From the NCBI GenBank assembly GCA_944390945.1, contig CALXRV010000035.1:1-37957 (forward strand): a DNA stretch of 37,957 nucleotides, in the 5' to 3' direction. Of this stretch, positions 1-37,957 are shown piece by piece (positions within the stretch are counted from its first letter, which is position 1; the number at the start of each line of letters is the position of its first letter). Source of the DNA: an uncultured Clostridia bacterium. GTDB taxonomy: Bacteria > Bacillota > Dehalobacteriia > UBA4068. The notes under the pieces were generated by a model that ran no database searches, had not been told where the DNA came from, and saw only the letters and a list, made by a program, of their open reading frames with translations. Made by a program: the position numbers and the translations under genes.

Positions 1-1
1 T

Positions 2-1288
2 GACGAAAACAGATTGCTGACTGAAGCAGCTGCGGTAGAGCAGGGGAGCGCTCATCCGCTGGCACAGGCTGTCGTCGCCTATGCACGGGACAGAGGCTGT
101 GCGATTTCGCCAGCAGGTGAGACAGAAATCCTGGATGGGCGCGGTATCCGCGCTACGGTCAACGGGCATGTCTACCTGGCGGGGAATCTGCGTTTGATGG
201 AAGAAAGCGGCATGTTTACCGCAGCGGATCTGCAGCGAGTGCAAGCGCAGGTACAACAATATGCGGCTGCCGGCAAGACCCCGCTGTTATTCGCCTGTGA
301 CAGCATGCCGATAGGTTTGATCGCTGTAGCGGATACGATCCGTGAAACCAGCCGAAGCGCTATTCGCCGTTTTACGGAGATGAATTTGCATGTCGTGATG
401 TTGACCGGGGACAATCAGACCACGGCGGAGGCAATCCGCAGGGAATTGGGAATTGCTGAGGCGATCTCTGGCGTGCTGCCAACAGAAAAAGAGGCGCATA
501 TCCGCGCATTACAGGAAAAGGGGCATAAAGTGGCAATGGTTGGCGATGGCATTAACGATGCGCCAGCTTTGGTACGGGCGGATATTGGTATTGCCATTGG
601 CGCCGGTACGGATATTGCGATTGACTCGGCGGATGTGGTATTAATGAAGGATTCCCTGTTGGATGTAGTAACGGCTATTGACCTCAGCCATGCGGTGGTG
701 CGTAATATTCATATGAATCTATTTTGGGCATTCTTCTATAACGCATTGGGTATTCCGATTGCAGCAGGCGTGTTGTATCCTGCTTTTGCTCTGCGCTTGA
801 GTCCGATGATCGGTTCTGCTGCGATGAGCCTTAGTTCTGTATGTGTGGTGACAAACGCGTTGCGTTTGCGCTTCTTTACTGCGCATAATTCTGGTGAACT
901 CGCGCAGAAGGCAGTGGCGCCAACCATGGCGGCAGACGGAGATGCGCAGAATCTGCCATTAGCAGAGAATGGGAAAAGCGCCGCGCTACAGAATTCGGGT
1001 GTGGAAAAGGAGCAGATAAAGCTTGCTAAACAAAATATACAGTCGGACAGGAAAGAAGGGATGATGGAAATGAAAAAGGTGCTTCAGATCGAAGGAATGA
1101 TGTGCGGCCATTGCCAGATGCATGTGCAAAAAGCATTGGCTGCTGTTCCTGGCGTGACGGCGGTGGAAGTGAATCTGGATAAGAAAGAAGCCTTGGTGAC
1201 GTTGCAGGATGCGACGATAGCGGAGCAGCTCTTGATCGATGCGGTGACCGAAGCCGGCTATTCTGTGACAGGCTGCCAGAATATTTGA
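2..1288 (+). CDS. copA: Copper-translocating P-type ATPase, C-terminal part, with fused C-terminal HMA (CopZ-like) domain (5' partial)
   Basis: P1B-type ATPase that exports Cu(I) across the membrane. The reading frame is open to the left edge, so the N-terminus, early membrane helices and the DKTGT phosphorylation site lie outside the window. Visible parts: the nucleotide-binding domain with the SAHPLA (HP) motif near nt 47-64, the TGDN motif near nt 400, the GDGINDAP hinge at about nt 542-565, a Tyr-Asn pair in the following helix (about nt 736-741), and Met/Ser residues of the last helix (about nt 820-837). Tyr-Asn and Met-Ser are the Cu(I)-site pattern known for CopA. After a polar linker of about 55 residues a complete heavy-metal-associated domain follows, with MCGHC (Cys codons at 1103 and 1112). 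Most CopA proteins carry HMA domains at the N-terminus, so this placement is unusual. An internal ATG at 1070, preceded by GAAGGG, could also yield the HMA domain as a free chaperone (inference). Confidence 0.93.
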   Translation, partial: DENRLLTEAAAVEQGSAHPLAQAVVAYARDRGCAISPAGETEILDGRGIRATVNGHVYLAGNLRLMEESGMFTAADLQRVQAQVQQYAAAGKTPLLFACDSMPIGLIAVADTIRETSRSAIRRFTEMNLHVVMLTGDNQTTAEAIRRELGIAEAISGVLPTEKEAHIRALQEKGHKVAMVGDGINDAPALVRADIGIAIGAGTDIAIDSADVVLMKDSLLDVVTAIDLSHAVVRNIHMNLFWAFFYNALGIPIAAGVLYPAFALRLSPMIGSAAMSLSSVCVVTNALRLRFFTAHNSGELAQKAVAPTMAADGDAQNLPLAENGKSAALQNSGVEKEQIKLAKQNIQSDRKEGMMEMKKVLQIEGMMCGHCQMHVQKALAAVPGVTAVEVNLDKKEALVTLQDATIAEQLLIDAVTEAGYSVTGCQNI

Positions 1289-1325
1289 CACTGCCGGTGC
1301 AGGCAGAAGCTTTCCGGAGCAAGCG

Positions 1326-1357
1326 GGGCTGCCGTAGAAACGGTAGCCCTGCAGTCT
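1326..1357 (+). terminator. Possible terminator after copA
   Basis: A 10-bp stem (1326-1335 with 1340-1349, one G-U pair) closed by AGAA lies 37 bases after the copA stop. The tail is pyrimidine-rich but has no long T run, so termination strength is uncertain. The 341-base gap from 1289 to 1629 holds only this hairpin, an AT-rich stretch with a short palindrome (AGCATATATGCT), and the promoter at 1538. Confidence 0.5.
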
Positions 1358-1537
1358 TCTCCGTAAACATGTAGAATTTATTAATTAACTAGCATATATG
1401 CTATTTTGACTGGATGTTTTGGTAGATATTTTACTATACCAGGGTGAAAAGGTAATTCAAACAAAAAAAATAAGAATATATTCTTCCTTTGTAGCAGGCT
1501 TTTTATCGCTGGACGACAGTAATTGGCAGGAAATCTC

Positions 1538-1566
1538 TTGCCAAAAAACGTAAGCTGTGCTATAAT
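1538..1566 (+). promoter_or_regulatory. Sigma-A-type promoter for the M23 peptidase gene
   Basis: TTGCCA (1538-1543), a 17-base spacer and a perfect TATAAT (1561-1566) preceded by TGC, giving an extended -10. The element lies 64 bases upstream of the chosen start codon at 1630. Confidence 0.8.
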
Positions 1567-1629
1567 AGCAATACGAATGGGAAGCCATGTTTTTTTGACA
1601 TGGGCAAAACTCATCAAAGGAAGGAAAGC

Positions 1630-2961
1630 ATGCAAGGAAATAAAATACACCTAAAAGAAGCTACTTACATAAAATCTCCCCGTCGAGACCATAACGATAA
1701 AAAACATGACAAGAAGGTACAGCGCATCGTTTCTTCGTTGGTGGTGTTGATGTGCGTTGCCTTTTTGGTCATGGGTGGTGTACGTATTGTATCTGCCACA
1801 TCGAATGCTTATGTCGTAACGGTGGACGGGATGGAGATCGCTACTCTTGTCAGCGCCAGAGAAGCGAAAGAAGCCTTGGAGCAATGCATAGATGTCCAAT
1901 CCGCTGTGCATATGGATGAGTATGATTACAGTGTGTCCTATACGAATGAAGTGGAGATCAAAGAGGTTCCGGCGGTAAACGTAGTTTATTCCAGCATTAC
2001 TGATGCGGCGGATCTTCTTGCAGACAGTTTGCATTTAGTCGCAAACGCGACTGTTTTATTAATTAACCAGAAAGAGACCATCTATGTGGCGAACACGGAT
2101 GCTGCCTATGCGGCAGTGAATGCGGCAAAAAGCCATTATGGTTCAATCCAAGATGAAGGCGTAATCAGTGTCCGCACAGAAGAAACCATCGCCTGTGATG
2201 ATATACTTGCGGAATGTGATGATGTGCTTACTGTGGAAGAAGCTGCCAATATGCTGATTTACGGCAGCACAGAGCCGGTTGCGGAGGAAGCAGCTGAGCC
2301 GATGATCACAGTTAATGTGGAGCGTGAAAACACGGAACTGGTTGAGCTTCCATATAATACGCAACATGTAGAAAATGATGAATTGCCACGCGGCGACGAA
2401 CAGGTGGTAACTGCCGGCGTTAACGGTACGCAGGAAGTTACGCTGCGCATTACAGAGGTCAATGGCGTTGTACAGAGCGAGGAGCAAATCAGCGCGAAGG
2501 TGATCACAGCTGCAATTGATGAAGTAATTGAAGTGGGTACTTTCTTTGTCCCGACAAACCGTGGCACGAGCGGTGGTTCCGGCATGTTCGGTTGGCCGCT
2601 GGCGGATGGAACGGGAACGATTACTTCTCGTTTTGGCTGGCGTTCTCGCGGCTGGCATAGCGGTGTGGATATTGCAAATGATTTTGGTACGGTTATCTAT
2701 GCGGCGGAATCCGGTACTGTCGTTCAGGCAGATTATGACGGCGGTGGCTATGGCAACTTGGTGCGGATTGATCATGGAGAAGGCGCGATGACCTACTATG
2801 CGCACTGCGATGAGATATTTGTCAGCGTGGGCGATTTTGTGGAGCGAGGTCAGGCGGTGGCGACGATCGGAATGACTGGCACGACAACTGGTCCGCATGT
2901 CCATTTTGAAGTGCGCTTTGATGGAGAGGCTTATGACCCATTGGATTACTTGGATTATTAA
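1630..2961 (+). CDS. Membrane-anchored G5 domain/M23 family metallopeptidase
   Basis: Predicted cell-wall endopeptidase of 443 residues. A basic cytoplasmic N-terminus is followed by one membrane segment (about residues 32-56), so the rest faces the wall. The middle is an extracellular spacer of unknown fold; a G5-like domain lies at about 215-290, and the M23 (lysostaphin/LytM) domain fills about 320-430. Zinc-site residues are visible: H343 and D347 in HSGVD and H423/H425 in HVHFE; the intervening YYAH motif is also present. The start at 1630 is chosen because AAAGGAAGGAAAGC lies just before it; an ATG at 1600 in the same frame has no ribosome site. The gene has its own promoter and a strong terminator, so it is a single transcription unit. 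Cleavage of peptidoglycan cross-links is inferred from the family. A sporulation role (SpoIIQ-like) is possible but not shown. Confidence 0.9.
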   Translation: MQGNKIHLKEATYIKSPRRDHNDKKHDKKVQRIVSSLVVLMCVAFLVMGGVRIVSATSNAYVVTVDGMEIATLVSAREAKEALEQCIDVQSAVHMDEYDYSVSYTNEVEIKEVPAVNVVYSSITDAADLLADSLHLVANATVLLINQKETIYVANTDAAYAAVNAAKSHYGSIQDEGVISVRTEETIACDDILAECDDVLTVEEAANMLIYGSTEPVAEEAAEPMITVNVERENTELVELPYNTQHVENDELPRGDEQVVTAGVNGTQEVTLRITEVNGVVQSEEQISAKVITAAIDEVIEVGTFFVPTNRGTSGGSGMFGWPLADGTGTITSRFGWRSRGWHSGVDIANDFGTVIYAAESGTVVQADYDGGGYGNLVRIDHGEGAMTYYAHCDEIFVSVGDFVERGQAVATIGMTGTTTGPHVHFEVRFDGEAYDPLDYLDY

Positions 2962-2989
2962 GCCGGCGTTGTTTGTTGCGTGAAACTAA

Positions 2990-3026
2990 AAAACTGCTGT
3001 TTGCTTATGCGGACAGCAGTTTTTTA
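2990..3026 (+). terminator. Rho-independent terminator after the M23 peptidase
   Basis: ACTGCTGT (2993-3000) pairs with ACAGCAGT (3013-3020), preceded by an A run and followed by six T. It sits 31 bases after the stop codon. Seen directly and typical in form. Confidence 0.85.
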
Positions 3027-3186
3027 TGTTCCGAATGAAATTCAGCCTGCGGACGGTTTGTGGCAGAGTATTGCAGAGATTTCATCGCTATACTGCAATG
3101 ACGATGCAGCAGAAAGAGATTTGCGCCGCCAGGCCTATCCTGCCGCAGCGGCGCAGAGCAGAGCAGAGTGGATATCCGTTGTGCGT

Positions 3187-3954
3187 TCAGGCCAGCTTTT
3201 CTCCCATTCGTAATTTATCTGCAATCATCGCAATAAACTCGCTGTTGGTTGGTTTTCCGCGTTCGATATTGATCGTATAGCCAAAGTAGCGATTCATCAT
3301 ATCCACATTGCCGCGATCCCATGCCAGTTCGATCGCATGCCGGATCGCACGTTCCACGCGAGAAGCAGTAGTATTATGCTTTTCTGCGACCATAGGATAC
3401 AACTCTTTGGTCACTGCACCCATGAGATTCGGCTCTTCCGTAACAAAAGCGATCGCATCACGCAGGTATTGATAGCCTTTTACATGCGCGGGAACCCCCA
3501 TTTGATGCAGGATGCGTGTGATTTCCACTTCCAGTGAGTTGCCGCGCGGCAAGAGGGATACGGTCGCGGTTTCTGTTGTTTCGCTGATCTGGCGGATTCG
3601 CTTTTCGAGGGTATCCAGGTCAAATGGTTTCATCATATAATAATCCGCACCCAGTTCCATCGCCTTCTTTGTTAAATTTGCCTGTGCAAAAGAAGTGATA
3701 AAAATAATTTGCGGCTGTTTGCTTAGATTCATTGTACGGATTTGCTCCAAAACACCGATCCCATCCAGATTTGGCATCACCAAGTCTAGAATCAGAACAT
3801 CGGGCTGATGTTTTTCTACCAGCTCCAAGGTTTTTTGTCCATTGTCGGCAACTCCACATACATGGTAGTGGTCAAATGAAGAAAAATATTCTTCCAGTGC
3901 TGCGGCAAAAATACGGTCGTCATCGGCAATGAGGATTTTGTTGATCGCTTCCAT
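3187..3954 (-). CDS. spo0A: Sporulation transcription factor Spo0A
   Basis: Master response regulator for entry into sporulation, 255 residues, close to the usual length. The N-terminal receiver domain (1-120) has the acidic pair D11/D12, the phosphoacceptor D57 in LILDLVMP and the conserved Lys in MMKPFD. The C-terminal half is the Spo0A-specific DNA-binding domain, with the characteristic [20 protein letters not shown] segment. On phosphorylation the family dimerises and binds 0A boxes (TGTCGAA). The gene lies downstream of spoIVB on the same strand, the common arrangement in Bacillota, but the 197-base gap holds a large inverted repeat and several 0A-box-like sequences, so separate autoregulated transcription is likely. 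A purine-rich GAAAGTGGG precedes the ATG. No sequence fault seen. Confidence 0.97.
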
Positions 3955-4016
3955 CGCTTAACCCACTTTCCTATGTTTTTTCATATGGATATTTTTCCCA
4001 AGGCCTTAGGATATAG

Positions 4017-4122
4017 GTTTTCGACTTGCTTTTGCTAAATCCTGCCGCTTTGATCACGAATCTTATTTATTGTTCCGACAAAATACCCGAATAAACGGGT
4101 ATTTTTGTCGGAACTTGTCGAA
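4017..4122. promoter_or_regulatory. Cluster of Spo0A-box-like sites upstream of spo0A
   Basis: Matches to the 0A-box core TGTCGAA: a perfect one on the plus strand at 4116-4122; TGTCGGA (6 of 7) on plus at 4106-4112, exactly 10 bases from it in the same orientation; TGTCGGA on minus at 4074-4080; and AGTCGAA followed by AA on minus at about 4018-4026. The consensus is established for Spo0A; binding here is inferred. Spo0A autoregulation is known in other Bacillota. Confidence 0.5.
4072..4114 (-). terminator. Long inverted repeat between spoIVB and spo0A (terminator and/or operator)
   Basis: GTTCCGAC and the following bases to 4089 pair with 4096-4114 over about 18 bp with one extra A; the loop is 6 bases. 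It lies 38 bases beyond the spoIVB stop on the minus strand. A/T runs lie within the stem rather than after it, so it is not a textbook terminator, and both arms include a 0A-box-like TGTCGGA. It may end spoIVB transcription, act as a Spo0A operator, or both. Confidence 0.6.
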
Positions 4123-4151
4123 GCGACTCTAGCGCAAAATCAAATTACCTG

Positions 4152-5294
4152 CTACAGGCCAGTAAGCCCAGCCTCTTCCAACATCTGTTCTGCATAGCAG
4201 GCATAGCCTTGTGTGGGGTCGTTCACAAAAACATGCGTAACCGCACCGATTAACCGGCCGTTCTGTATCAGCGGGCTACCGCTCATCCCCTGAATGATCC
4301 CACCGGTTACTGCAAGCAAACGTTCATCCGTAATTTCAATCACCATGCCGCTACCGCCCGACAGATAGCTATCCAGCTGCTTTACAATTTGGACATCAAA
4401 GCATTCAACTTCTTCACCGGAAAGCACGGTATAAAGCTGCGCTGCCCCCAATTCTACTTCATCACTGGACGCAACTGGCAGTAAACTCCCCCCGGCTGCA
4501 GGGAGCTGGTCGAATTGGCCGTAGATACCATGCTCGCCGTTTCTGGTGATGCTGCCTTGCCAACCGTTTTCTAAAAACACGCCTAGCTTTTCACCCGGTG
4601 TACCGACCGCGCCGGCACGGATGCCCTGCACATCTGTGCGCAGGATCAGCCCTTTGTTTTCCCCTTCGACGCCATAGCGCAGATCGCTGACGGTATGGCC
4701 AAGCGCGCCATAAATGCCGCTGATCGGTTCCCAAAAGGTGAGCGTTCCCACTCCAGCCGTATTATCGCGCACATACAGTCCAATGCGATAGCTGCCGCTT
4801 TCGTAGCAATAGCACGGAAATAGCTCTGCCTGTCGTTGGATACCATTACGCAGGTAATCCACGATGCAGCTTTCTCCTGTTTCGCCGGCCTTGGCTATTA
4901 GTGAAGCGATTTCTGCATTGCTATCTACTTTTTCCCCATTGACGGCTGTGATAAAATCACCAATGCGGATGCCCGCATCTTCTGCCGGATTAACATGGCT
5001 GCCATCTGCCAGGACTGCTGGCGAAAGACCAACAACGGATACACCCTCGGTTGAAAGCAAAACGCCGATTGACTGCCCACCGGCATAGACGTCTGGCATT
5101 GCCGCAGCGGCGAGAGAGGCGGCAGGCATGAAAGCCAGCAATAGGGCTGCGATACAGCCGGTTGCCAATCTGCGCAGCCTTTGGGCTGGACTGCGTTGAG
5201 CAGGCCTTGCGACAGCTGTTACATCGTTTACTGCAACTGTTTCAGGCAAGTCTGCAGTTAAATAGTTTTTTTGAATAGATATCCCTCCTTTCAT
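4152..5294 (-). CDS. spoIVB: SpoIVB signalling serine peptidase (S55 family)
   Basis: Forespore-secreted protease that starts the sigma-K checkpoint in the model system by acting on SpoIVFA. Numbered from the ATG at 5294 it has 380 residues: one N-terminal membrane segment (about 42-65), a PDZ domain (about 75-160) and the S55 protease domain. Catalytic-triad candidates are H200 (GALGHTVSD), D323 and S338 (GMSGSP). The C-terminus has the family's THVFVNDPTQGYACYAEQML pattern. Start choice is uncertain: the only good ribosome site, AAAGGAGGG, covers codons 2-4 of this frame, and the ATG at 5294 has none upstream. Seven bases after GGAGG lies an in-frame ATT (5276-5274), a rare start codon that would give 374 residues. 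Spo0A follows on the same strand. Confidence 0.95.
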   Translation of the reverse strand: MKGGISIQKNYLTADLPETVAVNDVTAVARPAQRSPAQRLRRLATGCIAALLLAFMPAASLAAAAMPDVYAGGQSIGVLLSTEGVSVVGLSPAVLADGSHVNPAEDAGIRIGDFITAVNGEKVDSNAEIASLIAKAGETGESCIVDYLRNGIQRQAELFPCYCYESGSYRIGLYVRDNTAGVGTLTFWEPISGIYGALGHTVSDLRYGVEGENKGLILRTDVQGIRAGAVGTPGEKLGVFLENGWQGSITRNGEHGIYGQFDQLPAAGGSLLPVASSDEVELGAAQLYTVLSGEEVECFDVQIVKQLDSYLSGGSGMVIEITDERLLAVTGGIIQGMSGSPLIQNGRLIGAVTHVFVNDPTQGYACYAEQMLEEAGLTGL

Positions 5295-5413
5295 TTTTTT
5301 CGCTGTTATTTTTCATGATTTTCGCAGATACTATTTGCGGCAAAAGCTGCAAAGGATAACATATTTTACAGTCAATATAGTTGTTAAGCTGCCATTTTCT
5401 CCGTATTTTCGCG

Positions 5414-5443
5414 GCAGGAAAGGTTTTACGGAAAAGCGAACCT
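5414..5443 (+). promoter_or_regulatory. Candidate sigma-H promoter for the spoIIA operon
   Basis: AGGAAAG (5416-5422), a 12-base spacer and AGCGAACCT (5435-5443) resemble the sigma-H pattern AGGAWWW / RnnGAATWW with mismatches. spoIIA is sigma-H and Spo0A dependent in Bacillus. No clear 0A box was seen nearby. Weak motif match. Confidence 0.35.
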
Positions 5444-5477
5444 TTCACCGTCAGATTGGAAATGAAGGGGGATCATC

Positions 5478-5831
5478 ATGCGTTTGCAAATCAAAGTCAA
5501 ACCATATTTAAACAAAAGCTGGTTGTGGGTGCGTCCTGAAGCTGAATTGGATATGGCTTCGGCAGATGCCTTTCGTCAGGCGATTACGAAGGCCCTGGCC
5601 GCCTATGGTTGTCGTAATCTTTGGTTGGATTTTTCGGCAGTTAGTTTTATTGATAGTTCCGGGCTTGGCGTATTATTAGGACGATATCGGGAATTACAGC
5701 CACTGGGCGGAAGTATCATCATCACCCGACCAAATGAACAGGTCTATCACCTCTTGACCGCGGCAGGCTTGCACCGCATCATGGAGATCGATCGCCCGGC
5801 AACGTTGAAATATGGCAAGGAGGGTTTTTGA
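5478..5831 (+). CDS. spoIIAA: Anti-sigma F factor antagonist SpoIIAA
   Basis: STAS-domain protein of 117 residues, the usual size. In its unphosphorylated form SpoIIAA binds the SpoIIAB kinase and frees sigma-F in the forespore. The phosphorylation loop FIDSSGLGVLLGRY is intact; the site equivalent to Bacillus Ser58 is in the S60/S61 pair. The ATG at 5478 follows GAAGGGGGATCATC. It is the first gene of spoIIAA-spoIIAB-sigF, and its stop codon overlaps the spoIIAB start (TGATG). In B. subtilis dacF precedes spoIIAA; here the dacF-type gene is about 18 kb away and spoIVB lies upstream on the other strand. Confidence 0.96.
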   Translation: MRLQIKVKPYLNKSWLWVRPEAELDMASADAFRQAITKALAAYGCRNLWLDFSAVSFIDSSGLGVLLGRYRELQPLGGSIIITRPNEQVYHLLTAAGLHRIMEIDRPATLKYGKEGF

Positions 5832-6328
5832 TGGAGACGGTCAGAGAGGATGCCTGTATTGCAACCGAACGCTTGCAACGTGACTGCAGAAAAGGAGAAC
5901 AACATAGCCTCGACCCGGTCAATAAGTTACAGTTTCGTTTTTTAAGCCGTAGTGAAAATGTATCCTTAGCCCGTTTGCTCGCTGCTGCATTGGCGGCATC
6001 GCGTGAAATGACGGTCGCTGAATTGGATGAAATCAAAGTTGCGGTCAGTGAAGCTGTCTCAAATGCAATTATCCATGGTTATGAAGGACGAGACGACTGT
6101 TATGTGGAAATGTCGCTGGCGCTGACACCGGAACAACTTGTGATTACAGTTCACGACGACGGTGTAGGAATTGCTGATATCGAGCAGGCAATTAAGCCGA
6201 GTTATTCGGCAAAGCGGGATAGGATGGGACTTGGTTTTGCTTTTATGCACAGCTTTATGGATGCAGTAGATGTTGTTTCAACGCCTGGGGCTGGAACAAC
6301 AGTCACCTTGTATAAGGATTTACCGTGA
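5831..6328 (+). CDS. spoIIAB: Anti-sigma F factor / serine kinase SpoIIAB
   Basis: GHKL-family ATPase that holds sigma-F inactive and phosphorylates SpoIIAA. The N box (EAVSNAIIHGY), the G1 box (DDGVGI) and the MGLGFAFM segment are all present. The start is the ATG at 5831, which shares its A with the spoIIAA stop; AAGGAGGG at 5817-5824 is the ribosome site. The product has 165 residues. The conserved family region starts only at about residue 32 (KLQFRFLSRSEN), so there is a charged N-terminal extension of about 30 residues that Bacillus SpoIIAB (about 146 residues) lacks. No in-frame start with a ribosome site was seen closer to the conserved region. Its stop overlaps the GTG of sigF. Confidence 0.95.
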   Translation: METVREDACIATERLQRDCRKGEQHSLDPVNKLQFRFLSRSENVSLARLLAAALAASREMTVAELDEIKVAVSEAVSNAIIHGYEGRDDCYVEMSLALTPEQLVITVHDDGVGIADIEQAIKPSYSAKRDRMGLGFAFMHSFMDAVDVVSTPGAGTTVTLYKDLP

Positions 6329-7116
6329 GTAGCGCGCAACAAAGTCCGGGGTTTGTGCCGCTTCCGGAAAAAGAGACACGCCTGCTGATCGCGGCTGCGC
6401 AAGAAGGAGATTTCGCAGCAAAAGAAAAGCTTGTTGCGGTTAACACGCGTCTAGTTCGCAGCATTGCGCGGCGGTTTGCAGCCAGCGGCCGTGACACGGA
6501 GGACCTATTTCAGATCGGTTGTATTGGGTTGCTTAAAGCGATTGATAAATTTGATTTCAGCTATGATGTCCATTTTTCTACATATGCAGTCCCGTTAATT
6601 ATGGGGGAAATCCGCCGATTTCTGCGGGATGACGGACCGATGACCGTTAGCCGTAATTTGAAAGAAAAAGCATTACGGCTGGAGCAGAAGAGAAGGGAAT
6701 TACACCATATCTGGGGTGCAGAGCCGGAATTATGGCAGCTGGCAGAAGCTTGCTCGATCACGGAAGAGGAGGCCCTGGCAGCTTTGGAAGCCATGCGTCC
6801 ACCGCTTTCGATACAGGAAATCCGTTATTATGGAGATCATTCTTCCGTCAGTTTGGGGGATATTCTGCCAGATGATGAGGCGGTTTTTGATACGCGTTTG
6901 GTAGAAAGCATGGACCTGCAGCAGTATATCGACGCATTGCCAGCAAGGCTTGCCAGCATAGTCCGCGGCAGATATTTTGAAGAACGTACGCAGGCGGAAA
7001 TGGCAAAACGTTTAGGCGTTTCACAGGTTCAGATTTCGCGTCTCGAAAAACAGGCGCTGGCGATGATCCGTGACCGTATGTTGCGGAATGAGGCATCTGC
7101 TCCGGATTGTGGTTAA
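6325..7116 (+). CDS. sigF: RNA polymerase sporulation sigma factor SigF
   Basis: First forespore-specific sigma factor, 263 residues. Region 2 (about residues 45-115) includes DLFQIGCIGLLKAIDKFD and the RRFLRDDG element; region 3 follows PMTVSR; region 4 has the helix-turn-helix LGVSQVQISRLEKQAL. The start is GTG at 6325, overlapping the spoIIAB stop, which indicates translational coupling. The C-terminal tail after region 4 is short and not conserved. No clear terminator was seen in the 190 bases before the next gene. Confidence 0.96.
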   Translation: MSSAQQSPGFVPLPEKETRLLIAAAQEGDFAAKEKLVAVNTRLVRSIARRFAASGRDTEDLFQIGCIGLLKAIDKFDFSYDVHFSTYAVPLIMGEIRRFLRDDGPMTVSRNLKEKALRLEQKRRELHHIWGAEPELWQLAEACSITEEEALAALEAMRPPLSIQEIRYYGDHSSVSLGDILPDDEAVFDTRLVESMDLQQYIDALPARLASIVRGRYFEERTQAEMAKRLGVSQVQISRLEKQALAMIRDRMLRNEASAPDCG

Positions 7117-7227
7117 ACTGCTGCAGCGAAATAAATATAAAATTCATAAAAATAGGAATAATATTTGCAATAATTTTGGACATTTTAATAAAATACCTGA
7201 TAGAAGAATTTTATGTTGGATTCTCTG

Positions 7228-7261
7228 TTGACAAAATCCTCCTGAATCGATATGCTATAAC
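7228..7261 (+). promoter_or_regulatory. Sigma-A promoter for the decarboxylase alpha gene
   Basis: Perfect TTGACA at 7228-7233, then a 17-base spacer and TATGCT at 7251-7256. An overlapping alternative is the extended -10 TGCTATAAC at 7253-7261. Either would start transcription about 45 bases before the coding start. Confidence 0.75.
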
Positions 7262-7308
7262 AATAGTAGGCGATAACAATTTATTTTATTGATTTGGGAG
7301 GATGGGAT

Positions 7309-8733
7309 ATGGCAGAGCAGACCGGACATAAAGTTGGAATTTGCGATACAACATTGCGCGACGGACATCAGTCCTTGCTGGCGACGCGGCTTTCCACTGC
7401 AGATTTATTGGAAGTCGCTTCGATGATGGACGAGGTCGGCTTCGCATCCGTTGAGGTTTGGGGTGGGGCCACGTTTGATAGCTGCATGCGTTTCCTGGAC
7501 GAGGATCCGTGGGAGAGGCTGCGCAAACTGCGGAAAGCGATGCCAAAATCAAAGCTGCAGATGTTGTTGCGCGGTCAGAATCTGGTCGGATACCGTCATT
7601 ATTCTGACGATGTCGTAGATGAGTTTATCAAGCATTGCGTGGGAAACGGAATTGATATCATCCGCATTTTTGATGCACTGAATGATGTCCGTAATTATGA
7701 ACGTGCCATGTATGCGGCGAAAAAAGAAGGCGCGCATGTTCAGGCTGGTATCGCATATACGATCAGCCCGATCCACAGCATCGAATATTTTGCCAACGAA
7801 GCCTGCACCTTGAAAGAGATGGGCGCAGATTCAATTTGTGTTAAGGATATGGCCGGTTTGCTGAAACCCTATGATGCTTATGAGCTGGTCAAAGCAATTA
7901 AAGAACGCACTGGTTTGATGGTGCAGATGCACAGCCATTATACCTCTGGCCTTGCTTCCATGTCCTATTTGAAGGCAGTGGAAGCCGGTGCGGATGTGCT
8001 GGATTGTGCGATGAGTGCATTAGCGCTTGCCTCTTCGCAGCCGGCTGCTGCCAGTCTGATTGCTGCCTTGCAGGGTACACCTTATGATACAGGTCTTGAT
8101 CTCGATCAGATGTCTGCGATCAATGATATCCTCAAGCGGATTCGTAAAAAATATGCAAAATTTGATACCACGGATTATCGTGTGGATACGAATGTCCTGC
8201 GTTATCAGATGCCTGGCGGAATGATCTCGAATTTCATGAGCCAGCTGCGTGATCAGAACGCGCTTGACCGGCTGCAGGAAGTGCTGGAAGAGGTTCCGCG
8301 CGTACGTGCAGATATGGGCTATCCGCCGCTGGTTACGCCGACGAGCCAGATCGTTGGTTCTCAGTCTGTGCTCAACGTCCTGCTGGGCGAACGCTACCGT
8401 ATGGCGACCAATGAGGTCAAGGCATATTTCCGTGGTGAATACGGCACGCCACCCGCACCGATGAATCCGGAAGTACAGAAAAAGGTCATCGGCGATGCAG
8501 AAGCCATCACCTGCCGGCCAGCGGATCTGATCCAGTCTTCGTTGCAGCAAGCGCGCAAGGAGATCGGTCCTTGGGCAAAATCAGAAGAAGACGTATTGCT
8601 CTACATCATGTTCCCGACAGTAGCCAAGACATTTTTGGAAAACCGGATGGCTGGCGAGACAAAGGTGGAATATCAGATGATGGGCATTGAAGAGGGGAAA
8701 GACGGCAAAGAAGTAGATTATCTGCCGGTGTAA
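7309..8733 (+). CDS. Oxaloacetate decarboxylase alpha / pyruvate carboxylase subunit B-type carboxyltransferase, no biotin domain
   Basis: 474 residues, start at ATG 7309 after GGGAGGATGGG. Metal-dependent carboxyltransferase TIM barrel: the opening ICDTTLRDGHQS holds the metal-binding Asp, CVKDMAGL carries the Lys expected to be carboxylated, and HSHYTSG supplies metal-binding His. The conserved TPTSQIVG and ITCRPADL segments follow. The family moves CO2 between biotin and pyruvate/oxaloacetate. Full-length OadA proteins have a C-terminal biotinyl domain with an AMKM motif; this protein ends before it, so biotin must sit on a separate carrier. No carrier, beta-decarboxylase or biotin carboxylase gene is next to it. 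It has its own promoter and terminator. Which acyl substrate or complex it serves cannot be settled here. Confidence 0.9.
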   Translation: MAEQTGHKVGICDTTLRDGHQSLLATRLSTADLLEVASMMDEVGFASVEVWGGATFDSCMRFLDEDPWERLRKLRKAMPKSKLQMLLRGQNLVGYRHYSDDVVDEFIKHCVGNGIDIIRIFDALNDVRNYERAMYAAKKEGAHVQAGIAYTISPIHSIEYFANEACTLKEMGADSICVKDMAGLLKPYDAYELVKAIKERTGLMVQMHSHYTSGLASMSYLKAVEAGADVLDCAMSALALASSQPAAASLIAALQGTPYDTGLDLDQMSAINDILKRIRKKYAKFDTTDYRVDTNVLRYQMPGGMISNFMSQLRDQNALDRLQEVLEEVPRVRADMGYPPLVTPTSQIVGSQSVLNVLLGERYRMATNEVKAYFRGEYGTPPAPMNPEVQKKVIGDAEAITCRPADLIQSSLQQARKEIGPWAKSEEDVLLYIMFPTVAKTFLENRMAGETKVEYQMMGIEEGKDGKEVDYLPV

Positions 8734-8796
8734 TGGACCTGATCGAAGATGAATGTTGACTGTAGCTAAGTTTTAACCTTGTGCTAAGATGAAGAA

Positions 8797-8834
8797 AGCA
8801 GCGTGCGATTCGTTTGTATTGCACGCTGCTTTTT
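8797..8834 (+). terminator. Rho-independent terminator after the decarboxylase alpha gene
   Basis: AGCAGCGTGC (8797-8806) pairs with GCACGCTGCT (8821-8830) and is followed by a T run. Strong, 63 bases past the stop. Confidence 0.9.
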
Positions 8835-9119
8835 GCTATTGTTGAAGATATTCCAGGGTTGAATACTCCTCTTCAGTATAGGTCGCACTTGCGGAATGTT
8901 GTTGGTTGTTATGATGGGAAACTGCAGTTTATTGCATTCATTTTATGCCTGCTTGTCGGTTGCTGTTGATTTCCTGCGTCTGTATGCCTGAAGCAGATGA
9001 TTACTAACAGGAATAAAATATAAAGGGGAAAGTTCAAATTTATAGCCTCATATCATATAGCGGGGGCACAAAACCAAATGTTATACAAGCATGTATGCCC
9101 GTAGTTAGATGATGGATAA
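8835..9119. other. Intergenic stretch without recognisable gene
   Basis: Together with the terminator this completes a 386-base gap between the decarboxylase stop and the scpB stop. I see no RNA gene, no convincing promoter and no strong hairpin for the minus-strand scpB transcript. A 32-codon hydrophobic frame starting at 8896 has no proper ribosome site. Confidence 0.5.
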
Positions 9120-9698
9120 TCAAAGAATAAAATCATCCTCAGCATCCTGCGCATCTTTCAGCTCTGGTAGGTCGTCAAGACTGTCGATGCCAAAGAAAGA
9201 GAGAAATTCTTCGCCAGTGCCATAAAGGATGGCTCGCCCTGCACTATTTACGCGCCCAACTTCGCGAATCAGTTTTTTTTCTAGTAAGGTATTGATTACG
9301 CCGTCACAATCTACTGCACGAATTGCGCTGACCTCCGCCCGTGTGATCGGCTGCTTGTAGGCGATGATCGCCAACGTCTCCATGGCGGCTGCTGAAAGCT
9401 GCTGATATTTGGGGCGATAGAGCTTTTCCACCAGTGGTGCAAATTCCTCCGGTGTCATAAATTGATATCCGCCGGCGATGCGGCAGAGACGGAAACCTCG
9501 TTGTGCATATTCACGCTGGAGGCCATCCAACGCTTCCTGGATAGCATCTTTCTGCACGGCAAGCAGCTTTGCCAGATCCGAAACGCTCAGCGGCTCACAG
9601 GCGACAAAAAGCAGCGCTTCCAACGCATGATGTAACGCAGCGCCGGACAAAGGCTGTTCGCTTTTTTCTGCCTGCTTAAAATGCTGCATTTCGGTCAT
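9120..9698 (-). CDS. scpB: Segregation and condensation protein B
   Basis: 192 residues. ScpB binds ScpA and, with Smc, forms the bacterial condensin that organises and segregates chromosomes. The two winged-helix domains are visible: the first from about residue 20 (LHHALEALLFVACEPLSVSDLAKLL, shown here in part) and the second around ETLAIIAYKQPITRAEV, a hallmark of the family, followed by the G(R/E)..LYGTGEEFL motif. The acidic C-terminal tail is typical. The start overlaps the scpA end by 23 bases, indicating coupled translation, and the gene closes the M50-trpS-scpA-scpB operon. Confidence 0.95.
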   Translation of the reverse strand: MTEMQHFKQAEKSEQPLSGAALHHALEALLFVACEPLSVSDLAKLLAVQKDAIQEALDGLQREYAQRGFRLCRIAGGYQFMTPEEFAPLVEKLYRPKYQQLSAAAMETLAIIAYKQPITRAEVSAIRAVDCDGVINTLLEKKLIREVGRVNSAGRAILYGTGEEFLSFFGIDSLDDLPELKDAQDAEDDFIL

Positions 9699-10461
9699 AT
9701 CGGCTCAGATCTCCCGGATAGAGATAAATATCGCTGAACACTCCACCTTGACTGACATGGATTACACGCTGGCGTACCAGTTCCAACAGGGCAAGAAAAC
9801 TGACGACCAGCTCCATCTTGCTGCTGGAACTGGAAAAGGCTTCAGAAAAAGCGACGCCGCTCGGATGCTGCATGATCAACTGATACAGCTGATCCAGCTT
9901 GTCCCGCAGCGTGACCTGTTCGCGTTCGATAGATAGGATGACCGCGCCCCGCGCGGCGGCTTTGCTTAGAACCTGCTGAAATGCATTTTGTAAATCGGCC
10001 AAGGTTTTGCCGATCAGAGGATTTTCCGCACTGAACAGATTCAGGTATAGCTCCTGCTCATTAGGTCTTGCAATCCGTCTGCTATGTTCTATCTGCAATT
10101 CATGCATAGCCGAGGCTGCTTCCTTAAAGCGGATATACTCCAGCAAATCCTGCACGAGCGCACTGCGTGCATCCTCCACTTCTTCTTCCTCTGTCATGGG
10201 CGGCAGTGGCAGTAGCATTTTGGCTTTGATGGCAAGCAGTGTCGCGGCCATCACCAGAAAAGAGGAGGCAATCTCCATATCCATCTCTTCCATCGCATGA
10301 AGATAGTCCAGATATTGCGCAGTGATTTCCGCGATGGGAATATCATAGATATCGACCTGATTTTCGCGGATCAGGTGCAGCAACAGATCAAACGGTCCTT
10401 CAAAAACAGGCAGTTGGATCTGATATTCCGCGGTTGCCCTTTGTACTGGCTGTGTTGACAT
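9676..10461 (-). CDS. scpA: Segregation and condensation protein A
   Basis: Kleisin subunit of Smc-ScpAB. From the ATG at 10461 it has 261 residues, normal for the family. The N-terminal FEGPFDLLLHLIRENQVDIYDIPI block binds the Smc neck, the acidic middle (EEEEVEDAR) is the linker, and the C-terminal winged helix (VVSFLALLELVRQR) binds Smc heads. The ATG is 5 bases after the trpS stop; an in-frame GTG at 10485 lies within trpS. Neither has a strong ribosome site, so re-initiation after trpS may drive translation. Confidence 0.94.
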   Translation of the reverse strand: MSTQPVQRATAEYQIQLPVFEGPFDLLLHLIRENQVDIYDIPIAEITAQYLDYLHAMEEMDMEIASSFLVMAATLLAIKAKMLLPLPPMTEEEEVEDARSALVQDLLEYIRFKEAASAMHELQIEHSRRIARPNEQELYLNLFSAENPLIGKTLADLQNAFQQVLSKAAARGAVILSIEREQVTLRDKLDQLYQLIMQHPSGVAFSEAFSSSSSKMELVVSFLALLELVRQRVIHVSQGGVFSDIYLYPGDLSRYDRNAAF

Positions 10462-10465
10462 GATC

Positions 10466-11455
10466 TCAGATCCGGATTGCGTCACGCACGAGTTCCATCG
10501 TTTCGCAGGCTACACGTCGCGCTGCTGCATTGCCTGTCGCGATGATATCATCCAGCAGCGCCGGATCTGCTTCCAACTGTGCCCGTTTTTCCCGCATGGG
10601 GTCCAAAAATGCATTGATTTTTTCCGTCAGGCGCTTTTTGCATTCCCCGCAGCCAATGCTACCTGCACGGCAATTCTGGCAGATTTCTGCCTGTTCTTCT
10701 TTATTGAAAAATCCCTGATAAGCATAGACCGCGCAAATATCGGGATGCCCAGGATCCGTTTTACGGATACGGCTGGGATCTGTGACCATCTGCCAGACTT
10801 TCTCCTTTACTTCAGCACTTGTGGCAGATAGGTTGATGAAATTGTCGTAGCTTTTGGACATCTTGCGGTTATCCAGGCCCGGCAAAATCTCGATATTGGA
10901 AAAGATCGGCGCTGGCTCCGGAAAAATTTCACATTCGTAGAGATGATGAAAACGCCGTACAAGCTCACGGCAGAATTCTACATGCGGCATCTGATCTGTA
11001 CCGACGGGTACGCCCACCGGGCGGTACATAAGAATATCCGATGCCATCAGCAGGGGATAGCCTAAAAAGCCATAGGTGGCGATATCCTTACCTTTTTCCT
11101 TGAACGCAGCCAGTTGCCCTTTATAAGTAGGGACGCGTTCCAGCCAGGAAAGCGGCGTAATCATGGAAAAAAGGAGGTGCAGCTCAGCATGTTCCTTTAC
11201 GTCGCTTTGATGGAAAATATGCACCTTAGTGGGGTCAAGTCCGGCGCTGATATAGTCGATCACGACCTGACGTTTGTTTTCTCGCAGGCTGCCGGTATCA
11301 TCAAACTGCGTCGTGATCGCATGCCAATCCGCAGTGAAAAAATAGCATTCGTAAAGGTCGGAAAGCTCTGCCCATTTGGCAATCACCCGTTGATGTCCCA
11401 GATGCAGGCGCCCTGTCGGCCGCATGCCGCTCAGCATTCTTTGCTTTTCCGTCAT
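10466..11455 (-). CDS. trpS: Tryptophanyl-tRNA synthetase with a Cys4 motif
   Basis: Charges tRNA-Trp. 330 residues from ATG 11455, chosen because GCAGGAGGTTTAATT lies directly before it. Class I signatures: LHLGH at 17-21 (HIGH) and KMSKS at 198-202. Downstream there are four cysteines spaced C241-x20-C262-x6-C269-x2-C272, with an extra C259. As I recall, Thermotoga maritima TrpRS binds a [4Fe-4S] cluster through a C-x22-C-x6-C-x2-C motif, so a cluster is plausible here, in keeping with anaerobic life (inference). The gene lies between the M50 protease and scpA on the same strand. Confidence 0.96.
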   Translation of the reverse strand: MTEKQRMLSGMRPTGRLHLGHQRVIAKWAELSDLYECYFFTADWHAITTQFDDTGSLRENKRQVVIDYISAGLDPTKVHIFHQSDVKEHAELHLLFSMITPLSWLERVPTYKGQLAAFKEKGKDIATYGFLGYPLLMASDILMYRPVGVPVGTDQMPHVEFCRELVRRFHHLYECEIFPEPAPIFSNIEILPGLDNRKMSKSYDNFINLSATSAEVKEKVWQMVTDPSRIRKTDPGHPDICAVYAYQGFFNKEEQAEICQNCRAGSIGCGECKKRLTEKINAFLDPMREKRAQLEADPALLDDIIATGNAAARRVACETMELVRDAIRI

Positions 11456-11495
11456 AATTAAACCTCCTGCATGTAAATATTTCAAGTAAGGAATA

Positions 11496-12161
11496 TCAGC
11501 TCAGACCGACGAGAAAATAGATTCCGTCAACCAGCCAGCCGGCAGGAATAGAAATGATTTTGCCCAAGATATCGATCCGCGGTAGACCAAACCAGCCAAG
11601 TATCGTTGGCAAAAACATCAGCAACATCAGAATCAAGAAACCATAACGATCCAGCATGAAAATAATATCCATCTTGTGATTTGGCAATAATCCCGCCAGA
11701 ATCTTTGAGCCGTCCAGTGGAGGAATGGGGATTAGGTTGAATACCGCCAGTACGCAGTTGATTACCACAAAATAAGAAAAAAACTGGACAAAATAGAATA
11801 CGACCGCATTGTAGCCTTTCGCTTGATGCAGCAGCAGCGAAAGGAGCGCAGCGCCGATTACCGCCTCCAGGATATTGGCTACTGGTCCGGCCAGGGAAAC
11901 GAGCATAATCTTTCTTTTCCGGTTTGCCCCGAAATAAAATGGGTTGATCGGCACGGGTTTTGCCCAGCCGAAGCCAGCAAATACCAGCAACAAGGTACCG
12001 AGCAGATCCAAATGTTTAAGCGGGTTCAAACTGAGCCGTCCGGCGTTTTTTGCCGTTGGGTCACCAAACGCGTATGCGACGCGGCCATGTGCATATTCAT
12101 GAAAGGTGAGTGCGACGATGATCGCCGGCAGGATATAATGCAGACCTTGAAAATCGAACAT
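11496..12161 (-). CDS. Site-2 protease family (M50) membrane metallopeptidase
   Basis: 221 residues with about five to six hydrophobic segments. The zinc-binding HEYAH motif lies in the first helix (residues 22-26 from ATG 12161), and the second motif NLIPIPPLDGSK, which supplies the Asp ligand, is in a later helix. It belongs to the small, PDZ-lacking M50 group found widely in Bacillota beside scpA/scpB and trpS; substrates are not known. The ATG at 12161 is preferred over the GTG at 12167 because AGGAG lies 7 bases before the ATG. It is the first gene of the M50-trpS-scpA-scpB run; the gap to trpS is 40 bases. Confidence 0.92.
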   Translation of the reverse strand: MFDFQGLHYILPAIIVALTFHEYAHGRVAYAFGDPTAKNAGRLSLNPLKHLDLLGTLLLVFAGFGWAKPVPINPFYFGANRKRKIMLVSLAGPVANILEAVIGAALLSLLLHQAKGYNAVVFYFVQFFSYFVVINCVLAVFNLIPIPPLDGSKILAGLLPNHKMDIIFMLDRYGFLILMLLMFLPTILGWFGLPRIDILGKIISIPAGWLVDGIYFLVGLS

Positions 12162-12268
12162 AATCACGCTCCTATATTACATTAACCAATTTATTATAGC
12201 AAAAGGACGCTGGGTTGACAAGGAAAAACGTGAGATGATACTGCCTGCTGCTTTATCTAAAAAAACTC

Positions 12269-12298
12269 TTGACAAAATCCTGGGAATTAAGCTAAAAT
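12269..12298 (+). promoter_or_regulatory. Promoter of tRNA-Pro
   Basis: TTGACA (12269-12274), an 18-base spacer and TAAAAT (12293-12298), 11 bases upstream of the mature tRNA 5' end. Strong sigma-A form. Confidence 0.8.
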
Positions 12299-12309
12299 AT
12301 AAGGGCTGT

Positions 12310-12386
12310 CGGGGCGTGGCTCAGCTTGGTAGAGCGCTGCGTTCGGGACGCAGAGGCCGGAGGTTCGAATCCTCTCGCCCCGACCA
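12310..12386 (+). tRNA. tRNA-Pro (anticodon CGG)
   Basis: 77-base cloverleaf: acceptor stem CGGGGCG/CGCCCCG, then A73 and an encoded CCA end; D arm around GCTCAGCTTGGTAGAGC; anticodon stem CTGCG/CGCAG with loop TTCGGGA, anticodon CGG reading CCG; T arm GGAGG TTCGAAT CCTCT. The C1-G72 pair is the bacterial tRNA-Pro identity feature. It has its own promoter and a terminator immediately after the CCA. Confidence 0.97.
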
Positions 12387-12418
12387 AGAGTCTGGAGCCA
12401 TTCGCTTCAGACTCTTTT
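12386..12418 (+). terminator. Terminator after tRNA-Pro
   Basis: AAGAGTCTG (12386-12394) pairs with CAGACTCTT (12408-12416), followed by T-rich sequence. The stem begins at the last base of the CCA end. Some transcripts may read on into trmL. Confidence 0.7.
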
Positions 12419-12481
12419 CATTATCTGTTTGATGATAGCATGTTAAGCAAGATCAGACAGCATGCAGGAAAGGAAAGAGAA

Positions 12482-12940
12482 ATGCATATCGTTTTAGTTG
12501 AGCCGGAAATCCCAAACAATACCGGGAATATTTCACGAACCTGTTCTGTGACAGGGAGCAGCCTGCATCTTGTCAGGCCGCTTGGGTTCTCCACAGATGA
12601 CAAGCATTTGAAGCGGGCTGGCCTGGACTATTGGCAGTATCTGGATCTGCATTATTACGACAGTTTTGCAGAAGTCGAGGAGAAATTTGCCGGTCATAAT
12701 TTCTATTTTGCCACAACCAAGGCAAAGCGCAAGTATACAGAGGTCTCTTTCGGGCCGGATGATCTGCTTGTTTTTGGCAAGGAAACAGCTGGGCTATCAC
12801 CGGAAATCCTGGAAGCACATTGGGATTCTGCAATCCGCATTCCAATGCGACCGGATATCCGTTCGCTAAACCTGGCAAATTCCGTTGCTATCGTACTGTA
12901 TGAAGCTCTGCGGCAGCAGGGCTTTGCCGGACTGATTTGA
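12482..12940 (+). CDS. trmL: tRNA (cytidine(34)-2'-O)-methyltransferase, TrmL family
   Basis: 152 residues, typical. SPOUT-fold methyltransferase that 2'-O-methylates the wobble base of certain leucine tRNAs in the characterised E. coli enzyme. The opening EPEIPNNTGNISRTC, the FGKETAGL motif and the C-terminal RSLNLANSVAIVLYEAL knot segment are all intact. The start at 12482 follows GAAAGGAAAGAA; the frame stays open upstream through the tRNA, but that part is not coding. yigZ follows after 16 bases, so the two probably share a transcript. Confidence 0.95.
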   Translation: MHIVLVEPEIPNNTGNISRTCSVTGSSLHLVRPLGFSTDDKHLKRAGLDYWQYLDLHYYDSFAEVEEKFAGHNFYFATTKAKRKYTEVSFGPDDLLVFGKETAGLSPEILEAHWDSAIRIPMRPDIRSLNLANSVAIVLYEALRQQGFAGLI

Positions 12941-12956
12941 CGGCGGGAGGGTTGAG

Positions 12957-13595
12957 ATGGCAGAGCGGCCCTTATTAACAATTGCTGCGCGTGCGGCGGA
13001 TGAATTTACGGAAAAGAAATCCCGTTTTATCGGGCAGATTGCTCCAGCGGAGGATGAAGATGCTGCCACAGCATTCCTGGAGCAGATCCGTGCCGAGCAT
13101 CGCGGTGCAGCACACCATTGTTATGCCTGGATTTGCGGTAAATCGGATGAATTTCAACGCAGTTCGGATGCAGGAGAACCGGCCGGAACTGCCGGTAGGC
13201 CGATTTTAGAAGCGATTAAGCGGGCAGAGCTGCATAATACGGTGATCGTGGTCACGCGGTATTTTGGTGGTATTCTACTTGGTGCTGGTGGGCTGACACG
13301 CGCATATGGCAAGGCTGCTCAAATCGCTATTGCTGCAGCGAGGCAAGTCCTTCGCGTTCCCGCAGCAAAGTTTGCACTTACTTTTGACTATACCCAAATG
13401 GGACGTGTGGAAAGCTTTTTGCAGCAACAGGGTTATGTGATCGAAAGCCGACTTTTTACAGAGCAGGTATGTTTTCTTTGCTTGATTGAAGATGCGCGGG
13501 TGGCAGAAGCAGAGCAGGCCCTGGCAGATCTATCCGGAGGTACCTTGCGTTGGCAGGATTTAGGAGAGCAGGTTATGCTGGATAAACCTGTCTGA
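12957..13595 (+). CDS. yigZ: YigZ/IMPACT family protein
   Basis: 212 residues. Conserved protein with an N-terminal IMPACT domain (S.FIGQIAPAEDEDAA..FLEQIR, then HHCYAW and DAGEPAGTAGRPIL) and a C-terminal UPF0029 ferredoxin-like domain. The VTRYFGGILLGAGGLTRAY motif is diagnostic. Function is unsettled; eukaryotic IMPACT acts in translation control and bacterial YigZ has been linked to nucleic acid binding. The ATG follows GGGAGGGTTGAG. Confidence 0.93.
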   Translation: MAERPLLTIAARAADEFTEKKSRFIGQIAPAEDEDAATAFLEQIRAEHRGAAHHCYAWICGKSDEFQRSSDAGEPAGTAGRPILEAIKRAELHNTVIVVTRYFGGILLGAGGLTRAYGKAAQIAIAAARQVLRVPAAKFALTFDYTQMGRVESFLQQQGYVIESRLFTEQVCFLCLIEDARVAEAEQALADLSGGTLRWQDLGEQVMLDKPV

Positions 13596-13707
13596 TGATC
13601 GCCTTTCCGGTATACCTCGCATCCTTTTCTGGCAACCATAACGCCGTTGCTTTGCCGGTAGGTTCCGTTGGCGCAGTATGCCAAAAATCAGCGAATAAAT
13701 GAAACTG

Positions 13708-13739
13708 CCTCGGATAAGCTATATCCGAGGTGATTTTTT
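13708..13739 (+). terminator. Hairpin before the SASP gene: yigZ terminator that also holds the SASP ribosome site
   Basis: A perfect 9-bp stem (CCTCGGATA at 13708-13716 with TATCCGAGG at 13722-13730, 5-base loop) is followed by TGA and six T directly before the SASP ATG at 13740. The GAGGTGA ribosome site of the SASP gene is in the 3' arm. It looks like an intrinsic terminator for the upstream operon and could also restrain SASP translation. Confidence 0.75.
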
Positions 13740-14039
13740 ATGGAAGAAGTAAAACGTTCACGAAAGAGCCGGATGAAAAAAAGACCGGATGAGTGGGAGC
13801 AGATGAAAGTAGAAATCGCTCAGGAGCTGGGATTGTGGGAGAAAGTCCAACAGGATGGCTGGAGTGGCTTATCGGCGGAGGACAGTGGTAGGCTGGGCGG
13901 TGTTTTTTCCGCACGAAAAAAGGCGCTGTTGGAGATGGAGCAAAGAGATCGTGAAGATGCTGCCCGCCGGGAACAGATTTCGGAAGCTGCAACTGCCGAA
14001 GAAGTGGTAAAAGCGGAGAATTTCCCCCGCAGAACATGA
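13740..14039 (+). CDS. Small acid-soluble spore protein, SspF-like alpha/beta type
   Basis: 99 residues. The core PDEWEQMKVEIAQELGLWEK followed by VQQDGWSGLSAEDSGRLGG resembles Bacillus SspF (DEFKYELAKDLGF...GGWGEIRARDAGNMVKRA) and other alpha/beta SASPs, which coat and protect spore DNA. It has a basic N-terminal arm (KRSRKSRMKKR) and a longer, Glu/Ala-rich C-terminal tail than SspF (about 60 residues), so it is a divergent member. It sits directly upstream of the spoIIG genes but is separated from them by a hairpin at 14052. Ribosome site GAGGTGA, 9 bases from the ATG. Forespore (sigma-G) expression is expected from the family; I could not define its promoter. Confidence 0.75.
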   Translation: MEEVKRSRKSRMKKRPDEWEQMKVEIAQELGLWEKVQQDGWSGLSAEDSGRLGGVFSARKKALLEMEQRDREDAARREQISEAATAEEVVKAENFPRRT

Positions 14040-14051
14040 AATTCGTTGTGG

Positions 14052-14095
14052 AAAGCAGGACCGGTTGCGACGTATATCGCCCGGTCCCTGCTTTA
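14052..14095 (+). terminator. Probable terminator after the SASP gene
   Basis: AAAGCAGG-ACCGG (14052-14064) pairs with CCGGTCCCTGCTTT (14081-14094) with one bulged base. The hairpin ends in TTT and runs into TATAAT. It separates the SASP gene from spoIIGA. Confidence 0.6.
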
Positions 14096-14099
14096 TAAT
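14065..14099 (+). promoter_or_regulatory. Candidate spoIIG promoter with long spacer
   Basis: A perfect TATAAT at 14094-14099 has no -35 box at 17 bases, but TTGCGA lies at 14065-14070, a 23-base spacer. The B. subtilis spoIIG promoter is known for an abnormally long spacer (22 bases) and Spo0A dependence. No perfect 0A box is seen. The whole element overlaps the SASP terminator hairpin. Speculative. Confidence 0.3.
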
Positions 14100-14167
14100 A
14101 GGGGAGGTGGTCATGCGATGGAATGTACCGGCGCTGGTACGCATAAACATATTGGCAGGAGGGGCTT

Positions 14168-15094
14168 ATGAGCGCATATGTGGTCTACATAGACGTGCTG
14201 TTATTGCTCAATTTCTGCTTTGATTTTCTTTTGTTGGCGGCCAGTGGACGTTTTTTGCGCCGGCGTGCAGCTTTGCTGCGTTTATTGCTGGCAAGCGCGC
14301 TCGGTGCTGTTTATGGTGCTGCGATTGTTTTGCCGCAACTTTCCTTTTTTTATTTACCGCCGGCAGCGGTGCTATTTTCTTTGCTTTTGCTGCGGATCGC
14401 TTATCCTTATCGCAGTGCAGGTGCATTCCTTAAATTGACGGGTGTCTTTTATCTGATTGCCTTTGCTATGGCCGGTGCGGTGCTGGCCGGGGTTACTTTG
14501 CTGCAGAACAGCGGTTTTGTGCTCGGCGGGCAGACTACCGTCCGGGCAGGCAGCCTGCTTGCGGCCTTGCCGGTTGCCGCGATCATCGCCCGCCGCGGTT
14601 ATGCTGCCTTCCGGCGAAACTGGCGGAAAGAGGATTTTCATGTTCAGTTGGAAATCTGGGTGGCTGGTCGCAGCTGCATGTTGACTGCGCTGCTTGATAC
14701 TGGAAATGATCTGCACGAACCGCTTTCCGGACGTCCGGTAATTGTGGCTGATGGGCGCGCAGTCCGCGGCCTCCTGCCGGAACGGATTCGTGAAATATGG
14801 CAAGCGAATGGCGAACGGCCAGATTTGGCATTGCAGCAATTAACGGCTAAAGAGGATATTGATGGCTGGGTTCGCCGCTTGCGGTTGATTCCGTTTGCCA
14901 GTATTGGTAAACGGAACGGTATGTTGCTCGGCTTTCGCCCTGACGCAATATTTGTTCAACAGAATGGTCAGCGACTACAGGCCCAGGCGGTCATTGCATT
15001 AACACGCTTAGCCAGTGATCAGGCATATCAGGCAGTGGCGAACCCAGAGATCCTGACGGAAGAACAAATCGAGATCGTGGAGGTGGGCGCATGA
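14168..15094 (+). CDS. spoIIGA: Sigma-E processing peptidase SpoIIGA
   Basis: 308 residues. Membrane-bound aspartic protease that removes the pro-sequence of sigma-E at the polar septum. The N-terminal half has five hydrophobic segments (to about residue 145); the C-terminal half is the protease domain with the active-site D177 in LLDTGN, then HEPLSGRPV and the GFRPDAIFV region. The ATG at 14168 follows GGCAGGAGGGGCTT. Its stop overlaps the sigE start (ATGA), as in other spore formers. Confidence 0.95.
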
Positions 15095-15807
15095 ACTTTT
15101 CCCGTCATAGTTTATATGCGATGCTGCTACAGTTACGTTGTAGTTTGCCGGTCTGGCGACGCGTGGATTATATTGGCGGCAGCGAAGTGCTACCACCCCC
15201 GCTACCGGCTGCTGAGGAACAACGGCTGCTTGTTCTTCTGGCACAGCAGGATTTCAATGCGCGTCAAAGCCTGATCGAACATAATTTACGCCTGGTGGTT
15301 TACATCGCACGAAAATTTGAGAATACGGGCGTCAATATTGAAGATTTGATCAGCATTGGTGCGATCGGGTTGATCAAAGCAGTCAACACTTTTGATACAA
15401 GCAAGAAAATAAAATTGGCCACATATGCCTCGCGATGCATTGAAAATGAGATCTTAATGTATTTACGAAGGAATAATAAAACTCGATCTGAGATCAGCTT
15501 TGACGAGCCGTTAAATATTGATTGGGATGGAAATGAATTGTTGCTTTCCGATATTTTGGGCACGGATAGCGACATTACTTATAAATCAATTGAAGAAGAG
15601 TTGGAAAAGAAATTGTTGTTTGCTGCCATGCGCAAACTTAGCGCACGGGAACGGATTATCATGGAGACCAGATTCGGCCTGGGTGGGAAAGAAGAAAAGA
15701 CGCAGAAAGAAGTCGCGGAAATGTTGGGTATCTCACAATCGTATATTTCCCGCCTGGAAAAGCGAATCATCCGCAAGCTACAGAAAGAGATTTTGCGTGC
15801 AGACTAA
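15091..15807 (+). CDS. sigE: RNA polymerase sporulation sigma factor SigE (pro-sigma-E)
   Basis: 238 residues, the normal size. Mother-cell sigma factor made as an inactive membrane-bound precursor. The amphipathic pro-sequence (about 1-26) precedes [12 protein letters not shown], the conserved junction where SpoIIGA cleaves the family (around residues 26-27 here). Region 2 contains [21 protein letters not shown]; region 4 ends with [19 protein letters not shown]. The start overlaps the spoIIGA stop, with GAGGTGGGCGC upstream. In many Bacillota sigG follows directly; here a PAP2 phosphatase gene follows after a terminator. Confidence 0.97.
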
Positions 15808-15836
15808 GCGTGGAAAAGACAGATATCGATATATTT

Positions 15837-15860
15837 GGGGGCCTTATGGCCCTCTTTTTT
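15837..15860 (+). terminator. Terminator after sigE
   Basis: GGGGGCC pairs with GGCCCTC (one G-U pair) around a TTAT loop, followed by six T. Located about 30 bases past the sigE stop. Confidence 0.85.
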
Positions 15861-15870
15861 GTGCGGAGGC

Positions 15871-15899
15871 TTCATTTTCCGCTGGTAATATGCTATAGT
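15871..15899 (+). promoter_or_regulatory. Promoter of the PAP2 phosphatase gene
   Basis: TTCATT (15871-15876), a 17-base spacer and an extended -10 TGCTATAGT (15891-15899). Weak -35, good -10. Confidence 0.55.
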
Positions 15900-15924
15900 G
15901 ATCAGGAAAGGAGGCCTTGCTGAG

Positions 15925-16461
15925 ATGACGGCATATGGATTGGCAGTGCTGGATGCCTTGCAAGTATTGCATACCTCCTGGTGCGACCAGATGATGGTGT
16001 GCATTACTTCTCTGGGCAATGCGGGCGCAGTTTGGATCGTCTTTGCTGTGGTGTTGTTACTGCGCCGCAGAACAAGGGCGATCGGTATTTACTGCATTCT
16101 GGCGTTGCTGCTGTCATTTCTCTGTTGTAATCTTATCCTGAAGCCTTTATTGATGCGCCCACGGCCGTTTCTGTTTTCTGATGTTGAGCTTTTGGTTGCA
16201 GCGCCGCATGATTATTCCTTTCCTTCTGGCCACGCTGCATCTTCTTTTTCCGCTGCTACGGCAATATCTGCCTGCGGTAAACGCATGGCGATTGCTGTCT
16301 ACGCACTTGCGGCAGCGATTGCATTTTCTCGGCTGTATCTTTATCTGCATTTTCCGGGAGATGTGGCAGCAGGTGTTTTACTGGGAATTTGCTGCGGTTT
16401 GCTGGCGCGCCGTCTGGGAAAAAATTTTGCGATCTGCAAGGAAGATAATCAACATCGTTAA
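15925..16461 (+). CDS. PAP2 family membrane phosphatase
   Basis: 178 residues with about five hydrophobic segments. The three acid-phosphatase motifs are present in order: KPLLMRPRP, PSGH, and SRLYLYLHFPGDV (Arg, His and Asp of the catalytic site). Such proteins dephosphorylate undecaprenyl diphosphate or phosphatidic acid/PGP-type lipids at the outer face of the membrane; which one cannot be told here. The ATG at 15925 is preferred over an upstream GTG at 15898 because AAAGGAGG lies between them. It stands alone between a terminator and the next promoter. Confidence 0.88.
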   Translation: MTAYGLAVLDALQVLHTSWCDQMMVCITSLGNAGAVWIVFAVVLLLRRRTRAIGIYCILALLLSFLCCNLILKPLLMRPRPFLFSDVELLVAAPHDYSFPSGHAASSFSAATAISACGKRMAIAVYALAAAIAFSRLYLYLHFPGDVAAGVLLGICCGLLARRLGKNFAICKEDNQHR

Positions 16462-16508
16462 TCAGCGCGCAAGATGGCGCCATGTATATCGCTTACATTT
16501 CTATCATC

Positions 16509-16536
16509 TTGTTTTTTGGTGACTGCGTGATATAAT
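16509..16536 (+). promoter_or_regulatory. Promoter of the pyridoxamine kinase operon
   Basis: TTGTTT (16509-16514), a 16-base spacer and TATAAT (16531-16536) with an upstream TGA (extended -10), 42 bases before the start codon. Confidence 0.65.
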
Positions 16537-16578
16537 ATTATCCATGTTATACAATCTGACTTAGCAAGGAGACAACTA

Positions 16579-17418
16579 ATGATGACAAAGAAACTACCGC
16601 GTGTCGTTGCCGTACATGATGTTTCAGGCTATGGCAAATGTGCGCTGACTGTTGCTATGCCGGTTCTTTCCGCCTGTGGGGTGGAGGTTTGCCCGCTGCC
16701 GACTGCGCTGCTTTCCACGAATACCCTTTTTGATGGATTCACCTTTTTTGATTTTACGCCGCATATGGAGACATATATTGCCCACTGGAAAAAGCTCGGT
16801 CTGAAATTTGACTGCGTATACAGCGGTTTTCTGGGGTCAGAAGAGCAGATCAACTATGTGGCACGCCTGATTCGCGAGTTTGACAGCGGCATTGCGGTGA
16901 TCGATCCTGTGATGGGCGATAACGGCATTGTGATTAAGACTTACACGCCCGAGATGTGCCGCAGTATGATTGACCTTGTTGCGATCGCGGACTGTGCCAC
17001 ACCGAATATCACAGAAGCCTGCCTGCTGACGGGCAGAGAGTATGCAGGAGCAGAGCTGAGCAGTGAAGAGAGCCGCGCGATCTGCGAAGATATCATTGCC
17101 CTCGGGACAAAGACCGTTGTGCTAACCGGTGTCCAGCGTGGGAAAAAGCTGTATAACTGCGGGATCGACCAGAAAGGTTATTTTGAATGTGAGATCGATT
17201 TGCTGCCCTATCATCAGCATGGTACTGGTGATGTCTTTACCTCCGTCATGGTTGGTGGCTTAATGCGCGGCTTTGACTTGCGGCAAAGTGTAGATTCTGC
17301 TGCGCGTTTCGTTTATGATGCAATGGAATATGGCTATGACATCGAAGATATTTTTGATCGTGGTGTGGCATTTGAACCGCTCGCCTGGAAGCTTGGCAGT
17401 GGGTTGTATCAAAAATAA
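16579..17418 (+). CDS. Pyridoxamine/pyridoxal kinase (PdxY/ThiD-type ribokinase fold)
   Basis: 279 residues. Phosphorylates B6 vitamers for the PLP salvage pathway. The N-terminal HDVSGYGKCALTVAMPVLSACG motif is the pyridoxal-kinase form; VIDPVMGDNG and the anion-hole/catalytic HGTGDVFTSVMVGG are intact, with the catalytic Asp in GTGD. The ATG at 16579 follows AAGGAGACAACTA. The ATC-hydrolase-like gene starts 12 bases after its stop, so the two form an operon. Close relatives include hydroxymethylpyrimidine kinase, but no thiamine gene is nearby. Confidence 0.9.
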   Translation: MMTKKLPRVVAVHDVSGYGKCALTVAMPVLSACGVEVCPLPTALLSTNTLFDGFTFFDFTPHMETYIAHWKKLGLKFDCVYSGFLGSEEQINYVARLIREFDSGIAVIDPVMGDNGIVIKTYTPEMCRSMIDLVAIADCATPNITEACLLTGREYAGAELSSEESRAICEDIIALGTKTVVLTGVQRGKKLYNCGIDQKGYFECEIDLLPYHQHGTGDVFTSVMVGGLMRGFDLRQSVDSAARFVYDAMEYGYDIEDIFDRGVAFEPLAWKLGSGLYQK

Positions 17419-17430
17419 GGCAGGTGTAGT

Positions 17431-18150
17431 ATGGCTGAGGTCAGAATAAAAAATCATGCGATGCTATTTGCTTTTTTGGTGCGGCAGACGCTCAACCATT
17501 GCGGCGAAGCGGGAAAAGCTGCTGTGCAACAGGGCGTAATTCATTATGGCGAACAACGCGGTCGCCGTATGGCACAACGGGCGCAACAGGATGGCATGCC
17601 GCTTGATACTGCCTCCTACTTACTCTATGGCGAATGGCAAGCTGCGCCTGGTGAGACAAATTCTCAGGTCACTTACCAACCTCGTGTGGAGATGGTATCC
17701 CCGATCTGCCCCTGGTTCCAGACTTGGCGGGATGCTGGTATGCTGGCTGAGGGCGCATATTATTGTCACGATGTGGATGCCGCACTGGCACGTGGTTTTG
17801 GTGGTCTGGATATGCGTTTGGATAGCAATTTGACCCTTGGTGACGCCACCTGCCATTTCCATTTTGAAGGGGCGGGCATCGATGCCGAAAAACAGGAAGA
17901 AATGCACCAACATGCAGCACGTCTGGGCAAACGGGCGAAGATGGATTGGGCTTACCATACGGCACACCTGTTGGCAGCGATGCGTGGTGTGATCATAGCT
18001 GCCTGTGGCAAGGACGGTGAAACGGCTGTCCATGCGGCATTGGCGGACTATGCTGCCATGTTTGGCGCAGAGGAACGTGACCGGCTGTTGCGGGATGCAG
18101 CTGCTGATTTTGATAAATTGCCACCCTATGAAGGCGTGATAAATAGCTAA
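17431..18150 (+). CDS. L-2-amino-thiazoline-4-carboxylic acid (ATC) hydrolase family protein
   Basis: 239 residues. Matches the family by its HYGEQRGRRMAQRA block, the SPICPWFQTWRDAGM segment with a conserved Cys, the YYCHDVDAALARGFGG block and the following G.ATCHFHFEG pattern. The named enzyme opens the thiazoline ring of L-ATC to give N-carbamoyl-L-cysteine in pseudomonads, but most clostridial members are uncharacterised, so the reaction here is a family-based guess. Probably cytoplasmic; no signal peptide or membrane segment. Transcribed with the pyridoxamine kinase gene and ended by a strong terminator. Confidence 0.75.
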   Translation: MAEVRIKNHAMLFAFLVRQTLNHCGEAGKAAVQQGVIHYGEQRGRRMAQRAQQDGMPLDTASYLLYGEWQAAPGETNSQVTYQPRVEMVSPICPWFQTWRDAGMLAEGAYYCHDVDAALARGFGGLDMRLDSNLTLGDATCHFHFEGAGIDAEKQEEMHQHAARLGKRAKMDWAYHTAHLLAAMRGVIIAACGKDGETAVHAALADYAAMFGAEERDRLLRDAAADFDKLPPYEGVINS

Positions 18151-18165
18151 AGAGGTTAGCGCTAG

Positions 18166-18199
18166 CAGGCCGCCAAACAGAAAAGGCGGCCTGTTTTTT
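18166..18199 (+). terminator. Rho-independent terminator after the ATC hydrolase gene
   Basis: CAGGCCGCC (18166-18174) pairs perfectly with GGCGGCCTG (18185-18193), followed by six T. Confidence 0.93.
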
Positions 18200-18333
18200 G
18201 TTGCGAACCTTAGGATAAGGTTAAGCACAATAATATGTATTATTGTTCTAATACATTAATAAAAAATTAATTCTTTGCCAATAAATCCTAAGAAAATCAT
18301 AAGGGGATTGGCAAACTTCTCTTCGCCTGACTG

Positions 18334-18342
18334 TGCTATACT
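18334..18342 (+). promoter_or_regulatory. Extended -10 promoter of the BceAB-like operon
   Basis: TGCTATACT at 18334-18342, 29 bases before the ATG. No convincing -35 box at 16-18 bases. Confidence 0.45.
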
Positions 18343-18371
18343 TCGTCTAGCAAAAGACAGGGGGTGGCGGC

Positions 18372-19142
18372 ATGGTGCTGCTTGAGATCAAACAGGTGGA
18401 GAAGACATATCGGACTAAACTGGGTTTTCAGCAATGTGTTGCTTTGCGCGGGATTAGCTGCAAAGTAGAGGAGGGGGAGTTTGTTGCGATTATGGGGGCA
18501 AGCGGCAGCGGAAAGACAACGCTGCTCAATATTCTGGCGTCATTGGATCGCCCAAGCGCTGGTGAAGTCCTGTTGGATGGCATCAAGCTGTCGGATATTC
18601 CAGACAGAGAACTGAGCCGATTCCGCCGCGACAAACTGGGATTTGTGTTTCAGGATTTTAATTTGCTGGATTCCTTTTCATTACGTGATAATATTTTGCT
18701 CCCGCTGGTGCTTGCGCGGAGGCCATTGGCAGAGATGGAGCAGCGGCTTATACCAGTTGCCGATATGTTGGGGATCACCACACTGCTGGCAAAGTTTCCT
18801 TATGAGGTTTCTGGCGGAGAAAAACAACGTACTGCTGTCGCACGTGCGGTAATCACAGAACCGCGGCTGCTGCTGGCAGACGAGCCTACCGGCGCGCTGG
18901 ATTCCCGGGCTTCGGCAAATTTGCTGCAGGTGTTTACCAAACTCAACTGTTTGGGGAGAACGATCCTGATGGTAACCCATAGTGCGCAGGCGGCAAGCTA
19001 CGCCAGGCGCGTCCTTTTCATTTCAGACGGCAGATTGGTCAGCCAGCTTTTTCGTGCAGCGGATGAAAATGACCACAGCTTTTTTGCGCGCATTATCAGT
19101 AGCCAAAGCGCTTTAGCAGGCGGAGGTGAGCAAAATGGCTGA
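18372..19142 (+). CDS. ABC transporter ATP-binding protein (BceA/MacB-like)
   Basis: 256 residues. Nucleotide-binding domain with Walker A GASGSGKTT (42-50), Q-loop Gln in FVFQDFNLLD, signature VSGGEKQR, Walker B LLLADEPT followed by GALDS, and switch His in THS. The FxFQDFNLLD and DEPTGALDS forms are typical of the peptide-resistance/MacB class whose partner is an FtsX-like permease, here the next gene (overlapping by 8 bases). The start follows AGGGGGTGGCGGC. Likely role: sensing, detaching or expelling antimicrobial peptides at the membrane (inferred from the class). Confidence 0.92.
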   Translation: MVLLEIKQVEKTYRTKLGFQQCVALRGISCKVEEGEFVAIMGASGSGKTTLLNILASLDRPSAGEVLLDGIKLSDIPDRELSRFRRDKLGFVFQDFNLLDSFSLRDNILLPLVLARRPLAEMEQRLIPVADMLGITTLLAKFPYEVSGGEKQRTAVARAVITEPRLLLADEPTGALDSRASANLLQVFTKLNCLGRTILMVTHSAQAASYARRVLFISDGRLVSQLFRAADENDHSFFARIISSQSALAGGGEQNG

Positions 19143-20811
19143 ACAAAGCAGCAGGGGCTTTTACCGCCGACTGGCCTGGACAAATATCCGGCGGAATCGC
19201 GTGTTTTGCCTGCCGTTTGCATTGGCAGTGGCTGTCGTTTCTGCTGTATTCTTTCTCTGCGTTGGCATCGCGTTTTCTGATGGCCTAAGCAATATGCCAA
19301 GCGGCGCCACGGCTCGGGCGATCTTTGCCTTTGGCGTATTCACCTTTGCCCTTTTTGCCTTTTTCTTCATGTTTTATCTGAATCATTTTCTGGTCAAACA
19401 GCGGAAGAAAGAGTTTGGGCTCTATGCAGTGTTGGGCCTGTCGAAAAATCACGTTGGACGCATTCTGTTATGGGAAAATTTTCTCCTGATCGGCGGCGGA
19501 ATGCTGTCCGGCATCCTGCTGGGAGCGCTCTTTGGACAGCTGCTGTTTTCTCTTCTGAAACAGCTGATCCATGCAGCGCCCGGGCTGCAGTTGCGCATCC
19601 CGCCGGTCGCCTATTTGGGTGTCGCTATCCTGTTTGCACTGGTGTTTGCTGCAACAGCTGTCTATAATCTGGCGCAGATTCGCTTGGCAAACCCGATTTC
19701 TTTGCTGCAAAGCGAAAAACGCGGTGAAAAGAAAAGCCGTTTTTTGCTTCCCGCTGCTTTGCTTGGCTTGGCCATGCTGGGATTTGCGTATTACTTTGCC
19801 TGGACGATCGAGAACTATGCGATCGCGCTTGGGGTTTTCTTCCCGCTTGCCATGCTGGTGATCTGCGCTACCTATCTTTTATTTGCAGCGGGCAGCATCG
19901 CCGTATTGCGCCTTTTGCGTGCCAATAAACGCTTTTATTATCGACCGGAGCATTTTGTGTCCATCTCCGGCATGTTCCACCGCATGAAACAAAATGCGGC
20001 TGGCCTGGCAACCATCTGCATTCTTTCTACCATGCTGACGGTAACGTTAACCACGACGCTTTCCCTGTATCTGGGGCAGGAAAAAATACTTGCTGAACGT
20101 TATCCGCAGGATCTTGCGATCTACAGTGGAGGTGCGGAAGGAGCGGACGCCGCTGCCTATGACGCCGAGCTGTCGGATTTGGCCGCGCTCTATGACATAA
20201 CCCTGCGGCCAGCAGAAACGGAGCCGGAAGCAATTTCGGTGCTGGAGACTTTGCCGCACAGTCTGTACGACGCACAGAACAACTGGTTCTATTGTGATAT
20301 CTCCGGGGCAGATGCGGATGCCACAGCATTCATCCAGGAGCTGCGGAAAGGGAAAGACCCGCTGGTATATGGTTATTTTGATGATATTTTCAGCGCCCGC
20401 CAGGAGGGTTACACCATGTTCGGCGGCCTACTTTTCCTCGGCGCTTTTTTCAGCATTGTCTTTCTGGTCATCGCTGTGCTGCTCATTTATTTTAAGCAGG
20501 TCAGCGAAGGCTATGAAGATAAAGCACGCTACCTGATCCTGCAACAAGTCGGCATGGATGCACAGCAGGTACAGGATACCATCCGGCGGCAAGTACGCTG
20601 GGTATTCATCCTGCCACTGCTGGCCACCATGCTGCACATGCTGTTCGCCAGCCGAATCATCACGCGCATGCTGGAAGCTTTCCTGCTCTATGACTGGGGG
20701 ATGACGTTGCGCTGCAGCCTGGGCGTTTGCCTTTTGTTCATCTTGCTTTACTTTGTCGTTTATCAGCTGACCGCACGAATCTACTACCGTATTGTCCGCC
20801 ATTCTGTTTGA
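19135..20811 (+). CDS. FtsX-like ABC transporter permease (BceB-like)
   Basis: 558 residues with about ten hydrophobic segments. After the N-terminal RLAWTNIRRNR motif of the BceB class come paired helices and the QRKKEFGLYAVLGLSK signature near residue 85. A larger extracytoplasmic domain (about residues 318-420) lies between later helices; it is shorter than the roughly 200-residue domain of Bacillus BceB. The ATG at 19135, eight bases after GGAGG, is preferred over the GTG at 19126. It overlaps the ATPase gene. No BceRS-type histidine kinase or regulator is next to it. Confidence 0.9.
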   Translation: MAEQSSRGFYRRLAWTNIRRNRVFCLPFALAVAVVSAVFFLCVGIAFSDGLSNMPSGATARAIFAFGVFTFALFAFFFMFYLNHFLVKQRKKEFGLYAVLGLSKNHVGRILLWENFLLIGGGMLSGILLGALFGQLLFSLLKQLIHAAPGLQLRIPPVAYLGVAILFALVFAATAVYNLAQIRLANPISLLQSEKRGEKKSRFLLPAALLGLAMLGFAYYFAWTIENYAIALGVFFPLAMLVICATYLLFAAGSIAVLRLLRANKRFYYRPEHFVSISGMFHRMKQNAAGLATICILSTMLTVTLTTTLSLYLGQEKILAERYPQDLAIYSGGAEGADAAAYDAELSDLAALYDITLRPAETEPEAISVLETLPHSLYDAQNNWFYCDISGADADATAFIQELRKGKDPLVYGYFDDIFSARQEGYTMFGGLLFLGAFFSIVFLVIAVLLIYFKQVSEGYEDKARYLILQQVGMDAQQVQDTIRRQVRWVFILPLLATMLHMLFASRIITRMLEAFLLYDWGMTLRCSLGVCLLFILLYFVVYQLTARIYYRIVRHSV

Positions 20812-20939
20812 CGGATCTCTTGTTTGTTGTCACGCAGGACCACTGCCTAAAATATGTAATCAGCGTGCTGCCGTTTGCTTGAAATTCTGACTTGTGCATT
20901 CCAGCGCGGCAAAGGCAATAATGGTTTTCTCCTGTCTCA

Positions 20940-20984
20940 ATTACCACAAAGCCCACCAAAAATAGCGGTGGGCTTTGTGGTAAT
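20940..20984. terminator. Perfect 18-bp hairpin between convergent genes (bidirectional terminator)
   Basis: ATTACCACAAAGCCCACC (20940-20957) and its exact reverse complement at 20967-20984 enclose a 9-base loop. It lies between the BceB-like gene (plus) and the aconitase X genes (minus). T-rich tail on the plus side (TCTTCTGTTTT); the minus-strand transcript has only a T run in the loop. Confidence 0.75.
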
Positions 20985-21019
20985 TCTTCTGTTTTGATCC
21001 ATGTTTCTCGGGCTTTGGT

Positions 21020-21442
21020 TTAGGATCTTTCCAACACCAAGACGGCATCAGGAGTAAAACGGATGCGGCAGGCATCCTGCAGGGCTGCATAATCTGATTC
21101 AGCGATCGTGCGCAGCGCCATTCCTTTGCCATACATCTTTTCTGCAATCAAAGGCCCCAGCGCCAACACCGGTTCTGCTTCGATGCAAAGAATACCGGCT
21201 GGCGCTGTACCACGCCGTACCATTTCAATCAGCACGCCAGAGCCAGAGCAGGAACCGCGATCATAGGGAATACATAATATTTTTCCCTGCAGATTTTTCC
21301 CAAATAAATCATGGTGGGTATCGATGATATCACCGCTTGCCATATCCACACCACCCCAGAAGCTGAGCGGCTTCTGCGAGACAAGTGCTTCCGCATCAAT
21401 TTCACCGGGCAGAATGAGGCGAAAATTACGGATGGTTTTCAT
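21020..21442 (-). CDS. Aconitase X small subunit (swivel domain)
   Basis: 140 residues. DUF126-type swivel domain that completes the active site of aconitase X enzymes. PFSFWGG-type sequence (KPLSFWGGVDMASGDIID), HHDLFGKNL, and the conserved PYDRGSCSGSGVLIEM loop are visible. The ATG at 21442 follows AGGGGGCACAAC and overlaps the large-subunit stop (4 bases). Known aconitase X enzymes dehydrate cis-3-hydroxy-L-proline (bacteria) or phosphomevalonate (archaea); the substrate here is not determined. Confidence 0.88.
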   Translation of the reverse strand: MKTIRNFRLILPGEIDAEALVSQKPLSFWGGVDMASGDIIDTHHDLFGKNLQGKILCIPYDRGSCSGSGVLIEMVRRGTAPAGILCIEAEPVLALGPLIAEKMYGKGMALRTIAESDYAALQDACRIRFTPDAVLVLERS

Positions 21443-22710
21443 GTTGTGCCCCCTTCCGGCAGCCGCCCTGCAACTGCAGCACGAATACAATCTGGCAGGC
21501 TGGCCATCGTAATGCGGGCGCCGTTGATCGCTGGGGCATACTGCGCCACCTTGCCGGAATCAGTCACAAAATGCTTGCCACGCCAGCGGTCGCTGTATTC
21601 CATTTCCATTAGGCAGGAATCACGGATAACGAGTGCACCGGCCTGTTCCAAAATGTCAATAATGCCAGCGATACGGGCCATCTCATAGATGGTATGGCTA
21701 GTCTGCAGCCAAAGCTGCGTATTTTCATGCACATGCTGTCTACCGAGCGTTTCCGCGACCATCTGCAGCTCTGTAAAGGAAAGATGTGGACAGCCAAGCA
21801 GCACCATATCTACCTGCTTCTGTTCTGCTGTGTTTAGGCGACGCTGCATCCGCAGCAGATCATCCGGGTGGAGTATAATGCGCGGATATTCTGTCCGGCC
21901 TTGAAAAGCCTCTTCCAGAGTATGGGCTTCCGGTGTCACCCCAATGATATGGAAAAGCGCTGTCGCACCGCCGGAGGCCGCCGCCGCCGATAACGCCTTC
22001 AGTTGATCACGGTTCGCCTTGCCGGGCAAGCCGCGGATCACTGGCACACGATTGATCGCAATTTCCCCCACCAGATATCCTAAAAGCGCAAACATTACGC
22101 TGTCTTGAAAGCTGTCCTCTGGAAAATTTTCCAGATCAAACAGAATATCTCCGGCGCGATTTTCCTGCAGGTAAAGGCCGTATTCCGGGACAAGACCGGT
22201 AACGGCGCAGCAAACATCAAGCAGATCCGGCAAGCGTTCAGCGCGCGCGCCAAGGACGGAATTAACAAAATTTACTGCGTTGGATTCCGACCAGCTGACT
22301 ACCTCGCCAAAAGCAGGGACATTCATGCACTGATATGGCGCACATGTCCAGGTTGGGATCACACCAAGGCGTAAATAGGCTGTCTCCAGACGCTCGCTCT
22401 TCAATGCAAATGCTTCGGATATTCCATGCGCACGCCAGTTGCACCGATCTCGCGAAATCGGATTGATCGTTGTCGGTACTGCCACACGGGCGTTGTTATC
22501 CACCAGAAACTCAATGAATTCCCGGCCCGCATCCCAGATCGTCGTATAAGCCGCGGCATCGATATGTGCACGCTGTACTGGCAGAAAACGCCGAACACCG
22601 TATAATTCGCCCATTTTCAGCAGGATCTCCATCGCGTATTGCACACCTGTGCCGCGCTGGCCCTGGAGTAATTCGTCGATCAACGCTGTCTTTTCCATTC
22701 TATTGACCAT
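21439..22710 (-). CDS. Aconitase X large (catalytic) subunit
   Basis: 423 residues from ATG 22710 (an ATG at 22698 is an alternative; neither has a strong ribosome site). Fe-S-dependent dehydratase of the DUF521 family. Cysteines fit the cluster-binding pattern: C in TWTCAPYQC, C near VCCAVTG, and C in DSCLMEMEY. The closing VTDSGKVAQYAPAING block is typical. The GCPHLSFTE segment is the family's central loop. The small subunit follows and a glutaredoxin-like gene precedes it by 57 bases, suggesting a three-gene operon. No mevalonate- or hydroxyproline-pathway gene is close by, so the reaction is not assigned. Confidence 0.9.
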   Translation of the reverse strand: MVNRMEKTALIDELLQGQRGTGVQYAMEILLKMGELYGVRRFLPVQRAHIDAAAYTTIWDAGREFIEFLVDNNARVAVPTTINPISRDRCNWRAHGISEAFALKSERLETAYLRLGVIPTWTCAPYQCMNVPAFGEVVSWSESNAVNFVNSVLGARAERLPDLLDVCCAVTGLVPEYGLYLQENRAGDILFDLENFPEDSFQDSVMFALLGYLVGEIAINRVPVIRGLPGKANRDQLKALSAAAASGGATALFHIIGVTPEAHTLEEAFQGRTEYPRIILHPDDLLRMQRRLNTAEQKQVDMVLLGCPHLSFTELQMVAETLGRQHVHENTQLWLQTSHTIYEMARIAGIIDILEQAGALVIRDSCLMEMEYSDRWRGKHFVTDSGKVAQYAPAINGARITMASLPDCIRAAVAGRLPEGGTT

Positions 22711-22767
22711 CTGACCATCAATGATTTTCCCAGGCGATTTGCCTGTATTTTTCAGATGCCCATGAAA

Positions 22768-23037
22768 TTAGCGGAACAATTCCTGATAATTTTCCGGAAG
22801 CATAACATAGACAGACTTATCATCAACGACAAAGCAGGGAATACCCAGCTTGCCGGCAGCGATTTGATCTGCAAACTCTGCCTGGTGCGAATCGCGCAGC
22901 GTAATAAATTTTTTCAGATGTGCCAAACCAGCGAGCACATCAACATAACCATACCGTATACCGTCAGCATCCAGCTTTTCCTTCGCTTTTACGCAGTCAG
23001 GGCAGTTTGCATTTCCGTACAGGATAATCTTTTTCAT
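22768..23037 (-). CDS. Glutaredoxin-like protein
   Basis: 89 residues. Thioredoxin fold with active site CPDC at 12-15, the cis-Pro in GIPCFV, and a variable C-terminal helix. The CPDC motif and compact size match the glutaredoxin-related family of Clostridia; glutathione use is doubtful in such organisms, so another low-molecular thiol or thioredoxin reductase may serve it. ATG preceded by AGGAGGAGCAT. First gene of the run leading to aconitase X; a terminator-like hairpin at 23135 separates it from the gene upstream. Confidence 0.85.
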   Translation of the reverse strand: MKKIILYGNANCPDCVKAKEKLDADGIRYGYVDVLAGLAHLKKFITLRDSHQAEFADQIAAGKLGIPCFVVDDKSVYVMLPENYQELFR

Positions 23038-23134
23038 ATGCTCCTCCTAAATATAAATATAGAATATAGATTAATTTGTCTGCGCATTCCTTGCGTTTAA
23101 CCAGACGACGCAACAACGGCCTGTCCCAATAGGT

Positions 23135-23167
23135 AAAACGTGCCGAGACAACCCTGCCAGCGGCACG
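23135..23167 (-). terminator. Terminator after the cytidylate-kinase-like gene
   Basis: Read on the minus strand: CGTGCCG pairs with CGGCACG (23161-23167 with 23139-23145) and is followed by TTTT. It lies 14 bases after the stop. Confidence 0.7.
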
Positions 23168-23180
23168 CAGTAGATGATGG

Positions 23181-23849
23181 CTATTCGAAGTCAGCTTCCG
23201 TTGCTGCTGGATGATGTTCACGCAGCTCAGGAAAACGTGTGTAAATATACTCGATGATAATCTGCTTGACCTGCTCTTCATTGTTCCGGCTGGAATCGAT
23301 AGATAAATCATATCCAGTGAGGTCTAACCAACCACGACGCGCAAAAGTTTTGTAGTAACGTCCGCGTTCTTTATCCGAATCACTGATGTAATCCCGGGCT
23401 TCATCATCGCTCAGGCCATGTCGTTCGCGCAAACGGGCGATGCGGCTTTCCAGATCAGAATGCAGGAAAATGCTGACGCATTTTGGATAATCTCGAAACA
23501 GATAGGCACCGCAGCGGCCCACAACAACAGAAGAGGATTCGGCTACTGAGCGATAAATGATCTTACTTTGCGTTTCAAACAGCTTACGGCCGGTTGGCAG
23601 ATACCATTCCTGCGGGATATATGGCATATCATAAATATGCGACTGCAGAAAAGCACGCTTCAGCGAAAACTCTTTCTCTTCGATCCATTCCAGTTTTTCT
23701 ACTGGAATATCCAGCATACGTGCGGATTTGATGAGGATTGCCTTATCGATGTACTGAAATCCAAAATGTTTAGCGAGTGCTTTTCCCATAGAGGCACCAC
23801 CGCTGCCCATCTGACGGCCGATCGTGATCACATAATGCTCCTGATTCAT
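23181..23849 (-). CDS. Cytidylate kinase-like family protein
   Basis: 222 residues. P-loop kinase with the family's GRQMGSGGASMGKALA nucleotide loop near the N-terminus, the FQYIDKAIL segment, VVVGRCGAYLF, and the YYKTFARRGWLDLTGYDLSID block with an Arg-rich lid (ESRIARLRERHGL). This clade is common in Clostridia beside true Cmk and its substrate is unknown. ATG preceded by GGGGGTGATGCA. Strand shared with the upstream carboxypeptidase gene, 84 bases away. Confidence 0.85.
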   Translation of the reverse strand: MNQEHYVITIGRQMGSGGASMGKALAKHFGFQYIDKAILIKSARMLDIPVEKLEWIEEKEFSLKRAFLQSHIYDMPYIPQEWYLPTGRKLFETQSKIIYRSVAESSSVVVGRCGAYLFRDYPKCVSIFLHSDLESRIARLRERHGLSDDEARDYISDSDKERGRYYKTFARRGWLDLTGYDLSIDSSRNNEEQVKQIIIEYIYTRFPELREHHPAATEADFE

Positions 23850-23933
23850 TGCATCACCCCCTTGTTTCTATTTTATACCTATCTTCGCAGTCAGTCAAAT
23901 ATATCGCCGCGGGATCATGATGTTTTATTCGGA

Positions 23934-25070
23934 TTACCACATAGCGGTAAGAAGTTTCCGCCAAGTTCGCCATACGCCGCCTCGCTCCACATTCTCTGCG
24001 GCGATCAGATCAATGCTGCGCCATTCACTGCCATCACGGTATAGCGTAATGGTGCCCCCTTTTTCTCCCGCCCGGACCGGCGCCGGAAGAATCTGTTCCA
24101 GCTGGATGCTTTCCGTAATCGAGACATCACTGTTTTTCGCCTGGATACAGCCAATTTCTTCAGCTGTGATCAGGCTAACGCTATCCGCCGCGCCTTTACT
24201 GACAGGGATTTTTGCCACCGTTGCACCGGCAGGGTAGAGCTGTTGGTATGTGAAATTGTTAAACCCAAAATTCAGCAGTTCCATACTTTCCAAAAAATGC
24301 CCCTGCCGTTCACGACAACCTAAAACAACAGAGATTAACCGCATACCGTCACGTTCAACCGTTGCCACCAGGTTACGACCGGCTTCTTCTGTATAACCAG
24401 TCTTCATGCCATCTGTACCTTCATACCATTTAAGCAGGCGATTGGTATTCCAAAGCACAAGCGGATTCGGCTCGGGGCGGAATTCGTATTCATAAATCGA
24501 CGTATAATTTAGAAAATCAGGCAGGGAAAGTGCATACAATGCCAGCCGCCCTAGATCAGCCGCCGTAGTATAATGTTCCGCATCATGCAAACCATGTGGG
24601 TTGGTAAAATGCGTTCCACTCATTCCCAGCTCTGCCGCGCGTTTGTTCATCAGGTCGATAAAGGCGCTATAGCTACCGCTGACAAATTCCGCCATCGCAT
24701 ATGCTGCATCATTACCGCTACCTACTGCAATGGCGATCAGCATCTCTTCCACCGTGCGTGTCTCTCCTTCGTAAAGATAGACCTGCGATCCGCCCATTGC
24801 CGCAGCTTCAGCGCTGACAGAAACTTCATCTGTCAGCTGGATTTTGCCGTCCTCTATCGCTTCCAGGATCAACACCAGGGTCATGATCTTGGTCACGCTT
24901 GCCGGATAACAGGGCTCTTCGCTGTTTATCTCATAAAGTACCTCTCCGCTGACCGCATCCAGTAACAAGGCACTTTTACAATCAAGCGTCAGACTGTCAT
25001 CTGCAAGCGCCGTTGTTGGCAGCAGTAGCCAGGCGGAGAAAAGCAGGATAGAGAAAACAATTTTTCGCAT
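23934..25070 (-). CDS. D-alanyl-D-alanine carboxypeptidase (DacF type)
   Basis: 378 residues, S11 family. N-terminal signal peptide (1-23, ending TALA). Penicillin-binding motifs: S58-V-T-K61 (SxxK), SGND (SxN) and KTGYT (KTG). After the catalytic domain comes a beta-rich C-terminal domain (about 270-360) and a short Trp-rich end (WRTWRKLLTAMW) that may anchor it to the membrane as an amphipathic helix. It removes the terminal D-Ala of peptidoglycan stem peptides, setting cross-link density; spore cortex function is typical for DacF, but this copy is not beside spoIIA as in Bacillus. ATG preceded by AAAGGGGGGCTTACC. Confidence 0.93.
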   Translation of the reverse strand: MRKIVFSILLFSAWLLLPTTALADDSLTLDCKSALLLDAVSGEVLYEINSEEPCYPASVTKIMTLVLILEAIEDGKIQLTDEVSVSAEAAAMGGSQVYLYEGETRTVEEMLIAIAVGSGNDAAYAMAEFVSGSYSAFIDLMNKRAAELGMSGTHFTNPHGLHDAEHYTTAADLGRLALYALSLPDFLNYTSIYEYEFRPEPNPLVLWNTNRLLKWYEGTDGMKTGYTEEAGRNLVATVERDGMRLISVVLGCRERQGHFLESMELLNFGFNNFTYQQLYPAGATVAKIPVSKGAADSVSLITAEEIGCIQAKNSDVSITESIQLEQILPAPVRAGEKGGTITLYRDGSEWRSIDLIAAENVERGGVWRTWRKLLTAMW

Positions 25071-25199
25071 GGTAAGCCCCCCTTTTCCATATATTGTATG
25101 GGCCTATTTATCGGGTTATGCCGCTTGTGGATTCTTTTCCTCCGCGCTTTACAAGCAGCCGGATTTAAGATAAGATATAGTAGATAAGGAGATCGGCTT

Positions 25200-26186
25200 A
25201 TGCAAAAATATTTGATCAATCAACATAGAGTTTTGCAATTTGACCACGAATGGCTTCCGCACCGCCAGAACTGTGATACCTGGCGTACGCAGGGGATATT
25301 CCATGACGAGCAGGAAAATACCTACGGGTTCCAGCTGAGTGTAAATCGTGTCCAGGCAGGTATGGAATCCTTTTGCGCCGTTAATTTACAGTATGGAAAA
25401 CTTGATGCAGAACAGGGGATGATCCAACAGCGCTGGTGCATACATGCTTTGGAAGGCGATAAAGAAGGGCTACTGATTGATGAAGACAGTATCCTTTTTC
25501 GTGATGAGGCACAATTACTGCTGGCGAAAGATGCGATTGCCATGCGTCTTCGCGGTGATGACTATGCGCTGGATTTGCGTATGGGACGGGAACGGCCAGA
25601 AGTCTGGTTTGGGGAAGACGGTAGAATTCCATTTCTGCTTGGTCCCAGACGGACAAGGCGCGGATATCTTTGCACGCTGCCGATGCTATCCTGCGTCGGA
25701 CGCATCTACCGGCCAGATGGCAGCAGCTCACGGGTGAACGGCACAGCGAGCTTTGAACGGCTTTGGGGAAGATATCCGCTACGGATGTCCAAAGCGCATT
25801 GGGAGCGTTTTTATTTGTTTATGGATAATGGAGATGAGCTGTCAATTACGGCGTATCCGTATGGTAAATTATCTACGGCACTGTGTATGCCCAAAAACGT
25901 ACTTCCTTTTGTATTTTTTGATTATCAAATGGAGGCTGCTTCCTTTTTGGAGCTGGAGGACTGGCGTTTTGCCTCTGCCTGGCGTCTGGATATGCCACAA
26001 TACAGCCAGCAGGTTTTTTATCTTTCGCCAATCGTGCCTTATTTCCGCTTGCCAGCTGCACAACCCATACTTGGCGTGTTTGACCATAATGGGAATCGTC
26101 TCGGCTATGCGTTTTCTGAATTGCTCCCCGGGGCACGGAATGAGGTTGATCATGTTGGGCTGGCTTTGTTCTTCCGGGAAAATTAA
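25200..26186 (+). CDS. CrtC/AttH-like (lipocalin-type) protein
   Basis: 328 residues, no signal peptide. The N-terminal part holds WRTQGIFHDE..NTYGFQLS and the C-terminal half the ERLWGRYPLRMSKAHWERFYLFMDNGDEL region, which match the double-lipocalin family that includes carotenoid hydratase CrtC and AttH. The aligned motif is one-off: the usual DRQWG reads ERLWG. No carotenoid or prenyl gene is near, so a hydratase role is not supported; binding or modification of a hydrophobic ligand is a guess. Start ATG 25200 after AAGGAGATCGGCTT; single gene. Confidence 0.7.
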   Translation: MQKYLINQHRVLQFDHEWLPHRQNCDTWRTQGIFHDEQENTYGFQLSVNRVQAGMESFCAVNLQYGKLDAEQGMIQQRWCIHALEGDKEGLLIDEDSILFRDEAQLLLAKDAIAMRLRGDDYALDLRMGRERPEVWFGEDGRIPFLLGPRRTRRGYLCTLPMLSCVGRIYRPDGSSSRVNGTASFERLWGRYPLRMSKAHWERFYLFMDNGDELSITAYPYGKLSTALCMPKNVLPFVFFDYQMEAASFLELEDWRFASAWRLDMPQYSQQVFYLSPIVPYFRLPAAQPILGVFDHNGNRLGYAFSELLPGARNEVDHVGLALFFREN

Positions 26187-26192
26187 ATCAAG

Positions 26193-26232
26193 ATAAAATA
26201 AAACCCCCTGTATTCGTATTGTACAGGGGGTT
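26193..26232. terminator. Bidirectional terminator between the CrtC-like gene and the macrodomain gene
   Basis: AACCCCCTGTA (26202-26212) pairs perfectly with TACAGGGGGTT (26222-26232). On the minus strand it is followed by TTTTATTTTA, so it best fits the macrodomain gene; it also ends the plus-strand gene 16 bases upstream. Confidence 0.85.
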
Positions 26233-26283
26233 GCTTATCGGTTTATACATGTTTTATCCGCAGGCGGGCTTACAGATACTGTT

Positions 26284-26808
26284 TTAGTCTGCTAACTGTG
26301 CCAATGCATCCCGGTATAACTGCTCTGTCTCATGGTCATAGGCCACAAAATATACTTTAAAGATCTTATTGTCCTGCGCTAAATAATCGGTGACTGTTTT
26401 AACGGCAATGGCAGCTGCTTCCTGGCGAGGGAATCCGTATGCGCCGGTGGAAATGGCAGGAAAAGCAACCGTCGTCAGCTGATATTCGCTGACCAGACGC
26501 AAAGCATTATAATAGCAACAGGCAAGCAGACGGCGCTCATCCGCAATGCCGCCTTGCCAGATCGGACCAACGGTATGGATGACAAACGGCGCGGGTAAAC
26601 GATATCCGCTGGTGATTTTTGCTTCGCCGGTGGCACAGCCATGCAATTCGCGACATTCTTCCAGCAGTTCCGGGCCAGCAGCAGCATGGATTGCTCCGTC
26701 CACGCCACCTCCACCAAGCAGCGATGGATTTGCCGCATTGACAATAGCATCCACGCCCATTTTCGTAATGTTGCCATGATAGATGGCAATGCGCTGTTTG
26801 CTTCCCAT
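26284..26808 (-). CDS. Macrodomain protein (O-acetyl-ADP-ribose deacetylase/ADP-ribose hydrolase type)
   Basis: 174 residues, a single MacroD-like domain. Ligand-site motifs: GNITKMGVDAIVNAANPSLL with the catalytic-type Asn, GGGGVDGAIHAAAG with Asp, VIHTVGPIW, and the phosphate loop STGAYGFP. The family binds ADP-ribose and hydrolyses O-acetyl-ADP-ribose or mono-ADP-ribosyl groups from proteins. The start is the ATG at 26808, preceded by AAGGAGGGGCTGCAG; an ATG at 26826 lies before that ribosome site. No partner ADP-ribosyltransferase or sirtuin gene is adjacent. Confidence 0.92.
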   Translation of the reverse strand: MGSKQRIAIYHGNITKMGVDAIVNAANPSLLGGGGVDGAIHAAAGPELLEECRELHGCATGEAKITSGYRLPAPFVIHTVGPIWQGGIADERRLLACCYYNALRLVSEYQLTTVAFPAISTGAYGFPRQEAAAIAVKTVTDYLAQDNKIFKVYFVAYDHETEQLYRDALAQLAD

Positions 26809-26976
26809 CTGCAGCCCCTCCTTCATACATCCGTCCGCATATATGGCTATTATAGCACAGTATGCCAGTGAATCCTATGACTTTTTATGGAAAAGCAAGA
26901 CATTTTATCCACGAGATGTTTTTTATGTCATGACATTATAAAAATGTGCAGACTTGCATCACTTTGGCGTTTACAC

Positions 26977-27005
26977 TTGTCTTAGTAGGTAATACATGAT
27001 ATAAT
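26977..27005 (+). promoter_or_regulatory. Promoter of the PiT-DUF47 operon
   Basis: TTGTCT (26977-26982), a 17-base spacer and TATAAT (27000-27005) with TGA directly upstream. No obvious Pho-box repeat was seen. Confidence 0.7.
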
Positions 27006-27036
27006 TTCAACGTATTTTGACATAAAGGAGCACTGG

Positions 27037-28089
27037 ATGATAATCTCTTTTTCGCAGTTTTTTTCCGATCTGCTCAACAGTCCTGTTTTAATGATCACTG
27101 TCCTGCTTACCTTGGCTGTGATTTTAGTCAATGGTTGGACGGATGCGCCAAATGCAATCGCCACCTGCGTTTCTACGCGTGCGCTTGCCCCAAGAAAAGC
27201 GATTTGGATGGCGGCAATTTTCAACTTTCTTGGCGTAACCTTGATGACATTGGTCAATGCTACTGTTGCCACGACCATCTATAACATGGTTGATTTCAGC
27301 GGGGATACCCATGCTGCGCTGACTGCGCTATGCGCAGCCATGTTTGCTATTGTTATCTGGGCTACAGCCGCATGGGTGTTCGGCATTCCCACCAGCGAGA
27401 GCCACGCGCTGATCGCAGGCATTAGCGGCGCTGCGATCGCCATGCAGGGCGGGCTTTCCGGAATCAATGGAGCAGAGTGGGTAAAGGTGCTTTATGGCCT
27501 GTTTTTTTCTACGGTGATGGGGTTTGGTTTTGGCTGGCTGTTCAGCAAAGTCATCAATCGAACTTGTCGTCATTTGGATTACCGGCAATCGCAGGATATT
27601 TTTGGTAAAGCACAAATTGGTGCGGCTGCGGGTATGGCGTTCATGCATGGGGCGCAAGACGGCCAAAAATTCATGGGCATTTTTCTGCTCGGTGTGGTTC
27701 TTTCCCAGGGGCAGCAGGATGTCGGTGACTTGGTTTTTCCGCTGTGGTTGATGATTCTCTGTTCGCTGGTGATGGCACTTGGTACGTCGATCGGTGGCAT
27801 GCGTATCATTAAATCAGTCGGGATGAAGATGGTCCGGCTGGAAAAGCATCAGGGCTTTACGGCGGACGTGGCCGCAGTTGCCTGCCTGTTCCTTTCTTCC
27901 ATGCTTGGCGTGCCGGTTTCCACGACGCATACAAAGACTACGGCGATCATGGGGGTGGGTGCTGCCAAGCGGCTGTCTGCCGTCAACTGGGGCGTAGTCA
28001 AAGAAATGGTGCTGACCTGGGTGCTGACTTTTCCTGGCTGTGGCTTGATCGGATTTTTAATGGCGAAATTGTTTATCGCTGTATTTTGA
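27037..28089 (+). CDS. PiT family inorganic phosphate transporter
   Basis: 350 residues, about ten membrane helices. Both inverted PiT signatures are present: NGWTDAPNAIATCVSTRAL near the N-terminus and GVPVSTTHTKTTAIMGVGAA in the C-terminal half. It carries metal-phosphate or phosphate with cation symport. The start follows AAAGGAGCACTGG. A DUF47 (PhoU-like) gene follows after 27 bases, the standard pairing. Confidence 0.95.
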   Translation: MIISFSQFFSDLLNSPVLMITVLLTLAVILVNGWTDAPNAIATCVSTRALAPRKAIWMAAIFNFLGVTLMTLVNATVATTIYNMVDFSGDTHAALTALCAAMFAIVIWATAAWVFGIPTSESHALIAGISGAAIAMQGGLSGINGAEWVKVLYGLFFSTVMGFGFGWLFSKVINRTCRHLDYRQSQDIFGKAQIGAAAGMAFMHGAQDGQKFMGIFLLGVVLSQGQQDVGDLVFPLWLMILCSLVMALGTSIGGMRIIKSVGMKMVRLEKHQGFTADVAAVACLFLSSMLGVPVSTTHTKTTAIMGVGAAKRLSAVNWGVVKEMVLTWVLTFPGCGLIGFLMAKLFIAVF

Positions 28090-28116
28090 TTGATTATTTG
28101 AGGAAGGATATGAGGG

Positions 28117-28746
28117 ATGGCAAAACACGATCGTAACTATAACTATTTTGATGCATTTATCCGTATGGCAGAGAAGTCGTGTCGGGCTGCAGACATGTTG
28201 GTTGCCGCTTTGTCGGATTTTGATCCGGATAAAGTGGAAGATCTGATGCATGCCATGCATACGGTAGAGCACGATGCAGATATTGAGCACCATGAAATGA
28301 TGCACCGCTTGGCTAAGGAATTCATCACGCCGATTGAGCGGGAAGATATCATATATATGGCCAGCGAGCTGGACGAGGTGACGGACTGCATCGAAGATGT
28401 AATGCAGCGGATTTTTATGTATAATATTCGCACCATTCCGCCGGAAGCCAAAGAAATGGCGGTTATCATCTCGCGCTGCTGCAAAAGCCTGGCCATGGCC
28501 CTGCAGAACTTCCAACATTTCAAGAAAGCGTCAGAGATCAACGAATGTATTATTGAGATCAACCGTTTGGAGGAAGACGGTGACCAGATGTATATTCGTG
28601 GTAACCGCAGCCTGTTCACGCAGCATACCGAGGATCCTGTTGTCGTTTTAGCCTGGGCTGAAACCTATACCCGTTTGGAAAAATGCTGTGATGCCTGTGA
28701 ACATGTAGCAGATGTGATGGCCAGCGTAATGATGAAGAATTCTTGA
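28117..28746 (+). CDS. DUF47 family PhoU-like phosphate transport regulator
   Basis: 209 residues, all-alpha. Tandem metal-binding helices show the acidic/His motifs typical of PhoU-like proteins: HTVEHDADIEHHEMM, TPIEREDIIYMASELDEVTDCIED, and RLEKCCDACEHVADV. DUF47 proteins accompany PiT transporters and are thought to control their activity. Cytoplasmic. Fits the operon with the upstream transporter; the ATG follows GAGGAAGGATATGAGGG. Confidence 0.92.
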   Translation: MAKHDRNYNYFDAFIRMAEKSCRAADMLVAALSDFDPDKVEDLMHAMHTVEHDADIEHHEMMHRLAKEFITPIEREDIIYMASELDEVTDCIEDVMQRIFMYNIRTIPPEAKEMAVIISRCCKSLAMALQNFQHFKKASEINECIIEINRLEEDGDQMYIRGNRSLFTQHTEDPVVVLAWAETYTRLEKCCDACEHVADVMASVMMKNS

Positions 28747-28832
28747 TGAAGCTGGAGCATATACCACGAAAATGTCGATGGCAGCGCTCCTCAGTGAAGC
28801 GCTGAGCAATGTGCAAATATGCAAAGGAGACG

Positions 28833-29651
28833 ATGATCGTGACTGAAAATTGTTCGCATGACTGTGGTTCCTGCCAACAGGATTGTGCTTCGCGGGATCT
28901 GCATGAACCGCTGCATAATCTAAGCCGTGTCGGTAAAGTCTATGGGGTCGTCAGCGGGAAAGGCGGCGTTGGCAAATCGCTGGTTACCTCTTTGCTGGCA
29001 GTACAACTACAGAAGCAAGGGGTACAGGCAGCAATCCTTGATGCGGATATTACAGGCCCGTCCATCCCGAAGATGTTCGGTGCAAAGGGAAAGATTACGG
29101 GTACCGAAGACAGCGGATTCTTCCCGGTAACGAGCCGTAGTGGGATTGAGATGGTCTCGACGAATTTCCTGCTGGATCATGATACGGATCCGGTTGTATG
29201 GCGTGGTCCGATCATCGCTGGTACGGTTAAACAGTTTTGGGGCAGTATGCTTTGGGACGATATCGACGTTATGTTGGTAGATATGCCGCCTGGCACCGGC
29301 GATGTTCCGTTGACTGTTTTTCAGTCTCTGCCGCTGGATGGTGTGATCATCGTGACTTCACCCCAGGATCTGGTCTCGATGATCGTAACGAAGGCCGTGC
29401 GCATGGCGGAACTGATGCATGTTCCGATCGTTGGTTTGATTGAAAATATGGCTTATTTCCGTTGCCCAAATTGTGGCAGCGAACATGCTATCTTTGGTAA
29501 AAGCCATATCGAGCAGGTAGCAGCTGAGCACGGCCTGAAAGTATTGGCCCGCTTGCCAATTGATCCGGCATTGACTGCACTTTGCGATGCAGGTAAGATT
29601 GAGGATTATGACGGACAGCTGCTGGCTGATGTCGCCAATGATCTGAAATAG
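28833..29651 (+). CDS. Mrp/NBP35 family Fe-S cluster carrier ATPase
   Basis: 272 residues. Deviant Walker A GKGGVGKS (42-49), a VDMPPGTGDVPLT block and the NMAYFRCPNCGS pair of cysteines (CxxC) that bridges a [4Fe-4S] cluster between subunits. There is also an N-terminal C7-x3-C11-x2-C14-x3-C18 motif like that of NBP35. Expected to carry Fe-S clusters to apoproteins. Start: ATG 28833 lies only 3 bases after GGAG, while the in-frame GTG at 28839 has ideal spacing of 9, so the protein may begin two codons later. Confidence 0.93.
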   Translation: MIVTENCSHDCGSCQQDCASRDLHEPLHNLSRVGKVYGVVSGKGGVGKSLVTSLLAVQLQKQGVQAAILDADITGPSIPKMFGAKGKITGTEDSGFFPVTSRSGIEMVSTNFLLDHDTDPVVWRGPIIAGTVKQFWGSMLWDDIDVMLVDMPPGTGDVPLTVFQSLPLDGVIIVTSPQDLVSMIVTKAVRMAELMHVPIVGLIENMAYFRCPNCGSEHAIFGKSHIEQVAAEHGLKVLARLPIDPALTALCDAGKIEDYDGQLLADVANDLK

Positions 29652-29657
29652 GTGAGC

Positions 29658-29682
29658 AAAAGCAGCCCAACGGGCTGCTTTT
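29658..29682 (+). terminator. Terminator after the Mrp ATPase gene
   Basis: AAAAGCAGCCC (29658-29668) pairs with GGGCTGCTTTT (29672-29682) around AAC; 6 bases after the stop. Works in both directions by form. Confidence 0.92.
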
Positions 29683-29764
29683 CTGCAACGTCTGCCTTAA
29701 GGGCATCGCATCTATGCGCATTGTCTGCTAGGAAATAAAACAGGAAATGAACATGGAAATGGAA

Positions 29765-29790
29765 AATGGCGCAGCGGCCGCTGCGCCATT
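29765..29790 (-). terminator. 26-base perfect palindrome, likely tyrS terminator
   Basis: AATGGCGCAGCGG and its exact complement CCGCTGCGCCATT (29765-29790), with no separate loop. It lies 60 bases after the tyrS stop on the minus strand and is followed there by TTTTCC. Probable terminator of tyrS. Confidence 0.6.
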
Positions 29791-29850
29791 CTTTATCATT
29801 CCTTCCTTTCCTGTGGCCTGCTGCGTTTATCATGGCCAGGGGAAGGCCAA

Positions 29851-31083
29851 TTAAGACAGCTCTACGCGATGAAATACCTTTTTCCCTTTGCGTAATAATG
29901 CATAGCCATCAGTAAGATCGCTAGTTGTTACCCGACTGTCAATATCCGGTACCCGCTGGTTGTTCAGATAAATACCACCATCTTTAATCAGGCGGCGTGC
30001 ATCGCTGTTGGAAGAGGCAAGGCCGGTACGAACCAGTAACGTGATAATATCCATGCCATCGCCAAATTCTGCTGCGGGAATCGCAGTTGATGGCATATTT
30101 GCCATATCGCCACCGCCGCCAAACAGTGCACGTGCTGCTGCCAACGATTTATCCGCTTCATCAACGCCATGTACAAGTTTTGTCACCTCGTAGGCAAGGC
30201 GCTCTTTCGCTTTATTGATATCCGCTCCGGTATTGAGGTCCGTGAGGGTACGAATCTCATCCATTGGCAGGAAGGTGAGCAGTGCCAGACAATTTGCAAC
30301 GTCTGCATCGTCAATATTTCGCCAATACTGATAGAATTCATAAGGTGAGGTCTTTTGCGGGTCAATCCAAACCGCGCCGCTTTCCGTTTTGCCCATTTTC
30401 TTGCCTTGACTGTTTGTCAGCAACTTGAAGGTGAGGGCATGGGCGGGCGCGCCTTCCACGCGGCGGATCAGATCTGCGCCAGAGAGGATATTCGACCACT
30501 GGTCATTGCCGCCCATCTGCAGCATCGCACCGTAACGGCGGTGCAGCTCCAGAAAGTCATAGGATTGCATCAGCATATAGTTGAACTCAAGAAAAGAAAG
30601 CCCACGTTCAAGACGGGATTTGAAGCATTCGGCCGTCAACATACGGTTGACCGAAAAATAGCGGCCATAATCGCGCAAAAACTCGATATAATTGAGCGGC
30701 AGCAGCCAGTCTGCATTATTGACAAGCAAAGCACCGCTTTCTCCACCAAAATCGATAAAACGCGAAAGTTGCTGTTTAAACTTTTCGCAGTTTGCGTTGA
30801 TCTGTTCCGGCGAAAGCATCTTGCGCATATCCGTTCGGTTGGAAGGGTCTCCGACCATAGTCGTACCGCCGCCGACCAATGCGATCGGGCGATGTCCATA
30901 ACGCTGCATATACATCATGACGATCACCTGAATAAAATGACCGACATGCAGACTGTCCGCTGTCGCATCAAAACCGATATAAAAAGTCACGGGTCCACGA
31001 CCCAGCAATTCACGGACTTCCTCGGCATTCGTCGACTGTTCGATAAAGCCGCGTTCTGCCAGCACGTCATACACATTTTCCAT
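29851..31083 (-). CDS. tyrS: Tyrosyl-tRNA synthetase
   Basis: Charges tRNA-Tyr. 410 residues from ATG 31083, chosen since AAAAGGAGAATTATCT precedes it; the frame is open further upstream but without a ribosome site. Class I motifs: HVGH at 46-49 and KKMGKTESG (KMSKS loop). The [12 protein letters not shown] and [11 protein letters not shown] blocks are diagnostic of TyrRS. The C-terminus carries an S4 RNA-binding domain ([20 protein letters not shown], near 350-375). It has its own promoter 41 bases upstream; no T-box leader fits in the 145-base intergenic space. Confidence 0.97.
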
Positions 31084-31123
31084 AGATAATTCTCCTTTTC
31101 CATGCACTAATGCAATCTTATAT

Positions 31124-31152
31124 ATCATAATTTTTTCTTGTTGCTTTGTCAA
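31124..31152 (-). promoter_or_regulatory. tyrS promoter
   Basis: On the minus strand: TTGACA (31152-31147), a 17-base spacer and TATGAT (31129-31124). Its -35 box ends 4 bases from that of the divergent promoter at 31157. Confidence 0.75.
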
Positions 31153-31156
31153 GTTA

Positions 31157-31185
31157 TTGGCTTTTTTCGTAAAAAATGTTATACT
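31157..31185 (+). promoter_or_regulatory. Promoter of the aldo/keto reductase-purB unit
   Basis: TTGGCT (31157-31162), a 17-base spacer and TATACT (31180-31185) preceded by TGT (extended -10). Placed back to back with the tyrS promoter. Confidence 0.7.
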
Positions 31186-31228
31186 ACATTTTATCATATC
31201 TTTCGCCAAAACAGGGAGGGCATAACAG

Positions 31229-32185
31229 ATGAAATATCGTGATCTTGGAAAAAGCGGTCTTCATGTCAGCGAATTGTGTTTTGGCACGTTGCCGATGGGC
31301 CCACTGCAGGCGAATATCCCTTTAGAAACAGCTGCAGATATTTTGGTTAGCGCGATCGATCAGGGCATCACTTTTTTTGATACGGCACAAATGTATCGCA
31401 CCTATCCGCATCTGCGCCGTGCCATGGCCCAACGACCAGGAACAGATCTTGTCATATCCTCCAAAAGCACAGCGGAAGACTATCAAACGATGGAACAGGC
31501 TGTGCAGGAAGCTTTGCGTGAATTAGGCCGAGATTATATCGATATTTTCCTATTGCATGCTGCACGGGTACCGGCGGCAGAACTATTTGTAAAACGGGGC
31601 GGGGCCTGGCAATGCCTGCAGGATTACAAGCAGAAAGGGTATTTGCGTGCGGTCGGCGTCTCCACACATGTAGTGCAGACGGTGGAGATGTTGACGGCAA
31701 TGCCTGAGGTTGATATTATTTTCCCTTTGATTAATGATGTAGGTCTGGGCATCATTGGTGGTTCAGTCGCTGATATGCGGAACGCTGTGGATCATGCGGC
31801 GGCGGCCGGGAAAGGGCTTTTCTCCATGAAACTGCTTGGTGGGGGCAATTTGCTGGCAGAACTGCCGCAGAAAATTGCTTTTGGACGGGCAATCCCAGCA
31901 TTTTCCGCGCATGCGATCGGCATGATATCCGCTCGTGAACTGGAGATTAATCTGCGTATATTCAATAATCAGCCTTTGGATGCAGAAATGCTTGCCGGCT
32001 TGGGCAAAGGAAAAAGCTGGTTCCTGTTTGAGCCGCTTTGTAAGCATTGCGGAAAATGCGTTAAGCAGTGTCCGAATGGTGCATTGCTCTGGCAGGATAA
32101 CAAGCCTAACCTGATTCGGGAAAATTGCTTGCTTTGCGGGTACTGCGCTTCGGATTGTCCAGAATTTGCTATTCGTGTGAAATGA
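31229..32185 (+). CDS. Aldo/keto reductase with C-terminal 2x[4Fe-4S] ferredoxin domain
   Basis: 318 residues. NAD(P)H-dependent oxidoreductase TIM barrel. The catalytic tetrad is visible: Asp and Tyr in FFDTAQMY, Lys in VISSKS, His in FLLHAA. The C-terminal 50 residues have two ferredoxin-type motifs, [12 protein letters not shown] and [12 protein letters not shown], as in a known clostridial group of Fe-S aldo/keto reductases that may take electrons from ferredoxin. Natural substrate unknown. ATG after GGGAGGGCATAACAG; purB follows after 42 bases. Confidence 0.92.
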
Positions 32186-32227
32186 CCGACAGTGCGTAAA
32201 CCGGTGCTTTGATATCAGGAGGAACAG

Positions 32228-33523
32228 ATGATTTCGCAATATACCCTGCCTGAAATGGGGAAAATATTCAGCCGGGAAAACCGTTACCAGTTGATGCTGG
32301 ATGTAACGGTAACCGCATGCGAAGCAATGGCGGATATCGGCTTGATCCCAAAATCAGCTTATGAAGAAATCAAACAAAAAGCGGATTTTGATATGCAGCG
32401 TATTACCGAACTGGAGGCGGAAACGCATCACAATACAATGGCATTCGTCCTTAGCCTGACGGAACGGATAGGACCGGAAGCTGCACGTTTTGTCCATCTG
32501 GGGCTATGTTCGGCGGATCTTTCTGATATTGTGCTTTCCCTTCAGTTGCGGCAGGTTGGCGAATTGCTGCAGGGGAGGATTGACTCTCTGCGTAAAACGT
32601 TGATCAAATTAGCGCACGAATACAAATATACCTTGATGATGGGACGAACGCATGGCACGCATGCGGAACCGATCACCTTTGGCTTGAAGATGGCGCTCTG
32701 GATCAAAGATTTGGAGCGATGCAGCGAACGCTTGACGCATGCCCGAAACATGATGTTGGTCGGTAAGGTCAATGGAGCTGTCGGTACATTCGCCAGTGTT
32801 GATCCACATGTGGAGACATTTGTTTGTCGTCGTCTGGGATTGCATCCGGCACCAGTGACGACGCAAATTCTACAGCGCGACAGGCATGCGGAATTCATTG
32901 CAACCCTGGCAATTATCGGCAGCTGCGTAGAAAAATTTTCGATCGAGATTCGCAATCTCCAGCGTACCGATATTCGTGAGGTGGAGGAGGATATGCCCGA
33001 GGGACAACTGGGTTCTACTTCTTTACCGCATAAGCAAAGGCCATATAATAGTGAGATCATCAGTGGTTTGGCGCGTGTGCTGCGTGGCAATGCTCTGGCA
33101 GCGATGGAGGATATCGCAGTCTGGCATGAGCAAGATGCCAGCCACTCCTCTGTTGAACGAATTGTAATGCCGGATAGCTGCATTTTACTTGATTATATGC
33201 TATACAGTTTCAACTGCGTGATGGAAACGATACACATATATCCGGAGACGATGCGACGCAACATTTATAAAAGTCTGGGGCTTGTTTTTTCGCAGCGCGT
33301 GCTGTTGGCCCTGATGGAAAACGGATTGCCTCGTGAGAAAGCTTATGACCTGGTGATGAAGAATGCCCGCATCGCCTGGGATCAGCAGGCAGACTTTCAG
33401 TTCCTGATCCTGGAAGATAAAGAGATTGGTAAATACCTTTCCCGCCAAGAGATCATGGATCTGTTCGACTATAACTGTTTTCTTAGCCATATTGACTATA
33501 TTTTTGATCGAGCTAATATTTGA
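32228..33523 (+). CDS. purB: Adenylosuccinate lyase (PurB), divergent active-site motifs
   Basis: 431 residues, end to end similar to Bacillus PurB. Releases fumarate from SAICAR and adenylosuccinate in purine synthesis. The histidines equivalent to Bacillus H68, H89 and H141 are kept (H68, H90, and H142/H145), and the MGRTHGTHAEP block is intact. But the superfamily signature reads GSTSLPHKQRP (262-272) where GSSAMPHKRNP is expected, the TSxD block is CSAD (94-97), and the RHD block is HHN (67-69). The first Ser of the loop (S263) is kept. ATG after CAGGAGGAACAG. Lies alone apart from the aldo/keto reductase; no other pur gene in the window. Confidence 0.88.
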   Translation: MISQYTLPEMGKIFSRENRYQLMLDVTVTACEAMADIGLIPKSAYEEIKQKADFDMQRITELEAETHHNTMAFVLSLTERIGPEAARFVHLGLCSADLSDIVLSLQLRQVGELLQGRIDSLRKTLIKLAHEYKYTLMMGRTHGTHAEPITFGLKMALWIKDLERCSERLTHARNMMLVGKVNGAVGTFASVDPHVETFVCRRLGLHPAPVTTQILQRDRHAEFIATLAIIGSCVEKFSIEIRNLQRTDIREVEEDMPEGQLGSTSLPHKQRPYNSEIISGLARVLRGNALAAMEDIAVWHEQDASHSSVERIVMPDSCILLDYMLYSFNCVMETIHIYPETMRRNIYKSLGLVFSQRVLLALMENGLPREKAYDLVMKNARIAWDQQADFQFLILEDKEIGKYLSRQEIMDLFDYNCFLSHIDYIFDRANI

Positions 33524-33631
33524 CCGGACGCGTTGATCCGGAAGGTGCGCATCGGTTTCGGATGTCAGCCGGATAAGTTTATGTAAACCATATCTTTCTA
33601 ACAGCAAGTACAGTTAAACGCAAATGAAAAC

Positions 33632-33678
33632 AAGAGCAGGACAACATGCTTCAAGCAACTGTTGTCCTGCTCTTTGTC
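33632..33678 (+). terminator. Terminator after purB
   Basis: AAGAGCAGGACAACA (33632-33646) pairs perfectly with 33660-33674, followed by a short TTTG. Long 15-bp stem, 13-base loop that can pair further. Confidence 0.85.
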
Positions 33679-33762
33679 ATGGTTTCTCTGAATACGTGAA
33701 GAGCTGCATAGCAACTACAGGAAGAGGGCAATCTAGAAAAAACTTGAGGTGTGAGGTGCCAC

Positions 33763-35268
33763 ATGCCTTCCTCTCGCTATCAGACTGGAAAAAAGGTCGC
33801 GCTGCAGCTGAGCGAAAATTTGGCGCAGATTCGCATTTTGATGGCGGAAAGCCTCGATCTAACGCTGCGGGAATTTGAATTAGGAAATGGACAACGCGCA
33901 GCTACACTCTATATCGATGGCTTGGTCGATATGGAAGTGCTGGGGCATGATTTTTATGCGCCGCTGCAAAGTGCGGACAATGCGAAGAATTATTCTGCTG
34001 CGGAATTGTCACAACGGGTGATCTCTTTAGGTTCGCTACAGGTATCGCAAGACTTTGATCAGGTGATTGGCGCTGTTTTGCAGGGCTTGACTGCATTGTT
34101 TGTGGACGGGGATGATCACGCTTTGCTTGTGCAGGCAATCAGCTGGCAGCAACGTTCCGTGGCAGAGCCGGGAACGGATGTTGTCATCCGCGGTCCACGC
34201 GAAGGTTTTATCGAGAGCATGCGCGTAAATGTTTCTTTGCTCCGGCGGAAAATCCATCATCCGGATTTTACCGCTGAGACATTGAATCTAGGACGGTATA
34301 GCCGTACAGATATCGCTTTGGTTTATATTAAGGGTATTGTTAATCAGGATGTACTGACAAGGCTGCGACAACGTCTGTCGGAAATCGATATTGATGCAAT
34401 TTTGGATAGCGGCTATATTGAGCAGTTGGTGCAGGATACACCATATTCATTGTTTCCTACCATCGGTACGGCGGAAAAACCAGATATTGCTGCGGCGCGT
34501 ATTCTGGAAGGACGTATTGCGATTTTGGTGGATGGTTCGCCAGTTGCGCTAACCGTACCCATGCTTTTTGTTGAGGGGCTGCATAGTCCGGAAGATCATT
34601 ATACCCGTTTTTACTATGCTACCTGGGTACGTATTATTCGTGCAATCGCTTTTGCAATCAGCTTGTTACTGCCTGGTTTCTTTCTGGCTGCCGTATATTA
34701 TCATCAACAGATCATCCCGTTTAATCTGTTGCTATCCATGGCGGCAGGAGAATCATCAACGCCTTTTTCCACGGGATTTTCCTTATTGTTACTAGGATTG
34801 GCGTATGAGATCTTACGTGAGGCCGGTATTCGCTTACCGAAACCGGCTGGCCAGGCAATCAGTATCGTTGGTGCGATTGTGATGGGGGATGCCGCCGTAA
34901 GCGCAAATTTAATTTCAGCTTCTGTTTTGATCGTATTGGCTTTAACCGTTGTAGCAGCTTTTGTCTCTGCGACTTATGTCGATGCAGCGACCTTGTTGCG
35001 CTTGATTTTTTTATTGCTTGCTTGGGGACTGGGTTTTTTCGGAATGCTGATCGGAATTCTTTTTCTGTTGGTCTATCTTTGTTCATTGGAATCTTTTGGC
35101 GTACCGTTTTTTGCGCCCTTCGCTCCCTATGATGCCTATGGTATGCGTGATGCAATGGTTCGCTATCCCTTGCGCAGGCTGCGTTTTCGGCCATATCTGC
35201 TGAGCCGTAATCAGCGGCGTATGGGGCAAACACCAAAAACTTCTGCAGATTGCGGGGAGAAAGGATGA
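33763..35268 (+). CDS. Spore germination protein GerA family
   Basis: 501 residues. Large subunit of a nutrient germinant receptor in the spore inner membrane. The soluble N-terminal part (about 1-280) includes the family's SRTDIALVYIKGIVN segment and ILEGRIAILVDGSP; four to five hydrophobic helices follow, with FFLLAAVYYHQ-type and SFGVPFFAPFAPYD motifs. C-terminal tail basic. The ATG at 33763 follows GAGGTGCCAC; a GTG at 33751 is in the same frame. First gene of the gerA-gerC-gerB operon; the next gene begins 6 bases after its stop. Confidence 0.94.
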   Translation: MPSSRYQTGKKVALQLSENLAQIRILMAESLDLTLREFELGNGQRAATLYIDGLVDMEVLGHDFYAPLQSADNAKNYSAAELSQRVISLGSLQVSQDFDQVIGAVLQGLTALFVDGDDHALLVQAISWQQRSVAEPGTDVVIRGPREGFIESMRVNVSLLRRKIHHPDFTAETLNLGRYSRTDIALVYIKGIVNQDVLTRLRQRLSEIDIDAILDSGYIEQLVQDTPYSLFPTIGTAEKPDIAAARILEGRIAILVDGSPVALTVPMLFVEGLHSPEDHYTRFYYATWVRIIRAIAFAISLLLPGFFLAAVYYHQQIIPFNLLLSMAAGESSTPFSTGFSLLLLGLAYEILREAGIRLPKPAGQAISIVGAIVMGDAAVSANLISASVLIVLALTVVAAFVSATYVDAATLLRLIFLLLAWGLGFFGMLIGILFLLVYLCSLESFGVPFFAPFAPYDAYGMRDAMVRYPLRRLRFRPYLLSRNQRRMGQTPKTSADCGEKG

Positions 35269-35274
35269 TTTTTC

Positions 35275-35904
35275 TTGCAAATGAAAACAAAACAGGTCAT
35301 TCTGCTCATGCCACTCTTATTTTTGCCCCTGCTGTTGGCAGGATGCTGGGATAAGCAGGAATTGCGTGATATCGCAATTGTGCTTGGTTTGGGGTTTGAC
35401 TGCACAGAAGCAGGGGAGCTCCAGCTCACAGTGGAGTTGGCGCAACGGGAGAATGGTGCGGACAGCGGAGAGAGTGTTTGTTTCACTGCATGCGGCGAAA
35501 CCCGGCAAGCGGCAGAGGAAGCGCTGGAACAATTGTTAGATAAGCAGCTATTCTGGGGCAACCTTAGTCTTTTGCTTTTCGGGCAAGGTGTCAGTTATTC
35601 TGATATGGCCGCAATGACACTTACGCTCTATCAGGATGACAGGATTAACAGCGCAACCCCGCTCTTCCGCAGCGATGACCCGGCTGCAGCAGTTCTGAAT
35701 GGTCATTTTGGTGAAGCCGCATATGTTTCTCAGGGATTAGTTCAGGCGGTAGAGCGTGATCAACGTGACAGCACAGGCGTTTATTGTCTGGCGGATCATC
35801 TGGAACAGCTGGTGAACGGTGTTGCAGAGCGTGAGGTGCCAACCGTTGGGGTAAATGAGGCAGGCGAAGTATATTTGGAGGCAAAGCGTGACAACAAAAG
35901 ATAA
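35275..35904 (+). CDS. GerC-type germination lipoprotein, N-terminal domain only
   Basis: 209 residues. N-terminal signal with lipobox LLAGC, the lipidated Cys at residue 24, then the conserved CWDKQELRD start of mature GerC. N-terminal GerC domain features continue (VLGLGFDC, EALEQLL, LLLFGQ), and the protein stops near residue 209, where full-length GerC proteins (about 370-400 residues) go on with the C-terminal domain. No frameshifted remnant of that domain is seen: gerB starts inside the last codons. The TTG at 35275 is the likely start, 10 bases after AAAGG; the ATG at 35281 is 16 bases away. Confidence 0.85.
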   Translation: MQMKTKQVILLMPLLFLPLLLAGCWDKQELRDIAIVLGLGFDCTEAGELQLTVELAQRENGADSGESVCFTACGETRQAAEEALEQLLDKQLFWGNLSLLLFGQGVSYSDMAAMTLTLYQDDRINSATPLFRSDDPAAAVLNGHFGEAAYVSQGLVQAVERDQRDSTGVYCLADHLEQLVNGVAEREVPTVGVNEAGEVYLEAKRDNKR

Positions 35905-36883
35905 AGTAATCCATGGAAAGATGAATTTGTCTGCCGGGCAGCTGACCGCAGTCACTGCCTGTTTCCTTTGGAGTACCACCGGTCTGACCGCTGCAATCGG
36001 GACACAGGCTGGCCGTGCGCTCTGGCTGTGTTGGCTACTGGCATTGGTTGCCGTTGCGCCGGTCTATACGCAATTCCCACGCTTTGTGTTAAATAACGAA
36101 CGGAAAAAATGGGTTTCATTTGTTTACCCAATTTATGCAGTACTCGCTTCAGCCGTTTGCCTGAGCACAATCATTTATGTCTGGGAAGAATGGACAATGA
36201 CCCAAGCTCCATTTGCCATATATGCAGCTTTGCTTGCTCTGCTCGTTGGTTACGCTGCCGCGCGCGGGACAGTTGCAGCGATGCGCCTGTCAGTCCTTTT
36301 GGCTGCTTCGCTGCTAATATTAGCATTGTTTGATACGCTCTTACTCCTGCCACAAATGGAGCTGCGTCGAATCATATTGCCGATCTACAGCTCGGCAGGG
36401 AAGATATTGCCAACTACTTTGCTTCTGCTGTTGCTTCTGCTGTTGCCTTTACCCTCGCTGGTTTTCGTAACTAGACGCAGCCGGGAGGAAGGTCTACCTA
36501 TGGCACAAATACAACGCTCCCTTCGCCATGGTTTTCTTTGGGGGAGCTTTTATCTGCTACTTTCTGCAGTACGAAATGTATTGGCATTGGGGGATTTGCT
36601 GATTTTTGACCATTATCCTTTGCTGCGCGCATTAAAGATGACAGAATTGGGCATTGGACTTTCCAGGCTGGAATATTTTGGGATGATGGCATTGCTGGCG
36701 GTGGTTGCATCTGCTGCTATGCTACAGCTATCTTTAGCGACAGATTGTTTATGCGAACGGAAGGCAATCCCCAGTCGAAAACGCCTGGCATTGGTTTTAT
36801 GCCTGCTTTTGCTTGTCTCCATGCTGATTTTTACCGCTTATGGTACGGCTGTCGATTTCAGCGGAAAAGCTGTTGCACTTTAA
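35888..36883 (+). CDS. Spore germination permease GerB family
   Basis: 331 residues, about ten membrane helices. GerAB/ArcD-type permease related to amino acid transporters, thought to be the ligand-binding subunit of the germinant receptor. The N-terminal LSAGQLTAVTACF segment and the following helices fit the family; length is slightly short (usual about 360). The start is GTG at 35888 with GGAGG at 35877-35881, which overlaps the gerC end by 17 bases, so it is tightly coupled. An upstream frame to 35855 lies inside gerC. Confidence 0.9.
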   Translation: MTTKDKVIHGKMNLSAGQLTAVTACFLWSTTGLTAAIGTQAGRALWLCWLLALVAVAPVYTQFPRFVLNNERKKWVSFVYPIYAVLASAVCLSTIIYVWEEWTMTQAPFAIYAALLALLVGYAAARGTVAAMRLSVLLAASLLILALFDTLLLLPQMELRRIILPIYSSAGKILPTTLLLLLLLLLPLPSLVFVTRRSREEGLPMAQIQRSLRHGFLWGSFYLLLSAVRNVLALGDLLIFDHYPLLRALKMTELGIGLSRLEYFGMMALLAVVASAAMLQLSLATDCLCERKAIPSRKRLALVLCLLLLVSMLIFTAYGTAVDFSGKAVAL

Positions 36884-36949
36884 TACTTCATAGGATATAA
36901 TAATTAAAGTAGCATACTATGCATCTGTATCGGAATGGGAGGACAGCTG

Positions 36950-37255
36950 ATGGCGCATAAATTGAAATGCGATAGCATCGACGAGCTGTTTTCCGCAATC
37001 CTTCTGTTGGAGGATGTGGACGAATGTTATCGCTTCTTTTCTGATTTGGCAACGATCCCGGAATTAAAGTCTCTGGCGCAGCGGTTGCAGGTTGCAAAGC
37101 TGCTATCGCAAAATGAAACATATACCGAAATATCGGGGCGTACGGGTGCTTCTACGGCGACCATCAGCCGTGTGAAAAATTGCCTGAATTATGGAGAAGC
37201 CGGCTACAGCCTGATTTTGCAACGCCTGGCGGAAAAAAAGGGAAGGGAAGGTTGA
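36950..37255 (+). CDS. YerC/YecD family TrpR-like regulator
   Basis: 101 residues. Helix-turn-helix protein of the TrpR-related YerC family: ELFSAILLLEDVDECYRFFSDL, then TIPELKSLAQRLQVAKLL and the DNA-binding YTEISGRTGASTATISRV. The ATG at 36950 follows GGGAGGACAGCTG. It lies directly upstream of hisA (4 bases apart), which fits the idea that YerC-type proteins regulate histidine biosynthesis in Clostridia (inference, ligand unknown). Confidence 0.92.
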   Translation: MAHKLKCDSIDELFSAILLLEDVDECYRFFSDLATIPELKSLAQRLQVAKLLSQNETYTEISGRTGASTATISRVKNCLNYGEAGYSLILQRLAEKKGREG

Positions 37256-37259
37256 ACGA

Positions 37260-37957
37260 GTGGAAATCATACCTGCGATCGATCTGCGCGAAGGCGCTTG
37301 TGCACGGGTTTTGGGTGCAGACAGTACGACGGAAGCGATCCGTTCTGAAGATCCGTTGGAGCAAGCTGTCATCCTGCGCGAACTTGGCGCAGTTTGGGTA
37401 CATATTACAGATTTGGACGGTGCTTTTTCCGGTCATCTCTGCAACCTGCGTATTCTGCAAGAAATTGTAGAAACATCCGGCCTGCGTGTACAACATTCAG
37501 GTGGGGTTCGTAGTATGGAAAATATCGATACCTTGCTTTCGCTAGGGGTTTCACGCGTTGTGCTCAGTTCATCAATATTGCGCAATCGGGAATTGACGGG
37601 ACGTATCATCGAAAAATATGGCGAAAAGGTCATCCCCGGCGTGGACGGTCGCGACGGCATGGTAGCAACTGAAGGCTTTACCACTTCCGCAGCAACTAGT
37701 GTGATCAACCTCTTGGCTGATTTGAAAAACATGGGCGTTCGGCAAATCATCTATACGGATTTACGGCGTTGCGGCGCGATGAAAGGCCCAAATTTCGAAA
37801 GTATTGGTGATTTGCTGTTGAACAGTGGATTGAAAGCCTTTATTGCCGGTGGCATTAACAGTTATCAAGCGATTGAACGGCTGAAGGATATGGGGGCAAG
37901 CGGTCTGATCATTGGTAAAGCAATCTATACGGGTGCGATTGACCTGCAGCATGCTGA
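37260..37957 (+). CDS. hisA: Phosphoribosylformimino-AICAR isomerase HisA (3' partial), catalytic Asp replaced by Cys
   Basis: Fourth enzyme of histidine synthesis, a TIM barrel with two phosphate sites. 232 codons are seen, the end lies beyond the window. Start is GTG at 37260 (opening VEIIPAIDLREG). Kept: D8 in the IPAIDL motif, the DLDGA and GVDGRDG segments (D129), GG in HSGGVRS and the GLIIGKAIY phosphate loop. But where the family has YTD..(R/K)DGT, this reads YTDLRRCGAMKG: C171 is in the place of the second catalytic Asp (D169/D176 in the Thermotoga/Salmonella enzymes as I recall). F140 also replaces the common Trp of GW. Other his genes should be looked for downstream. Confidence 0.85.
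   Translation, partial: MEIIPAIDLREGACARVLGADSTTEAIRSEDPLEQAVILRELGAVWVHITDLDGAFSGHLCNLRILQEIVETSGLRVQHSGGVRSMENIDTLLSLGVSRVVLSSSILRNRELTGRIIEKYGEKVIPGVDGRDGMVATEGFTTSAATSVINLLADLKNMGVRQIIYTDLRRCGAMKGPNFESIGDLLLNSGLKAFIAGGINSYQAIERLKDMGASGLIIGKAIYTGAIDLQHA

Follow-up and report, generated by a model that had tools for sequence, protein, structure and literature searches.

We found three putative 0A boxes upstream of a predicted sigma-H-type promoter, at helically phased and conserved positions, between spoIVB and spo0A in the window (the whole stretch of 37,957 nucleotides that was analysed, from an uncultured Clostridia bacterium). The region can be regarded as a well-supported, lineage-specific version of the known spo0A autoregulatory region, in which a probable terminator is nested between the boxes. 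Judged from its sequence and that of its relatives, it is quite probably an operator through which Spo0A controls its own gene, most likely by stimulating the sigma-H promoter, and from which the terminator of spoIVB is separable.

The positions of the features are collected in Table 1. Read in the sense of spo0A, the spoIVB stop is followed by TTCGACA (box 1), AGT and TCCGACA (box 2), and then by a 25-nucleotide palindromic spacer, TGTCGGA (box 3), GCAGGATTT, 11 nucleotides, GTCGAAAAC and spo0A. Boxes 1 and 2 have the same orientation and a start-to-start distance of 10 bp, forming a head-to-tail tandem that faces away from spo0A; box 3 faces towards the gene, 35 bp from the -35 element. These three sites, the exact 10-bp spacing of the tandem and the placement of the inner pair in the arms of a large inverted repeat had all been described in the initial annotation, and each description was borne out. 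The arms are 100% complementary in both nested repeats (4072-4083/4103-4114 and 4080-4089/4096-4105), and the predicted RNA hairpin has a folding energy of -28.1 kcal/mol, against -9.7 in shuffled sequences (z -7.05). Letters G2, C4 and G5 are kept in all three boxes, the first being a perfect TGTCGAA and the other two TGTCGGA.

Table 1. Features of the spoIVB-spo0A region, numbered along the window
Feature	Position	Strand	Remarks
spo0A	3187-3954	-	Pfam PF08769 (E 3.5e-45) and PF00072; proposed regulator and target
predicted sigma-H -10 element, GTCGAAAAC	4017-4025	-	overlaps AGTCGAAAA (4018-4026, -)
predicted sigma-H -35 element, GCAGGATTT	4037-4045	-	equivalent element in relatives
hairpin with A-tract/U-tract, core AAAAATACCCG tttatt CGGGTATTTT	4072-4114	-	probable intrinsic terminator of spoIVB; nested between boxes 2 and 3
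putative 0A box 3, TGTCGGA (TCCGACA on + strand)	4074-4080	-	spo0A orientation; downstream hairpin arm
putative 0A box 2, TGTCGGA	4106-4112	+	inner tandem member and upstream hairpin arm
putative 0A box 1, TGTCGAA (TTCGACA in spo0A sense)	4116-4122	+	outer tandem member; exact tandem also in L006, L010, L014 and L021
spoIVB (Peptidase_S55 + PDZ)	4152-5294	-	Pfam PF05580 (E 5e-68); gene upstream of spo0A

Three boxes of the TGTCGNA type within 200 bp compare with a mean of 0.056 in shuffled sequences, none of 2000 shuffles equalling them, a figure that overstates the surprise since two of these boxes are arms of a single hairpin and so depend on each other. A single TGTCGAA is unremarkable (two in the window, 4.4 expected). 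The exact 10-bp tandem was the sole one within the 1.89-Mb assembly. A search of positions 3900-4200 against Rfam gave nothing but a match to a Salmonella sRNA that, at 23 bits, stayed below the 60-bit cut-off and was judged to be due to chance.

Downstream of the boxes, the predicted promoter takes the form GCAGGATTT-N11-GTCGAAAAC (4045-4017). The sequence overlapping its -10 element, AGTCGAAAA, agrees with TGTCGAA at six of seven positions and had been put forward as a further Spo0A box. The site is present, but it is best explained as primarily a sigma-H -10 element, the likely counterpart of 0A4 in B. subtilis, because it fits the type of -10 element found at spo0A in Bacillota and at spoIIA in the window. 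In Bacillus, Paenibacillus, Brevibacillus and Clostridium, among others, spo0A has a sigma-H promoter of the GAAGGAWTT type, and a TGTCGAA overlaps its -10. At spoIIA in the window, the promoter GCAGGAAAG-N12-AGCGAACCT (5414-5443) likewise has a sigma-H -10 of the GCGAA/TCGAA type and carries AGCGAACC where spo0A has its -10 element. This sigma-H-like promoter has no TGTCGNA box nearby.

We took spo0A loci from the same family and order, together with named Bacillota genomes, for comparison. Nineteen genomes were compared in detail: the window genome (L001), 16 from its own family or the sister family to which L022 belongs, and, from a further sister family, L015 and L018. Sixteen of the 19 have an intact TGTCGNA 35-37 bp upstream of a sigma-H -35 element. 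At this position L002, a member of the same genus, has the degenerate TGTCTTA; the exceptions in spacing were L019 (25 bp) and L010 (55 bp), about one helical turn less and two turns more. Extra boxes were present at 46 and 56 bp in L015, L018 and L007. The closest inverted box lies 30-32 bp upstream of the forward box in 11 of 15 genomes, and at 12, 13, 22 and 22 bp in the other four. Rayleigh tests of helical periodicity gave p values of about 1e-5 to 1e-7, which are descriptive: the genomes are related, most share the modal value, and treating them as independent overstates the significance. The extended consensus of the boxes is TTTGTCGNAAYAAA, with position 6 free (T6 C6 G4 A3) and the core letters partly fixed by the search pattern. 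An extended box pattern, TGTCGNAAYAAAA, was also tried as a marker of spo0A and was rejected as not specific to this gene.

This arrangement suggests how the operator might work. A head-to-tail dimer of phosphorylated Spo0A would occupy the 10-bp tandem (4106-4122), and the protein would also bind box 3, whose fixed distance from the -35 element would keep its rotational position on the helix constant with respect to sigma-H RNA polymerase. From its position, and from the analogy with 0A3 of B. subtilis, our best guess is that box 3 would stimulate the sigma-H promoter during spo0A induction. The 0A-like sequence on the -10 element may damp the promoter at high Spo0A~P, and the spoIVB terminator in the spacer would keep spoIVB transcription out of spo0A. 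We infer binding by Spo0A from the letters of the boxes, their spacing, the conserved DNA-binding domain of the protein and the published binding in B. subtilis and C. difficile. This domain is retained in the window and contains a 15-residue segment identical to the solved Spo0A domain; the closest solved structures to the spo0A product were 1fc3 and 1lq1, the second being a solved complex linked to the tandem Spo0A site of abrB.

In B. subtilis, boxes 0A1-0A3 lie upstream of the Ps promoter of spo0A, with 0A3 activating it, and 0A4 lies on the -10 of Ps, where it cannot be mutated without abolishing the promoter (PMC12090719). The window region resembles this Pv/Ps region in having several boxes upstream of a predicted sigma-H promoter, with a further 0A-like box overlapping the -10. 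It differs in that a crude consensus scan of positions 3700-4400 found no vegetative promoter of the sigma-70/sigma-A type (Pv), in the placement of a box about 36 bp from the -35 with phased partners at 10 bp and about 32 bp, and in the terminator hairpin between two of the boxes. There is a serious rival explanation, in our judgement less likely, in which Spo0A mainly represses its gene, acting on an unrecognised vegetative promoter or as a road-block to read-through, so that the operator would serve shut-off and not a positive loop. It departs from the explanation we prefer solely in the sign of the effect. In the modelling of the B. subtilis spo0A region, the joint effect of boxes 0A1-0A3 is mainly repression, and at abrB Spo0A acts as a road-block (PMC12090719). 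Against repression stand the result of the promoter scan and the position of box 3, which lies upstream of the sigma-H promoter and is phased to it.

On the preferred reading, the palindrome that separates boxes 2 and 3 probably encodes the intrinsic terminator of spoIVB. In the predicted fold a GC stem is followed by a U-tract (TACCCGTTTATTCGGGTA + TTTTGTCGGA), and no second terminator was found between spoIVB and the boxes in the window genome; a default terminator scan did not list the hairpin. Its AAAAATACCCG/CGGGTATTTT core is like that of a bidirectional intrinsic terminator (A-tract, GC stem, U-tract), from which it differs in having a stem lengthened by the putative protein-binding boxes. 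Such a stem might by itself account for the TGTCGG letters, as the arms of a long terminator, and leave the outer TGTCGAA to chance. The perfect pairing with A and U tracts agrees with this, as do the variation of box position 6 such that the arms pair in L001, L003, L004 and L006, and the case of L002, which keeps hairpin and promoter though box 3 is lost and no tandem is present. We nevertheless consider it very unlikely that the region is a terminator and nothing else, since the boxes are kept without a folding spacer and without spoIVB upstream, and so are not a by-product of the stem.

About half of the relatives have the hairpin in the spacer between the boxes. The spacer folds in L001, L003, L004, L006, L008, L009 and L019 and weakly in L013 and L007; it does not fold in L010, L011, L012, L014, L021 and L022. 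The initial annotation had set conservation of the boxes beyond stem pairing as one point on which its proposal would turn, and boxes and phasing are indeed present in all six genomes without a fold, as well as in the weakly folding L007. Box letters are also kept in L008, L009, L013 and L019 despite a mismatch in the pairing at box position 6. In L010 a divergent gene, not spoIVB, lies upstream of spo0A, and both the 10-bp tandem and the forward box are retained. In L013 (the same locus as L031, from a Clostridiales MAG) this place is taken by an M23 peptidase gene that has a terminator of its own, and the box pair is kept. The divergent neighbour in L010 (G002:C113) is apparently a membrane transporter.

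On a tree of Spo0A, several forks of which are weak, there are at least five changes of state for the hairpin and at least five for the tandem. A separate terminator immediately follows spoIVB in L005, L007 and L011. We do not claim as a strict rule that the operator holds a hairpin exactly when no other terminator is present: these three loci fit it, but a second candidate exists in L006, and none is seen in L014, L015, L018, L021 and L022. We infer that operator and terminator share DNA yet are separable in evolution, the terminator not being intrinsic to the operator. The combined terminator and operator that had been proposed is thus supported in part, with the correction that the hairpin is better seen as separable from the conserved boxes. 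It also seems improbable that the two are coupled in function, with Spo0A~P on both arms of the terminator acting as a road-block, or as a DNA bridge over the 32-bp interval, and raising the termination of spoIVB read-through. Were such coupling to exist, Spo0A would both fire its own sigma-H promoter and insulate spo0A from late-sporulation spoIVB.

It is likewise highly improbable that the boxes are real but bound by another TGTCGNA-recognising regulator: the freedom of position 6 makes them looser than the textbook TGTCGAA, but the letters kept (G2, C4, G5) are those at which specific Spo0A contacts are reported (PMC3485338), the site lies at the spo0A promoter, where Spo0A is known to bind, and the DNA-binding domain of Spo0A is conserved. 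The same paper describes binding of C. difficile Spo0A upstream of spo0A with an affinity above any other that its authors had observed (PMC3485338). The C. difficile region is like that of the window in that the Spo0A DNA-binding domain binds there and a consensus box lies near the start codon; unlike the window, it shows no upstream tandem or inverted cluster with a terminator in the passages of that paper that were consulted (PMC3485338).

Autoregulation of spo0A is already established in B. subtilis, and what is new here is the lineage-specific nesting of a probable terminator in a helically phased, probable operator. The comparison provides a phylogenetically supported map of the spo0A operator for a clostridial family on which we found no experimental work. 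Evolution appears to have placed a terminator in the spacer between putative protein-binding sites with their helical phase undisturbed, a warning that a box-like sequence within a terminator stem can be functional and not incidental.

We also examined the 10-bp tandem beyond the window. Head-to-tail boxes with 10-bp spacing form the Spo0A site of abrB, where they lie downstream of the promoter and repress it. The window pair has the same head-to-tail layout at 10 bp, but its place is not downstream of a promoter: about 60-75 bp separate it from the sigma-H -35 element, which it precedes. When TGTCGNA-N-TGTCGNA was searched for in 20 genomes of the family, 10 bp was the commonest of 31 spacings, with 11 cases, whereas the other 30 averaged 2.0. 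Six of the 11 were found at spo0A, in five genomes, L014 having two (three boxes in a row). Within the detailed comparison, the exact tandem is present at spo0A in five of 19 genomes (L001, L006, L010, L014, L021). Looser 10-bp pairs were seen in three others (TTCGACA AGT ATCGACA in L022, TGTCGAT ATC TGTCGTA in L015 and L018), and 11 of the 19 have no such tandem at spo0A even when loose matches are counted. The expectation that the 10-base spacing is kept across relatives thus holds in some lineages and fails in the others.

All five tandems away from spo0A appear non-coding, whereas only four of 18 controls with other spacings fell outside long open frames (Fisher 0.004, or 0.03 if L120, which is non-coding by the chosen start codon, is counted as coding). 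The 10-bp tandem can serve as a signature of probable Spo0A sites in the family of the window. No obvious sporulation role was found for those neighbours of the tandems away from spo0A that were looked up. L123 has a row of three boxes in steps of 10 bp (1620-1646, TGTCGCA ATT TGTCGCA ATT CGTCGAA) ahead of a gene of unknown function.

Other recurring sequences were noted near spo0A. A palindrome, ATAAGGCCTTA (CTAAGGCCTTGG in the window, 3998-4010), follows shortly after the sigma-H -10 in six relatives (L003-L007, L010) and is perhaps another operator or a feature of the 5' end. The palindrome TAAGGCCTTA was left out as a part of the operator; it is clade-restricted and downstream of the promoter, and the other genomic copies examined were mostly coding. 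In a sister family (L111-L119), most loci have a perfect TGTCGAA on the -10, several have another TGTCGAA 64-74 bp upstream, and the -10 box is continued by a stretch that is strongly conserved, AAAACTTTATTACAAGATTAATCTTCAAA. Paenibacillus loci (L047, L051, L054 and others) have a different fixed layout, in which a conserved TTCGACA just before the -35 is paired with the -10 TGTCGAA at 26 bp, and a TGTCGAA is found about 75-85 bp further upstream.
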